This document shows positions 1 to 64,000 of a stretch of 64,000 nt of DNA, one piece after another (the first letter of the stretch is position 1; each line of letters starts with the position of its first letter). The DNA lies in the NCBI GenBank assembly GCA_016196035.1, contig JACPYM010000060.1, positions 62,001 through 126,000 of the forward strand, given 5' to 3'. The stretch is from Acidobacteriota bacterium (lineage in GTDB: Bacteria; Acidobacteriota; Blastocatellia; RBC074). The notes beneath the pieces are model-generated. The model was not told where the DNA came from. It saw only the letters and a program-made list of their open reading frames with translations, and made no database searches. The translations under genes were made by a program, and so were the position numbers.

Positions 1-2
1 AC

Positions 3-860
3 GCGGCGTATGGCCCGCGCGGCCTGAGCAATTTGACCATCCAAGCCACCGGCAGCGCGGCGGCCTGTGCCAACGTGTGCACCAACAGCCAGATGATCAT
101 CGGCTGTGACGACCGCGTGCAGAAAGCGGCCAACGTGAACGGTGCGGCCACCTCGCCCTGGCGGCACATCGGGCGGCTGTCGAACGGTTGCACCGGCACG
201 CTGATCGCCGACCGCTGGGTGTTGACGGCGGCGCATTGCGTGGCGAATCAGGCCGGCAACCCCATCGGCTTTTCATTGGCGCAATCCGCCAACTCCAATT
301 GCGGGCGCCCATACGGGACGGTTTATGGCATGGCCGCTTACATCCCGACGGCGTATGCGGGGACCAATTCGCAAACCGACCGCTCGTTTGATTACGCCAT
401 GATCAAGCTGGCCGCGCCGATTCCCGGCGCGACGCCGATGGCGTTTGATTACCTGTCGTGGAATACCGTGTCACCCCTGGGCAAATACTCGATCGGTTAT
501 CCGAGCGTCACCAAACCCACCGGCACAGTGTGGAGCACAGGCACGAGCGAGTTCGGCCCCAGCCCCAACCGTTGGCTCGACAACGGCGCAAGCGGCTTGC
601 TGGAATTGGACACCGACGGCGAAGGCGGCCAGAGCGGTTCGCCGGTGTACGTGATTCACAACAACGTGCGCAAAGTCATCGCCGTGCTGATCGGCAGCCC
701 GGTCAGCGCCTGTCAGGACGGCCACATCTGGGCCTCGCGGCTCACCTCGGGCGCGGTCGAACACCTTCAAAACAAAATGGCCCCGAATGTGCTCGACTTT
801 TTCTGGCAAGAGATTGATCTGAATTACCTGAACGCCGTGCCGCCGCCGAACTGCCAATAA
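3..860 (+). CDS. Trypsin-like serine protease, 5' end cut by window
   Basis: Secreted-type S1 family endopeptidase. The reading frame is open from the first bases of the window, so the N-terminus and any signal peptide lie outside. The catalytic triad is visible: His in TAAHC (codon at 234), Asp in FDYAMIKL (codon at 390) and Ser in GGQSGSP (codon at 633). Several cysteines (C-N-V-C, TAAHC, SNC, ACQ) suggest disulfides and an extracytoplasmic location. The frame ends in TAA at 858-860, 33 nt before the next gene, which suggests co-transcription. A TTG at 33 could be called as a start, but the coding frame clearly continues upstream of it. Confidence 0.85.
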   Translation, partial: AAYGPRGLSNLTIQATGSAAACANVCTNSQMIIGCDDRVQKAANVNGAATSPWRHIGRLSNGCTGTLIADRWVLTAAHCVANQAGNPIGFSLAQSANSNCGRPYGTVYGMAAYIPTAYAGTNSQTDRSFDYAMIKLAAPIPGATPMAFDYLSWNTVSPLGKYSIGYPSVTKPTGTVWSTGTSEFGPSPNRWLDNGASGLLELDTDGEGGQSGSPVYVIHNNVRKVIAVLIGSPVSACQDGHIWASRLTSGAVEHLQNKMAPNVLDFFWQEIDLNYLNAVPPPNCQ

Positions 861-893
861 TGATCCCGCGTGGACAAGCAAGGAGAGACCGAC

Positions 894-1397
894 ATGAAAC
901 CGTTCCTGATGACCAGCACGATCACGCTGTTATTGGCGCTGCTGACGCTGAGCGCCGCCGCGCAAACGAATCCGCAAGCCGGCGGCGAGACTCAAGCGCT
1001 GGCGCTCGAAGTAAAAAAACTGCGGCTGGAACTGCTGCAACAGAAACTCGAATTTCAGGATTGGAAGATTGCGCAACTCAACCGCGAATTGCGCCAGGCC
1101 CAAACCGAGCAACAACGGCTGGAAGAGGAAGAGCGCGCCATCCAGCAAGAACTGAGCGCGCTCGAACAACAACTGGCGCAGCACCCGCCCGCCGGCAATG
1201 GGCGGGTCAGCGAAGAGGAAGCCGTCAAAACCGATTTGCACCAAAACCGCTGGCCCAAGCTGCGCGCCCGTCAACAACCGGTGTTGCAAATGCTGGCCGA
1301 ATTGAGCGGCCAGTTGGAACGCGAGCAAGCGGCCCAACGCCAGTTGGCCGAACAGGCGCAACGGCTCAACGCCGAGTTGCGCCGCATTACGCAATGA
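894..1397 (+). CDS. Secreted coiled-coil protein
   Basis: 167 residues. The ATG at 894 follows an AAGGAGAG ribosome-binding site. A hydrophobic N-terminal signal (about residues 1-20, ending in SAAAQT) is followed by an almost uninterrupted Gln/Glu/Leu/Arg-rich helix (EVKKLRLELLQQKLEFQ, then many LEEEE and QRLAEQAQRLN stretches), which predicts a long coiled coil. It lies 33 nt after the protease gene and is probably in the same operon. No enzymatic domain is visible; a periplasmic structural or adaptor role is inference. Confidence 0.7.
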   Translation: MKPFLMTSTITLLLALLTLSAAAQTNPQAGGETQALALEVKKLRLELLQQKLEFQDWKIAQLNRELRQAQTEQQRLEEEERAIQQELSALEQQLAQHPPAGNGRVSEEEAVKTDLHQNRWPKLRARQQPVLQMLAELSGQLEREQAAQRQLAEQAQRLNAELRRITQ

Positions 1398-1445
1398 CCG
1401 TTGCGCTAGGTAATGCCAGGTAATGACGAATACGCATCCAGCGTG

Positions 1446-1490
1446 AATGAAACACGGCGCAAGGCTTTGCTCTTGCGCCGTGTTTCATTT
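1446..1490 (+). terminator. Hairpin terminator after the protease/coiled-coil pair
   Basis: A perfect 18-bp stem (arms 1446-1463 and 1472-1489, loop GCTTTGCT) is followed by only a short T run. It lies 48 nt after the stop of the coiled-coil gene. The rest of 1398-1713 shows no further gene that I can support. Confidence 0.6.
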
Positions 1491-1713
1491 GCGCGGGAAG
1501 TTTCGCGTTTGGCTTGGCGGCGCGGCGTCACGGCGCGTGCGTCAAGCGCTGTAAGCAATCTTGCAGCCGACTTGTAAGCAACCTCGCTGCCCACGAGGCG
1601 CACTGCCGTTACCTTGTCAGCCTCGGAGAGAGAAACCAACACTTGCAGTGCCGCGCGGAAACGGGCGTGACCGGGTTCAGGCGCACTGCTTCATCGAAAA
1701 AGGAGACGCAAAA

Positions 1714-4020
1714 ATGCAATTCACCAATCGTCGCAACCAGAGGTTTTGGATTATCACCGCCTGCGCGTTTTGCACGCTGGTGTTCAGCGCCGCCACCTTC
1801 TTCCCCGCGTTGACCGGCAGCGCGGCAGGCCTGGCCGCGCCTGGCAGCGCCGCGCCTGGCAACGAGCAAACTATTTTGCAATTGCAGACGCTTGATCCAA
1901 CTACCGGTGCGCTACTTTCAACGAGCGTGACGAATCACCAGGGTTCTTTCACCGGTTACAATTTTGTGCGCCAATACGCTTACGGCAGCCAGGCCTTCCT
2001 GTTGCTGTTGGACGGGAACAAAGGCAAGGCGACGATTCAGAAACTGGACGCCAACGCGCAACTCACCGGCACGCCGTGGCTCACCTTTGGGCACAGCGAA
2101 TTGCTGTGCACGGCGGCTGACGTGGTGACGTTGAGCGGCTTCAGCTTTCTGGTTACGCACGATGCCTACACCGGCACAGTGCGGCGTTTTCTGCTGCACC
2201 CCAACGGCTCATTAAACCTCGACCCCGCCAAGGAATTCACCGAGCTAAAGCTGAAAGACAAAAATGTTTTCAGCGCTTACGTCTATCAAAACAGTGTCAG
2301 CTACTTCGCCCTGGACACCTGGACGGGCGCGGCGGTGGTCTACGACTTGAACGGTCAGAATGTCGCTGAGCAAACCTATTCGCGCGGCTGGACGAGTGTG
2401 GATCATCTGACTTACGGCGCGACCACGTACCGCCTGTTTTACAAAGCCGCAGGCGATCCGCAGAAAAGCGCGAGCGAGGAAGTGATCGCGACCGACAAGA
2501 AAAACCGGTTTGTCATTCAGAAACTGACCGGCAACGGGATGGCCGGCGACAACACCTACGAAGGTTTCAGCAACGGTGAATGGTCAACCGTGCGCTTCCT
2601 GCGCACCTACACCGCAGCCGGCCACGTCAAGTACTCCATCTTCCGCTACAACCACGAAAACGGGAATTACCTGGTCACCGATTTCAATCCCCAGACCGGC
2701 GTGCCGTTGTTCATCGTCACGGCCCAAGACAATCTGGGCGCGCGCTGGACGGACATCGAACCGTACAGCGTTTATCCGCCGCAAGTGCGTCTGTTCACCC
2801 TGACCAGCGATAACGCCGCGCCCTTTACCGCCGCCGAAGTCGAAAAGATGGGGCTGGCGATTCATAATGAATTGTTAGGCAAAGCCGTCGGGTATCAATT
2901 TATGGTGGCGCAAGCGGGGCGCGTGATTTACAGCCGCGCCGGGGGCTTCACGCGCCTTTCCAACGGCCCGCTGGTGCCGAATGTGCCGCTGCCGATGGGC
3001 ATCCGCAGCTCGCATAGCCTGGGCAGCGTCAGCAAGATGATGACGGCCATGACGATCCTGCGGCTGGCCGATCAGGGCAAGCTCGATCTTTACGCGCCCA
3101 TCGCTGATTACCTGGCAGATGGCGACTATCCCACCATCTGCCGCTACGGCGGCCTCGAAAATCTGCCGCAGTGCTGGGTCAAGCGGACGAAGGTGATCGA
3201 ATTGCTCAAACATACGTCGGGCATGACGAAAGCCAACAGCGGCTGTACGACCAAAACGGGCGAGTTCGATGACATCACGCCGCCGCAGGTGGATTGCAGG
3301 AACTTCTTTTCGGCGACGCCGGACAGCCTGCCCTGCGATCCGCTGAATGGTTGCAAGTGGAGTTACAACAACGCCAACTTCTCCGCCTTGCGCAAAATCA
3401 TCGAGTTCGTCATCAATGCGGACAAAGGCGCGGGCACGGTCCAGAGCAGCCAGGACATTGTCAAAGAGACCAAGTCGTTGTGGGCCGACAGCATCCGGCT
3501 GAGCGGGTTGACGTGTAAATACAACCCCTACGCCCATTATTTTGGGCCGTGCAATGGCAATGGGCCGTGTTACGGCTTCAATGGGAAAGCCTGGTTTCAG
3601 AAGGACCCGCCCTCGCCATTGTGGGACGAAGGTTGCGGCGCGGGTGGCTGGTCGGCGTCCTCGCGCGAGATGGTCGAATTCCTATTCGCCATTCGCTACC
3701 GGCGGATTTTCTCAGCGGCGAACAATGCCTGGCTCAGCGACTTGTTGCTCAGCACCGACCTGGCGGATTCTTCCGGCAACCCAGGCACAGCGGGTCTCTC
3801 GTGGGGCGCTCCGTGGGCCGCCCAAAGCGGCGGCGAAAAGAGTCTGGGGAAAGACGGGGATGTTTCAAACAGCGCGGGTTTGCATAACTACCTCACCAGG
3901 CTACCCGACAATTGCGACGCCGTGCTGCTGGTCAACACTAGCCCCGGTGATGCCGAGAACTTGCTGAGAGGCGCTTACAAATATGGCAAGGGGTACACCC
4001 ATACGCTGCCGAATTATTGA
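1714..4020 (+). CDS. Secreted serine hydrolase, beta-lactamase/DD-peptidase fold
   Basis: 768 residues. The ATG at 1714 is preceded by AGGAGACG; the frame is open further upstream but without a signal peptide. Residues 1-35 form a hydrophobic signal segment. Residues about 45-380 resemble beta-propeller-like sequence of unknown role. The C-terminal half matches the class C beta-lactamase-related family (PF00144): S438-V-S-K441 is the SxxK nucleophile motif and Y551-N-N the YxN motif. Such proteins act as D-aminopeptidases, esterases or penicillin-binding-like enzymes outside the cytoplasm. The substrate cannot be inferred; a true beta-lactamase is unlikely given the size and the large N-terminal extension. 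Confidence 0.8.
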   Translation: MQFTNRRNQRFWIITACAFCTLVFSAATFFPALTGSAAGLAAPGSAAPGNEQTILQLQTLDPTTGALLSTSVTNHQGSFTGYNFVRQYAYGSQAFLLLLDGNKGKATIQKLDANAQLTGTPWLTFGHSELLCTAADVVTLSGFSFLVTHDAYTGTVRRFLLHPNGSLNLDPAKEFTELKLKDKNVFSAYVYQNSVSYFALDTWTGAAVVYDLNGQNVAEQTYSRGWTSVDHLTYGATTYRLFYKAAGDPQKSASEEVIATDKKNRFVIQKLTGNGMAGDNTYEGFSNGEWSTVRFLRTYTAAGHVKYSIFRYNHENGNYLVTDFNPQTGVPLFIVTAQDNLGARWTDIEPYSVYPPQVRLFTLTSDNAAPFTAAEVEKMGLAIHNELLGKAVGYQFMVAQAGRVIYSRAGGFTRLSNGPLVPNVPLPMGIRSSHSLGSVSKMMTAMTILRLADQGKLDLYAPIADYLADGDYPTICRYGGLENLPQCWVKRTKVIELLKHTSGMTKANSGCTTKTGEFDDITPPQVDCRNFFSATPDSLPCDPLNGCKWSYNNANFSALRKIIEFVINADKGAGTVQSSQDIVKETKSLWADSIRLSGLTCKYNPYAHYFGPCNGNGPCYGFNGKAWFQKDPPSPLWDEGCGAGGWSASSREMVEFLFAIRYRRIFSAANNAWLSDLLLSTDLADSSGNPGTAGLSWGAPWAAQSGGEKSLGKDGDVSNSAGLHNYLTRLPDNCDAVLLVNTSPGDAENLLRGAYKYGKGYTHTLPNY

Positions 4021-4603
4021 GGCCGCGCCCGCCAGCGCGGAAAACGCCCGAAGTTGACGAGCGTCGGCGCGGATTACCGCACTGGCGCTCTGCGCTATTG
4101 CGGGAGGCAGCGCGCCAGCTTTGTCTTTCGCCGCGTTTCATTCTTCGAGCCTTCTCCCAGCCCGGGATTTCAAGTAGCGGGGAAGTCAGGTGGGAGGTGT
4201 CAGTAGCTGACGCGCGGGCTACTGACACCTCCCACCTGATTCGCCTCTAACTCGATTTATCCACTACCGAAATCCGCGGCTTTCCGTCGCGAAATCTTTC
4301 AGCCTGGACGTGGAGGCGAATGCGAAAGCGATGCACATTCAGTGCATCGCGGTTTAGTTACTCGCATGCAAAAATTGACGCCTACCAGCTCAGATTGCCT
4401 GCATTGACCCTGCGCTTGCCTGTGTGTTATTTCCTAAACGTCTTGCAGCGGCGGCGCAAGGCTGCCAGCCGTTGGGCAGTCATTCATTGTGGTCACCGAA
4501 ATCCAAGTTCAGTCCGAGTAACAGCGGGGAAGAAGCCCTTGGCGCGCCGGAGTTGAGGTGCGTCAACACAAGCTTCAAAGCCTAAGCATCGAAGGGATAT
4601 TTT
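4021..4603. other. Noncoding stretch with one long hairpin
   Basis: 583 bases without a supportable gene. It contains the perfect inverted repeat at 4186-4239, listed separately. The remainder has stops in all frames within short distances, and I see no RNA gene in it. Confidence 0.5.
4186..4239. repeat. Perfect 22-bp inverted repeat
   Basis: Arms 4186-4207 and 4218-4239 are exact reverse complements separated by 10 nt. There is no U-run, so it looks more like a dispersed hairpin repeat than a terminator. It contains the word GTCAGTAGC, related to the GTAGTC heptads seen at 41.3 and 51.9 kb. Confidence 0.7.
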
Positions 4604-6301
4604 ATGCAACGCAAAGTTTTCTTATGGAGTCTGGTCTTGACGCTGTTGGTGGGGTTGGGGGCTTTTGCGAGCCTGTTGCGCAAAGGCACTGCCAACAGCA
4701 CGACGCGGTTGTTGAAACAAGGTCAATTCACCATCTCAGTCACGCCGGTCGGCCCGACGCAGGAGATGATGGATGAGGCGGTGAACGCGATCAACGCCGA
4801 CCCGCTAGGGCAAAAATACCTGGCGGGGAATCGCGTGCGGCAACTTTCGTTTGAGGTGCTCGACCCGTTGCCGCGTTCGTTGGCGGGGCCGCGTTTCAGT
4901 GTGACCTTTTATGATTACACCAACAACCAGCATATTGTTGCCGAGGGCACCTTTGGCACGACGCGCGGCATTACTTTCAGCACGCCTGACTGGCAGCCTT
5001 TGCCCAGCGAAGAGGAATTTTTTGCCGCCAGTGAGATCGTCAAACGCAGCGCGCTCTTTTCCGCCGCCGCCCGGCGCGGGGCCTTGCGCTTTTACCGCCC
5101 GATGCCGCCGCTGTTGGCTGAAGACCTGGGCGTCAAGGCTGAGCGCACGTTGAATGTCGGCTTTCATTCCAGCGACGCCAACCTGCCGGGACAGATCGTC
5201 AGCGTCAATATGATTCGCGGCACGGTGCAAACGCATGCCAGTTATGCGCCACCGACCTCGTTGGCGACGCCGACCGCCTGCGGCCCGCCCGGCGCGGGGC
5301 AGGCCACGACGCCGCGCAACACCGCCGGACAATTTGATGTCGTGGTGAGCGCGGGCGCTACCGAAATCTGGCGCATGACGGCGGTGCGGCCTTCGGTCTC
5401 GTCGGGCACGCGCGCTTCGGGCGTCGAATTGCGCAATGTGCTTTATCGCGGCAAGACGCTGTTCAAACGCGCGCACGCGCCGATTCTGAACGTGCTCTAT
5501 GACGGCAACGCCTGCGGCCCGTACCGCGATTGGCAATGGCAGGAAGGCATGTTTGCCGCCACCGGCACAGATGTGGCGACGGGCTTCCGGCTGTGCACTA
5601 CGCCGCCGCAAACGATGCTCGATAACGGCACTGATACGGGCAACTTTCGCGGTGTGGCGCTGTATCAGGATGGCAACGAAGTCGTTTTGGTCAGCGAGTT
5701 GGAAGCCGGTTGGTACCGCTACATCACGCGCTGGCATTTCGGCCTGGACGGCACCGTGCGGCCCGAATTCGGCTTTGATGGCGTAGACAATTCGTGCGTG
5801 TGCAACCTTCATCATCACCACGTGTATTGGCGTTTTGACATTGACGTCGCCGAAGCGGGCAAGAACCGCATCACGCAATACGACACGGCCTTTTTCGGCA
5901 CGCCGGTGCTGGTCGAAGGCAAAGCGTTCCGCGATTACGAACGCAACCGTCACTGGATGATCGAAAACGTCAACACCGGCGACGCCTTCAACCTGTTTGC
6001 CGGGGACGCCGATGCGACGGCGGCGGGCGATACCTACGCCAAGTATGATTTGGTCTTCTTACGCTTCAAGAGCGGAGCGACCAATTTGACGAATGAATAC
6101 GATGACGGTGTGAACACGACCGGGCCGAGCAATACGCAAGCCAATCTGGATCAATTCATCACTGGCGAGTCGTTGGACGGGCAGGACGTGGTGATCTGGT
6201 ACGGCGCGCATTTCGATCACCTCGTCGGCCAACGCAAAGACGGCGAGTTGCCGGAAGGCAGCCATTCGGTGGGACCGACGTTCACACCGGTGCGCTGGTA
6301 G
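4604..6301 (+). CDS. Copper amine oxidase-like secreted protein
   Basis: 565 residues with an N-terminal membrane/signal segment (about 5-24). The C-terminal two thirds carry copper amine oxidase catalytic-domain landmarks. HHHH at 403-406 precedes VYWRFDIDV, equivalent to the HxH...RxDxD copper motif (His403 and His405). A C-terminal H539-L near ...GPTFTPVRW matches the third copper ligand region. The region aligned with the topaquinone site reads AGWYRYITRWHF (Tyr371), so the usual Asn before the Tyr and acidic residue after it are replaced by Trp and Arg. Copper binding is therefore likely, but quinone-cofactor formation is doubtful. No partner gene is evident nearby. Confidence 0.65.
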   Translation: MQRKVFLWSLVLTLLVGLGAFASLLRKGTANSTTRLLKQGQFTISVTPVGPTQEMMDEAVNAINADPLGQKYLAGNRVRQLSFEVLDPLPRSLAGPRFSVTFYDYTNNQHIVAEGTFGTTRGITFSTPDWQPLPSEEEFFAASEIVKRSALFSAAARRGALRFYRPMPPLLAEDLGVKAERTLNVGFHSSDANLPGQIVSVNMIRGTVQTHASYAPPTSLATPTACGPPGAGQATTPRNTAGQFDVVVSAGATEIWRMTAVRPSVSSGTRASGVELRNVLYRGKTLFKRAHAPILNVLYDGNACGPYRDWQWQEGMFAATGTDVATGFRLCTTPPQTMLDNGTDTGNFRGVALYQDGNEVVLVSELEAGWYRYITRWHFGLDGTVRPEFGFDGVDNSCVCNLHHHHVYWRFDIDVAEAGKNRITQYDTAFFGTPVLVEGKAFRDYERNRHWMIENVNTGDAFNLFAGDADATAAGDTYAKYDLVFLRFKSGATNLTNEYDDGVNTTGPSNTQANLDQFITGESLDGQDVVIWYGAHFDHLVGQRKDGELPEGSHSVGPTFTPVRW

Positions 6302-6489
6302 CAAAATCGCAAACTGCGGGCAGCAAGCGGAACGCCGGTAAGAACTCAGGCGGCCCGTTTGCTGCCCGCGCCTTTTGGGGGTCAAATGGACAGGCTGATT
6401 CAGCAAGACGAAAGTGGCGAATGATGATTGCGGTATTCGATCTTCCAACACAGTCTTGCTGTGCTGCGTCGTTTTGAAGGAGAGAAATC

Positions 6490-9115
<2,626 letters not shown>

Positions 9116-9136
9116 TTGCTGTTGTCGTATAGTAGT

Positions 9137-9172
9137 GAGAATTGTGCAGCGGCCTGCTGCACAATTCTCTTT
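9137..9172 (+). terminator. thiC terminator
   Basis: Perfect 14-bp stem (9137-9150 with 9156-9169), 5-nt loop GGCCT, followed by TTTG, 21 nt after the thiC stop codon. Confidence 0.75.
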
Positions 9173-9351
9173 GTAAGCCAAAGGAGCCATCCAATGCCGA
9201 GCAAAAAGTCTGTGCGGCCCTGAGTTTTTTACAGGAAAAATAAATTTTCCTGCCCGTGTCGAATTCCGTATTACTGTTTCGTCTATAGGCCGAAGACGGG
9301 GCGGTAAAACCGCCTTCCTACTTTTTCAACATTCAGCAGGAGGACTACGAG

Positions 9352-9723
9352 ATGCCGCAATACATGCTGGTTTCACATCACGGGACAGAATTGCCCGCAG
9401 GTTTTGAACTGACGCCGGAGATGATTCAGGGCGTGATCCGGAAATACAACGATTGGATTGCCAAGACGCAGCAAGCCGGCCATCTGGTCAGTTTGAACAA
9501 ACTGAAGGATCGCGATCCGGGCCGCCATCTGACCGGCTTTGGCGACAAACAGGTCGTGACCGATGGGCCGTATGCCGAGACCAAAGAGGTGATCGGCGGT
9601 TACTGGATTATTACGGCGGCCAATTACGATGAAGCCGTGCGCATCGCCAGCGATTGCCCGACGCTCGAATTCGGCGGGCGCATCGAGGTGCGCGAGGTCG
9701 AAGATCTGTCGGCAATGAGTTAG
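9352..9723 (+). CDS. DGPF/YciI-related domain protein, ECF42 partner
   Basis: 123 residues; ATG at 9352 behind an AGGAGGAC site. It carries the YCII-related fold with the characteristic VVTDGPYAETKEVIGGYWII stretch that gives the DGPF name. Such small proteins are the conserved genomic partner of ECF42-type sigma factors, and the next gene is exactly that. Function is unproven; most are treated as possible sensors or targets of the sigma factor. Cytoplasmic, with no signal peptide. Confidence 0.85.
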   Translation: MPQYMLVSHHGTELPAGFELTPEMIQGVIRKYNDWIAKTQQAGHLVSLNKLKDRDPGRHLTGFGDKQVVTDGPYAETKEVIGGYWIITAANYDEAVRIASDCPTLEFGGRIEVREVEDLSAMS

Positions 9724-9741
9724 CTTTCACCACGAAGACTT

Positions 9742-9842
9742 TCACCACGAAGAAACGAAGCGAACGAAGCGAGGGGAAGTGTGCTCTTGTGCTAACTTTG
9801 CATTCGGTCTTCCTTCTTCGCGTCCTTCGCTTCTTCGTGGTT
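9742..9842. repeat. Imperfect hairpin of CGAAG heptads
   Basis: The left part repeats CCACGAAG/AACGAAG/CGAACGA units, and the right part (about 9808-9842) is their approximate reverse complement ending in TTCTTCGTGG. It lies between the DGPF gene and the sigma factor gene and belongs to the heptad-hairpin class described in the findings. Confidence 0.6.
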
Positions 9843-9852
9843 CCATCCTGCA

Positions 9853-11124
9853 ATGACGGACGTACTGAACAAAAACGTGCCGGGGCTCGTGGATCATCTC
9901 TTTCGCCATCAGGCGGGGCGGATGATTGCGACGCTGGTGCGCATTTTCGGCGCGCAACACATTGATTTGGCCGAAGAGGTCGTGCAGGAAGCGCTGTTGA
10001 AAGCCTTGCAACAATGGGCCTATCGCGGCGTGCCTGAAAACCCGACGGCCTGGCTGATTCAGGTGGCCAAGCATCGCGCGCTGGATGCGCTGCGCCACGA
10101 GAGTTCGTTGCAAGCCAAGGCGGACGAATTGACGCGCGCCTTTGCCGCACAAGCGACCCTGGCGAATCAGCAAGCCGTTGGCAATGAACTGCTCGACGAT
10201 ACGCTGGGCATGATGTTTATGGCCTGTCATCCGGCCTTGCCGCGCGAAGGGCGTGTTGCGTTGACGCTCAAAACCGTCGGCGGGTTTGGCACGAGCGAAA
10301 TCGCGCGCGCCTTTCTGGCCAAAGAGCCGGCGATTGCACAACGGTTGGTGCGCGCCAAACGCCTGATTCGCGAAGAAGGCATCCGCTTTGAATTACCTGC
10401 CGCACGCGAGTTGTCGGCGCGGCTCGATTCGGTGTTGGAGGTTTTGTATCTGCTGTTCAATGAGGGCTACACCGCGCACGCGGGTGAGGATTTAGTGCGG
10501 GCGGATTTATGCGCGGAGGCCTTGCGGCTGTGCGCCTTGGTGGTGGGTCATCCGGCGACGCGGCAACCGAAAGCGCACGCGCTGTTGGCGTTGATCTTCT
10601 TTCACACGGCGCGCATGCCCGCGCGCGTGGGCGCAGGCGGCGAACTCTCGTTGTTGGCCGAACAGGATCGCACGCGCTGGGATCAGCGCTTGTTGGCGCA
10701 GGGCTTCATGCAATTGGAGCGCAGCGCGGCGGGCACGGAATTCAGCGAGTACCATTTGCAAGCAGCCATCGCGGCCTGTCACGCGGCGGCGGCGAGTTAT
10801 GAATTGACCGACTGGGCCGAGATCGTGCGGCTTTATGATCTGTTGATGGGCTTGAATCCCTCGCCCGTGATCGCGCTGAACCGCGCGGTGGCGCTGGCGA
10901 AATGGCAGGGCGCTGAGGCTGGCTTGCGCGCCATCGAGGCTATCTGTGAGCATCCGGCTTTGCAGCATTACTACCTGTTGCCCGCCACATTGGGCGAGTT
11001 GTGGCGCGAGTTGGGCGAACCGGACAGGGCCGCAAGTTATTACCGGCAAGCCTTGCAGCAACCATGTTCCGAGCCGGAGCGCCGCTTTCTTACGCGCCAG
11101 TTGGCAGCGGTGCGGCGCGAGTAA
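9853..11124 (+). CDS. ECF42-type sigma factor with C-terminal TPR domain
   Basis: 423 residues. Region 2 (about 15-85) reads RIFGAQHIDLAEEVVQEALLKAL...ENPTAWLIQVAKHRALDALR, and region 4 is near 130-175 (GFGTSEIARAFLAKEPAIAQRLVRAK). A long C-terminal helical domain (DUF6596/TPR-like: EVLYLLFNEGY, DLCAEALRLC, LNRAVALAKW) is typical of this group (COG4941). No separate anti-sigma gene adjoins it; in ECF42 the C-terminal extension is thought to take over regulation. The promoter targets usually include the neighbouring DGPF gene. Confidence 0.9.
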   Translation: MTDVLNKNVPGLVDHLFRHQAGRMIATLVRIFGAQHIDLAEEVVQEALLKALQQWAYRGVPENPTAWLIQVAKHRALDALRHESSLQAKADELTRAFAAQATLANQQAVGNELLDDTLGMMFMACHPALPREGRVALTLKTVGGFGTSEIARAFLAKEPAIAQRLVRAKRLIREEGIRFELPAARELSARLDSVLEVLYLLFNEGYTAHAGEDLVRADLCAEALRLCALVVGHPATRQPKAHALLALIFFHTARMPARVGAGGELSLLAEQDRTRWDQRLLAQGFMQLERSAAGTEFSEYHLQAAIAACHAAAASYELTDWAEIVRLYDLLMGLNPSPVIALNRAVALAKWQGAEAGLRAIEAICEHPALQHYYLLPATLGELWRELGEPDRAASYYRQALQQPCSEPERRFLTRQLAAVRRE

Positions 11125-11303
11125 GGCGCGCGGCCTTGCAGGAATGCAAACCGCGTGGGAAGCTCTGCCCCGCGCGAAGGGCCGCGCGCTGTACCAACGT
11201 GGCCAACTTGCCAAGTCCCAAGGCGGCAACAACCCGTGTTGACCGCAACCATTCAACAAGCTGTTGACCCCTGGCTGTAAAGGCCAAACACAAGGAGACC
11301 ATC

Positions 11304-11729
11304 ATGGCGAAGATCAATGTAGGAAGAGTGATTTTGGGCGGACTGGTGGCGGGTGTGGTGTTGAACATCGGCGAGGCGATCTTGAATCTGAAGGTGCTGG
11401 GTACGGTGCTGGAAGAGTTCAACAAGAAATTCAATCTGCCTGCGCCCAGCGGTGGATTCATTGCAACGATGACCGTGCTGATGTTTGTCTTCGGCATCGT
11501 GCTGGTGTTTGTTTACGCGGCGATTCGGCCACGCTTTGGCGCGGGCGTGAAAACCGCCGTCATCGCAGCCCTGCTCGTCTGGTTCCTGTCGTTCTTTTAT
11601 TCGGCGTTTTTGAATACGGCGCTGGGCTTGTTTGGAACGGGGCCGTCGGTGGTGGCGATGAGCTGGGAACTGGCCGAAGCGGTGCTGGCGTCTCTCGCGG
11701 GCGCCTGGGTTTATCAAGAATCGGCGTAG
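11304..11729 (+). CDS. Small integral membrane protein
   Basis: 141 residues; ATG at 11304 with an AAGGAG site. Four hydrophobic segments are visible (about 7-25, 50-72, 82-104, 115-136), with a conserved-looking [17 protein letters not shown] start. Proteins of this size and layout are common beside DGPF/YciI and ECF genes in Acidobacteriota, but no function is known to me. It probably belongs to the ECF42 neighbourhood (9.3-12.6 kb). Confidence 0.75.
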
Positions 11730-11871
11730 CTGTTTGGCGCACCTGGCTAAGCGCGCTTAGCCAGGTGCGGATGTTTTGACGCACCGCAGAACAGGCGGTT
11801 GGAGGCGGATGCTCTGAGCGGCGCATGACCAACCGGCTGTCGAACTATTTCGCAATAGAGGAGTGCTTGTA

Positions 11872-12645
11872 ATGAGAAGTTGGAAGATGACCTGGCTGTT
11901 GATGGTAACGCTGGCCGTAGCGGTTTGTGCTCAGGCGCAAACGTCGCCGAAAGCGGTGACCCCAGCGGAAAAAGTCGAAAGCAAAACACCGCAATTCGAT
12001 TTGGAGCAATACCAATTCGCCATCCTCAAACGCGGGCCGCAATGGACGCCGGAACAAACGCCCGAAGTCGAAAAGCTGATGGCCGGGCACATGGCCAACA
12101 TCCAAAAGATGGGCCGCCTGGGCAAGTTGATGGCCGCCGGGCCGCTGGGGAAAAACGAAGCCGGGCTGGCGGGCATTTTCGTGTTCAAAGCCGCTTCGCT
12201 GGATGAGGCCAAGGCGCTGGCGGCGGAAGACCCCGCGATCAAAGCCGGGCGGCTGGCGATTGATTTTTGCACCTGGTCTGCGCCGAAAGGATTGGGCGTG
12301 AAATTCAATGATGAGTATCGCAAAGACCCCAACACCAAGATCACGATGACCAACTATTACCTGGGGTTGTTGAAGAAAGGCGACAAGTGGACGGCGCAAG
12401 CCACACCGGAATTGCAGCAGTTGCAACTGGGCCATCTCTGGTACATCCGCCGCATGCTGGATGCGAAACAGTATTTGAGCGCAGGCCCTTTCAACGGCCA
12501 CCCCGACGTGCTCGGCATCGTGGTCATCGCCACTGATAAACTTGAAACTGCCAAAGCTATTGCCGAAGCCGATCCGTCCGTAAAGAGCGGGCAACATCGC
12601 ATGGAATATCTACAGTGGTATGTAGCGAAAGAGGTGTGGCCGTAA
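11872..12645 (+). CDS. Secreted protein with two YciI-like domains
   Basis: 257 residues from the ATG at 11872, after a GAGGAG site; a GTG at 11863 is in frame but less well placed. It has a signal peptide (about 1-23, ending in CAQAQT). Two tandem YCII-like domains follow: about 42-140 (FAILKRGPQW...AAGPLGK...GIFVFKAASLDEAKALAAEDP) and about 150-250 (YLGLLKKGDKW...SAGPFNG...AIAEADPSVKSG). Both keep the YciI AGP and A-x-x-DP words. Export is unusual for this family. The position downstream of the ECF42 sigma gene suggests membership in its regulon (inference). Confidence 0.8.
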   Translation: MRSWKMTWLLMVTLAVAVCAQAQTSPKAVTPAEKVESKTPQFDLEQYQFAILKRGPQWTPEQTPEVEKLMAGHMANIQKMGRLGKLMAAGPLGKNEAGLAGIFVFKAASLDEAKALAAEDPAIKAGRLAIDFCTWSAPKGLGVKFNDEYRKDPNTKITMTNYYLGLLKKGDKWTAQATPELQQLQLGHLWYIRRMLDAKQYLSAGPFNGHPDVLGIVVIATDKLETAKAIAEADPSVKSGQHRMEYLQWYVAKEVWP

Positions 12646-12659
12646 GGCAGCCGAAAAGG

Positions 12660-12736
12660 AGACTACGGAACAGACGGAAATAACAGAACACACAGAATTT
12701 CTTTTTGGCTGGTCAGTTCCGTTTGTTCCGTAATCT
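12660..12736. repeat. Imperfect hairpin of ACGGAAC-type heptads
   Basis: Arms 12660-12678 and 12718-12736 are reverse complements with two mismatches. The left arm continues with 7-nt-spaced GGAACAG/ACGGAAA/TAACAGA units. It lies between the tandem YciI gene and its terminator. Confidence 0.6.
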
Positions 12737-12765
12737 CTTTTTGCTGTGTAGCCAAAGCAGATTGC

Positions 12766-12810
12766 AAAAATGAGAGGAAGCTGGAAAACTCCGGCTTCCT
12801 CTCATTTTTT
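12766..12810 (+). terminator. Rho-independent terminator
   Basis: 16-bp stem (12766-12781 with 12794-12809), GC-rich in its lower half and ending in TTTTTT. It lies between the tandem YciI gene and the SDR gene. The A-run on the other side would let it also work on the minus strand. Confidence 0.8.
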
Positions 12811-12835
12811 GATTCGATAGGACAAGCGCAAAACT

Positions 12836-13603
12836 ATGGCAGCAACATACGATTTACGTGGAAAAGTGGCCGTCGTGACGGGCGCGGGGGCGGGCATCGG
12901 ACGCGCCGCCGCGCTGGCCCTGGCGCGCAACGGGGCGGCGGTGGTGGTGCATTACTTCAACAATGGGCGTGGCGCCGCCGAAGTGGTCAATGAGATTCAG
13001 GCCATGCGGCGCAATGCCTGGCTGGTCAAAGCCGATGTGACCGAGCGCGGCCAGGTGACGCGGTTGATCGAAGAGTCGCTGCAAAACTTCGGGCGGCTGG
13101 ATGTGCTGGTCAATAACGCGGGTTCGCCCATCAAATTGACACGCACCGAGGACATCACCGATGAAGTTTGGGACGGCGTGATTGACCTCAATCTGAAAGG
13201 CGCGTTTCTCTGCACGCAGGCCGCGCTGCCGCATTTCAAAAAACAGCAAAAGGGCCGCGTCATCAATGTCTCTGATTTGATCGCGGCGGGCAACGCCTAT
13301 GGGCAGGCTTACGGAATGTTGCCTTACGAAGTCGCCAAGGCTGGCTTGAATGCGCTGACCAAATCCCTGGCGCGCGAACTCGGCCCCTATCAAGTGACGG
13401 TCAACGCCGTAGCGCCGGGCCTGATCTTCACGCCCTTTCACGACAGATTCTCGCGGCCCGAACGTTTGCAGCAGATCATCGAAGCCACGCCCTTGCGCCG
13501 CGCGGGCACGCCCGAAGAAGTCGCCGAGTTGATCGCCTTTCTCGCTTCGGATGAAGCCAGCTTTATTACGGGTGAAGTGTTTGGGATTGACGGCGGGCGC
13601 TGA
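12836..13603 (+). CDS. SDR family oxidoreductase
   Basis: 255 residues, the usual length for classical short-chain dehydrogenases. The NAD(P)-binding [10 protein letters not shown] motif is at about 16-25, NNAG near 90, the catalytic YEVAK (YxxxK) near 164-168, and the C-terminal [11 protein letters not shown] strand that closes FabG-like and glucose-dehydrogenase-like SDRs. Cytoplasmic; the substrate cannot be read from sequence. The ribosome-binding site is weak. It is followed by an imperfect inverted repeat (13612-13707) shared with the convergent gene. Confidence 0.9.
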
Positions 13604-13718
13604 ATTCGACACAGAACGGGGAGCGTGAGTGAGCTGAGCTTTGGCGCTGGCGGCGCTCGCCCTATTGCTTACAATGCCAAGGTTCAGGTCGCTCACGCTC
13701 TCCGTACTGTTTTTGCAC

Positions 13719-15062
13719 TTACTTGAAATTCACCCGCACCGTATTTGCCAACTTCCCATCCACGGTCAAGAACAGATCCAGATCACCGCGCCCTGCCAAC
13801 GAACGCGGCACCTCGATGTTGACCTGATCCAACCCCACCAAATCGCCTTGCGCACTGGCATAATCAACCGCCAGGCGCGTCCCGCCGATGAAGGCTTGGG
13901 CGTTAGCGAGCGCCGAGCGTCCACGAATGCCCGTGCCAAAGAAAATGCAAAACGTGCGGTCGGTGGCCGCGCCGAAATCAATCGGGTTCGCCACATAACG
14001 ATTGGTGGCGGAATCAAGCCGCGCAAAGAACGCCGCCGACTGCGGGCCGCTCGCGGGCACGCGCAAGGCATAGCCCGCCGCATAACCGCGCCCATTCGCT
14101 TCAAACGTGAACAAACCCGGCGCGACGGTGGCAATCGCCAGCGGGCCGCTGGCCACCGGGCCGCCGGCATTCGAGACGGTCACGAGCGCCTGCCCGTTGG
14201 CGGTGCCCGCCGGAATCAAATAGTTAATCTGGCCAATCCCTACAAAAAACAAAGGCGCCAGCCGCTCTACGTTATTGCTGTCGCGCACGCGCACCGAAAC
14301 GCCGCCGAGCGTAGTCGGCAACGGCACTGAGGTGGCGACCGTCGTGCCTGTGGCCAAGTTCGAGCCGAAGGCCGCGCCGATGGTTTCGGGCGCCAGGCCG
14401 TCGGTGGCGAAACTGGCTGCTGAGACGGTGGCGAGCGGCCCCACCGCCGGAATCGTGACGAGCGCGCGAATCATAAAGTTGATGAAGCTGCTGCCCCCGG
14501 TCAATTGCAGATTGCCCTGATAGGTCACGCCGTTGTCGGTTGACGCATAGCCGCGATTGGCGAGCGGCGTGTTGCTGTCCGACCAGAAGAACGGCACCCC
14601 GGCTTCGTCGGGCTGTTGAAAGCCGACAAAGAAATCGCCCGAAGTGATGGTCGGCCCATTCGTGAGGGCAAAATCCACGAATTCGCCATTGCCGGACACC
14701 GGCGGAACCGCGACGGTTTGGTTGACCTGGTAAACCGGATTGCGCGGGTTGTCGGTGCCGCTGGCCGGGCGCGCAAACGCCAGCAGGCGAATCTGTTTGC
14801 CCACGACCGAGGGCGTAAGCTGGCGAAAGAAAACGCGGATGGTTTTGAGCGTGGCCGGATAGCGCGTCGGCGTCAGCCGGTTGACGATGATCACACTGGG
14901 TTGTCCGACGGGTTGGCCCTCGGTCGTGCCGTCGTCATATTTCAGTTCTTCGTCAGCGGTTTGCTGGGGGGCGGACTCTTTCGCGGGGTTTTCCTGGGCG
15001 CGGCTGGCAGCGCCGTAGGCCAGCAACAGTGCACAACAAAGGGCGGCAACGAACATTCGCAT
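13719..15062 (-). CDS. Secreted protein with C-terminal TIGR03437 domain
   Basis: 447 residues; the ATG at 15062 follows AGGAGGAT, and the open frame further upstream is noncoding. It has a signal peptide (about 1-22, ending in ASRAQE). The middle (about 45-200) is a beta-rich domain (YPATLKTIRVFFRQL, SGDFFVGFQQPDEAG). The last 220 residues are the TIGR03437 domain described from Solibacter: VSAASFATDGLAPETIGAAFG, PLFFVGIGQINYLIPAG, VAPGLFTFEANGRG, FGTGIRGRSALANAQAFIGG. Function is unknown; a cell-surface or secreted role is likely. It is monocistronic and convergent with the SDR gene. Confidence 0.85.
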   Translation of the reverse strand: MRMFVAALCCALLLAYGAASRAQENPAKESAPQQTADEELKYDDGTTEGQPVGQPSVIIVNRLTPTRYPATLKTIRVFFRQLTPSVVGKQIRLLAFARPASGTDNPRNPVYQVNQTVAVPPVSGNGEFVDFALTNGPTITSGDFFVGFQQPDEAGVPFFWSDSNTPLANRGYASTDNGVTYQGNLQLTGGSSFINFMIRALVTIPAVGPLATVSAASFATDGLAPETIGAAFGSNLATGTTVATSVPLPTTLGGVSVRVRDSNNVERLAPLFFVGIGQINYLIPAGTANGQALVTVSNAGGPVASGPLAIATVAPGLFTFEANGRGYAAGYALRVPASGPQSAAFFARLDSATNRYVANPIDFGAATDRTFCIFFGTGIRGRSALANAQAFIGGTRLAVDYASAQGDLVGLDQVNIEVPRSLAGRGDLDLFLTVDGKLANTVRVNFK

Positions 15063-15190
15063 AGCATCCTCCTGAAAATTACCTTGGTGATTGAAGCGCG
15101 TGGGTTCGCCCGGTCGCCAGTGTACCCGATTGCCAGAATTACGCCGATAGGCTTCGCGTGCCAATTGGGCGTGCCAAAGGGTAGAGGAGC

Positions 15191-15371
15191 AGGGCTTTTG
15201 CAAAGTCGTAATTCGGCACAGCTAAACGGCCATACTGATTCCTGATTCCCGGCTCCTGATTCCTGATGAGCAAAAAAGGCTGGGAGTTTTTGCTCATCAG
15301 GAATCAGGAGCCGGGAATCAGGAATCAGTGCAGTGTCGCTCGTTCACACGCTCGCTGACGTTGCAAAACCA
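15191..15371. mobile_element. 181-bp hairpin element with AGGGCTTTTGCAAA-type ends
   Basis: Outer imperfect terminal inverted repeats lie at 15191-15207 and about 15355-15371. Inside is a perfect 43-bp inverted repeat (15234-15276 with 15287-15329) built from CTGATTC heptads. A diverged copy is at 29006-29189. It encodes no protein. With the short flanks it fills the gap between the two divergent TIGR03437 protein genes (15063-15508), so both promoters must lie at its edges. Confidence 0.65.
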
Positions 15372-15508
15372 CAGGGTAGATGGGACATCTGCATGGCCTG
15401 ACGCCCGTCCCGGCCCGAAAATAATGTTTGTCATTCGCCAACATTGGTGTAAAAAGCTCGCGCATCCTATCCACCCACATCAGCCCACTTCGTCTGGAGC
15501 AGTACGCG

Positions 15509-17809
15509 ATGAAGCACGTTCAATGGTTCTTATTTCTTCTTTCAGTTGTTCTCACCATGCTTTTCAGTTTTGGCGGCCCGCCGGTTTCACAGGCGCAAAG
15601 CGCTGACCCGCGCTATTACAACATCGGCACGCCCACCGTCACCGACCTTTGGGTAGACCCCGTCAATGGTAACGACAATAACAACGGCGGCACGCGCGCC
15701 CAGGCCTTGCGCACGCTGGCGGCGGCCTGGAATCGCATCCCGGCGGGGCAACCGCTGACCGGCGCGGGGCGGCGCGTGATGCTGGCGCAGGGGAATTATC
15801 CCGAAGCGAGCTTGCCGAATTACCTGGAACAGCGCTACGGCACCGCGCAATTCCCCGTCATTTTTCAGAGCGCCGACGGACGCGGCAAAGCCGTCTTGCA
15901 AGGCGATCTAAACATCTTCGATTGCAAATATCTGTACCTGATTGACCTGACGATTCGGCCTATCCCGGCGGGCGATGCGCTGCATCTGGAAAAGTGCGAC
16001 CACGTGTTGATGCGCGGTCTCGAACTGGATGGCGGCCAGTGGGTGAATGAAAACCAAACCACGCCCGTCGCGCACGAGACGTTGAAAGCCAATCAGTCGC
16101 AGTACCTCTATCTGGAAGATTGCGACATTCACGGCGCGGACGATAACGCGGTGGATTACGTCGCCGTGCAATACGGCCACGCGGTCGGCAATCGCATTCA
16201 CAACAGCAACGACTGGGCGATGTATGTCAAAGGCGGTTCGGCCTATCTGCGTATCGAGGCGAATGAGTTTTATGACGCGGGCACGGGCGGCTTTACCTGC
16301 GGGCAAGGCACGGGCTTTGAATTCATGACCGCACCCTGGCTGCACTACGAGGCGTATGACATCAAGGCGTTCAACAATGTCATTCACGATACGCAGGGCG
16401 CGGGCTTGGGTGTAAATGGCGGCTACAACATTCTGTTCGCCTATAACACGCTCTATCGCGTCGGCCAGCGCAGCCACGTCATTGAAGTCGTGCCGGGCGG
16501 GCGCGGTTGCGACGGCGATACGGCCAAGTGCCAGAACAATCGCAATCTGGGCGGCTGGGGCGGCACGGCTGCGGAAGGGCAATTCATCCCCAACCGGAAT
16601 GTGTTCATCTACAACAACCTGATTTACAACCCGCCCGGCTATCAGAGCCAGTATCAGCACTTCGAGATTCGCGGGCCGGTCACGCCGCCCGCGAACAGCA
16701 ACGTCGCCGCGCCCGCGCGTTCGGATGTCAACCTGCAAATTCGCGGCAACCTGATCTGGAACGGCCCAGCGAATCATGCGCTAGGATTGGGCGAAGACAC
16801 CGGCTGTCAACCATCAAACCCGACTTGCAACGAAACGCAATTGCGCGCCGACAACGCGATCAACACCGTGCAGCCGCAACTGGTCAACGCGGCGGGCGGC
16901 GATTTCCGTCCCGTGCAAAACAGCAACGTCGGCAGCGTCGCCACCTTTGCCGCGCCCAGTTTTGTGTGGAGCGACGCGCCCACCACGCCGAGTGTGCCCG
17001 CCGGAACGTTGAGCAACGCCGTCACCCGCGACCGCAACAACAGCGCGCGCACGGGCAATGGCCCGCCGGGCGCGTTTTTGCTGGCTGCTCCGGCGCTGGC
17101 GGTGACGACGGTTTCGGCGGCCAGCTATAGCGGCACCGTGCTCGCGCCCGAAGCCATCGTTTCGGCCTTTGGTTCAGCCTTGGCGACGGGCACCCAAGCC
17201 GCCGCGAGCACGCCTTTGCCGATGACGCTGGCGGGGACGACGGTCAGCGTGCGCGACAGTGCGGGCACGACGCGTGTGGCTCCGCTCTTTTTCGTCTCGC
17301 CGACGCAACTCAACCTTCAAATTCCCGCAGGCACAGCCTTGGGCGCGGCGACAATTTCGGTAGTGAATGGCGGCGGCGTACTGTCAGCCGGGACAGTCAC
17401 GATTGGCAATGTCGCGCCAGGGCTGTTTTCGGCCAACGCCAGCGGCACGGGCGTCGCTGCCGCCGTCGCCTTGCGCGTGCGTGGTGATGGATCGCAAAGC
17501 TATGAGCCGGTGGCGCGCTTTGATGCGGCGCTGAGCCGCTACGTCACTATGCCGCTCGATTTGGGCGCGAACACAGAGCAGGTCTTTTTGATCTTGTATG
17601 GCACCGGCTTTCGCCGCCGCGCAAATGCGACCGCGACGGTGGGTGGCGTGTCGGCGCAAGTGGCCTTCAGCGGCGCGCAAGGTGGTCTGGACGGCCTGGA
17701 TCAAGCCAACGTGCTCGTCCCGCGCAGCCTGATTGGGCGTGGGGAAGTGGAGGTGGTTTTTGCGGCAGATGGGCAGGCGGCGAATATCGTGCGCGTCAAC
17801 ATCCGCTGA
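15509..17809 (+). CDS. Secreted parallel beta-helix protein with TIGR03437 domain
   Basis: 766 residues; the ATG at 15509 precedes a signal peptide (about 1-30, ending in SQAQSA). Residues about 40-90 carry the DUF1565-like start (WVDPVNGNDNNNGG), followed by right-handed parallel beta-helix repeats (about 130-400, words such as LEDCDIHGADDNAV, GNRIHNSNDW, FAYNTLYRV) as in pectate-lyase-like proteins. The C-terminal ~240 residues are a TIGR03437 domain ([46 protein letters not shown]). A polysaccharide-binding or cleaving role is possible, but no catalytic residues can be assigned. Confidence 0.85.
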   Translation: MKHVQWFLFLLSVVLTMLFSFGGPPVSQAQSADPRYYNIGTPTVTDLWVDPVNGNDNNNGGTRAQALRTLAAAWNRIPAGQPLTGAGRRVMLAQGNYPEASLPNYLEQRYGTAQFPVIFQSADGRGKAVLQGDLNIFDCKYLYLIDLTIRPIPAGDALHLEKCDHVLMRGLELDGGQWVNENQTTPVAHETLKANQSQYLYLEDCDIHGADDNAVDYVAVQYGHAVGNRIHNSNDWAMYVKGGSAYLRIEANEFYDAGTGGFTCGQGTGFEFMTAPWLHYEAYDIKAFNNVIHDTQGAGLGVNGGYNILFAYNTLYRVGQRSHVIEVVPGGRGCDGDTAKCQNNRNLGGWGGTAAEGQFIPNRNVFIYNNLIYNPPGYQSQYQHFEIRGPVTPPANSNVAAPARSDVNLQIRGNLIWNGPANHALGLGEDTGCQPSNPTCNETQLRADNAINTVQPQLVNAAGGDFRPVQNSNVGSVATFAAPSFVWSDAPTTPSVPAGTLSNAVTRDRNNSARTGNGPPGAFLLAAPALAVTTVSAASYSGTVLAPEAIVSAFGSALATGTQAAASTPLPMTLAGTTVSVRDSAGTTRVAPLFFVSPTQLNLQIPAGTALGAATISVVNGGGVLSAGTVTIGNVAPGLFSANASGTGVAAAVALRVRGDGSQSYEPVARFDAALSRYVTMPLDLGANTEQVFLILYGTGFRRRANATATVGGVSAQVAFSGAQGGLDGLDQANVLVPRSLIGRGEVEVVFAADGQAANIVRVNIR

Positions 17810-17815
17810 TTTCGT

Positions 17816-17921
17816 CTGGGTGCGCGCCGCTTCCAGCGTGCAGTCTCGGCGACAGACGTATACCTACCGGTAGGAAGCCATCCCTTGCCGAGACTGCACG
17901 CTGGAAGCGGCGCGCACCCAG
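17816..17921. repeat. Perfect 35-bp inverted repeat, CTGGGTGCGC family
   Basis: Arms 17816-17850 and 17887-17921 are exact reverse complements. The 36-nt spacer contains the palindrome CCTACCGGTAGG. A second member of the family is at 61990-62113. It lies just after the beta-helix gene and ahead of xerC. Confidence 0.8.
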
Positions 17922-18001
17922 GACGGCCTTTGCTGAGAATTTCATTTTCTCCGCTGGAACGCGCTACAATCACGGCCACTCGCTTCGGCGGAGAATTTCC
18001 C

Positions 18002-18919
18002 ATGCAAAAATACATTGACGATTTTCTGAAACACCTGAAATACGAGCGCAATGCCTCGCCGCATACGTTGCGCAATTACGAGATTGATCTGGTGCAGTTT
18101 TACGATCATCTCGCGCCGCCTGACAAAGACGGCAAGCGGCGCGCCGTGCCGATTCGCCAGATTGATAATCTGGCGATCCGCGATTTCATGGCGACGCTGT
18201 ACGAGCAGAAGAAAAAGAAAAGTTCGATCCATCGCAAGGTCGCCACGCTGCGCACCTTTTTCAAGTTCCTCAACCGCGAAGGCGTCGTCGAAAACAATCC
18301 GGCCAAGCTGGTCGCCAGCCCGCGCGTCGAACGCACCTTGCCCAATCATCTGAACCTCGAACAGATGATCCGCTTTATCGAAACGCCCGAAACCGACACC
18401 GTGCTGGGCAAACGTGACCGCGCGATTCTGGAATTGCTTTATGCCAGCGGCCTGCGCGTGTCAGAGTTGACGGGCTTGAATCTGCAAGACATTGATTTCG
18501 CCAGCCTGACGGTGCGCGTCAAAGGCAAAGGCCGCAAGGAACGCATCGTACCTTTCGGCGAGCACGCTAAAAAAGCCTTGCAGGAATACCTGGCGGTGCG
18601 CGGCGAATTGCTGATCGAAGCCGGGCCGGAACCGCCCGATCCGCTGGCCGTGTTTTTGAATTATCAGGGCACACGCATTACGACGCGTTCGGTCGGGCGG
18701 ATGGTGGACAAGTACGTTTTGCTGTGCGCCGACGTACATCACATCAGCCCGCACAGTGTGCGGCATTCGTTCGCCACGCACCTGCTTGATGCGGGCGCGG
18801 ATTTGCGCGTGATTCAAGAGATGCTGGGGCACGTGCGGCTTTCGACGACGCAACAATACACACACGTGGCGATGGACAAGCTGATGGAAGTCTATGACAA
18901 GGCCCATCCGAAAGCCTGA
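18002..18919 (+). CDS. xerC: Tyrosine recombinase XerC
   Basis: 305 residues; the ATG at 18002 matches the usual XerC start (upstream GGCGGAGAATT). The N-terminal SAM-like core-binding domain (about 1-95) contains [23 protein letters not shown]. The catalytic domain shows Arg152 in ASGLRVSEL, Lys in the KGKGRKER turn, [10 protein letters not shown] (HxxR), GHVRLSTTQ and the nucleophile Tyr286. Length and full motif set fit the housekeeping dimer-resolution enzyme rather than an integron or phage integrase, and no attachment-site duplication is visible nearby. Confidence 0.88.
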
Positions 18920-18928
18920 GCCTTTGTT

Positions 18929-19199
18929 CAGGACTTACGCAAAGCTTGGCCACAGAGACACAGAGGCACGGAGCAAGACGGAGAACATTGCCAACACGGT
19001 GAAAAAGCTCTGTGTTTGTAGCGCCACTGTGGCTAACTTGTTCGTGTCAGGACTTACGCAGAACCATTGCCACAGAGGCACGGAGTCACAGAGGAAAGGC
19101 ATGAATGACCGGTAAACTCTCTCTCTCGCTCTGTGTCTCGGTGCCTCTGTGGCAAATTCCGGATTTTGCGTAAGTCCTACGTGTCTTGCGTAAGTCCTG
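18929..19199. mobile_element. Nested GGACTTACGC hairpin elements
   Basis: An outer pair (CAGGACTTACGC at 18929-18940 and its inverse ending at 19199) encloses an inner pair of the same ends (19048-19060 and 19167-19178). Both contain inverted CACAGAGGCACGGAG-type runs (for example 19069-19084 with 19138-19153). The arrangement reads as one copy inserted into another. It occupies most of 18920-19269 between xerC and the sigma factor gene; no protein is encoded. Confidence 0.65.
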
Positions 19200-19269
19200 T
19201 TGTTTTTGCCTCCCCCCAACGCAATACCAACGCGGCCAACCAAACGGCATTTATGGCCAAACGATATTT

Positions 19270-19875
19270 ATGGACGGATCGTCTACGCCAAAGCGCAAAT
19301 GGGTGCTGACCAGCGAGGCGCTCGCCAGGTTCCTCGCTTGTCTGGATGCCGATACCGAGCGTGCCGGTGAGCGGTACGAAATGATCCGGCTGGCGTTGGT
19401 CAAATTCTTTGACTGGCGGCGCGCGCATACGCCGGAAGAGTTGGCGGACGAAACGCTCAATCGCGCGATCCGCCGCGTGGACGAGGGCGACATTCCCGCT
19501 GATCTGCCCAGCTATTGCCTGGGTATTGCCCGCTTCGTGCTGCGCGAAAGCCTGCGCCGTCCCGAACAGCGCGGCATGGACTTGGAAGAAGCCGGCCCGC
19601 TGCCCGCGCCCGCCGCTGACGAACTTACAGAGGATGCGCGTCAGTCCTGCTTTGAAAGCTGTCTGCACGAACTGCCCGTGGAGAGCCGCCACTTGATCAT
19701 GCAGTATTACCAGGATGAGCGCCGCCAGAAAATCAATAATCGGCTGGCACTCGCCGAACGCATGGGCATCCCGCTCAACGCCTTGCGCAGCCGTGCCCAA
19801 CGCATTCGCAACCGGCTGGAACAGTGCGTCGCGGATTGCCAAAAGAAAAATGTGCGGGCGGGCGGCATGAAATGA
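19270..19875 (+). CDS. Sigma-70-like factor of an anti-sigma/CHAT neighbourhood
   Basis: 201 residues from ATG 19270; the open frame upstream runs into repeat DNA. Region 2-like sequence: RYEMIRLALVKFFDWRRA, EELADETLNRAIRRV, YCLGIARFVLRESLR. Region 4-like HTH: ERMGIPLNALRSRAQRIRNRLEQCV. This divergent sigma type in Acidobacteriota is typically followed by a membrane anti-sigma-like protein and genes for exported CHAT/TPR proteins, as here. The next gene starts 90 nt downstream. The regulon is unknown; the secreted proteins at 21.3-32.4 kb are candidates. Confidence 0.75.
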   Translation: MDGSSTPKRKWVLTSEALARFLACLDADTERAGERYEMIRLALVKFFDWRRAHTPEELADETLNRAIRRVDEGDIPADLPSYCLGIARFVLRESLRRPEQRGMDLEEAGPLPAPAADELTEDARQSCFESCLHELPVESRHLIMQYYQDERRQKINNRLALAERMGIPLNALRSRAQRIRNRLEQCVADCQKKNVRAGGMK

Positions 19876-19965
19876 ATCTCTGCGCCAGTAGTGGGTAGAG
19901 AGGCGCTCATTCAATTCCCGCCGCGCCTCTCGGCTACACACGCAGAGAGGGGCACTTTAACGACA

Positions 19966-20880
19966 ATGACCAACGCACAGGAACAACTGGCGCGCCGCTA
20001 TTTGCTGGGGCAATTGCCCGCGGCGGAGCAGGAGGCGCTCGAAACAGCATTCTTCACCGAGCCGGCGCGCTTGGATGAGGTTTGGGCCGCCGAGAACCAA
20101 TTGGTGGATGATTACGTGCGCGGCCACCTGGGGCGCACAGAGCAGGCGCAATTCGAGCAGCATTATTTGGATTCCCCACCGCATCGCGAGCGCGTCGCCC
20201 TGGCGCGCAAACTGCTCAAAGCCGTGGATGAAACAGCCGCCGCACAAACCACGGCGCACGCACCGGCGTTTTGGGCCAGCCTCTGGGCGTTCCTGCGCGG
20301 GCCGCAATTGGCCTGGGGCATTGCGCTGGCGGCGCTGTTGCTGCTCAGCGTCGGCGGGACGCAACTGTGGCGTGAGCGCGCGCAATTGCGCAGCCAATTG
20401 GCGGCGGCTCAAACCACGCAACAGCAACGCGAACGCGACTGGGCGGAACAACTCGCCGCCGCCCGGGCGCAACCTGAACAACGCGCAACCGCACCTGCCA
20501 CGCCCGCACCGGCAATCCCCTCGGCAAGTCCGCCGCCAGCCAAACCGCCCACGGTGTTTGCTTTTGTCTTAAGCGCCAGCCTGTTGCGCGGCGGCGGCGC
20601 GCCGCAAGCATTGAACGTCCCGCGCGACGCCAGCCAAGTCGAATTGCGTATGCGTTTGGAAACCAGCGATTACGCCGTTTATCAGGCCAGCCTGCGCACG
20701 GTGGAAGGCGCCGCCGTTTGGCAGCGCGGCCAACTCAAACCCCGCGCGGGCCAACTGGCTGTGACGGTGCCCGCGCACAAACTGCGCGCGGGCGATTACA
20801 TCTTGACGCTCACGGGCGTTTCGGCCACGGGCGCGGTCGAAGAGGTCAATCGTTATTTCTTCCGCGCGAGCGGCAGGTAA
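19966..20880 (+). CDS. Membrane anti-sigma factor-like protein
   Basis: 304 residues; ATG at 19966. The N-terminal cytoplasmic helical domain (about 1-90: EQLARRYLLGQLPAAEQEALE, ENQLVDDYVRG) matches acidobacterial anti-sigma-like proteins but lacks the HxxxCxxC zinc motif. One transmembrane segment lies at about 120-137 (LAWGIALAALLLLSVGG). A Gln/Ala-rich coiled coil and a Pro-rich linker follow, then a periplasmic beta domain (about 195-304). Position directly after the sigma gene supports a regulatory pair (inference). Confidence 0.7.
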   Translation: MTNAQEQLARRYLLGQLPAAEQEALETAFFTEPARLDEVWAAENQLVDDYVRGHLGRTEQAQFEQHYLDSPPHRERVALARKLLKAVDETAAAQTTAHAPAFWASLWAFLRGPQLAWGIALAALLLLSVGGTQLWRERAQLRSQLAAAQTTQQQRERDWAEQLAAARAQPEQRATAPATPAPAIPSASPPPAKPPTVFAFVLSASLLRGGGAPQALNVPRDASQVELRMRLETSDYAVYQASLRTVEGAAVWQRGQLKPRAGQLAVTVPAHKLRAGDYILTLTGVSATGAVEEVNRYFFRASGR

Positions 20881-20928
20881 CCGGCCCAGCCAGTTCTCTC
20901 ACTCATGCTTCTTCACTTGAAGTCGGGG

Positions 20929-21052
20929 CACTGTTTCGCAACTGAGGCATGCGCTGCGAAACAGTCATTGACGGCAAAAAAGGCAAGCAGGCAAAAAAGG
21001 GCAAAACCAGCATCGGTTTTGCCCTTTTTGCTCCGCTTGGCTTTTTTGTAGC
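20929..21052. repeat. Two hairpins, one a probable terminator
   Basis: First hairpin: CTGTTTCGCA (near 20931) with TGCGAAACAG (ending near 20963). Second: about 20974-21008 against 21015-21047, whose inner part (about 20991-21008 with 21015-21031) is near-perfect and ends in a T-rich run, so it can terminate the sigma operon. The second hairpin is built of GGCAAAAA/AGGCAAG heptads. No gene is visible in the rest of 20881-21359. Confidence 0.65.
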
Positions 21053-21135
21053 TCGCTGCCTCCACTGGCGGATGCCTTGATTTTCAAAAGTGTCCTGGCT
21101 TCAGCTTCTTCACCTAGATCAGGTTTCAATTGAGT

Positions 21136-21210
21136 GTACGGGTTGCCCAAGCCGCTGGGCGCACTGGTGGGGCAGGTTATTAACCTGCCCCACCCATCAC
21201 AACCCGTACA
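21136..21210. repeat. 75-bp hairpin element with TGTACGGGTT ends
   Basis: Terminal inverted repeats TGTACGGGTT (21136-21145) and AACCCGTACA (21201-21210) flank a perfect inner hairpin (21166-21179 with 21181-21194) centred on GGCAGGTTATTAACCTGCC. The same inner word occurs at 48154-48180. Confidence 0.65.
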
Positions 21211-21359
21211 TGCAAATGCAAACCGATCTAAAAATAAAAACGGATTGTTGCGACATGCTTTTGCTGCGCCGCGCAGTGCCAGTTGAGAGCTAACGCGGCA
21301 CGTGCAATTGGTATGTGTTCGCCTGGCTTAGACGAAGGAGCTGATCTTCAAGGAGAAGC

Positions 21360-23165
21360 ATGATGCAAATGACAAAACGACTGAGCGCGATTCTACTAAC
21401 GGTTTTGCTGAGCCTGCCCACCACCCTGGCGCAAGTCCCCCAACGCCCGGCCCCGCCACAGGATGTGCAGATCATTTTGCAACCGGAACAGGTGCGCTTC
21501 ACTGCGCCTGCCGGGGTGGAGCAGATGCAGTTGCAAGTCTTCGATCAAAGCGGCGAATTGGTTTTCGACAGTCAGCCCCTGGCCGTCAATCAACTCAACT
21601 GGCCCTGGCTGGGCGCGGATGGCAACCCGGTCAAAAGCGGCTTGTACGCTTACGCGCTGACGATCAAAACGGCGGGCAAAGACGCCAATGCGTCCACCGA
21701 GCGCGTGCGGCGCGGCCATTTCATTTTGGATCGTGCGCGTGAACGCGATGGGCAGTCAGATCGCGTCTGGGTCACCAGCCAGAACGACACCGGCGTCGGC
21801 ACGGAAGTCAGCGTCGCGCAAACCGAAGAGAGCACCATTGCGGGCGCACGCACGCTGAGCGACCGCGCCAGCGCCAATGGCCGCGACCTGCCGCGCACTA
21901 TCGAAGAGAAGCCGACCGAGCTAGGCGGCAAGCCAGACCTTAAAGCAACCGTTGCTGCCCCCGCCGCCACCGTCGGGCAGATCGCCAAATTCACCACGGC
22001 CACGACGGTCGGCGATTCGCTCATCAGCGAATCAGGCGGCGTCGTGCAATTGCCGGCTTTCGTGTCACTGGCGGCGACACCGCAGGGGAACAATATTTCA
22101 TTCGGCACGCCCAATACCGAAACCGGAATGACTATCTCCGGGGCGACGGGCAGGGCCGACGTTAGATTCGATGGCACGACGCTGCGACTCCTGGCCGGTC
22201 CGGCAGGTGGGCCGCCGTCAAATGGAATCGGTATCACGAGCAGTAATGTTCAGTTGCCGAACGGCGTGCAATTGGGCGTGGGCGCACAAGGGAACCAAGT
22301 TGCATTCGGCTCACCCAATTCCGAAACAGGGATGACCATCTCAGGGGCCAGTGGCCGGGCCGATCTCAGGTTCAACGGCACGCTGAAGCTGGTGAATGGC
22401 CCCGGCGGTATCCCGCCCCCAACCAATGGCATCGCCATTACCACGGCAGGCAACGTCGGCATCGGGACAGTCACGCCGGCGACCAAGCTGCACGTCGAAA
22501 GCTCAGGCTTTACTGAGCTTGCAATCAGGAGCACCAACGAACGCGCGATTTTGTCGCTCAACAACGGCCTCAATCCGCAAGGTTATACCTGGACGTTGGA
22601 AAGCGGCGTCGGCGGCCAATTCCCCAGTCTCTTTGGCATCTACAACCGCAATGTGAATAAGCCTGGGCTGACCATTGACGGCAACCTGCTGGTGAGCGTG
22701 AAAGCGCTGCAAATCACGGGCGGCGCGGATTTCGCGGAAAACTTCGATGTGCGCGCCGCAAAAAATTCGCACCCCGGCGCTGAGACGGGAATTCAGCCGG
22801 GTCTGGTCGTCACGATTGATCCCGGCAACCCAGGCAAACTCAATCTCAGCCAGCGCGCCTATGACCGGCGTGTGGCGGGCATCATCAGCGGCGCGGGCGA
22901 TGTGAAACCGGGGATGATGATGGGTCACGAGGGGACGTTGGCGGACGGAGAGCATCCGGTGGCATTGAGCGGGCGCGTTTATTGTTGGGTTGACGCCAGG
23001 CGCGGCGCGATCAGACCGGGCGATTTGCTGACGACATCGGCCACACCGGGGCACGCGATGCGGGTCTTCAATCCGGCCAAAGCGCAAGGCGCGATCATCG
23101 GCAAGGCGATGACCGGGTTGAAATCCGGCAAGGGCCTCGTGCTGGTGCTCGTCACGCTGCAATAA
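21360..23165 (+). CDS. Secreted fibre-like protein, paralog of the gene at 29479
   Basis: 601 residues; two adjacent ATGs at 21360/21363 behind AAGGAGAAG. Signal peptide about 1-25. An N-terminal FlgD-like Ig domain (about 35-105: QVFDQSGELVFDS, PVKSGLYAYALT) is followed by RGHFILDRARERDG. The middle (about 190-400) has repeated modules resembling phage tail-fibre/adhesin repeats (NISFGTPNTETGMTISGA, then QVAFGSPNSETGMTISGA; NVGIGTVTPATKLHVE). The C-terminal ~150 residues (FAENFDV, AYDRRVAGIISGAG, VALSGRVYCWVDA, ATPGHAM) are nearly the same as in the paralog. Surface or extracellular; function unknown. Confidence 0.8.
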   Translation: MMQMTKRLSAILLTVLLSLPTTLAQVPQRPAPPQDVQIILQPEQVRFTAPAGVEQMQLQVFDQSGELVFDSQPLAVNQLNWPWLGADGNPVKSGLYAYALTIKTAGKDANASTERVRRGHFILDRARERDGQSDRVWVTSQNDTGVGTEVSVAQTEESTIAGARTLSDRASANGRDLPRTIEEKPTELGGKPDLKATVAAPAATVGQIAKFTTATTVGDSLISESGGVVQLPAFVSLAATPQGNNISFGTPNTETGMTISGATGRADVRFDGTTLRLLAGPAGGPPSNGIGITSSNVQLPNGVQLGVGAQGNQVAFGSPNSETGMTISGASGRADLRFNGTLKLVNGPGGIPPPTNGIAITTAGNVGIGTVTPATKLHVESSGFTELAIRSTNERAILSLNNGLNPQGYTWTLESGVGGQFPSLFGIYNRNVNKPGLTIDGNLLVSVKALQITGGADFAENFDVRAAKNSHPGAETGIQPGLVVTIDPGNPGKLNLSQRAYDRRVAGIISGAGDVKPGMMMGHEGTLADGEHPVALSGRVYCWVDARRGAIRPGDLLTTSATPGHAMRVFNPAKAQGAIIGKAMTGLKSGKGLVLVLVTLQ

Positions 23166-23220
23166 ATCTGTGCGGTCCGCCGTGGTAGATGCTTACGGCT
23201 CACAACGGCGGGCCGCACGA

Positions 23221-23450
23221 TCTATAGCTTTTAAGAAAACGAATTTCCGAAAAGTCCCAAAGGGACGATTAGCCAACAGCCCAGGGTGAAGCCCTGGGGA
23301 GTCGTGCAAATGGTTCGGCAAGCCCTGAAAGGGCACCAGCCAAGTCTGGGGCTGCCGCCCTTTCAGGGCTTCGCACCACGGCTCAATGGACTTCCTGGGG
23401 CTGCCCCCCAGGCTGCTGGCTGATGCTCCGTTGGAGCTGGCTACGGCAAT
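23221..23450. repeat. Dispersed-repeat-like inverted region
   Basis: The stretch contains several short palindromic words (GTCCCAAAGGGAC, CCCAGGG...CCCTGGG, GCCCTGAAAGGGC with GCCCTTTCAGGGC). An approximate large inverted arrangement pairs GCCAACAGCCCAGGG (near 23272) with the CCCCCAGGCTGCTGGC run near 23405-23421. No coding potential; it fills the gap between the fibre-like gene and the astacin-like gene. Confidence 0.5.
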
Positions 23451-23504
23451 TCTTTTTCTTGAAGTCTATAGTTGACTGACATCGCTGCCAGAAGGAGTTT
23501 GGTT

Positions 23505-25280
23505 ATGAACAGACAACACTTGAAACAGATAAACAGGTTTTGCTTAACGTTTCTGCTGTGGTCGCTTTTCCTGGGAATCGGGGCCGACAACGTGCAGGCC
23601 CAAACGAAAACAGCGCCACCCATTCAAACTGAGCTTGAGCAGGCGCTGCCCAAAAAGAACAACCTCACGCCCGGTTATAAGCTCATCGAAGACGACATTC
23701 AGGTGCCTCAATCCTTTTCCCCGGCGTCCACGTTTGAACGCAATTTTTGGCCGGGGGGAATCGTTTATTACGAGTTCGACGCCAACGTCACACAGGCCAA
23801 CCGCGCCATCGCGCGCACGGCCATGCGCGCGTGGTCGAATGCCGCCAGCGTTGTTTTCCGCGAAGGCCGCCGCCCCGGTCTTTTCAGCAGTTACATTCAT
23901 ATCCAGGATTCGGACGCCAATAACTCCGCCGTCGGGATGCAGCCGTTCGGCCAGGTGATCAACATCTTCAATTGGGACATCCCCTTCAAAATCGTGCATG
24001 AACTAGGACACGCGCTGGGACTGGTGCACGAACAGAGCCGGGCGGATCGGGACGCTTATGTGACGATCAATACGGGCAACATCGCGGATGGCAAAGGCGA
24101 TCAATTCGAATTGCGCGGCGGTTCATCGAAATATGGCCCTTACGATTTCGACTCAGTGATGCAATACGATCAATGCGCCTTCGCCAAAAGTTGCAACTGC
24201 GACAAGAATGGCGTGAACTGCAAAAACCCGACGATCACGGTGAAAGCGCCCTTCACCGCGCAATGGCAAGACAAGATCGGCCAGCGCGACCACCTGAGTT
24301 ACCTCGACGGCCTGACGATGTCGTTTCTTTATCCGCGCGGCGATTTTCGCTTCGCCGACGCCACCAATACATTCACGCAGGACGGCAGCTTCCTGCAGCC
24401 GTATCAGGGGCTGCCCACGGCTGTGAGCGCGACGCCGCAAGGCGGGTCGTTGTGGATTCAACCGGGCGTGTATGCCGGCGCGAGCACCTTAACGAAGCCG
24501 ATGACGCTGCGCGCGCCCCTCGGCGGCGTGACGCTGACGCGGCGGCTGGGCTTGGCGGGTGACACGCTGGCCACGGTTTCAGCCGCCAGTTACAACGGCG
24601 AACAAGCTGCCGAATCAATGGCCGCGGCGTTCGGCGAAAATCTGGCGAACGGCACGGCGTCGGCGACCACGCTGCCGCTGCCCACGACGCTGGCGGGCAC
24701 GACCGTCAAGGTCACAGACGCGGCGGGCACTGAACGCAACGCGCCGCTCTTTTTTGTTTCGCCGGGCCAGATCAACTATCTGCTGCCAGCGGGCACCGGC
24801 GCGGGGATCGCGTCAATCGCCGTGGTGAAAGGCGGTGCGATTGTCGCCACCGCGACGCTGCCGGTCACGTCTGTCGCGCCCGGCTTGTTCTCGGCGAATG
24901 CCAGCGGCGCGGGTGTCGCCGCCGCCGTGGTGTTGCGCGTGCGGGCGAATGGCGCGCAGGTGATCGAATTGCTGAGCCGCTTCGACCAGCCAACGGGCCG
25001 CTTCGTCAGCCTGCCGATAGACCTCGGCCCTGAGGGAGAACAGGTCTTCCTGGTGCTCTTCGGCACGGGCTTGCGCGGGCGCAGCGCGCCGGAGGCCGTC
25101 ACGGCGGCCATCGGCGAGGAAGATGCCGAGGTTCTCTTCGCGGGCGCTGTGGCGGGGCTGGCGGGGCTGGATCAAGCGAATGTGCGCTTGCCGCGCAGCT
25201 TGGCCGGTAAGGGCGAGGTGAGTGTTGTGCTGACGGCTGACAACCGCTCGACCAATGCCGTGACGGTGAATATCAAATAG
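23505..25280 (+). CDS. Astacin-like (M12A) metallopeptidase with TIGR03437 domain
   Basis: 591 residues; ATG at 23505 after GAAGGAG. Signal peptide about 1-30. The catalytic domain (about 70-270) has the astacin zinc signature H165-E-L-G-H169-A-L-G-L-V-H175-EQ followed by R-x-DRD, and a Met-turn at SVM219QY, so it should be an active zinc endopeptidase. A linker (about 275-355) precedes a C-terminal TIGR03437 domain (about 365-591). The combination suggests a secreted or surface-attached protease. It lies between the fibre-like gene and the CHAT gene, all on one strand. Confidence 0.88.
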
Positions 25281-25305
25281 GCGGCTTACTGAAACCCGCC
25301 AAGCG

Positions 25306-25408
25306 ACCGCCATTCTCCATTTTGTATTCTCCATTCCCTTGCAGAGGCCGTCTTTATTGAGGTTTACCGCTGCCCAGGAATGGAGAATGCAGAATGGAGA
25401 ATGGCGGT
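25306..25408. repeat. Hairpin of CCATTCT heptads
   Basis: Arms 25306-25337 and 25377-25408 (32 nt each) are reverse complements with two mismatches; each is four tandem 7-nt units related to CCATTCT. It sits 25 nt after the astacin-like gene. The remaining bases to 25579 show no gene. Confidence 0.75.
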
Positions 25409-25579
25409 TAGGCAGTTGGTCGTTGGTGCCAAAACGCAAATCCCCCAATGTTTTCCACTGCAACAAGTCCAATCAACAATGACAAGTGAACAATGCCCCG
25501 CCGGTTGCCGCCTTTCTCTCCCACCCGCCACAACATAGAATGACCGCCACGGCAGAGCAGTTTAACGGCGGAGAAATCT

Positions 25580-28851
<3,272 letters not shown>

Positions 28852-28855
<4 letters not shown>

Positions 28856-28960
28856 TACTCCATCAAGCTGAAAATGAGGGATGTAGGGCGGGATTTAATC
28901 CCGCCCTACATCCCGGATGCGCTCTCAGCATCCATCACTTACAGCTTGATGGAGTACTAG
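28852..28960. mobile_element. 109-bp MITE-like element, copy 1
   Basis: Bounded by CTAG on both sides, with terminal inverted repeats GTACTCCATCAAGCTG and their complement. The interior holds a hairpin (GGGATGTAGGGCGGGA with its complement) and carries no gene. The sequence is identical, base for base, to the reverse complement of 63669-63777. The first CTAG contains the TAG stop of the CHAT gene, so insertion there left the protein intact. Confidence 0.9.
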
Positions 28961-29005
28961 GACTGTTGAGAGGGACGGCTGCAATTTGAACCACCCAAAC
29001 ACCTC

Positions 29006-29189
29006 AGGGCCTTTGCAAAGTCCTCAAAACATCCGCCAAAGACCTTTGACTGACTCCTGATTCCCGGTTCCTGATTCCTGCTAAACTGAAAATACCGGCT
29101 GATTTTCAATTTGTCAGGAGTCAGGAACCGGGAATCAGGAGTCAGTCAAACCGTTCAAGCGCTCTCGCCAGCGAGTTTGCAAAAGCCCT
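29006..29189. mobile_element. 184-bp hairpin element with AGGGC-TTTGCAAA ends
   Basis: Outer ends are AGGGCCTTTGCAAAG at 29006-29020 and GTTTGCAAAAGCCCT at 29175-29189. The core inverted repeat (29046-29093 with 29102-29149) has a few mismatches and is made of CTGATTC/CTGACTC heptads. It is a diverged relative of 15191-15371. The remaining 29190-29478 has no gene that I can support. Confidence 0.65.
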
Positions 29190-29478
29190 GCCAAACACCT
29201 GGGCAGGTCGCGCCTGATTTCCACAGCGAGACCGCCGCGAATGAATAGCCTCTGTCGCTCACGGTCGGGCTACGGACACGGCGCTTTTCCCATCAACCCA
29301 CTTGCAAACTGAGCTAGCCCTCACTGCCAGCTTCAACGACCCTCCGAAAATTTTCACTGAACCGCGACATGCTTTTTTACCCTGCGTCAGTATCGGTTGA
29401 AAGCCCATCTGACACGGGTGCTTGTGCCCGTGCTCAGCGGCTGAACTGAAATTGGAGACGAAATTTTAAGGAGGAACG

Positions 29479-31293
29479 ATGATGCAGGCGACAAAACATT
29501 TGTTCGTGTTTCTATTGGTTGTGCTCTTGGCTATCCCCGCAGTGCCTGCCCAAGAGCCGTCGCGCAACGCGGCCACCATCCCGACCGGCACGCAAGACGT
29601 GCTGATTATCATCCAGCAACAACAAGTGCGCTTCACCACGCCGCACCCGGTAGACCAGATGCATTTGCAGGTCACCGATCAGGCGGGCGAAGTCGTGTTT
29701 GACAGCGGCGCGGCCAGCGTCCTGGAAATCTTCTGGCCCCTGCAATACGCCAACGGCGCGCCGCTCAAAAGCGGCCTGTACGCCTACACACTGACGCTCA
29801 AAGAGGCGAATGAGAAAGAAGCGCTGGTACGGCGCGGCCATTTCATCGTGGATCGCGCGCAAGACCGCGACGGCAGCGACAGGCTGTGGGTGACCAGCCC
29901 GCATACCAGCGGCATCGGCACTGAATTGACGGTTGCCAGAGATGAATTCGCAACGGTCGCGGGCACGGTGACGGGCGGCGAACGCGCGCTCGGCCAGAGC
30001 CGTGAGAGCAATGGCCGCGCGAGCGAACGTGGGTTAGACACAGCCACGCAATTGCAGGCGGCGGCGGGCAAGACGGCGGCGTTGACGGCGGGCACGACGG
30101 GGTATCTTGCCAAATTCACTTCGGCGACAGATTTGGGCAATTCAGTGATGGCCGAAGTGGGCGGCAACATCGGCATCGGGACGGCTAGCCCTACGTCAAA
30201 ACTGACTGTGCAAACGCCAACCGCCAGCTATGGTTTTTCCCACACCGATGGGCAGGTCAATCTCACTTCCTGGGTTGGCACCGGAACCAGCGGCGCCAGT
30301 GGCGGCTGGTTCGGAACGAAATCGAATCATGCCTTGCATTTCTTCACCAACAATAGCGGCTCGCGCATGACAATCACTACGGACGGCCACGTTGGTATCG
30401 GGACGGTCGCGCCTGTCGGCGAATTACACATCGCCGGGTATGGCCCTTTCATCACTCTGGAATCACGTCAAAACGGCGCGCGCTTCGCCCAGCTACAGAA
30501 CGCTGACGGCACGCTCGTTTTCAAACCGCATGGTTTCGGCGCGTGCTGCGCGGCGCTGGTGATTCAAGCCGAGACCGGCAATGTCGGCATCGGCACTTCA
30601 GCGCCCGATCAATTTAGAAAGCTCGACATCGTCGGCGGTGGCGCCACGGCAGCGGGCATTACCAGCGTGAACGACCGCGCCTTTCTCTCGCTGACCAGCA
30701 ACATCAATGGGCAGCGCCGCACCTGGTCGGTCGAGAGCGGCGTGTATGGCTTGCAAGACACCTTCGGCATTTTCAACTGGCAAACGGGCAAGGCGCTGCT
30801 GTTCGATCCCGATGGCAAGCTGACGGTGAATGGTTTGCAAATCACGGGCGGTGCTGATTTCGCCGAGAACTTCGACGTGAATGTCGCCGAGGCGGACGCG
30901 GAAGCGCAGGCGCTCAACGTCGAAGCCGGGATGGTGGTTTCGATTGATCCGGCCAGCCCCGGCAAGTTGCAACTCAGCGCGCAGGCTTATGACCGTCGCG
31001 TGGCGGGCATCATCAGCGGCGCGGGCGGCGTCAAGCCGGGCATGATGATGAGCCAGGCCGGCACGCTCGCCAACGGGCAATATCCGGTGGCCTTGAGCGG
31101 TCGTGTGTATTGCTGGGTGGATGCCACGTCGGGCGCGGTTGAACCGGGTGATTTGCTGACGACCTCAGCGACACCGGGTCACGCAATGAAAGTCAGCGAT
31201 GCGGCCCAGGCGCAAGGCGCGATCATCGGCAAGGCGATGACGGGATTGAAGGCGGGCAAAGGTTTGGTGCTGGTGCTGGTCACGCTGCAATAA
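29479..31293 (+). CDS. Secreted fibre-like protein, paralog of the gene at 21360
   Basis: 604 residues; ATGs at 29479/29482 after AAGGAGGAAC. It has the same architecture as its paralog: signal peptide, FlgD-like Ig domain (VTDQAGEVVFDSGAA, APLKSGLYAYTLTLK), RGHFIVDRAQDRDG, and a central region with GNIGIGTASPTSKLTVQ, GHVGIGTVAPVGELHI and NVGIGTSAPDQFRKLDI units typical of tail-fibre/adhesin stalks. The nearly identical C-terminal domain contains GGADFAENFDV, YDRRVAGIISGAGGVKPGMMM, VALSGRVYCWVDATSG and ATPGHAMKV. The pair flanks the protease and CHAT genes. A surface assembly or adhesion role is inference. Confidence 0.8.
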   Translation: MMQATKHLFVFLLVVLLAIPAVPAQEPSRNAATIPTGTQDVLIIIQQQQVRFTTPHPVDQMHLQVTDQAGEVVFDSGAASVLEIFWPLQYANGAPLKSGLYAYTLTLKEANEKEALVRRGHFIVDRAQDRDGSDRLWVTSPHTSGIGTELTVARDEFATVAGTVTGGERALGQSRESNGRASERGLDTATQLQAAAGKTAALTAGTTGYLAKFTSATDLGNSVMAEVGGNIGIGTASPTSKLTVQTPTASYGFSHTDGQVNLTSWVGTGTSGASGGWFGTKSNHALHFFTNNSGSRMTITTDGHVGIGTVAPVGELHIAGYGPFITLESRQNGARFAQLQNADGTLVFKPHGFGACCAALVIQAETGNVGIGTSAPDQFRKLDIVGGGATAAGITSVNDRAFLSLTSNINGQRRTWSVESGVYGLQDTFGIFNWQTGKALLFDPDGKLTVNGLQITGGADFAENFDVNVAEADAEAQALNVEAGMVVSIDPASPGKLQLSAQAYDRRVAGIISGAGGVKPGMMMSQAGTLANGQYPVALSGRVYCWVDATSGAVEPGDLLTTSATPGHAMKVSDAAQAQGAIIGKAMTGLKAGKGLVLVLVTLQ

Positions 31294-31376
31294 CCCGCGC
31301 GCTGCACGGAGGGCTGCCGCACACCCGCAGCCCTCCCAGCTAATGCATTAAGTGACGAAAGAGGAGCGAAAAAGTC

Positions 31377-32378
31377 ATGAAAACCTACTTCAAACAATTG
31401 TTGGCGCAACCGGGCCGCTTACTGGCCGCGCGAAATCTGCTGCTGAGCCTGGTGCTGCTGGGCCTGTGCCTGGGCGGGCTGCGTCCGGGGCTGGCGGCTG
31501 CCCAGGATGTTCCGGCTGGTTGTCAGGATGTGAATGACATGCTGACGTTTGATTATCGCAACTGGGGCATCGGCATCCATCGCGATTGCAAATGCGCAGA
31601 GGGCGATCTGCTTTGTTATGCCGAACTGCCGGTTTGTTTCGCGCTGAAAGCCAAACAAATCCTGCTGGGTGAACCGGTGGACGCCTGGATTCGCGTCTCG
31701 AAAGCGGCGGCCTTGGCGGATGGTGTGAGTCCGATGCCAATGGCAATTCGCAATCAACTCGATCATCTTTATCCTGCGTCCTTGCTCGACAAGGTGCGTT
31801 ATAAAACGGGCAGCGGCTTTCTCGGCACGCTGCAATGGTTCCGCGGTGAAATCCAAGGCAAAGGCGCAATCACGCTGGAAGACGTCATCATCTTTGCCGA
31901 AGCGGACAAGGCGAGCAATGCGCGGCTCTGGGCGCACGAACTCGAGCATGTGCGCCAGTACGAGCAACTGGGTATTGACGGGTTCGCTCAGGCCTATGTG
32001 GATCAAACCTGCATCCTGCCGGGCGAAGCGGGCTATGACTCGGGCCGTTGCCAGTTGGAGCGGCGGGCCGACCGCAAGTCAGGCTACTGGAATCAGCGCG
32101 GCCTGGTGTTTTGTTGCACCCGCCCCGCAACGGTTTACATTGCTGACCGGGAGTTGACGGGAACAGAAGAAATCTCTGCCCGCGAATCCATCACGATTGG
32201 CCCCAACGTGGTCTTGAAGGCGGACGGTAACATTCGGTTGCGGGCGGGCCTCAACATCACGGTGTCGCCTGGATTTCGCACCGAAGCGCGCAGCAAGCTT
32301 TCAGCGGACATTGATCCAAGCCTGAATGCAAGCTGTGCCGCGCCTGCGGTGGCCGTATCAGCGCCCGCGCACCCTTGA
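31377..32378 (+). CDS. Secreted DUF4157-like protein with HELEH motif
   Basis: 333 residues; ATG at 31377 behind GAGGAGCG. The signal peptide is long (about 1-42). The central domain (about 100-250) resembles DUF4157: AIRNQLDHLYP, a predicted barrel stretch, and LWAHELEHVRQYEQLGIDGFAQAYV carrying an HExxH zinc-peptidase-like motif. Cysteine pairs (CKCAEGDLLC, C near 250) suggest disulfides. The tail (about 265-320: ESITIGPNVVLKADGNIRLRAGLNITVSPGF) looks like the surface-anchoring coathanger-type repeat. Last gene of the secreted block. Confidence 0.75.
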   Translation: MKTYFKQLLAQPGRLLAARNLLLSLVLLGLCLGGLRPGLAAAQDVPAGCQDVNDMLTFDYRNWGIGIHRDCKCAEGDLLCYAELPVCFALKAKQILLGEPVDAWIRVSKAAALADGVSPMPMAIRNQLDHLYPASLLDKVRYKTGSGFLGTLQWFRGEIQGKGAITLEDVIIFAEADKASNARLWAHELEHVRQYEQLGIDGFAQAYVDQTCILPGEAGYDSGRCQLERRADRKSGYWNQRGLVFCCTRPATVYIADRELTGTEEISARESITIGPNVVLKADGNIRLRAGLNITVSPGFRTEARSKLSADIDPSLNASCAAPAVAVSAPAHP

Positions 32379-32437
32379 CAGCCGCCGCCGGCAATTTAGA
32401 GCGGTTTTCACATCAGTGTATGGGAAAAGTCGCGCAG

Positions 32438-32536
32438 CGGGACAGTACCGCGCGCGTGAGCAAGCGGCGCGTCAAGCTTGCGCCATAGGCTGAGCCGCCC
32501 AAGGCTCCGCTTGCTCACGCGCGCGGTACTGTCCCG
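32438..32536. repeat. Perfect 30-bp inverted repeat, GTGAGCAAGCGG family
   Basis: Arms 32438-32467 and 32507-32536 are exact reverse complements; a diverged relative is at 39194-39290. A further small hairpin (AGGTGGGACGATTTG near 32587 with its complement ending near 32618) follows. The gap 32379-32658 between the HELEH gene and the ROK gene is filled by these. Confidence 0.75.
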
Positions 32537-32658
32537 GCACAACGCGCTCCCGTAAGATCTGATTTCACTGTAGTGGACGGGAACCAGGTGGGACGATTTG
32601 GCAAATCGTCCCACCTGCAAGGAAGGGCAAACCGCTCTAACACCTACCCTCTGGTTTC

Positions 32659-33639
32659 TTAGGCCAGCAATGCCGCGCCGATGACGCTGGCTTCCGCGCC
32701 CAATTCCGCCGCGACGATTTGGCAGTCGGCGAAGATGATCTCAGCAGCGCGTTGCTCCGCTTCTGCGGCAATGGCGGGAACGAGGAAGTTGCGCGCCGCC
32801 GGAGCGCCGCCGATGGCGACCAGCGAAAGATTGAGCAAATTGATGACTTCGGCAATGGCCATGCCGATAAATTTGCCGGTGCGTTGCAACATCAAGCGCG
32901 ACAGATCATCGCCTTGCACGGCCGCTTCGATGATATTGTCGTAAGTGTAACTGCCGCCCAACAATTTCAAGCGCGAGAGCGAAGAGGTCGAATCGCGTTG
33001 CAAGCGCCGTTCGGTGCGCCGCACGATGTTCTCAGCCGAAACCATGGATTCGAGCGGCACGAATTCGCCCGTGTGTTCGGGGTCAATCGCCATTTCGCCC
33101 AGCGCGCCCGCCAACCCCGATTGTCCGCGTTGCAATTGCCCGCCCAGAATCAAACCCGCACTGACGTTCGCGCCGATATGCAAATAGAGCCAATCCTGGC
33201 GTCCGCGCGCCACGCCGGTTTGCATTTCGGCAAAGGCCGCCGCATTGGCGCTGTTCTCGAAGCGCAGTGGCACCGGTAAGGCCTCCTGCAATTCGGCGTG
33301 CAAATTGAGGGCGGTCAGCCCCGGCGCGTGGTCGAGTTTGAGAATGCGTTGCGCCGGTTGCTGGATCAATCCGGGGAATGCGATGCCGATGGCGGCAAGG
33401 TCCGGATGTGTTTGCAGCGTCTGTTGCAAGAGGGCGCGCAATTGCGCGGCCAGCGCTGGGCCATTGCGCGGTTCCAGCGGATCGGTGGCGTAATTTTCGC
33501 GATGGAAGTCACTCAATTGGCCGGCCTGATTGAGGACGCCCACCCGAATATGATGGCTGCCCAGATCAACGCCCAGGCGTTCACCCGGTTGCGGCGGAAT
33601 CTTGGCAGCAGTTGTCTGTGGAGGATTTTGCGATGCCAT
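32659..33639 (-). CDS. ROK family sugar kinase (glucokinase-like)
   Basis: 326 residues; ATG at 33639. The phosphate-1 ATP motif is [13 protein letters not shown] (about 24-36), followed by [10 protein letters not shown] and the sugar-binding [15 protein letters not shown] region. The usual ROK CxCGxxGCxE zinc motif is not seen, which is uncommon but occurs in divergent members. No N-terminal HTH, so it is a kinase rather than a repressor. Cytoplasmic; it would phosphorylate glucose or another hexose. Transcribed away from the DedA gene, with about 290 nt between the two start codons. Confidence 0.8.
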
Positions 33640-33927
33640 GAAAGCTCTCTTTGTTTCGTGTTTCGTTGTGCTGTTAGAGCGGCTGCCGGGGACTATAACA
33701 ATGGGGGAAAGAGAGTGTCAATTTTGGCGCGCCAGCGTGGTGCGCGCACAGAAGGCTGGCTTGCCCTGTCCAAAGGCTTCAAGTATCTTTACGCGCGCTC
33801 GCCCGCCGTAGCAGGGAACTCAAACGGCGCAGCACACAACCGCTCGGGTGTTTCAGAAGGTTGGCGCAAATTGACTGTTCCCAAGGATCAAGGGAAGACA
33901 TCAACTCTGCCCGGCTGCTGGATTTGG

Positions 33928-34560
33928 ATGGTAATCGAAAACCTCATTAAAGAATATGGCCTGTGGGCGGTCTTTTTCGGCGTGATGATCGAGGGCGATC
34001 TGACGCTGCTCTTAGCCGGGGTGTTGGCGCATCACGGGCTGTTCACCTTTGGCGAAGCGCTGTTGTGCAGCACGCTGGGCGGCGTCGTCGGCGATTCGAT
34101 CAGCTTCCTGCTCGGCTATCGCGGCAAAGAGTGGATCAAGAACAGCCATTTTTATCATCGCACCAAACCGCAATTGGAACGGCTGTCGGCGCGTTTCGGG
34201 GTCTATTCGATCTTCCTGGTCAAATATATTTACGGCTTGCGCACGGCCAGCGCTGTTTTCTGGGGTTTTGCGCACATGCGCTTTGGCCGCTTCGGGACGC
34301 TGACTGTGATAAGTTGTGCGGCCTGGGCGCTGATTTTGATCGGCATCGGTTACTCATTCAGCGGCGCGATTGAAGTCATCATCGGACGCGTGCAACGCAT
34401 CGGCTTGGTGCTGTTGATCGCGGTGCTGGTCGCGAGCGCGTTGTCGCTGGCGCTGTTCCTGCTCGAACGCTATGTCATTGGCCGCCGCGTGCCCGAAATG
34501 GAACCCCAATTGTTGAGCGACCGCGAAGAGGAAAATAAAAGTCTGAAGTCTGAAGTCTGA
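33928..34560 (+). CDS. DedA family membrane protein
   Basis: 210 residues from ATG 33928, where homology begins; the frame is open upstream without plausible protein. It has the VTT/DedA fold: [71 protein letters not shown], then C-terminal transmembrane helices (about 130-190). DedA proteins are inner-membrane, often linked to undecaprenyl-phosphate or phospholipid flipping. The last residues (KSLKSEV) and the stop are encoded by the TCTGAAG heptad repeat that starts at 34542. Confidence 0.85.
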
Positions 34561-34617
34561 AGTCTGAAGTCTGAAGTCTGAGGTCTGAGGTCTGAAGTCT
34601 GAGGTCTGAGGTCTGTA
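34542..34617. repeat. Tandem TCTGAAG/TCTGAGG heptad repeat
   Basis: Ten or so direct 7-nt units run from the 3' end of the DedA gene to the leader of the next gene. There is no inverted partner here; an inverted version is at 49664-49753. The repeat supplies the DedA stop codon and ends next to the AGGAG site of the GHMP kinase gene. Confidence 0.85.
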
Positions 34618-34628
34618 GGAGATCGGCA

Positions 34629-35627
34629 TTGATTATCGAAGCACAAGCACCCACGCGCATTGATCTGGCGGGCGGCACCGTGGACATCTGGCCGCTGTAT
34701 CTGTTTCACGAAGGCGCCCAGACGATCAATTTTGCGATTGATCAATACGCCCGTTGCCGCGTCGAAACGCGCGCCGACGGCAAGTTCGTCTTTGAATCGC
34801 TGGATCGTGGGACGAAGGTCGAAGTCGCCACCCACGCCGCCTTGCGCGATGAAGCCGAATTGCCGCTGATTTCCAAGCTGGTTTATTTCTTTAAGCCCGA
34901 AACCGGCTTGACCATCACGACCGATTGCATGGCTCCGGCGGGCGCGGGGCTGGCCGGTTCTTCGACGCTGAACATCGCGCTATGCGGCGCGCTGAACAAA
35001 CTGACCGGCGAACGCTTCAAGCTGGAACAACTGCCCTTCATTGCCGCCAATGTCGAATCGCAGGTGCTGGGCGTACCGGCGGGGTATCAGGATTATTTCC
35101 CGGCGACGTATGGCGCAGTCTCGCGTGTGCGCCTGCAAGTCGAAGGGGTGATCCGTGAAGCCATCGAAACCGACCTCGAACAACTCGAATCCCGCGTGGC
35201 GCTCTGTTACACCTACGCGCCGCGCAATTCCGGCATCAACAACTGGTCAATGTTCAAGTCGCACATTGACGGCGACAAACTGATTTTTGAGCGTTTCGAC
35301 AAAATCCGCGACACGGCGCTGAAGATGGCCGACGCCCTGAGCGCCAATGCCTTCGACCAAATCGGCGCGCTCTTTGCCGAAGAATGGGCCAGCCGCCGCG
35401 AATTGGTGCCCGGCATCACGACCGAATTCATTGACGAATTGGTGACGCTTTCCCAACGGCACGGCGCGCAGGCGGCCAAAGTTTGTGGCGCGGGTGGCGG
35501 CGGTTGCGTGGCCTTTTATTGCGCAGCCGGGCGCAAGTCCGATGTCGAACAGGCGTTAGCTGCGGCGGGCGGCCAGATCATTCCGTATCGTATTTCGCGC
35601 GCCGGCTTGCAAATCAACGTAGGCTGA
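34629..35627 (+). CDS. GHMP family sugar kinase
   Basis: 332 residues with a TTG start at 34629, placed by AGGAG at 34617-34621 and by the N-terminal match. It starts APTRIDLAGGTVDIWP, as in galactokinase/heptose kinase relatives, and carries the GHMP ATP loop PAGAGLAGSSTLNIAL (about 98-113). The C-terminal KVCGAGGGGCVAFY is the third GHMP motif. It most resembles the D-glycero-D-manno-heptose 7-phosphate kinase/fucose kinase group, but the exact sugar is uncertain. Cytoplasmic. Confidence 0.82.
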   Translation: MIIEAQAPTRIDLAGGTVDIWPLYLFHEGAQTINFAIDQYARCRVETRADGKFVFESLDRGTKVEVATHAALRDEAELPLISKLVYFFKPETGLTITTDCMAPAGAGLAGSSTLNIALCGALNKLTGERFKLEQLPFIAANVESQVLGVPAGYQDYFPATYGAVSRVRLQVEGVIREAIETDLEQLESRVALCYTYAPRNSGINNWSMFKSHIDGDKLIFERFDKIRDTALKMADALSANAFDQIGALFAEEWASRRELVPGITTEFIDELVTLSQRHGAQAAKVCGAGGGGCVAFYCAAGRKSDVEQALAAAGGQIIPYRISRAGLQINVG

Positions 35628-35636
35628 TCTCAAACA

Positions 35637-35718
35637 GGTAGGACAATCTGCCGAGGTTGTCTGGTCGTGGCGTAAGACGTCATTGCCCGGCGGGACAACC
35701 TCGGCAGGTTGTCCTACC
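35637..35718. repeat. 25-bp inverted repeat (one mismatch)
   Basis: Arms 35637-35661 and 35694-35718 start 10 nt after the GHMP kinase stop and end 39 nt before the selenoprotein start. It may act as a terminator for the kinase gene, though there is no U-run. The promoter of the selenoprotein gene would have to lie inside or beside it. Confidence 0.75.
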
Positions 35719-35757
35719 ATTGCGGTGTGCTTTTCGTTAGCCCAGAACAGGAAAACT

Positions 35758-36396
35758 ATGCTCAAGCGTTGTTGCCTCGTCTTGCTTTGCTTGTTGCCGC
35801 TGGCCTGGCTCGGTTGTAGCGAGCAGAAAGAAGCGGATACCTCCGCACTGACGCGCCCCTTGCCGTCCGCGCCTTCGCCCACGCCCGCTCCGCACGCGAC
35901 TGATTTGAAGCGCGTGGTCAAAGGCACGACCGCGCCCGACTTCGCGTTGGAAGCGCCGGATGGCGAGACCTACAAGCTCTCCAGCTTCCGCGACAAGAAA
36001 TTCGTCGTGCTGGTGTTTTATCGCGGCTATTTCTGAACGGGCTGCCAGGAACAGCTAGGTAAGCTGAAATCATTGCTCTCGCCCGCCGAAAAACAAAACG
36101 TGCAGATTCTAGGCATCAGTCTGGACACCCACGAAGAGTCGCGCGTCATGGCCGAAGAGATTGCCAAACATCCGGGCCAACTCGATTTTCCGCTGCTGAC
36201 CGACGTTGAGCATCGCGTGGTGGACACCTACGGACTTTCCAATCCGGCGGAATTCAAAGCGGGCATTCCGTATCCATGTGTTTACGTGATCGGCAAAGAT
36301 GGCGTGGTGATAGATCGGTTCCTGGATGAAAGCGGCGTGCGCGCGACCAATGAACAGGTGCGCGCGATGCTGAAAGCCGCTGGTGCGGTGAGTTGA
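35758..36396 (+). CDS. Selenocysteine-containing peroxiredoxin-like lipoprotein
   Basis: 213 codons including an in-frame TGA at 36034-36036 read as selenocysteine (residue 93) and the true stop at the end. The ATG at 35758 gives a lipoprotein signal (residues 1-19, lipobox LAWLG-C), so the protein should be membrane-anchored outside the cytoplasm. After a Pro-rich linker comes a peroxiredoxin/AhpC-TSA domain: PDFALEAPDGETYKLSSFRDK, VVLVFYRGYF-U-TGC, ILGISLDTHEESR, FPLLTDVEHRVVDTYGL, PCVYVIGKDG. The U replaces the peroxidatic Cys of FYRGxWC, with a resolving-type Cys96 in a UxxC motif. Both halves share one frame with no other stop, and a SECIS-like hairpin follows the TGA. The likely role is peroxide or hydroperoxide reduction. 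Confidence 0.92.
36052..36066 (+). promoter_or_regulatory. Bacterial SECIS-like hairpin
   Basis: CAGCT (36052-36056), loop AGGTA (36057-36061), AGCTG (36062-36066). The stem begins 15 nt and the loop 20 nt after the UGA, and the second loop base is G, as expected for bacterial SECIS elements bound by SelB. It is read in frame as part of the coding sequence. Confidence 0.75.
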
Positions 36397-36407
36397 GAAA
36401 GAAAGAT

Positions 36408-36506
36408 TGGCGGAGGCGTGTGGGAGTCGAACCCGACCTGCCGCAGCTACCGCTACGGCACAACGGTTTTGAAGACCGCACCCATCACCGGACAGGATGC
36501 GCCTCC
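36408..36506 (-). tRNA. selC: Selenocysteine tRNA, anticodon UCA
   Basis: 99 nt with encoded CCA. It has an anticodon loop CTTCAAA (UCA), a 6-bp D stem closed by the 4-nt loop CGGT (CCTGTC/GATGGG with wobbles), a 9-bp variable arm (TGCCGTAGC/GCTGCGGCA, loop GGTA), a TTCGACT T-loop, and an acceptor stem GGAGGCGC opposite ACGCCTCC before GCCA. The last acceptor pair and the T stem contain irregularities (C-A, and a bulged C). The long variable arm plus UCA anticodon identify tRNA-Sec. Its 3' end faces the selenoprotein stop, 11 nt away. Confidence 0.93.
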
Positions 36507-36578
36507 GCAAAGTGGTGAATTCAAGCGAGCGCGGATTCTAGCATTGCGACTGACATCTGAAAAACGAATCGCCACCTT

Positions 36579-37004
36579 TCAAAGCATTGGTCGAATGGAT
36601 TGCGGTGTCTGCTCATCCCCAGGCTGAGCCAAGGCGACCAATTCGCGCAAGCCACAAGGCATCGCGCGGTATTTGGGCAACAACCCGGCCAGCAGGGGCT
36701 GGTTGCAACGGCTGGTTTCGACCAACAAGGGGATTTCGCTATGGCCCCGGCTGGCGCGGATGATATCGAGCACTTGAGGCAATTGCGCGGGATTGACATC
36801 AATTACCGCCAGCGCGTGTTCCGAGGCGCATTCGCCTTGCAATTCTTCCAGCGAACTCGCGACGTGAATTTCCACTGCTTCATACGCCAGTAAGGCGTGC
36901 AACCAATCCAGCCGCTCAGCGCAATCGCTGAAGAGCAACAGCGGGGTTTTATTGTGAGGGCGGGGATAATCGGAAACGGCATGACGCTGCATCAAGCTAG
37001 CCAT
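36579..37004 (-). CDS. Degenerate receiver-like domain protein
   Basis: 141 residues; ATG at 37004 behind AAGGAG. Pattern of a response-regulator receiver: LLLFSDCAERLDWLHALL, then LAVIDVNPAQLPQVLDIIR with a possible phospho-acceptor Asp, then IPLLVETS and a last helix LRELVALAQ. The acidic pair at the start is reduced to one Asp and the conserved Lys is not clear, so phosphorylation is uncertain. No output domain. It lies directly upstream of the tRNA-Sec gene on the same strand, with 72 nt between; they may share a transcript. Confidence 0.55.
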   Translation of the reverse strand: MASLMQRHAVSDYPRPHNKTPLLLFSDCAERLDWLHALLAYEAVEIHVASSLEELQGECASEHALAVIDVNPAQLPQVLDIIRASRGHSEIPLLVETSRCNQPLLAGLLPKYRAMPCGLRELVALAQPGDEQTPQSIRPML

Positions 37005-37249
37005 GGTAAAACTCCTTGGGGATGACAAGCTGATTAAATCGTCGGAGGATAGTTTCGGTGTGTAGTCAGCGAGACAGTTGCGGGTGTAATGGAGCGAGGA
37101 ACGCCGCCAGCTATTCCGTTTTTATCAATTGCTCAAATTTCTTTTGGGCAGGCACCACTGCCGCGCAGTTTAACCAACCACGCTGACGGCTGCAAACTAT
37201 TTTTCAGGCAATTTTTCAGGCTCGGGTTGAGCAGGAGTTCAAGCAGGTT

Positions 37250-38053
37250 ATGCCAACAAAGACGTTTCAGGATTTAGTGGAATTGATGGCGCGGTTGCGC
37301 GCGCCCGACGGTTGTCTGTGGGATCGCGAGCAGAGTTACGCGACGCTCGGGCCGATGCTGATCGAAGAAGCCTACGAGGTGATCGAAGCCGCTGAGGCCG
37401 GAGACTGGCCTGAGTTGCGCGATGAACTGGGCGACCTACTCTTTCAGATCATCTTTTACGGCCAGATCGCACACGACAGTCAGCATTTCGACATTTACGA
37501 TTCGATCACCCGCGTGCACGAAAAGATGACGCGCCGCCATCCGCACGTCTTCGGCGATCAGCAAGTCGAATCCACCGCCGACGTGCTGATGAACTGGGAA
37601 GCGATTAAAGCTGCCGAACGCAAAGACGCGGGCAAAGCTGAAAAACAGCCTTCGCTGCTGGCTGGCGTTTCGACTAAGCTGCCGGCTTTGCTCGAAGCTT
37701 ACCAACTGACGACCAAGGCCGCGCGGGTCGGTTTTGACTGGGAAAAGCTGGAAGATGTCTTCGACAAACTGGCCGAAGAGGTGCAGGAATTGCGCGACGA
37801 AGTGCGGCGCGACCCGCGCGACCCCAGCGCCCTGGCCGAAGAGTTGGGCGATCTGCTTTTTGTCGCCACCAACATCGCGCGCCAACTCGGCGTCGAGCCG
37901 GAACTGGCCTTGAAATCGGCCAATCGCAAATTCCGCCGCCGGTTTGGTTACATTGAAACGAAATTGGCGGAACAAGGGCGCTCGTGCGCCGACTCGAATT
38001 TGGCTGAGATGGACGCCTATTGGAACGAGGCGAAGCGGGTCGAGAAGCAGTGA
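37250..38053 (+). CDS. mazG: Nucleoside triphosphate pyrophosphohydrolase MazG
   Basis: 267 residues, the length of two-domain MazG. First domain: [33 protein letters not shown]. Second: [20 protein letters not shown] and [15 protein letters not shown], so both EExxE...ExxD metal sites are present. It hydrolyses (d)NTPs or (p)ppGpp-like substrates to monophosphates in housecleaning. ATG at 37250 after GCAGGAG. The next gene overlaps or closely follows its stop, indicating an operon. Confidence 0.92.
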
Positions 38054-39237
38054 AATACGGAATGCAGAACTTGGCAAAAAGCCTGGTGCTGATTGGTTGT
38101 TATGCGCTGCTCGGCTGGGCGCAGACGCCCGAGACACGTCAAACTGAAACCATCGCGCCGGGTCTGGAACATTTGCAAATCCAACGCGGCGATTTCAATG
38201 CTGAAGAGAGCGAGCGCTGGCAAATCAACGCACTGATCGTTGATCCGAAATTGATTCGCCTCGAACTCGGCTTGGCGCTGGACGAAATCGTCGGCGTCGA
38301 GACCACCAGTTCGCTGGCCGCGCGGCGTGCCGCCATTGCGGCAATCAATGGCGGCTACTTCCGCACGACGGGCATTTATCGCGGCGAACAGATGGGCGCG
38401 CTGTTCAGCCGGGCGCAATGGCTGAGCGAACCGGCGCACGGACGGGCGGCGCTGGCGTTGGCTGAAAGCGGCGGTCAAACGCGCGCAGCGACGGCGGTGA
38501 TTACGGCGCAAATGGAATTGCACGTAGGCAAAGCGACGCGCGCAATCAACGGCTTCAATCGTCCGCGCGAAAAGGATGAGTTGATCGTCTTCACGCCGGC
38601 GTTTCATCGCACGACATTGACGGCGGCGGATGGGTTGGAAGCCGTCATTATGCGTGGCCGCGTAACAGCAGTGCGTGATGGCATGGGCAGTCAGGTAATC
38701 CCGGCAAACGGTTGGGTCCTCTCGGCGCAGGGCGCGGCGCGTGAATGGGCGTTGCAGCATTTGCGCATTGGCGTGCGCGTGGCGCTCAAAACGGCATTCA
38801 AGGCCGAGCCGCCGCTGCCATTCAAAGCCGACGTGATTATCGGCGCGGGGCCGCGTTTGCTGGCCGCCGGGCAACTGCTGGGCGAGAGCGAGTCAGGCTT
38901 TAACATCCAAACGTTTTACCGCGCCCGCCATCCGCGCACGGCGCTGGGTTGGCGCGCGGATGGCCGCTTCGTACTGGTCGCGGTAGATGGGCGGCAGCCG
39001 CGCCAAAGCGTGGGAATGACCATCCCGGAATTGGCGGTGCTGATGCGCGAACTTGGCTGCGTAGAGGCGATCAACCTGGATGGCGGCGGTTCGACGACGA
39101 TGGTGATCAAAAATAAAGTGGTCAACAGTCCGTCTGACGCGGCGGGCGAACGCGCGGTGAGCGACGCGCTGTTGCTGTTGCCGCGCGCAATCAGGAACAG
39201 TACCACGCGCGTGAGCAAGCGGAAGTGGCAGCGTTAG
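38050..39237 (+). CDS. Phosphodiester glycosidase family protein (NAGPA/DUF2233)
   Basis: 395 residues from a GTG overlapping the mazG stop; an ATG at 38062 is the alternative. Signal peptide about 1-25 (ends in LLGWAQT). The NAGPA domain covers about 60-385: [79 protein letters not shown], the characteristic end of the family. It probably acts on a phosphodiester-linked sugar in the periplasm or envelope. The last residues ([11 protein letters not shown]) are encoded by the left arm of a GTGAGCAAGCGG hairpin. Confidence 0.85.
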
Positions 39238-39290
39238 GTGAAGGCGCGTTCTATGCCGACGCCGCTTGCTCACACGCGCGGTACCGTCCC
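39194..39290. repeat. Diverged GTGAGCAAGCGG inverted repeat
   Basis: Arms 39194-39222 and 39262-39290 are reverse complements with a few mismatches and match the perfect repeat at 32438-32536. The left arm overlaps the 3' end of the glycosidase gene; the right arm ends 11 nt before the next ATG. Confidence 0.7.
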
Positions 39291-39301
39291 AACGTAACCA
39301 G

Positions 39302-40000
39302 ATGTCTGTAACCAATCCAAAAGAAGCTTTGGTCTTAATGGCGAAAGCGCCGCTCGCCGGGCAAGTCAAAACCCGTTTGATCGGTGCGCTCTCTGCCGCG
39401 GACGCCGCCGATTTATACGCCGCGTTTTTGAGCGATACGTTTGCTGTGATGGAAGAGGTTGCTGACGAACGCGAATCGGTGCGGCTGGTGCTGTATTACA
39501 CGCCTGCGGGTGAAGAAGAAGCCTTTGAAAAGGTTGAGCGCGAAGGCTCGCTGATGCTGGCGCAACGTGGCGACTCGTTGGGCGAACGGCTGGAAAATTG
39601 TTTTGTCGATCTGTTCGAGCATGGCTTTGACAGCGTCGTCATCATCGGCGGCGATAGCCCGACCTTGCCCGCTGAAAATTTGCTGAGGGCGTTTGAAAGC
39701 CTGACAGACGCGGACGAAATCGTGCTCGGCCCGGCAGAAGATGACGGCTATTACTTAATCGGCATGCGCAAACTGCACCCGCGCGTGCTGGAAGATATTC
39801 CGTGGAGCACCAATGAAGTGCTGGCCGTTACGCGCCGCCGCATCCAGGAAGCGAGCCTGAATTTGATTGAACTGCCCTTGTGTTCTGACGTAGATACGCC
39901 CGAACAGTTGCAACGGCTGCGCCAGCAGTTGAAAGAGCAAAAAGAATTGGCGCGTTTCACCCGCCGTTGTTTGAAAGAAATTGCCAAGCGTTCCGGTTAA
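39302..40000 (+). CDS. TIGR04282/DUF2064 glycosyltransferase-like protein
   Basis: 232 residues; ATG at 39302. It has the nucleotide-transferase fold of the DUF2064 (CofC-related) family: LVLMAKAPLAGQVKTRLIGALS (about 10-31), VIIGGDSPTLP (about 112-122), GPAEDDGYYLIGM and the C-terminal DVDTPEQLQRLRQQL. Cytoplasmic. Related proteins are often annotated as arsenosugar or glycosyl transferases, but the substrate here is unknown. The permease gene starts 5 nt after its stop, so they are co-transcribed. Confidence 0.82.
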   Translation: MSVTNPKEALVLMAKAPLAGQVKTRLIGALSAADAADLYAAFLSDTFAVMEEVADERESVRLVLYYTPAGEEEAFEKVEREGSLMLAQRGDSLGERLENCFVDLFEHGFDSVVIIGGDSPTLPAENLLRAFESLTDADEIVLGPAEDDGYYLIGMRKLHPRVLEDIPWSTNEVLAVTRRRIQEASLNLIELPLCSDVDTPEQLQRLRQQLKEQKELARFTRRCLKEIAKRSG

Positions 40001-40005
40001 AGCCT

Positions 40006-41271
40006 ATGGACAAAATTTTTGCCGTCATCAAACGTGAATATCTGACCCGTGTGACTTCGCGCGGCTTTATGATCTGGACGATTCTGACGCCGCTGTTGGG
40101 GGCGTTGCTGATGTTCGCGCCGGGCTACTTTATGGAGCGCACGGCCCAACGCGGCAAAGTGGTCGTGCTCGATCAAACCGGCGACGCCGCACTGTTTCCG
40201 CTCGCGCAGGAACTGTTTTATCGTGGCCCCGTGTCCACACGGTACGAACTGGCGCACGAAACGGTCACGCCGGGCACCGTGACCGACACGCGCATGCGAG
40301 AATTGAGCCAGCAACTCAGTACCGGCCAGGTCGCCGGTTTCCTGATCGTTCCGCCTGAGGTTTTTTCCCGGCAAGGTACGCTCAGCTTTCACACGGCCAC
40401 GCAAAACCTGCGCGAACAGTCGCTGACGATGCGGCTGCGCATTGCTTTTAATTCCGCCGTGATCGAGCGGCGCTGGGTCAAAGAGGGCATCAACGTCAAG
40501 CGCGCGGACGAATTGATGGAGCCGGTCGAACTGACCGTGGTCAGCGAGCGCGATCAAGGCAAAGGCAGCGAAGCCTTCATTTTGGCGCTGGGGATGTTGG
40601 TGGTTTTGTACGGCATCATCATCATATACGGGCAACTGGTGTTGCGCGGCGTGGTTGAAGAGAAACAATCGCGCATCATCGAAGTGCTGCTCTCTTCGAT
40701 CAAACCCTTTCATTTGATGTTGGGCAAGCTGATTGGCATCGGTCTTGTCAGCCTAACGCAGGTCGCGGTGTGGATCGTCGCGGCGCTGTTGCTGAGTATG
40801 GCCGCTGCCACATCCTCACTGACCAGCAGTTCGTTTCACATGCCGCCCTTGCCGCCCATGCTGGTGATTTTTTTCTTCGTCTATTTCGTGCTGGGCTATT
40901 TTCTCTTCTCAACGCTTTTCCTGATCGTGGGGGCGATGGTTTCGGCGGAAGAGGACGCCCAGCAATTGCAGATGCCTGTCGTCCTGAGTGTCGTGGCGCC
41001 GATGTTGTTGCTTGAACAAGTGCTGCGCCAGCCCAACAGCCTCTTTGCCACGGTCGTTTCGATGGTGCCGCTGTTTAGCCCGATCCTGATGTTCGGACGC
41101 ATTGCGGTCGAGCCACCGCCGTGGTGGCAAATCGGCCTGTCCATCGTGTTGTTGCTGCTTTCGATCTGGGGCGCGGTCTGGCTGGCCGCAAAAATCTATC
41201 GCGTGGGCGTGCTGATGTATGGTAAACCACCGACGCTGCCGGAATTATTCAAATGGCTGAAATACAGTTAG
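40006..41271 (+). CDS. ABC-2 type permease (NatB-like)
   Basis: 421 residues. It starts with the conserved FAVIKREYLTRVTSRGFMIWTIL, has one transmembrane helix (about 20-42), a large extracytoplasmic domain (45-190), then five or six helices (about 200-400) including the ABC-2 landmark EEKQSRIIEVLLSSIKPFHLMLGKLIG. The end is AAKIYRVGVLMYGKPPTLPELFKWLKY. It would form the membrane part of a Na+- or drug-export ABC transporter. No ATP-binding subunit gene is in the window. It is paralogous to the next gene. Confidence 0.88.
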   Translation: MDKIFAVIKREYLTRVTSRGFMIWTILTPLLGALLMFAPGYFMERTAQRGKVVVLDQTGDAALFPLAQELFYRGPVSTRYELAHETVTPGTVTDTRMRELSQQLSTGQVAGFLIVPPEVFSRQGTLSFHTATQNLREQSLTMRLRIAFNSAVIERRWVKEGINVKRADELMEPVELTVVSERDQGKGSEAFILALGMLVVLYGIIIIYGQLVLRGVVEEKQSRIIEVLLSSIKPFHLMLGKLIGIGLVSLTQVAVWIVAALLLSMAAATSSLTSSSFHMPPLPPMLVIFFFVYFVLGYFLFSTLFLIVGAMVSAEEDAQQLQMPVVLSVVAPMLLLEQVLRQPNSLFATVVSMVPLFSPILMFGRIAVEPPPWWQIGLSIVLLLLSIWGAVWLAAKIYRVGVLMYGKPPTLPELFKWLKYS

Positions 41272-41399
41272 TGGTCAGTGGTCAGTGGTCAGTGGTCAGT
41301 AGTCGATAGTCGGTAACTGTTGCTGCTTTTGTAATAGGTCCCGATAGCTGTCTTCTTCCAACCGACTACCGACCACTGACTACCGACTACCGACTACTG
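41270..41399. repeat. Inverted array of GTAGTCA/GTGGTCA heptads
   Basis: The left part (from 41270) is a run of AGTGGTC units turning into AGTAGTC; the right part (about 41361-41399) is the inverse orientation (CGACTAC/CCACTGA units). It fills the space between the two permease genes, so it is transcribed with them if they form an operon. Confidence 0.75.
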
Positions 41400-41408
41400 G
41401 TGAATGGA

Positions 41409-42698
41409 ATGGAAAAACTCAAAGCGATCATCAAACGCGAATACCTGATTCGCGTGCGTTCCAAGGGCTTTCTGTTTGGCACGATTGCCAGCCCGCTGCT
41501 GCTGATTCTGTATATGACGGTGCCGATGCTGATGGTGAAACTCAGCAGCCATCAGACCCATCAACTGGCCATCGTGGACGAATTCGGCGATGAGCAGTTA
41601 TATCGCAACATCGAACAGTTGCTGACGCGCGACAATGACAAAAAGCGCGAAGCTGAAAAGCAGGGCGAGGCGGATCGCTACGTCTTGCGCCGCGAAGTCG
41701 TGGCCAACGCGGCAGACTCCACCGCCAGGCAAAAACTGCTGAACGAGCAACTCGCCAGCGGGCAACTGTCGGCCTACGTCGTCTTACCCAAAGATGCCTT
41801 GGACAAAGGGCATTTCCCCTACTTCGCCAAAAACGTCGGCGACCTGAATACCAAAGGGCGTGTCAGTGATGCCATCAGCGAAGCCATCGTCGGACGCCGC
41901 ATGGCGCAAGCCGGTTTGGATGCCAACCGCGTCAACGACCTGAGCCGCGAAGTTTCGCTCGACACGATCAACCGCGAAGGCCAACGCGAAGAAGGGCAAA
42001 CCTTCTTTCTGACCTTCGGCTTGATTATGGCGATTTACGTTTCGATTCTGGTGTACGGCATCACCGTGATGCGCGGCGTGATCGAAGAGAAACAGTGGCG
42101 CATCATCGAAGTGCTGCTGTCTTCGGTCAAACCCGTGCAATTGATGCTCGGCAAACTGGTCGGCATCGGCCTGGTCGGCCTGACGCAATTCGCCGTCTGG
42201 GCCGTGACCGGGTCGCTGGTGACGCTGGCGGGCAACATGCCGCTGCTGAAGCTCACCAATACGCCGATCCCGAAATTTTCGCCCATGCTGATGTTCTTTT
42301 TCGTGCTCTATTTTGTGCTGGGTTATTTCCTGTATGCCACGTTGTACGCCATTGTCGGCGCCATCGTCTCGAACGAAGAGGACGGGCAGCAGATGCAGAT
42401 TCCGGTGACGATGACGATCATGATTCCGATTATGCTCTCGGTGCTGGTGATGCAAGACCCGAACTCGACGACCTCGACAGTGCTCTCGTTAGTGCCATTC
42501 TTCAGCCCCATTCTGATGTTTATGCGCATCAGCTTTCAGACGCCGCCCGCCTGGCAGATTGCGCTTTCGATTGTGCTGATGCTGGTGACGATCAGCGCTA
42601 TGATCTGGCTGGCGGCCAAAATCTATCGCGTGGGCGTGCTGATGTATGGCAAACGGCCTTCGCTGCCGGAAGTGGCGCGTTGGTTGAAATACAGTTAA
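41409..42698 (+). CDS. ABC-2 type permease (NatB-like), paralog
   Basis: 429 residues from ATG 41409 (a GTG at 41400 is also in frame). It has the same layout as its upstream paralog: KAIIKREYLIRVRSKGFLFG start, extracytoplasmic domain, GVIEEKQWRIIEVLLSSVKPVQLMLGKLVG, NEEDGQQMQIPVTM, and a C-terminus ending in AAKIYRVGVLMYGKRPSLPEVARWLKY. The two probably form a heterodimeric membrane channel. Followed by a GC-rich hairpin (about 42710-42747) that may terminate transcription. Confidence 0.88.
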   Translation: MEKLKAIIKREYLIRVRSKGFLFGTIASPLLLILYMTVPMLMVKLSSHQTHQLAIVDEFGDEQLYRNIEQLLTRDNDKKREAEKQGEADRYVLRREVVANAADSTARQKLLNEQLASGQLSAYVVLPKDALDKGHFPYFAKNVGDLNTKGRVSDAISEAIVGRRMAQAGLDANRVNDLSREVSLDTINREGQREEGQTFFLTFGLIMAIYVSILVYGITVMRGVIEEKQWRIIEVLLSSVKPVQLMLGKLVGIGLVGLTQFAVWAVTGSLVTLAGNMPLLKLTNTPIPKFSPMLMFFFVLYFVLGYFLYATLYAIVGAIVSNEEDGQQMQIPVTMTIMIPIMLSVLVMQDPNSTTSTVLSLVPFFSPILMFMRISFQTPPAWQIALSIVLMLVTISAMIWLAAKIYRVGVLMYGKRPSLPEVARWLKYS

Positions 42699-43089
42699 TG
42701 GCCTGAAAGGCGGGCCTGGGTGAATTCCCAAACAACGCTCAGGCCCGCACATTAAAACCCCGCCTGCGGTTGAACGCTTGTGCTAGCATGCGCCGCGTTT
42801 TCTCCCAACAACTCAGTCCCAAGCCGGAACGGCAACTTGTCTCCGTTCTTTGAGTCTCGCCTCTTTTCTACTTTTCCCATCGGTGCAACCAGTTCTCCGG
42901 GTCTTCATAAAGCATTCGTCACTGAACCGGGGGCTGTGTAGTTGGTGCCTCACAATGCTTGAAAATGATTGATTGCCTGGCCTGCCGTTGCGGCGTGCAG
43001 GCGTAGTAATGACAACGACTAATCCCGCCGGCTTGGTCTGATTGGGGCTTTGCCTCATCTGGCTAAGTGTGCGCGGAAGGAGTTCACTG
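42699..43089. other. Noncoding gap with a terminator-like hairpin
   Basis: Apart from the CGGGCCTG...CAGGCCCG hairpin at 42710-42747, I see no gene or RNA here. An AAGGAG site at 43077-43082 belongs to the next coding region. Confidence 0.5.
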
Positions 43090-43986
43090 ATGAAACGTTT
43101 GCCCTATACCTTCCTCATGGCCATGTGTGCCGTGCTGTTGTGCAGCGCGGTGGCGGTGGCCCAAGACCCAAATGACATCAAGACCGGCAGCGTGCTGTTT
43201 TTCAGCCGCTACACCAGCGACAGTTCTGATCCGCGTGTGGAAGACACCCAACTCAATCTCACCAACACCAACACGACGCAATCGGTAACGCTGCACCTGT
43301 TTGCCGTCGAAGGCAATTCTTGCAGCGTGGCCGATAGCTTTATCAGTTTGACGCCCAATCAAACGGCGCAATTTTTTGCCAGCGATTTTGATCCGGGCGT
43401 GCAAGGCTATTTGGTGGCCGTGGCGTTTTCAGGCTTTGCGCCGCGGCAATTTAACTACCTGACCGGCACGGCTTATATCTGGCAGGCGGATGGGCGGCAG
43501 GCCGATTTGCCCGCCATCGCCGTGCCGAAACTGAATGGCGCCGTCATTGACAATGGCGACGGCACCGTCAATCTGAATTTCGATGGCGCGAATTATGGGC
43601 GCTTGCCGGGCACGGTGGCGCTCTCTAATTTCAACAGTCAGGTGACCGATCAAACGAGCGTTTATATTTATTCGCCGCGTAATTTGCTATTTGGCGACAG
43701 TACGGCCATCAGTGTCTTCACGCTGATTTATAACGATAGGGAGTCGTCGGGTTCGACCAGCTTTTCGGCGCGCTGTTACACCGAAGTCAAGCTGCGCAAC
43801 CTGCGTGTCATCGGCACCCTCAACGGCTTCATCCCCGCTGGTTCGGTGGGTTGGATGAAGATGAGCGCCAGCCGCCCGCTGTTGGGCGCGAGCTTGAGCA
43901 CCAACGGCCAATTTGCCGGGGGCCGCAATCTCACCTGCTTGTCACTCTTCTCAAGCTGGACGGTGGTGGTGCCGGGCGGCTTGTAA
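43090..43986 (+). CDS. Secreted protein of unknown function
   Basis: 298 residues; ATG at 43090 after AAGGAG. Signal peptide about 1-21 (ends in VAVAQD). The rest is beta-rich: GSVLFFSRYTSDSSDPRVEDTQLNLTNTN, VTLHLFAVEGNSC, LVAVAFSGFAPRQFNYLTG, and a C-terminal CLSLFSSWTVVVPGGL. I recognise no named domain. Secreted proteins of this general look (beginning with a 'GSVLFF..Y' strand) recur in Acidobacteriota. Monocistronic. Confidence 0.65.
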   Translation: MKRLPYTFLMAMCAVLLCSAVAVAQDPNDIKTGSVLFFSRYTSDSSDPRVEDTQLNLTNTNTTQSVTLHLFAVEGNSCSVADSFISLTPNQTAQFFASDFDPGVQGYLVAVAFSGFAPRQFNYLTGTAYIWQADGRQADLPAIAVPKLNGAVIDNGDGTVNLNFDGANYGRLPGTVALSNFNSQVTDQTSVYIYSPRNLLFGDSTAISVFTLIYNDRESSGSTSFSARCYTEVKLRNLRVIGTLNGFIPAGSVGWMKMSASRPLLGASLSTNGQFAGGRNLTCLSLFSSWTVVVPGGL

Positions 43987-44173
43987 ATCCTGGTTGTGCG
44001 CGCGCGCGGCTGAGTGAGAGACCGTGGGAAGCCCTCCCTCAACTTGGCGCGCAACAAAGCGCCAGCGACCCGCCAGCCACCTGGATACTGCGGCGGCCTG
44101 GTTGGAATTTGCAACGTTGCCGGCCGCACATTAATGCTGCTTTGGCGGCTTGAAAATTGTTCGTGCCGGCCTA

Positions 44174-44202
44174 TTGACGCTCGCTGTCTGCGGGCTTAGT
44201 AT
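44174..44202 (+). promoter_or_regulatory. Sigma-70 promoter
   Basis: TTGACG (44174-44179), 17-nt spacer, TAGTAT (44197-44202). Transcription would start near 44209, just ahead of the structured RNA. Confidence 0.65.
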
Positions 44203-44208
44203 GCCCGC

Positions 44209-44415
44209 CATCGCAGGGCGACTGCGAAGTTCGTATGTGTAGGAAATTCAATTTAACCTATTTCGCTATCAGGGAAGCCGATGCAATTACCTGCCTGGCT
44301 AGCAACCTCGTCATAGCACGAGCCAGAGCTAAAGCCACAGGGCTTAGGTTTCCCACCTGTTAAGACAGGTTATAGTGAACCCTACACTACGGCTGAGCGG
44401 TTGCCCTCGTTACTT
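44209..44415 (+). ncRNA. ssrS: Structured RNA, probable 6S RNA
   Basis: The ends pair: 44215-44225 with 44397-44407 (11 bp with two wobbles), then CGTA(T)GTGTAGG at 44232-44243 with CCTACACTACG at 44381-44391. Internal hairpins include CTGGC...GCCAG (about 44295-44325), AAGCC-ACAG-GGCTT and ACCTGT-TAAG-ACAGGT. A closing stem around a large central region, a strong promoter of its own and a site upstream of a ymdB-like gene (a common 6S neighbourhood) suggest 6S RNA, the regulator of sigma-70 RNA polymerase. Sequence alone does not prove the family. Confidence 0.5.
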
Positions 44416-44514
44416 CCTCCGGCCAGCTTCACTTTTCGTCATTCATCCCGCTTGACCAATCGCGCGCGATACATTCCACTAGCCCGCGCTGTTAAAAGCT
44501 AGAAAGGAAAATTC

Positions 44515-45297
44515 ATGTTCAGAGTCCTCATGACCGGCGACTTGGTTGGGCGCGCCGGACGCCGCGTGTTGGAAGAGCGCCTCTATGACCTGCGCCAACA
44601 ACGCGAGATTGATTTCGTCGTTAGCAACGTCGAGAACGCCGCCGCTGGCTTTTCGATCACCGCGCGCATTGCGCACGACCTCTTTGCCGCTGGGGTGGAC
44701 GTGATGACCTCCGGCAATCACATCTTCGACAAACGCGAAGTGCTTGAGTTCATCGAAACAGAGCCGCGCCTGCTGCGCCCGGCCAATTACGCGCCCGGCG
44801 TCCCCGGCAAAGGCCGCTGGGTTGGCAAGGTCAAAGGCAGGCCCGTCGCCGTGCTCAATTTTCAAGGCCGCGCGTTTATGCCGCCTTCTGACGATCCCTT
44901 TCGCGCCGCTGACGCGCAACTGGCCGCGCTGGAACCCGCCGTCAAAATCATCCTCGTGGACATGCACGGCGAAGCGACCGCCGAAAAGCTGGGCATGGGC
45001 CGTTACCTGGACGGGCGCGTCACCGCCGTCGTTGGCACGCACACCCACGTGCAAACCGCCGACGAACAGATTTTGCCGGGCGGGACGGGCTATTTGACCG
45101 ACCTCGGCATGACCGGCCCGCACGACGGCATTATCGGCATGCAAACCAGCATCGTGCTGGAACGCTTTCTCAAAGGCATCTCGGCAAAATTTGAGCCGTG
45201 CGAAGGTGACATTCGGTTGAATGGGTTGTTGGTGGATGTGGATGAAGAGAGTGGGAAGGCGATTCAGGTGGAACGCATCAGCTTGAAACATGGCTAA
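44515..45297 (+). CDS. ymdB: YmdB-type metallophosphoesterase (TIGR00282)
   Basis: 260 residues, the family length. Metal-binding motifs in order: GDLVGRAGR (about 8-16), SNVENAAAG (Asn/Glu), [22 protein letters not shown] and [30 protein letters not shown]. YmdB hydrolyses 2',3'-cyclic AMP, and in many bacteria its gene follows rny. ATG at 44515 after AAAGGAA. No rny in the window, but the structured RNA lies immediately upstream. Cytoplasmic. Confidence 0.9.
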
Positions 45298-45321
45298 TGG
45301 ATATTTGCGGAGGAACCAGTA

Positions 45322-45606
45322 GTGCTTATTGATGATTTCATCTGGTTGCCCAACATCGTTGATAAACTGGTGGTCAAGCATCACGTTGCGCCGGACGAAG
45401 TTGAAGAAGTCTTCTTCAATCGTCCAAAATATCGTTTCGTTGAGAATGGCGAACGTTCCGGCGAGGACCTTTATGCTGCAACTGGACGGACCGATGCGGG
45501 CCGTTATCTGATTGTCTTTTACATCTTCAAACTCCATCGTACCGCGCTGATCTTGAGCGCGCGTGATATGGATAAGAAAGAACGGAAACGCTATGAACGG
45601 AAATAA
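45322..45606 (+). CDS. BrnT-like toxin
   Basis: 94 residues from a GTG at 45322 preceded by GGAGGAACC. BrnT-family landmarks: [66 protein letters not shown]. BrnT proteins are RelE-fold ribonucleases. The gene overlaps the start of the antitoxin gene by 14 nt, the usual toxin-first order of this system. A stand-alone role is unlikely. Confidence 0.82.
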   Translation: MLIDDFIWLPNIVDKLVVKHHVAPDEVEEVFFNRPKYRFVENGERSGEDLYAATGRTDAGRYLIVFYIFKLHRTALILSARDMDKKERKRYERK

Positions 45607-45868
45607 CGAACCACAACTGACGAGCATCTCGAAAGCGCGCACGCTGGAAGAGATCGCTGATTTTTGGGATACCCACAGCCTAGCCGATTATTGGGATCAA
45701 ACCCACGAAGTCGAATTTGAGGTGCGCGCTCAACGCCGTCATAGGGTCACGCTCGATCCGAACGTCTATTCGCAAGTCGAAGAACAGGCGCGCCTGCGTG
45801 GCTTGCAGGCGGAGACATTGGTGAATCTTTGGCTGAGCGAACATCTAAGCGAACTCAAAACTGCCTAA
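45593..45868 (+). CDS. CopG-type antitoxin
   Basis: 91 residues; ATG at 45593 inside the end of the toxin gene. The [24 protein letters not shown] block is the CopG_antitoxin (PF12441) signature, followed by a ribbon-helix-helix-like [32 protein letters not shown]. It should neutralise the BrnT-like toxin and repress the operon by binding its promoter (family knowledge). It ends 17 nt before the oxidase gene. Confidence 0.82.
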
Positions 45869-45885
45869 CTGCACTCCCCACCCTG

Positions 45886-46998
45886 ATGCGTCCTGAAAAC
45901 ACCGCCAACATCGTCGTCATCGGCGGCGGCGTCATCGGCCTCGCCATCCTGGCCGAACTCGCCCAGCATTACGATGATGTCTTCCTGCTCGAAGCCGCGC
46001 CGCGTGTTGGTCTCGGTTCGTCCACGCGCAACAGCGGCGTGATTCACGCGGGCATTTATTATCCGCCCGGTTCGCTCAAAGCCCGGCATTGTGTGCGCGG
46101 CGCGGCGCTGCTGTATGAATTCTGCGCGTGGTACCACGTCCCGCACCAGCGTATTGGCAAGCTGGTCGTTGCCAACAGCCTCGAACAAACAGAACAACTC
46201 GAACAACTACAGGCGCGCGGCACGACCAATGGCGTTGCGGGCTTGCAGATCGTTGACCAATCCTTCATTCGCCGGCGCGAACCCAATCTGGTTTCGCCCG
46301 TCGCGCTCTGGTCGCCCAACACCGGCATCGTCGAGGCCGAAGAATACGTCAAGGCGCTGGCCCGCTTGGCGAAAGAACGCGGCGCATACATCCTGACCGA
46401 CACGATATTGTTGGGCGCAGAGGCGCAGGGCGACCTCGCCATCCTCAGCACGCAACGCGAAGAGTTCGGCGCGCGACTGGTCATCAATTGCGCCGGGCTG
46501 TATGCCGACGAAGTGGCGCGGCTGTTCGGCTACGACAAACATACGGTTTACCCATGCCGGGGCGAATACGCCGAAGTCGTGCCGAGCCGCTGGAGTTTGG
46601 TCAATGGCCTGGTTTATCCGCTGCCGATGCCGAGCGGGCACGGCCTGGGCGTGCATTTCACCAAGACGACGGCGGGTTGTTTGCAGTTGGGACCGAATGC
46701 GAATTACGTGGCGAGCAAAGAGGATTACGAAAACGGCCGCACGCCGGTCGAAGCGTTTTATGAATCCGCCGTGCAGATGGTGCCGAGCTTGCGGCTGGAA
46801 GATTTGCGCCCCGGTTACACCGGCATACGCGCGCGGTTGTTGACCGAACACGACCACCGCTTCGCCGATTTTGTGATCGAACGCGACCCGCAATGGGCGA
46901 ACGTGATTCATCTGATTGGGATGGAATCGCCGGGGCTGACGGCGGCGTTGTCCATTGCGAAAAGCGTGGGCGAGATGGTGCGGGAAAGCGATCTGTAA
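45886..46998 (+). CDS. lhgO: L-2-hydroxyglutarate oxidase-like FAD oxidoreductase
   Basis: 370 residues; ATG at 45886. DAO-type FAD fold: [17 protein letters not shown] (about 8-24), [28 protein letters not shown], the stretch that marks LhgO/L2HGDH proteins, then [11 protein letters not shown] and the C-terminal [18 protein letters not shown]. It would oxidise L-2-hydroxyglutarate to 2-oxoglutarate, passing electrons to the membrane. It follows the toxin-antitoxin pair closely but is probably unrelated in function. Confidence 0.85.
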
Positions 46999-47009
46999 TT
47001 CGGCCAAGG

Positions 47010-48065
47010 CTAAGGCTGGACAGTTTTCAGCACGAGTCCTTGCAAAGCCGCTTCTTCTGCACAACGAAACGCAAGCTGAGCGGCGTAGGCTGGCAAGGCC
47101 ACCGCAGCCGCCCAAGCTGCTTGTAAATTGGCCGCATCCTTTTCTGTCGTGAGCAGCCCCACAGCCCCAGCCTGTTTGGCTTCGGTGGTAAGTCCCGCAA
47201 ATTCCGCCTGGGTGTAACGGTGATGATCGGCGAAGCTGCGTTGCCACACGACGCGCATACCTGATTTTCCCAGATCATTCAGAAAGCGTTCAGGCCGCGC
47301 GATGCCAGAAAAGGCCGCGACAGGCTGGTTAGCCAGATCAGTGACTTCGCATGTCTCATCGCTGTCCAAACGACGCAGCTTCGTCAATGCGTGCTGGGCA
47401 TAAAAGATCGGTGCCTGCGCGCGGGTGTGACGTCGGATCGTCGTTTCAAGTGCAGCCCGGTCAAACGGCTGATCCGCGCGCGTTACGATCACTGCATCGG
47501 CGCGGCGCAACGCGGTCAACGGCTCGCGCAAACGTCCGAAAGGAACCATCCGCGCACGCGCCAATTCATCGGTCGCATCTATCAGGACCAAATTCAAATC
47601 CCGCTGCAGCCGCAAATGTTGATAGCCGTCATCCAGTAGAAAGACCGACACCGGCGCGCGTCCGGCCAGCCAGCGTCCGGCGGCATACCGATCCTGATCC
47701 ACGATGACGCGCACGCCGGGACAACTTTGCGCTAACAGGTAGGGTTCATCGCCCGCCGCCGCCGCCTCGCACAAAAGCGTTTTTCCGTCAGAGACTTCGA
47801 CGCGTCCCGTGCTGGCGCGTTTGTAACCACGGCTGAGAATAGCAACAGCATGGCCTTCGGACTGCAACCAATTCGCCAGCCACGCCACGCAGGGCGTTTT
47901 GCCGGTGCCGCCGACGGTCAGGTTGCCAATGCTGATGACCGGGGCAGGAAGCTGTTTTTGTTTCAACCAGCCGCGCTCGTACAGCCACGCGCGCGCGCGC
48001 ACGCCGCCCGCATAAAGTTTGGCGGGCAGATAAAACAGCGGACGTGTGATGGGCGGGAGAAACAT
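47010..48065 (-). CDS. lpxK: Tetraacyldisaccharide 4'-kinase LpxK
   Basis: About 351 residues from the ATG at 48065. The Walker A-like ISIGNLTVGGTGKTP is the LpxK signature, followed by LSRGYKRAS, DEPYLLAQSCPGVRVIVDQDRYAAG and FLLDDGYQHLRLQRDLNLVLIDA. It phosphorylates lipid A precursor at the 4' position on the inner membrane, and the N-terminus is hydrophobic. An ATG at 48098 is in frame but lies inside an inverted repeat element, so I prefer the inner start even though its Shine-Dalgarno is poor. waaA lies upstream on the same strand. Confidence 0.9.
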   Translation of the reverse strand: MFLPPITRPLFYLPAKLYAGGVRARAWLYERGWLKQKQLPAPVISIGNLTVGGTGKTPCVAWLANWLQSEGHAVAILSRGYKRASTGRVEVSDGKTLLCEAAAAGDEPYLLAQSCPGVRVIVDQDRYAAGRWLAGRAPVSVFLLDDGYQHLRLQRDLNLVLIDATDELARARMVPFGRLREPLTALRRADAVIVTRADQPFDRAALETTIRRHTRAQAPIFYAQHALTKLRRLDSDETCEVTDLANQPVAAFSGIARPERFLNDLGKSGMRVVWQRSFADHHRYTQAEFAGLTTEAKQAGAVGLLTTEKDAANLQAAWAAAVALPAYAAQLAFRCAEEAALQGLVLKTVQP

Positions 48066-48086
48066 ACAGGGTGATGACAAGCGTTT

Positions 48087-48270
48087 GCCAAAGAGCATGG
48101 AGCTCAGGCTTATGGTCTTTGAAAAATAGGTTTAACAAAACGTACTGCCAAGGGTAAGGCAGGTTATTAACCTGCCTTACCGACTTCTGTTAAATCAATT
48201 TTTCAAAAGCCAGCAGCCTGTCTTGGAAATCCCGCCCACAGGCTGAAGCCTGAACTCCATGCTCTTTGGC
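48087..48270. mobile_element. 184-bp inverted-repeat element between waaA and lpxK
   Basis: Terminal inverted repeats 48087-48111 and 48246-48270 (25 nt, one mismatch) enclose a perfect central hairpin (48154-48180) with the core GGCAGGTTATTAACCTGCC shared with 21166-21194. It encodes nothing. It separates the two lipid A/LPS genes and overlaps the upstream in-frame ATG of lpxK. Confidence 0.65.
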
Positions 48271-48299
48271 GGATGACACGCCACAAATCGTGTGTACGA

Positions 48300-49661
48300 T
48301 CAAGCAAGCAATTTAACCACAGCCGCGACCGTGCGCGCAGTCGCGCCGCGATTGGCTTCGATGGTTTGGCGCGCATTGGCGCCAAGCTGTTGCGCGTAAG
48401 CCTGATCGCGCAAGAGGCGTTCAAATGCCGCGCTCAATTGTGTAACCAGAGTGTGGCGGTCGCCGCCAGCCAATTGCAACAAAGCCTCGCGCTGTAAAAA
48501 TTCCTGGGCGATGGCGCGGAAGTTTTCCATGTACGGCCCAACGACGATGGGTTTGCCGTACAGGGCCGGTTCCAGAATGTTGTGGCCGCCTTTGGGCACG
48601 AGGCTGCCGCCGACAAAGACGAGCGTGGCGAATGGATAAAGCGCAGCCAACTCGCCCAGGGAATCAAGCAGGATCGTTGGCGTGGTGCGGCACATTTCCG
48701 CATAGAGTTCTTCATCGCGCACGGAAGCGAATCGGTACGAACGCGTTTCCGGCGGCTCATAAGACGAGCGGCGTATCATTCCCCCGGGGAAATCGTGCGC
48801 TTGCGCCACCACATTGAAACGCTCCGGGTGACGTGGCGCCAATAGCAGACGCACTCCGGCAAACGGTGTAGATTGCCTTAACAGGCCGAAAGCTTCGAGA
48901 ATGATTCCCTCTTCACCATCACAAGAACTACCTGCGACGATCAAAGGCGCACTGTCGAGTCGGAAAACGTCATTTAATTGGGCGGAGATGGTTTTCAAGC
49001 GAGGATTCAGAGCCGTAGCACTGATGTCGTATTTGAGATTGCCGCTGACTTCGACACAGATCGAATCCGCTCCCAAGGCCACCGCGCGTTCGGCATCCGC
49101 CGCGCTTTGCATCAGGAAGCGCGAGATTTGGCGATAGAGTGGTTTGAGCACCCAGCGCACGCGCCGCGCACGCCGGAACGAGCGGTCAGAGATGCGGCCA
49201 TTCGCCACTAAGACGGGAATCCCTTGCGCACGGCATTCGGCCAAGAAGTTCGGCCAGAGTTCCGATTCCATCAGGATGACGGCTTGTGGGCGAATGATTG
49301 ACAACGAGCGCCGCACGGCGAAGCGCCAATCGAAAGGGAAGTAGCACACGCCGTCAGCTTCCGCCGCACGTTCGCGCGCGACCTGTTGCCCGGTGGTTGT
49401 TGTCGTCGAAACGATCAGGCGATGCTCAGGAAACTGCGCGCGCAAGGCTTTCAACAATGGCAGCGCCGCCAGCGTTTCGCCGACGGAGACCGCGTGCAAC
49501 CATAAGGTCGGGCGCGTATCCGTTCGCCAATCCGCAGGCAGGCGGCCTAGCCGTTCGGTCAAATTGTGCAGGTATTTTCGATGAACGACAGCTTGCCAGG
49601 CGAAATAGGGCAGGAGCGCCAGCGCGGCCAAGGTCAACAGCAAGCTGTAGAGCAAATACAT
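48300..49661 (-). CDS. waaA: Kdo transferase WaaA (KdtA)
   Basis: 453 residues. N-terminal membrane anchor (about 2-22), then the WaaA N-domain: NLTERLGRLPADW, LWLHAVSVGETLAALPLLKALR, IVSTTTTTGQQVA, VILMESELWPNFLAECRAQGIPVLVANGRISDRSF. The C-domain holds VAGSSCDGEE, LLAPRHPERF, FVGGSLVPKGGHNILEPALYGKPIVVGPYM, the GT-B sugar nucleotide site. It transfers Kdo to lipid IVA at the inner membrane. Its start lies next to the TCTGAAG heptad hairpin. Confidence 0.93.
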   Translation of the reverse strand: MYLLYSLLLTLAALALLPYFAWQAVVHRKYLHNLTERLGRLPADWRTDTRPTLWLHAVSVGETLAALPLLKALRAQFPEHRLIVSTTTTTGQQVARERAAEADGVCYFPFDWRFAVRRSLSIIRPQAVILMESELWPNFLAECRAQGIPVLVANGRISDRSFRRARRVRWVLKPLYRQISRFLMQSAADAERAVALGADSICVEVSGNLKYDISATALNPRLKTISAQLNDVFRLDSAPLIVAGSSCDGEEGIILEAFGLLRQSTPFAGVRLLLAPRHPERFNVVAQAHDFPGGMIRRSSYEPPETRSYRFASVRDEELYAEMCRTTPTILLDSLGELAALYPFATLVFVGGSLVPKGGHNILEPALYGKPIVVGPYMENFRAIAQEFLQREALLQLAGGDRHTLVTQLSAAFERLLRDQAYAQQLGANARQTIEANRGATARTVAAVVKLLA

Positions 49662-49663
49662 AG

Positions 49664-49753
49664 AGACCTCAGACTTCAGACTTCAGACCTCAGACCTCAA
49701 AGCGTAGCGAAGTCGCAAAGGTCTGAGGTCTGAAGTCTGAGGTCTGAAGTCTG
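49664..49753. repeat. Inverted array of TCTGAAG/TCTGAGG heptads
   Basis: Left half (49664-49699) and right half (49719-49753) are opposite orientations of the same 7-nt unit found as a direct array at 34542-34617. It lies between the waaA start and the efp stop codon. Confidence 0.85.
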
Positions 49754-49754
49754 G

Positions 49755-50321
49755 TTATCTAGCGCGTTCGATGTAACGGCCTTCGGTCGTGTCTACGCGA
49801 ATCTTTTCGCCCTCTTTGATAAAGGCGGGCACCTGGATGGTGATACCGGTTTCGAGCTTGGCGGGCTTGCCGACATTGCTGACGGTCGCGCCTTTGATTT
49901 CGGGTTCGGTCTCGACGACTTTCAATTCGACTACGCCAGGGATCGTGACGCTGATGGGCTGGCCCTCAAAGAACTCTACCTTCACGTTGGTTTCGGGCAG
50001 CAGGTAGCCAACGTCATCGCCCAGTTCCTCTTCGTGCAGCCCAATCTGTTCGTAGCTGTCGTTGTTCATGAAGTAGTAGGTTTCGGCTTCGCTATAAAGG
50101 TAGCTCATTTCCTGCTCTTCAAAGTGGGCGCGTTCCACCGATTCGGTCGAGCTGAAGCGATGCTCCATCGTATTGCCGGTTTTCAGGTTGCGCATGCGGG
50201 TTTGCACCATCGCGCGCAAATTGCCGGGGGTGTGATGATGGAATTCGATCACGCGGTGCGGCACACCGTTGTGCAACAGCACCATCCCTTTCCGAATCTG
50301 GTTCGCCTTGATTGAGGCCAT
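49755..50321 (-). CDS. efp: Translation elongation factor P, tip residue Asn34
   Basis: 188 residues, three-domain EF-P. ATG at 50321 with GAGGAGA upstream. N-domain [19 protein letters not shown]; the tip loop reads [12 protein letters not shown], placing Asn at position 34, where modified EF-Ps carry Lys or where the Arg32 type has its own loop. The OB domains include [27 protein letters not shown] and the C-terminal [22 protein letters not shown]. It relieves stalling at polyproline. No modification enzyme gene (epmA/epmB, earP, ymfI) is in the window. Confidence 0.93.
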
Positions 50322-50513
50322 AACAAAATCTCCTCGAAATGCCGTAGTGATTACCCTAGTGCGATAACTGCGGGTTTGAAAAAGGGGATAAGATAACGAA
50401 CCAGTCCAGACCGGTCAAGCAATCATAATTAGTGCCACGGGCGCGTTGGCCGCGACGGTTGTGTTACGATGCGCGCCCGTTACCGTACCCCAACACAAAG
50501 GAGTTCATTCAAC

Positions 50514-51161
50514 TTGGAGAAACAGGCAGCTTTTAGCGCTGAAATGGAGCGGGCGGAACGCCTGCTGGCGCGCCGCGATCCCATCTTGCGTCCGGTCATT
50601 AAACAATATGCGCCATGCCGTTTACGCCCGCACACCCGCTACTTTGAGACGATGGTCGGCTCGATTGTCTCGCAGCAGCTTTCGACCAAAGCTGCCGATA
50701 CGATCTTCAAACGGTTCAAGGCGCTCTACACCCCGGCACGCTTTCCCAAACCGGCACAGATTGCCGAGACGCCGAATGAGCACTTGCGGGGCGTGGGGTT
50801 GTCGCAACAAAAGGCGAATTACATCAAAGACCTGGCCGCCAAAACCCACGACGGCACGATCCGCTTCAACCATCTGTCGAAATTGGAAGATGCCGCGATC
50901 ATCGAGATGTTGACCCAGGTCAAAGGCATCGGGGTTTGGACCGTGCACATGTTTTTGATCTTTTCGTTGGGTCGGCTGGATGTGCTGCCGGTCGGCGATC
51001 TGGGCATTCGCAATGCCATCCAGCGCGCGTATGGCTTCGATCATTCCCCGCTGCCCGCTGAGATCGAAGCTTTGGCGGAGGAGCGTGGCTGGCGGCCCTA
51101 TTGTTCAGTCGCCTCGTGGTATCTGTGGCGCAGTTTGCAGAACAAACCAGAGTTGGATTAA
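50514..51161 (+). CDS. AlkA-like DNA-3-methyladenine glycosylase
   Basis: 215 residues from TTG 50514, placed by AAAGGAG 10 nt upstream; an ATG at 50469 without a Shine-Dalgarno is the alternative. HhH-GPD superfamily: [44 protein letters not shown], then the HhH-GPD core [34 protein letters not shown], with catalytic Asp in PVGDLG. No C-terminal FeS cluster cysteines, so an alkylbase glycosylase rather than an EndoIII. Cytoplasmic DNA repair. Confidence 0.87.
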
Positions 51162-51422
51162 CGACGCCGAATCGGGTTTGGGTGAAACACAGAGAGCAAG
51201 GCCAGCCGTCCGACACAATGTCCAGTCGAAGAGACTTGGCTTGACCGTTGTTCGAGCGGCGATCAAGCCGGGGCAGGTTTCCGGTTCGTTGTTTCAAGCA
51301 GGTGGCGAGAATGAATAGGCCCTGGGAGGTGAGGGTTTTGGCCGCTCAAAGCAAGCGTGTTAAATTGCCGGAGAGAAAACCTACCTGGCCTGAAGTGTCC
51401 GGGTGTAACGGAAGAGGAAACC

Positions 51423-51851
51423 ATGCCGCAAGGAATATTGCCCAAACGAATATTGATTGTAGACGACGAGGAAGACGCCCGCTTGATGATTTCGGCGGTG
51501 GCGACCGCCGCCGGGTATGAAACGGTCGAGGCCGCGGATGGGCGTGAGGCCTTGGACATCATGCAACAGGATGCCGATTTCGTCCTGGTGATCTGTGACA
51601 AAATGATGCCGCGCCTGGATGGCTATGAAGTCATTCGTTTCATGCGCGGTGACGACCGGTTAAAAGACATTCCCGTCATCATGTCCACCGCCGACCGCAC
51701 GACTCAGCATTTGGGTGGTTTGGCGCCTGACGGCAAAACCCACTTCGTCAACAAAGCCTCCGGCGTTGAAAACATGCGCCAGGGCATTCAACGCGCGTTG
51801 GGCCTTGATTTGGCGGATAAATCCACACGCGAAATGCCCACCTTGGAGTAG
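51423..51851 (+). CDS. Single-domain response regulator
   Basis: 142 residues; ATG at 51423 behind GAAGAGGAA. Intact receiver: RILIVDDEEDAR (acidic pocket), LVICDKMMPRLDGYEV (phospho-acceptor Asp before KMMP), PVIMSTAD, and HFVNKAS containing the conserved Lys. No output domain, so it signals through protein contact like CheY or Spo0F. The partner kinase is not in the window. It is followed by a heptad repeat and the subtilase gene. Confidence 0.85.
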   Translation: MPQGILPKRILIVDDEEDARLMISAVATAAGYETVEAADGREALDIMQQDADFVLVICDKMMPRLDGYEVIRFMRGDDRLKDIPVIMSTADRTTQHLGGLAPDGKTHFVNKASGVENMRQGIQRALGLDLADKSTREMPTLE

Positions 51852-51935
51852 TCAGTAGTCAGTAGCTGAATTTGACGGTCGCAACATTGCTGTCTATCGG
51901 CTGCTAACCACCAGTTGCTGACAACCGACAACCGA
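51850..51935. repeat. GTAGTCA heptad repeat, partly inverted
   Basis: AGTAGTC/AGTAGTC/AGTAGCT units at 51850-51869, and ACAACCG/ACAACCG/ACTAC units in the opposite sense at about 51918-51935. It matches the family at 41270-41399. Confidence 0.65.
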
Positions 51936-51944
51936 CTACACACC

Positions 51945-53303
51945 ATGTCCAACTGCCCGTTATGCAGCCGCGCGGAGGGCGCACTCATTTATGAATTGGC
52001 CGGCCCGGATGCCGACTTGGTGGAATTGTTGCAAGCCAATCTGCCCGGCTGGGAAAGCGCGGCGGGCGTCTGTCCGAACTGTTTGGAGTTGTTGCGCGGC
52101 GCTCAGCAACGCTTTCTCGCCAATCCCGCGATTTTCAGCGACGGCGCCTATCGCATCTTGCCGACGCCGCTGCGCATGGGCGCCGATGAACGCTTCACTG
52201 GGCGCGGGGTCACCATTGCCTTTCTGGATTCCGGCTTCTTCTTTCACCCCGATTTGACCGCCACGCAAAATCGCATCAAACGCTATGTCAACGTCGCCTT
52301 AACTGGCGAGCACGCCGAACGTAATCCTCTGAACAACGCCGATGAGGGTTGGGACGAACTCAAACGCTCCGATGATTCAAGTTGGCACGGAATGATGACC
52401 TCGGTGGTGGCGGCGGGCAATGGGTATCTTTCGCAAGGGTTGTATCGTGGCATTGCCAGCGAAGCCAACGTTGTGCTGCTCAAAGTCGGAACCGCCAATC
52501 GCATCACGCATGAAGACATCCGGCGCGGTTTGGAATGGGTGCTGCGCAACAAAGACGCCTATAACATTCGCGTCGTGAATGTTTCCTGTGCGGGCGATTA
52601 CGAAGCGTCTTACCTGACGGATGGTTTGTCGCAGGCGGCGGAAGCGTGCGTGCGCGCCGGGCTGGTCGTTTGTTGTGCCGCCGGGAACGCGGGGCACTCG
52701 CCGCACCACGAAGTGCTGCCGCCAGCCTCTGCGCCTGCGGTCATTACTGTGGGTGGTTTTAACGATAAGAATACGTTGGTGCTGGCCGACAACGAGGTGT
52801 ATCAGTCATCGTATGGCCCCACTCTTGACGGGTTGCAAAAGCCGGAGCTTATCGCGCCCAGCATTTGGCTGGCGGCGCCGATTTTGCCCGATACGCCAAC
52901 CGCGGAAGCCGCGCACCTCTATCACGAATTGCACGCTGCTCCTGACAGCCAATTGCGCGAAATTCTGAACGAACACGCTGGCATAGATAGCGATCTGGAT
53001 GCCGCACGCGCGTTGCCGCATTATCTGATTCGCCAGCTTGTCGCCATCAAACTGCACGACAACAACGTCATTAGCGGTCAATACAAGCACGTGGATGGCA
53101 CCAGTTTCGCTTCGCCGATTGTGGCCTCAGTGGTCGCCCAAATGTTGCAGGCCAATGCGCGGCTCACTCCGCAACAAGTCAAACGCATTCTGATAGACAC
53201 CGCGATTCGGCTGGAAAACGTGCCGGTTGAACGGCAAGGCTGGGGTTCGATTATCCCTGGACGAGCCGTGGCGCGGGCGCTGGAGATGCGTCGAAGTAGG
53301 TGA
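51945..53303 (+). CDS. Cytoplasmic S8 subtilisin-like peptidase with N-terminal Cys pairs
   Basis: 452 residues; ATG at 51945, no signal peptide. The N-terminus has two CxxC pairs (CPLC at 4-7, CPNC near 43-46) that could bind zinc. The subtilase domain spans about 75-450 with an intact triad: Asp95 in FLDSGF, His148 in SWHGMM, Ser387 in GTSFASP; the oxyanion Asn lies in CCAAGNAGHS. A propeptide is not evident. An intracellular subtilase beside a receiver protein and a STAS protein suggests regulated proteolysis (inference). Confidence 0.83.
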   Translation: MSNCPLCSRAEGALIYELAGPDADLVELLQANLPGWESAAGVCPNCLELLRGAQQRFLANPAIFSDGAYRILPTPLRMGADERFTGRGVTIAFLDSGFFFHPDLTATQNRIKRYVNVALTGEHAERNPLNNADEGWDELKRSDDSSWHGMMTSVVAAGNGYLSQGLYRGIASEANVVLLKVGTANRITHEDIRRGLEWVLRNKDAYNIRVVNVSCAGDYEASYLTDGLSQAAEACVRAGLVVCCAAGNAGHSPHHEVLPPASAPAVITVGGFNDKNTLVLADNEVYQSSYGPTLDGLQKPELIAPSIWLAAPILPDTPTAEAAHLYHELHAAPDSQLREILNEHAGIDSDLDAARALPHYLIRQLVAIKLHDNNVISGQYKHVDGTSFASPIVASVVAQMLQANARLTPQQVKRILIDTAIRLENVPVERQGWGSIIPGRAVARALEMRRSR

Positions 53304-53485
53304 AGTAGGCGCCCTAGTAACTTCGTAATAAGTCGGCTAGAATGCCTGCGCAATCCTTGCAAAACTCTTTACCACACGCGGATGTAACAACTGAAGGCAT
53401 CGAGTGAAGTCGCAGTTCAAGGCGGCTGTTTGTTTGGCTTGTCACTCCGCGGCAACACATCCACCATCGGAATTGAGTCCCCATT

Positions 53486-53920
53486 ATGTTGACGCTTGGA
53501 ATTCACTACATCGGCACCATTGCTTCGCTGGATATGCGCGGCAAATTCATCAAAGGGCAGGGCGGTCACCAACTGCAAATCCTGACCGACAAAGTGCTCG
53601 AGGCCGGCACCGCCAAGGTTTTGCTCAACCTCACCGGCGTGCCCATCATTGACAGCATGGGCATCGGCGAAATTGTGCGCGCCTTCAAACGCGTGCAGCA
53701 GTCAGGCGGCGAATTGAAGCTGGTCGGCGTGACCGAGCGCGTTTATGGCGCGTTGCGCATCACCCAATTGCTGGATTTGATCGAGAGCTATAAAACCGAA
53801 GACGAAGCGGTGGCGAGCTTCAACAAAAAGGGCAAAGGTAGAAAGAAGAAGTCAGATGACGCTGAGGATGACGCAGGTGATGAAGACAATAGCGAGAGCG
53901 AAGACGACGCCGAAGCTTGA
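53486..53920 (+). CDS. STAS domain protein (anti-sigma factor antagonist-like)
   Basis: 144 residues; ATG at 53486. The STAS fold covers 1-110: ASLDMRGKFIKGQGGHQLQILTDKVL, KVLLNLTGVPIIDSMGIGEIVRAFKRV, with the Ser of IIDSMG in the phospho-site position of SpoIIAA/RsbV. A Lys-rich then very acidic tail follows (KGKGRKKKSDD..., then DDAGDEDNSESEDDAEA), which is unusual. Cytoplasmic regulator; the kinase/anti-sigma partner is not seen. Confidence 0.8.
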   Translation: MLTLGIHYIGTIASLDMRGKFIKGQGGHQLQILTDKVLEAGTAKVLLNLTGVPIIDSMGIGEIVRAFKRVQQSGGELKLVGVTERVYGALRITQLLDLIESYKTEDEAVASFNKKGKGRKKKSDDAEDDAGDEDNSESEDDAEA

Positions 53921-53930
53921 GCCTTAACTT

Positions 53931-54000
53931 AACAAGGAACAAAGAAAGAGGAGCGGGCCAGTTTGGTTACTGGCCCGCTCCTCTTTCTTTGTTCCTTGTT
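53931..54000. terminator. Bidirectional terminator, perfect 31-bp stem
   Basis: Arms 53931-53961 and 53970-54000 pair perfectly with an 8-nt loop between two convergent genes (STAS and VWFA). The lower stem is A/T-rich on both sides, suiting either direction. The arm again has 7-nt periodic words (AACAAGG/AACAAAG/AAAGAGG). Confidence 0.8.
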
Positions 54001-54014
54001 AGTCAGCGTGCTGC

Positions 54015-55064
54015 TTATTTGGCGCTTTTGGTGATCGCGTAATAGCCATCTTTGGTGCGCACGGTCAACGGTGGCAGCCCGCGTGGCGGCGTCACTTTGA
54101 TTTTGATCTTGTGCCACTGGCCGTCGCTTTTTACGTTCGTCGGCGTATAGCTCATACTGTATTGATGGCGCAATTCCAACGCGATGCGCGTGGTGGCGTC
54201 TTCCAATTCCGCCGCTGAGCGCGGGAAGAAGGCCTTGCCCCCGGTGGTTTGCGCAATCTCTTCAAGAATGCCTTGGCCTTGCATATCGAGCGAACTACCT
54301 GCGCCGCCGCCCATTTCGACAATCCCGATACAGTAAATTTGGACGCCCGCTTCTTTGAGCAGCTTGCGCAACTCGCCGTAGGTGTAGCGCGAGGAATTGT
54401 CCTGGCCGTCAGAGATCAACAGGAGCGCGTGTTTTTGTTGGCGGCCCTGTTTTACTTTTTCGATGCCCAGATAAACGGCGTCGTAAATTGCCGTCTGCCC
54501 TTTGGCATCCACCAAGGTCAGTTTGTTGGCGAGGGTCGTGCCGTCGGTGAATTCGGAAACCAGGCTGGCGCGTTGGTTGAAGGCGACCAGGAAGAAATCG
54601 TCATCGTCGTGGCTGGTATCTACGAAGGCTTTCAACGCCTCGCGCGAGCGGTCAATTTTGCCTTTCATGCTGCCCGAAACGTCGAAGACGATGCCGACGC
54701 TGACCGGCACATCGTCGTCTTTGAACGCATCAATGTTTTGTTTGACCTTGTCTTCAAAAATCTCGAAGTGTTTCTTCTCCAACCCCGTGACCAGCCGATT
54801 GTAAGGATCGGTGACCGTTACTGTGAGGGAAACCAGATCGGTGCGCTCAGTAATGATTGGATCATCAGGGCGCGCAGGTTTCGGCGGGTCCTGCGGTGGC
54901 GTAGCTGGCTTCGCTTCCTGCTTTTGCGCAGCAGCTTGCGTTTGTTGGGGAGTAGAACCAGACGTAGCCCCACTGCCGGTCTGTTGCGCGTGTGTCACCG
55001 CCAGGTTCAGCAGCGCAAAGAGACTAACGATGAGTGCCAGGAATGCTGAAACTTTCTTCAACAT
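54015..55064 (-). CDS. Acidobacterial VWFA-related secreted protein (TIGR03436)
   Basis: 349 residues; ATG at 55064 after GGAGGACA. Signal peptide about 1-27 (VTHAQQTG), then a Gln/Pro-rich linker. The VWA domain covers about 85-320: VSLTVTVTDPYNRLVTGLEKKHFEIFEDK, VGIVFDVSGSMKGK (MIDAS DxSxS), TDGTTLANKL, LLISDGQDNSSRYTYGEL, then a C-terminal RHQYSMSYTPTN and PRGLPPLTVRTKDGYY end. This family is greatly expanded in Acidobacteriota; function unknown, presumed metal-dependent adhesion or assembly outside the cell. Confidence 0.88.
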   Translation of the reverse strand: MLKKVSAFLALIVSLFALLNLAVTHAQQTGSGATSGSTPQQTQAAAQKQEAKPATPPQDPPKPARPDDPIITERTDLVSLTVTVTDPYNRLVTGLEKKHFEIFEDKVKQNIDAFKDDDVPVSVGIVFDVSGSMKGKIDRSREALKAFVDTSHDDDDFFLVAFNQRASLVSEFTDGTTLANKLTLVDAKGQTAIYDAVYLGIEKVKQGRQQKHALLLISDGQDNSSRYTYGELRKLLKEAGVQIYCIGIVEMGGGAGSSLDMQGQGILEEIAQTTGGKAFFPRSAAELEDATTRIALELRHQYSMSYTPTNVKSDGQWHKIKIKVTPPRGLPPLTVRTKDGYYAITKSAK

Positions 55065-55074
55065 CGTTGTCCTC

Positions 55075-55130
55075 CAGTACCTTTGGGCAATGCCGTTGGG
55101 CAATGCCGTTGGGCAATTTCTCTTGGCAAA
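55075..55130. repeat. Short GTTGGGCAATGCC tandem repeat in VWFA gene leader
   Basis: Roughly three direct 13-nt units just upstream of the VWFA gene start. It may affect the promoter region or be a simple expansion. Confidence 0.55.
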
Positions 55131-55394
55131 TTGTTGGGTGATCAATCTGTGAGACGACCTAACCCAGCAAGCTAGCATTGCCAATGACTCGACCGCGACA
55201 CGGCGCTTTCGCTGTAGGGGATCTCAACCGCCACAGAGAAACGGCGGTCGCGATGCAAATGGTTATTCTTCGCTGATGCAGGAAACGGACGGTGGCATTC
55301 TAGCCACTTGATGTCTCGCACGCAATTCAAATCCCGCCAAAGATCGGTTGCAGGTTCAAATAATGGGGAGGCCACGATAACCGTCACGAGATTC

Positions 55395-56504
55395 CTAGGT
55401 GCCTTTGGGTTCTTTGACGGCAATTTCCCGCTCGCCCGAATCGAAGAGCAGGGTCGTTTCGCCATCGGATACTTTGAACTCGATCACGACCGGCCCTTTG
55501 ACATCAACCGGTAGCAAGAAACTGAATTCCTTTTCTTTGACCTCTTCGCCCGCCGCGCCCAGCGCCGTATCGGTGAAGAAGGTTTTGCCGCCAAAGTCGC
55601 GCGCGATGACTTCCAGTTTGAACCCATGCGGCGATATGCCTTCCAGCGCGATGGTCAGCCGTGCGGTTTCACCGGGACTATAGGCCACCCGGTCGGTTCG
55701 AATATCGGCGACGGTGACGTGGTCGTCGGCAAACAACTTGTCCATCTCGGTCACACCTTCGGCGATGACGCTGCCATCTTTGCGCAGCAGCCGATAGACG
55801 ATTTGATTGCTATCGAGATATTCGGGCAGTTTGAATTCGACGACGGCGTGCTTGTTCAGCGTGACCGGCTTGCTCTCTTTCGTTTTGCCGATGACGAGGT
55901 CGAAGGTCGCATTCAGGATGGCTTTTTCCGCCGCCAAATCAAAGGCGAGCACGAACGAATCGTTCTCCTGTGCCCCGGCGATCAGACGCACTTTGATTTG
56001 CGCTTCAGGTGGCGGCGGTTCTTTGGCGGCAGCCGGTGGCGGCGCATTCGCTACTGTGGGCGGTGTGGCGCTGGGAGGTAGGCCCTTGGAAAGTGAGACG
56101 CTCTCGGCGTTGCCGGGCGTCGCGCCCGTCACGGACCGCACGGACGCGACTTTGTAAAAGACCAGCGCGCCCTGTTGATCGAAGATTTGCAGCAGATACT
56201 GATCGCCGCTGGCTTGCACAGCTTTCAGCAAGAGCGCTTTGGTATCGTTGGGTGGCAGCACCAGCGCCAACTGCCCGGCCTCGGTGTGACTGCCGTCCTT
56301 GCCCAAGCTCAATCTTACGCTGCCGCGAAATTCACGGTCGGAATTGTTATCGAGAATGAGCAGGTATTGTGCGCCGCTGCTTTCGAGACTGGCTGTGAGC
56401 GAAGGGCGCTGCCTGGCGCCGGATTGCGCCTGGGCCAGGGTGGCGCACAGGGAAAAGCCGCAGAGCAAGCAGGTGAACCCGAATTGTCTTGCCATCGCTT
56501 TCAT
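55395..56504 (-). CDS. Secreted multidomain beta protein of unknown function
   Basis: 369 residues. Signal peptide about 1-26 (ends in LAQAQS). First beta domain about 35-120 (YLLILDNNSDREFRGSVRLSLGKDG), then a Pro-rich linker (PPSATPPTVANAPPPAAAK), then two further beta-sandwich-like regions (170-270 and 275-369: VAYSPGETARLTIALEG, GPVVIEFKVSDGE). No known domain name can be assigned. It starts 12 nt after the stop of the gene at 56517-57059, so the two form an operon. Confidence 0.65.
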   Translation of the reverse strand: MKAMARQFGFTCLLCGFSLCATLAQAQSGARQRPSLTASLESSGAQYLLILDNNSDREFRGSVRLSLGKDGSHTEAGQLALVLPPNDTKALLLKAVQASGDQYLLQIFDQQGALVFYKVASVRSVTGATPGNAESVSLSKGLPPSATPPTVANAPPPAAAKEPPPPEAQIKVRLIAGAQENDSFVLAFDLAAEKAILNATFDLVIGKTKESKPVTLNKHAVVEFKLPEYLDSNQIVYRLLRKDGSVIAEGVTEMDKLFADDHVTVADIRTDRVAYSPGETARLTIALEGISPHGFKLEVIARDFGGKTFFTDTALGAAGEEVKEKEFSFLLPVDVKGPVVIEFKVSDGETTLLFDSGEREIAVKEPKGT

Positions 56505-56516
56505 GAAAACCGCCGC

Positions 56517-57059
56517 TCATTGTTCGTCACCGGTTAAGGCCCGATTGATGGCCGCGATGATACCACGCCGTTGCCGATTCACATTGATTTGGCGCGCCCA
56601 ATTGCAAAAGAGTTGATTGAGGTACTCTCGCGTCTCCGGCAGCTCCAGCACAACGGGTTTAAGCCGTAATTGAAGGCCCTTGATGTCGAGCGTCGCCGGG
56701 TCTAGTTCCCAGCGCAGCCAGGGACACGCAGAATTTTTTTGAAAGCTGGCCCGCACATCCTTTTTCGTGAGCAGTGCCGGAATGTCGTTGAGCGGTTGAT
56801 TGGCGAGTTTGGCCAAGATTTGCCTGGCCTCGTCGGACAGGGCGTAAATAAAAGTGCCCGTCACTGTGTCATCGGGGTTGGCCGCCGTCACGGTCAAGGC
56901 CGCCTTGCCATGAATTTCGAGCGCCGGTTTGTCCGGCTGTTGCACGTAAACAGCGACCGTTTTGGGCGGCGTCGTAAAGGCGCTGGGCGGGCGTGTTTGT
57001 GCTGGGCTGAGCAATCCGTAAAGCAGCAGTGTGAAGGCCAGCGGCAGATGCGGTTTCAT
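56517..57059 (-). CDS. Secreted protein, paralog of the gene at 57202
   Basis: 180 residues; ATG at 57059. Signal peptide about 1-21. It shares with its upstream neighbour the TAANPDDTVTGTFIYALSDEARQ, LTKKDVRASFQK and ARQINVNRQRRGIIAAINRAL blocks, so the two arose by tandem duplication. Unknown function. The region between the two genes (57060-57201) carries a TTTGTGGGAGC...GCTCCCACAAA inverted repeat. Confidence 0.7.
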   Translation of the reverse strand: MKPHLPLAFTLLLYGLLSPAQTRPPSAFTTPPKTVAVYVQQPDKPALEIHGKAALTVTAANPDDTVTGTFIYALSDEARQILAKLANQPLNDIPALLTKKDVRASFQKNSACPWLRWELDPATLDIKGLQLRLKPVVLELPETREYLNQLFCNWARQINVNRQRRGIIAAINRALTGDEQ

Positions 57060-57201
57060 ATTACGGGGCCTATCCAAAAGGTTTTGTGGGAGCCGCACAA
57101 CGTCCTGGCGCGCTGGAGTCTGGTGCCCCTCCACACTCTAGCGGCCATTTTGCTGTGCCTGCTCCCACAAACTCGGAATCGGAAAATGAGCGTCCGATTG
57201 A

Positions 57202-57783
57202 TTACTGATCTTCCTCGCCGTTAATCGCCCGATTCATGCGGGCAATGATGCCGCGGCGCGGGCGGCCGGCATTGATCTGCTTGGCCCAGTTGGTGAAGAG
57301 GGCTTCCATCTCTTCTTTGGTGTACTTGGAGTTCTCGCTTGGGCGGGCGTTGATGTCCAGCACGACGCGCGTGAATTTCAATTTGGCGCCCATGACGTCA
57401 ACTTCGAGGCCCGTGAGTTCCAAATGAATAATGGGTGGCTCAGTGGCTTTTTGGAATTGGGCCACGATATCTTTCTTTGTCACGCTGGTCGGCACTTGCG
57501 CCAGCGCCTTGCCCGTCAGCGCTGAAATCCGTTGGCGCGCATCATCGGGAATTTGATAGGTGACCGTGCCCGCCACGGTGTCATCGCTGTTGGCGGCGGT
57601 GACGGTGTAAGTCAGCTTGCCGCGCACCTCTTCCGTATCATTCAATTTCCCAAGCGCCAGTTTGGGCGCGGTCGTGTAAGCAGTTGGCTTGGGCGCCACA
57701 GCCGGTTGTTGCGCGAAAGCGAAAGTGTTCAAGGCCAGCAGGCCGATCACAGCAAAAAGCATGTGTGAGAGTTTGTTGTTCAT
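57202..57783 (-). CDS. Secreted protein, paralog of the gene at 56517
   Basis: 193 residues. Signal peptide about 1-24 (ends in FAFAQQ). Conserved with the neighbour: KLTYTVTAANSDDTVAGTVTYQIPDDARQ, VTKKDIVAQFQK, KQINAGRPRRGIIARMNRAI. Predicted beta-rich middle and helical basic C-terminus. Unknown function, presumably periplasmic. First gene of a probable minus-strand operon with 56517 and 55395. Confidence 0.7.
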   Translation of the reverse strand: MNNKLSHMLFAVIGLLALNTFAFAQQPAVAPKPTAYTTAPKLALGKLNDTEEVRGKLTYTVTAANSDDTVAGTVTYQIPDDARQRISALTGKALAQVPTSVTKKDIVAQFQKATEPPIIHLELTGLEVDVMGAKLKFTRVVLDINARPSENSKYTKEEMEALFTNWAKQINAGRPRRGIIARMNRAINGEEDQ

Positions 57784-58384
57784 ATTTGATCTCTAACTGC
57801 CTCCTTCAATGCAGTAAAAAAGTTTGATGAAAGGGGGTACGTAAGACGCGCCGGTCATGCGGGCCAGCGTCTCGCGGTGTTTGGAGACCGCTTAGAGTAT
57901 GAAAGCCGGGAAACGGATGCAAGAGCGCGCCGCAATAATTTTGCCGGCCCGTCTCTCACCTGTCACGCGCTCGACACTCCTTCAGACGCAGGGCATGATG
58001 CGGCACTGCTCACGCCGCAGGCAGACAGATCGCTTCTTAAGTTGCGTCACAATGACTTAAACAATGCAAGTGAATAATGGGGCTGGTAGAGCGAAGCGGA
58101 TTTGAATTTCTCTGACGAAGTTCGCTGGCTTGCTGACATCGAACATAAAGCAGGCATAAAATGAGCCAATATCGTGAGGTTGACGTCAACAAGCGAAATT
58201 AATTCAATTTGCCGGGAATTCGGTTTGGGTTAACGCGAAGCACATAACCAAAAATTCCCCAGTGAGCCCAACTTTCGCGTCATGTGCCTCGCGCCAAACT
58301 CAGAGCGCTACACGCACTGTGGGCAGTCAGGTTTCATTATTTTCATAAAAATTTGGCTGCCCGCGCCAGGCGCGCTTTATTCGT
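57784..58384. other. 601-base divergent intergenic region, no gene seen
   Basis: It separates the minus-strand secreted-protein operon from the plus-strand hydantoinase gene and must hold both promoters. I see one imperfect hairpin (about 58211-58262, GGGAATT...AATTCCC) and no supportable coding or RNA gene. Confidence 0.45.
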
Positions 58385-60451
58385 ATGGCTTCATCAACAC
58401 CAATTACTTTACGCATTGGCGTAGACACCGGCGGAACGTTCACCGACTTCATTGCTGTGGTTGGCGCGCAGCAACGCGCCTTCAAAGTGCCCTCGACGCC
58501 GCAGGCGCCCGCTCAGGCAATTTTGCAAGGACTCGCGCGCATTCTGACTGAATGGCCCGAATTGACGGGCCAAAAATTCGCCACCCAAATTGTGCACGGC
58601 ACGACCGTCGCCACCAATGCCTTGCTCGAACGCAAAGGCGCGCGCACCGCGCTGGTCACGACGGCGGGTTTTGAAGACGTGCTCGAAATCGGGCGGCAGG
58701 CGCGGCCCGATTTGTATAACTTTGCGGTCACGCGCCCCGCCCCGCTGGTGCCAGCCGCATTGCGCTTCGGCGTCAACGAACGTGTCGGGGCGGATGGCGG
58801 CGTCTTGACGGAATTGAAGCCGGCGGAACTGGTAAAACTCACGCGCAGGCTCAAACGTGCCCGCGTCGAATCCATCGCCGTCTCGTTGCTCTTTTCCTTC
58901 GCCCATCCGGCGCACGAGCGAGCCATCGCGGCGACGCTGGCGGAACTCAAGGTGCCGCTTTCGATCTCGCACGAAATCCTGCCCGAATACCGCGAGTACG
59001 AACGCACCTCGACCGTCGTCATCAATGCTTATCTGGCCCCGCTGGTCAGCCGTTACTTGCGGCAGCTCGTGGATGGTTTGAAGCGCACAATCCGCAATTC
59101 GCACAGCCTGCGCATCATGCAATCGTCCGGCGGTTCGATTTCCGCCGAGATGGCCGCGCGTGAGCCGGTGCGCACGATTCTCTCCGGCCCGGCGGGCGGC
59201 GTCGTGGCAGCCACGCGCATTGCCGCGCTGGCCGGTTATGCAGACGTGTTGACCTTTGATATGGGCGGCACCTCGACCGATGTGGCGCTGTGCCAGGGCG
59301 GGCTGCGCACAACGAATGAAGCGCAAATCACCAGTCTGCCCGTAGCGGTGCCGGTGCTCGACATTCACACGGTCGGCGCGGGCGGCGGTTCGATTGCTTA
59401 TGTTGATGCGGGCGGCGCGTTGCGTGTCGGGCCCGAATCGGCGGGCGCTGACCCCGGCCCGGCTTGTTATGGCAAGAGCTTGCCGGAAAGCATGAAAGCC
59501 ACGGTGACCGACGCCAATTGTGTGCTGGGCCGGTTTGCGGGCGGCGGTTTGTTGAATGGCGCGATGCAACTGGATGAAGCGCGCGCGGCGCAGGTGTTGG
59601 ATGAATTGGCGGCGGCGCTGACAAACGCTTCGGCGCAACGGGTCACGCGCGCGCAAGCGGCGCTCGGCGTCATCCGCGTGGCCAATGCGAATATGGAGCG
59701 CGCGCTGCGCCTGGTTTCCATCGAACGCGGCTTCGATCCGCGCCGCTTTACGCTGGTCAGTTTCGGCGGCGCGGGCGGCTTGCACGCGGCAGCGCTGGCC
59801 GAAGCCTTGCGCATTCCGCGCGTGCTGATCCCGGCCAATCCCGGCGCGTTCTCGGCGCTGGGCGTGCTGCTGGCCAATGTCGTCAAAGATTATGCGCGCA
59901 CCGTGATGCTGACGGTGGAACCGGGCAACGCCTTGCCCCGCGAGGTCGCCGCCGAGTTCGTGCGCATGGAAAAACAAGCCGCGCGTGATCTGCGCGCCGA
60001 AGGCTTTCCCGCCGCCCAAAGCCGACTCGTGCGCGCCCTGGCACTGCGCTATCGCGGACAATCCTTCGAGTTGGAGATTGCGGCGGCGGGCGATGTGTTG
60101 CGCGCCTTTCATCAAGCGCATCAGGCGCGTTACGGCCACGCGGATGCGAACAAAGCCATTGAAATCGTCAGCCTGCGCCTGCGCGCCAGCGGCTTGACGG
60201 AAAAGCCTGCTTTGACAGCGGCGAAACGCCTCCGCAAGCATTCAGCCAAACCGGCGCGCACGGCTCAAGTCATCCTGACCAGCAAACCCGTGAGTGTGCC
60301 TGTTTATCAACGCGAAGCGCTGACGCCCGGCGCGCAGTTGGCGGCTCCGGCCAGCGTGGTTGAATACGGTTCAACCACGCTGATCCCCAACGGCTGGCAG
60401 GCCACCATTGATGCTTGGCAAAACCTGCTGCTCACGCGCCGTATGCCGTGA
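58385..60451 (+). CDS. Hydantoinase/oxoprolinase family protein (HyuA-like)
   Basis: 688 residues. N-terminal ATPase-type motif IGVDTGGTFTDFIAVV (about 11-26), HGTTVATNALLERKGARTALVTTAGFEDVLEIGRQ, RIMQSSGGSISAE, TILSGPAGGVVAA, LTFDMGGTSTDVAL, and the C-terminal ASKHK/actin-like fold (FGGAGGLHAAALAEAL). Such proteins hydrolyse N-methylhydantoin or 5-oxoproline with ATP, usually with a HyuB partner. No HyuB gene is adjacent, so it may act alone or with a distant subunit. The last ~60 residues are a basic linker and a beta segment. Confidence 0.88.
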   Translation: MASSTPITLRIGVDTGGTFTDFIAVVGAQQRAFKVPSTPQAPAQAILQGLARILTEWPELTGQKFATQIVHGTTVATNALLERKGARTALVTTAGFEDVLEIGRQARPDLYNFAVTRPAPLVPAALRFGVNERVGADGGVLTELKPAELVKLTRRLKRARVESIAVSLLFSFAHPAHERAIAATLAELKVPLSISHEILPEYREYERTSTVVINAYLAPLVSRYLRQLVDGLKRTIRNSHSLRIMQSSGGSISAEMAAREPVRTILSGPAGGVVAATRIAALAGYADVLTFDMGGTSTDVALCQGGLRTTNEAQITSLPVAVPVLDIHTVGAGGGSIAYVDAGGALRVGPESAGADPGPACYGKSLPESMKATVTDANCVLGRFAGGGLLNGAMQLDEARAAQVLDELAAALTNASAQRVTRAQAALGVIRVANANMERALRLVSIERGFDPRRFTLVSFGGAGGLHAAALAEALRIPRVLIPANPGAFSALGVLLANVVKDYARTVMLTVEPGNALPREVAAEFVRMEKQAARDLRAEGFPAAQSRLVRALALRYRGQSFELEIAAAGDVLRAFHQAHQARYGHADANKAIEIVSLRLRASGLTEKPALTAAKRLRKHSAKPARTAQVILTSKPVSVPVYQREALTPGAQLAAPASVVEYGSTTLIPNGWQATIDAWQNLLLTRRMP

Positions 60452-60458
60452 CGCGAGC

Positions 60459-61037
60459 TTATTGCCGGATGCGAATGCGCGCGCCGTCGAAAACCAGCGT
60501 CAACCCCAGCGAAGCATCGCTGTCCACCACGTTCCCGTTCGGCTCGGCGAATTCAAAGTGCAGCGGCCCCGTGAAACGCGTGTTGGTCTCGTTCAGCGTG
60601 ACCGTGCCAAAGACCGTGGCCGCGCCTTTTTGTTCCTGATCGTCTTTCTTGTACTGCACCCAAGTGTAAGCGAACTGCCGGCCGCCCAGATGCTGCCAGA
60701 CACCGCGCCCGCCGCTGAAGGTGTGATCCACGTCGGTTTCGACCAGCGTGCCGTCTTCGTGGAAAGTCACCAGCGTCGGGATGCCTTCGGGGTCGGGAAT
60801 CGTCCACGAACCGACGATGGCCTTCTTTTGCCGTTCCAAAATGTCGAGCACGCCGCCCTGTTGCAGGTCAATCTGCGGTTGCTCGGTTTGGGCGCCTTCA
60901 ACCTGCGGCAGCGTGTTGCGGACGCGGCCCCGGGCTGTGGTGCTTTGGGCAAAGACGCTGGCGGTCAGCAGTGCCATCAAACAACCGGCAGTGAGCAGTG
61001 CGGAAACGCTGTGTGGCGAGTTCAAATTGCGATTCAT
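60459..61037 (-). CDS. Secreted protein, possible lipocalin-like fold
   Basis: 192 residues; ATG at 61037 after GGAGGATC. Signal peptide about 1-30. The mature part has IVGSWTIPDPEGIPTLVTFHEDGTLVETD, then RGVWQHLGGRQFAYTWVQYKKDD, and GTVTLNETNTRFTGPLHFEF, a pattern seen in small beta-barrel 'GxW...FxxDG' proteins of Acidobacteriota. Unknown function. Convergent with the hydantoinase gene, 7 nt between stops. Confidence 0.65.
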   Translation of the reverse strand: MNRNLNSPHSVSALLTAGCLMALLTASVFAQSTTARGRVRNTLPQVEGAQTEQPQIDLQQGGVLDILERQKKAIVGSWTIPDPEGIPTLVTFHEDGTLVETDVDHTFSGGRGVWQHLGGRQFAYTWVQYKKDDQEQKGAATVFGTVTLNETNTRFTGPLHFEFAEPNGNVVDSDASLGLTLVFDGARIRIRQ

Positions 61038-61150
61038 ACGATCCTCCGTAAGTTTGAAGTTGTTGTGTCAACGAGCGGCCATTTCCGCCCTCACTCTGCT
61101 AAGCGGGAATGGCTGGCTAAACTGCCAACGCGCTCGGAAAAAAATTCATC

Positions 61151-61287
61151 CTGTAAAAAATTCGGTAATGACCGTAGGGGCAGACCTGCGTGTCTGCCCC
61201 GGTCGCGTTAGACGGAATCGAAAGCTACAGATGCCACCGGGGCAGACACGCAGGTCTGCCCCTACGCTGTCACCGGAAAATTTACAG
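61151..61287. mobile_element. Inverted-repeat element with CTGTAAA ends
   Basis: Perfect 31-bp inner inverted repeat (61173-61203 with 61236-61266), extended outward by imperfect arms CTGTAAAAAATTCGG (from 61151) and CCGGAAAATTTACAG (to 61287). It lies between the divergent lipocalin-like and ECF sigma genes. Confidence 0.65.
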
Positions 61288-61359
61288 AAAGAAAAATTTG
61301 CCGGCCCCGGCAATTGTGCTAGCGTGCGCGGCTGAACCTGTCTGATGGAGGGCGAGATG

Positions 61360-61953
61360 ATGTCAGGCTCGACCGAAGAGATTACCCGATTATTACTGGC
61401 CTGGAGCGACGGCGACCAAGAGGCGCTCGCCAAGCTGACGCCGCTGGTGCAGCAGGAATTGCGCCGCTTGGCCGAACGCTACATGCGGCGCGAACGCGAG
61501 GGGCATACCTTGCAAACGACGGCGCTGGTCAACGAGGCGTATGTGCGTTTGATTGACGCGCAGCAGGTGCGCTGGCAAAACCGCGCGCATTTCTTTGCCG
61601 TCTCGGCGCAGGTGATGCGGCACATCCTGGTGGATTTCGCGCGCGCGCGCGGCTACCACAAACGCGGCGGCGCGTTGCCGCACGTCGCACTCGATGAAGC
61701 GCTGGATGTCACCGCCGACCGGGGCGCGGAATTGGTGGCGCTCGACGATGCGCTGACGACCTTGGCTGCTTTGGATCCACGCCAATGTCATGTGGTGGAG
61801 CTACGATATTTCGGCGGGTTGAGTTATGAAGAGATTGCCGAAGTCCTCAAAGTCTCCGTCGGCACGGTGCGGCGTGATTGGAGTCTGGCGCGTGCCTGGC
61901 TCTTTCGTGAACTGAGCAAAACGCCGCTCGCCGCTGAACCAGAAGCAAGCTAA
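61360..61953 (+). CDS. ECF sigma factor (TIGR02999, acidobacterial type)
   Basis: 197 residues from ATG 61360, 7 nt after GGAGGG; ATGs at 61345 and 61357 are possible. Region 2: LVQQELRRLAERYMRREREGHTLQTTALVNEAYVRLID, then HFFAVSAQVMRHILVDFARARGYHKRGG; region 4: LAALDPRQCHVVELRYFGGLSYEEIAEVLKVSVGTVRRDWSLARAWL. In Acidobacteriota this sigma type regularly precedes a gene for a Ser/Thr kinase or, as here, a protein with the same N-terminal helical segment. Confidence 0.92.
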   Translation: MSGSTEEITRLLLAWSDGDQEALAKLTPLVQQELRRLAERYMRREREGHTLQTTALVNEAYVRLIDAQQVRWQNRAHFFAVSAQVMRHILVDFARARGYHKRGGALPHVALDEALDVTADRGAELVALDDALTTLAALDPRQCHVVELRYFGGLSYEEIAEVLKVSVGTVRRDWSLARAWLFRELSKTPLAAEPEAS

Positions 61954-61989
61954 ATGGAAGTCTGTGCGTAAATCAAAAAACAGATACAA

Positions 61990-62113
61990 CCTGGGTGCGC
62001 ACCGCTGCCAGCGTGCAGACTAGGCGGCAGGCGGAATCATGCCGGAGGGGTTTCCTTTCAGTATCAAGCTGTCTGCCGCCGAGTCTGCACGCTGGCAGCG
62101 GTGCGTACCCAGG
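61990..62113. repeat. 41-bp inverted repeat, CTGGGTGCGC family
   Basis: Arms 61990-62030 and 62073-62113 pair with two mismatches; the outer ~30 bases match the arms at 17816-17921. It lies between the ECF sigma gene and the sensor gene. Confidence 0.8.
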
Positions 62114-62135
62114 TAAAGCTGCTTGTTTTATTCAG

Positions 62136-64000
62136 ATGACACCCGCTCGTTACCAGCAAATTGGCGCGTTGTATCACGCCGCGCAGGCGCAGCCGCCGCA
62201 AGCGCGCGCGGCCTTCCTCCTTGAAGCTTGCGCGGATGATGACGAGTTGCGCCGAGAGGTCGAATCGCTTTTGGCCGCCGATGCCGCCGCCGGTGATTTT
62301 ATAGATGAACCTGCCTTGGCCGCCGCCGCTGAATTGCTCGCCGCGACCGCCAGCCCGGCGCTAGTTGCAACCGATGCCACGTTGCGCCGCACGCCGCCGC
62401 AAGCAAACCTGCCCACCGCTTCCGCCATTACACAACTCGATACCGCTCCGGGCTGGTTCGTGCAAATGCGCCGCCAGCCGCGCTTCCGCTGGTTCGTGCT
62501 GTGTTATGGCGTGTTCGTGTTGGGTTGTTACTTCCTGAGCGTGGGGCTGGTCGTGCGCTACGGCGACCTGGTCAAAGATTTCGGTTGGGAATACGCAGCG
62601 CGGGGCGAGCGTTGGTACGTGAGCGCGGTTGATCCGCAGGGAGTTGCCGCGGGCCGTTTGCAAGCCGGTGATGAAATACTCGCCATCAATGAAGACCGCT
62701 GGATCATTCGTCTCGGCGAAGACCTCAACTTACATTTGAACCGTGATTTGCTTGCGCCTGACCGTCCTTATTCGTTGCGCGTGGCGCGTCGGACTGTGAC
62801 GACAAAGGTTGAACTGCCGCTGCCGCTGCGGCGTGACTGGCGTGTGCGGGCGCGCCTCGTCGTGGCGTTGCTGACCAGCGTGCCGTTTTGGTTGCTGGCG
62901 TTGCTGGTGGGCTGGCTGAAACCGGCGCAGCGGCTTACGCAGCTGGCCTGTCTGGCTTCGTTCAGCGCGGCGTATGACCTGGCTGCGACCGCGTTCTTTC
63001 CCGTGGCGGCTTTCCTGCCGGAGCCAGTGCATGCCTTTCAAGAGATGTTCAGTCTAGATGTGCTGAGCTTTGCGGTGACCTATCACTTCTTCTCACTCTT
63101 TCCGGCGGGCGCGCCGCCCCAGCGGGGCTGGCTGTGGTTGCGGCGGGTGTTGTATGTCTGGGGCGCGTTGCAATTCATTCCGCGCGTTTTCATGCGCCAT
63201 TGGGTGGCTGCCGGTGAGCACGTCTTTCGGCAACAGTTCGCCGCGCATGCCGCCGCCTATGCCGCTTACATCCGCTTCGACGGCGCGCTCTATGCGGCGC
63301 TGGCGGTTTGTATGATGTGCGGCGCGCTGGCCGTCGTCGCGCACCATTACCGCCGCATACAGGAAGCCGATCAGCGCCGCCGTCTGAAATGGCTGTTGTA
63401 TGGATTGGGTTTTGGCCTGTTGCCCAGCACGCTCTTTTTTGCCGCCTTTGTGACGGCATCCAGCCTGGGCACTTATACGCCGTCAAACAGCAATTTTCTC
63501 TTGTTGCTGCAACTCAGCAACATCTCGCTGGTCTGCATCCCGCTGGCTTTCGGCTATGCGAATCTCAAACACCGGGTCTTTGAGATTCAGGTTGTCGTGC
63601 GGCGCGGTGTGCAATACCTGCTGGCGAAAAACGTCTTGCGCGGCCTGTTGTTTCTGCCGCTCGCCGTGCTAGTACTCCATCAAGCTGTAAGTGATGGATG
63701 CTGAGAGCGCATCCGGGATGTAGGGCGGGATTAAATCCCGCCCTACATCCCTCATTTTCAGCTTGATGGAGTACTAGGTTGGACGGTCCTCGTCAACCGG
63801 CATCTGACGATTGCGGAGTTGTTCTTCCGCCATTCAATCTATTTCTACGTGACCTTGCTGGCCGCGCTCAGCCTGCGGTTTCGGCGGCAGTTGGGCGAAT
63901 GGATTGACCGCCGCTTTTTCCGCGAAGCTTATAACCAGGAACAAATCCTGCGCGCCTTGATCGAAGCGCTCAAACAACTCAATGACTTGCCCGCCATCGC
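62136..64000 (+). pseudogene. PDZ membrane sensor gene interrupted by a mobile element
   Basis: ATG at 62136. The N-terminal helical segment (RYQQIGALYHAAQAQPPQARAAFLLEAC..DDELRREVESLL) is the one usually fused to acidobacterial kinases. A transmembrane helix follows (about 115-140), then a PDZ domain (WYVSAVDPQGVAAGRLQAGDEILAIN, about 160-210) and six or seven transmembrane helices (about 240-515). At 63669 the frame enters a 109-bp element and stops at 63702-63704. Joining CTAG across the element restores codons for VLGWTVLVNRHLTIAELFF, then RRFFREAYNQEQILRALIEAL up to the window end, as in histidine-kinase-like sensors. The intact ancestor is clear; the present gene is split. Confidence 0.85.
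63669..63777. mobile_element. 109-bp MITE-like element, copy 2
   Basis: Exact reverse complement of 28852-28960, with CTAG at both borders and GTACTCCATCAAGCTG terminal inverted repeats. It has no coding capacity for a transposase and brings in-frame stops into the sensor gene. Identity of the two copies indicates recent movement or gene conversion. Confidence 0.93.

Follow-up and report, generated by a model that had tools for sequence, protein, structure and literature searches.

A probable peroxiredoxin-fold selenoprotein with a UxxC motif encoded beside the tRNA-Sec gene in an Acidobacteriota genome

Gene organization of the locus

The window analysed here is a stretch of 64,000 nucleotides from the genome of an Acidobacteriota bacterium. 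Genes for a DedA-type (VTT) protein, a GHMP kinase, the candidate selenoprotein, tRNA-Sec, a small protein and MazG follow one another in this order (coordinates in Table 1). The candidate gene forms one frame from the ATG at 35758 to the TGA stop at 36394-36396, whose sole internal stop is the TGA at 36034-36036 (codon 93), and the peptide around this codon reads FYRGYF-U-TGCQEQL. Both the singly interrupted frame and the motifs before (FYRGYF) and after (TGCQEQL) the UGA had been described in an initial annotation of this DNA and are borne out by the sequence. An AhpC/TSA domain (Pfam PF00578, residues 56-185, E 5.8e-29) spans the TGA. The nearest downstream gene is that for tRNA-Sec (ARAGORN, Rfam), which lies on the opposite strand (36506-36408), and the convergent ends of the two genes are separated by ~11 nt.

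Table 1. Features of the selenoprotein locus (positions in the window)
Feature	Position	Strand	Basis
Candidate selenoprotein gene: Prx-fold UxxC lipoprotein (predicted), 212 aa with Sec93	35758..36396	+	Frame, Pfam, homologues, AlphaFold model
Predicted signal peptide and lipobox, putative acylated Cys C20 (LAWLG/C)	35758..35817	+	Sequence, G004 orthologue; prediction
In-frame TGA, probable Sec93 (UTGC motif)	36034..36036	+	Frame, homologue alignment, DNA pattern search
Cys96 codon, second residue of UxxC, peroxidatic Cys column of peroxiredoxins	36043..36045	+	Alignment
Candidate SECIS apical hairpin CAGCU(AGGUA)AGCUG, G at loop positions 2 and 3	36052..36066	+	Folding, homologue comparison
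tRNA-Sec gene (selC) with a UCA anticodon, convergent with the candidate gene	36408..36506	-	ARAGORN; Rfam RF01852, 66.9 bits (gathering 47)

Read by eye, the N-terminus (MLKRCCLVLLCLLPLAWLGC20) contains a lipobox-like AWLG-C20, in which the Trp at -3 is unusual. The orthologue in another genus of the same family (G004) has the lipobox-like sequence VSTG/C, and in both proteins the lipobox-like N-terminus is accompanied by a Pro/Ser-rich linker and the residue after the Sec/Cys is T, not P. A paralogue encoded in the same genome (G000:C107) carries a plain signal peptide without a lipobox. The product of the window gene is probably exported and lipid-anchored at C20, as the initial annotation proposed in calling it an envelope-anchored lipoprotein; the lipobox is plausible, and the anchoring itself is read from the sequence only.

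Selenocysteine-decoding machinery and the codon at position 93

The 9.6-Mb source genome encodes SelA (E 5e-143), SelB, which was identified via its winged helix, and SelD (E 7e-108; G000:C88, L005), the gene for which itself contains an in-frame TGA (motif UASK). All three genes that the initial annotation had suggested looking for elsewhere in the genome were thus found, and together with tRNA-Sec they equip the genome for decoding UGA as Sec.

Homologues of the window protein were searched for in 58 related genomes. Exactly one in-frame TGA was frequent among them, and column 93 was occupied by Sec or Cys in every aligned UxxC/CxxC homologue, which is the outcome expected by the initial annotation for a selenocysteine position. 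A DNA pattern in which the middle codon was left free (FYRGxW-NNN-xxC) was also run on 147 genomes of the class, and the listed matches were tallied by hand. The free codon was TGA in 54 of the 63 matches, TGC or TGT in nine and any other codon in none, whereas the reversed pattern gave no matches in the same 147 genomes. This codon is therefore restricted to Sec and Cys. A contig scan with the single window protein as query found no relative, and an alignment-based scan, in which only Cys codons were used, returned only Cys forms and has no bearing on the frequency of Sec. Two or three distinct FYRGxWUxxC genes were present in several genomes of the class (e.g. G041, G026, G423, G455 and G463), and UxxC selenoproteins of the Prx fold therefore look abundant in the class.

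A candidate SECIS element downstream of the UGA

The sequence CAGCT(AGGTA)AGCTG is present exactly at 36052-36066, and a 15-nt spacer separates the first base of the hairpin from the UGA; the stem, the loop AGGTA and the distance are all as first reported. As a single sequence, the hairpin is weak evidence. Its folding energy corresponds to z = +0.53, with 140 of 200 shuffles folding equally well; SECIS-like hairpins by the criteria applied here occur in 12% of shuffles, and a 5-bp Watson-Crick stem is found in 48 of the 576 synonymous encodings of QLGKL. Because the single-sequence fold is no better than those of shuffles, the hairpin alone proves nothing.

It is the recurrence of the hairpin in homologues that makes the predicted SECIS convincing. 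A hairpin is found at an identical distance in 13 Sec genes (the window gene included), and the GG of the loop is invariant. Covariation was tested with the 7-bp stem seen in paralogues, a structure derived from the same 13 sequences, which are related to one another. In this alignment, 94.5% of the cells were paired, and three of the seven pairs were changed on both sides. The covariation score (0.253 vs 0.101 in shuffles) was not attained by any slid version or in any of the 500 shuffles, while the number of pairs changed on both sides was matched in 51 of the 500. Because the hairpin shares sequence with the codons of QLGKLKS, a conserved peptide, its conservation could be partly at the protein level. 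In the G004 orthologue, which has Cys in place of Sec, the stem is broken (CAGCT..GGCTC). The 13 homologues and the covariation support the earlier suggestion of a bacterial SECIS located 3' of the UGA with a G early in the apical loop.

A syntenic Cys-encoding orthologue and the tRNA-Sec neighbourhood

The best homologue was that of G004 (G004:C152:8769-9377(-)), with 48-52% identity (52% in the aligned part). This gene likewise adjoins and converges with a tRNA-Sec gene (8563-8657(+)) and is flanked by a DedA-type gene and MazG, as in the window, and it carries TGC at the position of codon 93 (motif CTQC). The same gene thus occurs at one syntenic place by tRNA-Sec in two forms, one with Sec and one with Cys, with the putative SECIS intact in the former and broken in the latter, and the pair therefore offers a clean natural case for studies of Sec/Cys exchange.

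Comparison with this orthologue gave dN/dS values of ~0.33 upstream of the UGA and ~0.23 downstream of it, which are a rough guide since dS exceeds 1.5 and is saturated. For the part after the UGA, dN was 0.40 and dS 1.75 (rough and likewise saturated), similar to the part before it. This pattern indicates that the downstream part is maintained as coding sequence under purifying selection.

In G003, the GHMP kinase gene abuts tRNA-Sec directly, with no selenoprotein gene in between, and the gene is likewise absent from the tRNA-Sec locus of G001; it was therefore either inserted at this site or lost elsewhere. In the tree, the window and G004 proteins form a branch of their own (support 100/98) within a wider clade of mostly Cys forms (82/95), and the Sec/Cys change may have taken place in either direction. 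One could speculate, although we regard it as rather unlikely, that some UxxC Prx-fold selenoproteins, lipid-anchored and with a diverged UTGC/CTQC site, form a subfamily of their own, that its gene arrived beside tRNA-Sec in an ancestor of both genera, and that a functional or transcriptional link to tRNA-Sec may exist.

Some further features of the neighbourhood were observed. The region between tRNA-Sec and MazG (36579-37028, minus strand) encodes a 149-aa protein with no Pfam match, and similar small proteins are encoded at the corresponding position in G001, G003 and G004. Between the GHMP kinase gene and the selenoprotein gene, an inverted repeat (35637-35718) has 25-nt arms (GGTAGGACAACCTGCCGAGGTTGTC) that are 96% complementary and 32 nt apart. 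A second pair is located on G000:C59 and single weaker copies occur elsewhere in the genome, and the repeat therefore appears to be a small dispersed repeat element. Minus-strand ORFs at 34354-34835 contain a repeated 14-residue peptide, suggesting that the DNA separating the DedA-type gene from the GHMP kinase gene harbours a short tandem repeat.

Active site and predicted function

The active-site columns were assigned by alignment with the true peroxiredoxins of the same genomes (TxxU and TxxC). The Pro, Thr, Cys/Sec and Arg of peroxiredoxins correspond to R89, U93, C96 and P173 of the window protein, respectively, so that only the Cys of the true peroxiredoxin set (Pro, Thr/Ser, peroxidatic Cys/Sec and Arg) is kept. 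U93 takes the place of Thr in the motif PxxxTxxC, and C96 is found at the peroxidatic position. The initial annotation had placed U93 at the peroxidatic Cys, an assignment that we reject on this alignment. The structural comparison agrees, as position 116 of the AhpE R116A mutant (4xih) aligns with P173 in the PDB alignment. In addition, F92 and T94 replace the W and P of most family members, which points to a diverged active site. The AlphaFold model has a Prx fold (mean pLDDT 87.5), and its best PDB matches are AhpE and other peroxiredoxins, with the ResA-type oxidoreductase 4nmu also among the matches. The site is a thioredoxin-like UxxC plus Pro, in which Sec occupies the place of the nucleophile in thioredoxin-type CxxC motifs; a thiol/selenol:disulfide oxidoreductase is therefore likelier than a peroxidase.

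Taken as a whole, the locus is best explained by a selenoprotein gene in which the UGA at 36034-36036 encodes Sec and whose product is thioredoxin-like with a Prx fold (probability approximately 0.9). The selenocysteine first proposed for this codon is strongly supported by the decoding machinery, column 93, the recurrent hairpin and the selection downstream. SelB and the tRNA-Sec encoded next door would decode the UGA at the hairpin, a step for which the comparison provides strong support, and the redox centre would consist of U93-T-G-C96 with Pro173. The selenolate of Sec93 may attack a disulfide or an oxidised substrate in the envelope. The mixed selenide-sulfide would then be resolved by C96, giving an internal Se-S bond that an external thiol donor would re-reduce; peroxide may be one of the oxidants, though this active site is not that of a peroxiredoxin. 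Provided that the protein is a selenoprotein, we consider such selenol/thiol:disulfide oxidoreductase chemistry fairly probable.

The principal alternative is a true selenoperoxidase in the envelope, in which H2O2 or lipid hydroperoxides would be reduced either by U93 or by C96, with U93 resolving in the latter case. The fold, the match to the peroxidase AhpE and the peroxidatic position of C96 are all consistent with this function, and Sec selenolates readily reduce peroxides. However, three of the four active-site residues of peroxiredoxins are missing, with R89, U93 and P173 in the places of Pro, Thr and Arg, and the true Sec-peroxiredoxin paralogues of the same genome, G000:C83 (L041; TGGU) and G000:C109 (L042; TPVU), have Sec in the column of C96. 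Of the envelope selenoperoxidase of the initial annotation, the selenoprotein part is thus supported and the peroxidase part is not, and we regard this function as possible at lower odds. The choice between oxidoreductase and peroxidase lies beyond what sequence can decide, the former being the likelier.

It is very improbable that the UGA is a real stop, whether in a pseudogene or in a Cys-encoding gene that was altered by nonsense mutation or misread in sequencing. The closest orthologue does have TGC, which a single base change interconverts with TGA, but the full Sec machinery, the hairpin that the Sec gene retains but its Cys orthologue has lost, the TGA at the same codon in most family matches, and the frame that stays open under purifying selection downstream led us to reject a plain stop. 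Reading of the UGA as Trp or Cys through genetic-code reassignment or an atypical tRNA was rejected as hardly credible, because the gene itself terminates in TGA, the canonical SelA/SelB/SelD/tRNA-Sec set is present and a SECIS-like hairpin lies at the expected place, while nothing specific speaks for it except that Cys would fit chemically.

Relationship to known families

Prx-like UxxC selenoproteins have been described since 2005. A 'Prx-like protein' with UXXC in place of the TXXU of Sec-peroxiredoxins is reported in PMC1088965. A 2026 review (PMC13188914, Table 1) lists a Prx-like thiol:disulfide oxidoreductase (PF00578, UxxC/UxxU) that is predicted with high confidence and whose function is predicted. 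The window protein has the AhpC/TSA domain and UxxC by which these oxidoreductases, with their widespread Cys forms, are defined. They have UPxC, in contrast to the UTGC, the predicted lipoprotein nature and the position beside tRNA-Sec found here. New, as far as our tools show, are this member, its diverged branch of predicted lipoproteins (UTGC motif), the pairing of a Sec with a Cys orthologue and the location beside tRNA-Sec. The window protein scored below every cut-off of the NCBIfam selenoprotein and peroxiredoxin models (best 54.4/140 bits; SelL_rel_redox 45.7/120; PrxU 43.1/270), and a well-supported selenoprotein that standard models leave unrecognised is thus added.

The paralogue G000:C107 (L040; FYRGYWUPWC) and its orthologues share the fold, the Sec column and the SECIS position with the window protein (37-41% identity), whereas G000:C107 has the Trp-Sec-Pro-Trp-Cys motif, lacks the lipobox and lies on a separate branch of the tree. 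Members of the peroxiredoxin-like family cd02970 presumably have a CxxC-type motif, with the second Cys matching the peroxidatic Cys. The selenoprotein motif given for this family is UxxS (PMC13188914, Table 1), in contrast to UxxC in the window protein. Sec-peroxiredoxins (Prx, TxxU, PF00578; same table) have the fold in common with the window protein, but their Sec occupies the peroxidatic column, three residues past U93. The best structural match is AhpE, a 1-Cys peroxiredoxin of Mycobacterium tuberculosis (1xvw and 4x1u; TM-score up to 0.87 by target length), which keeps the peroxiredoxin site with Arg116, whereas the window protein has U93, C96 and P173.
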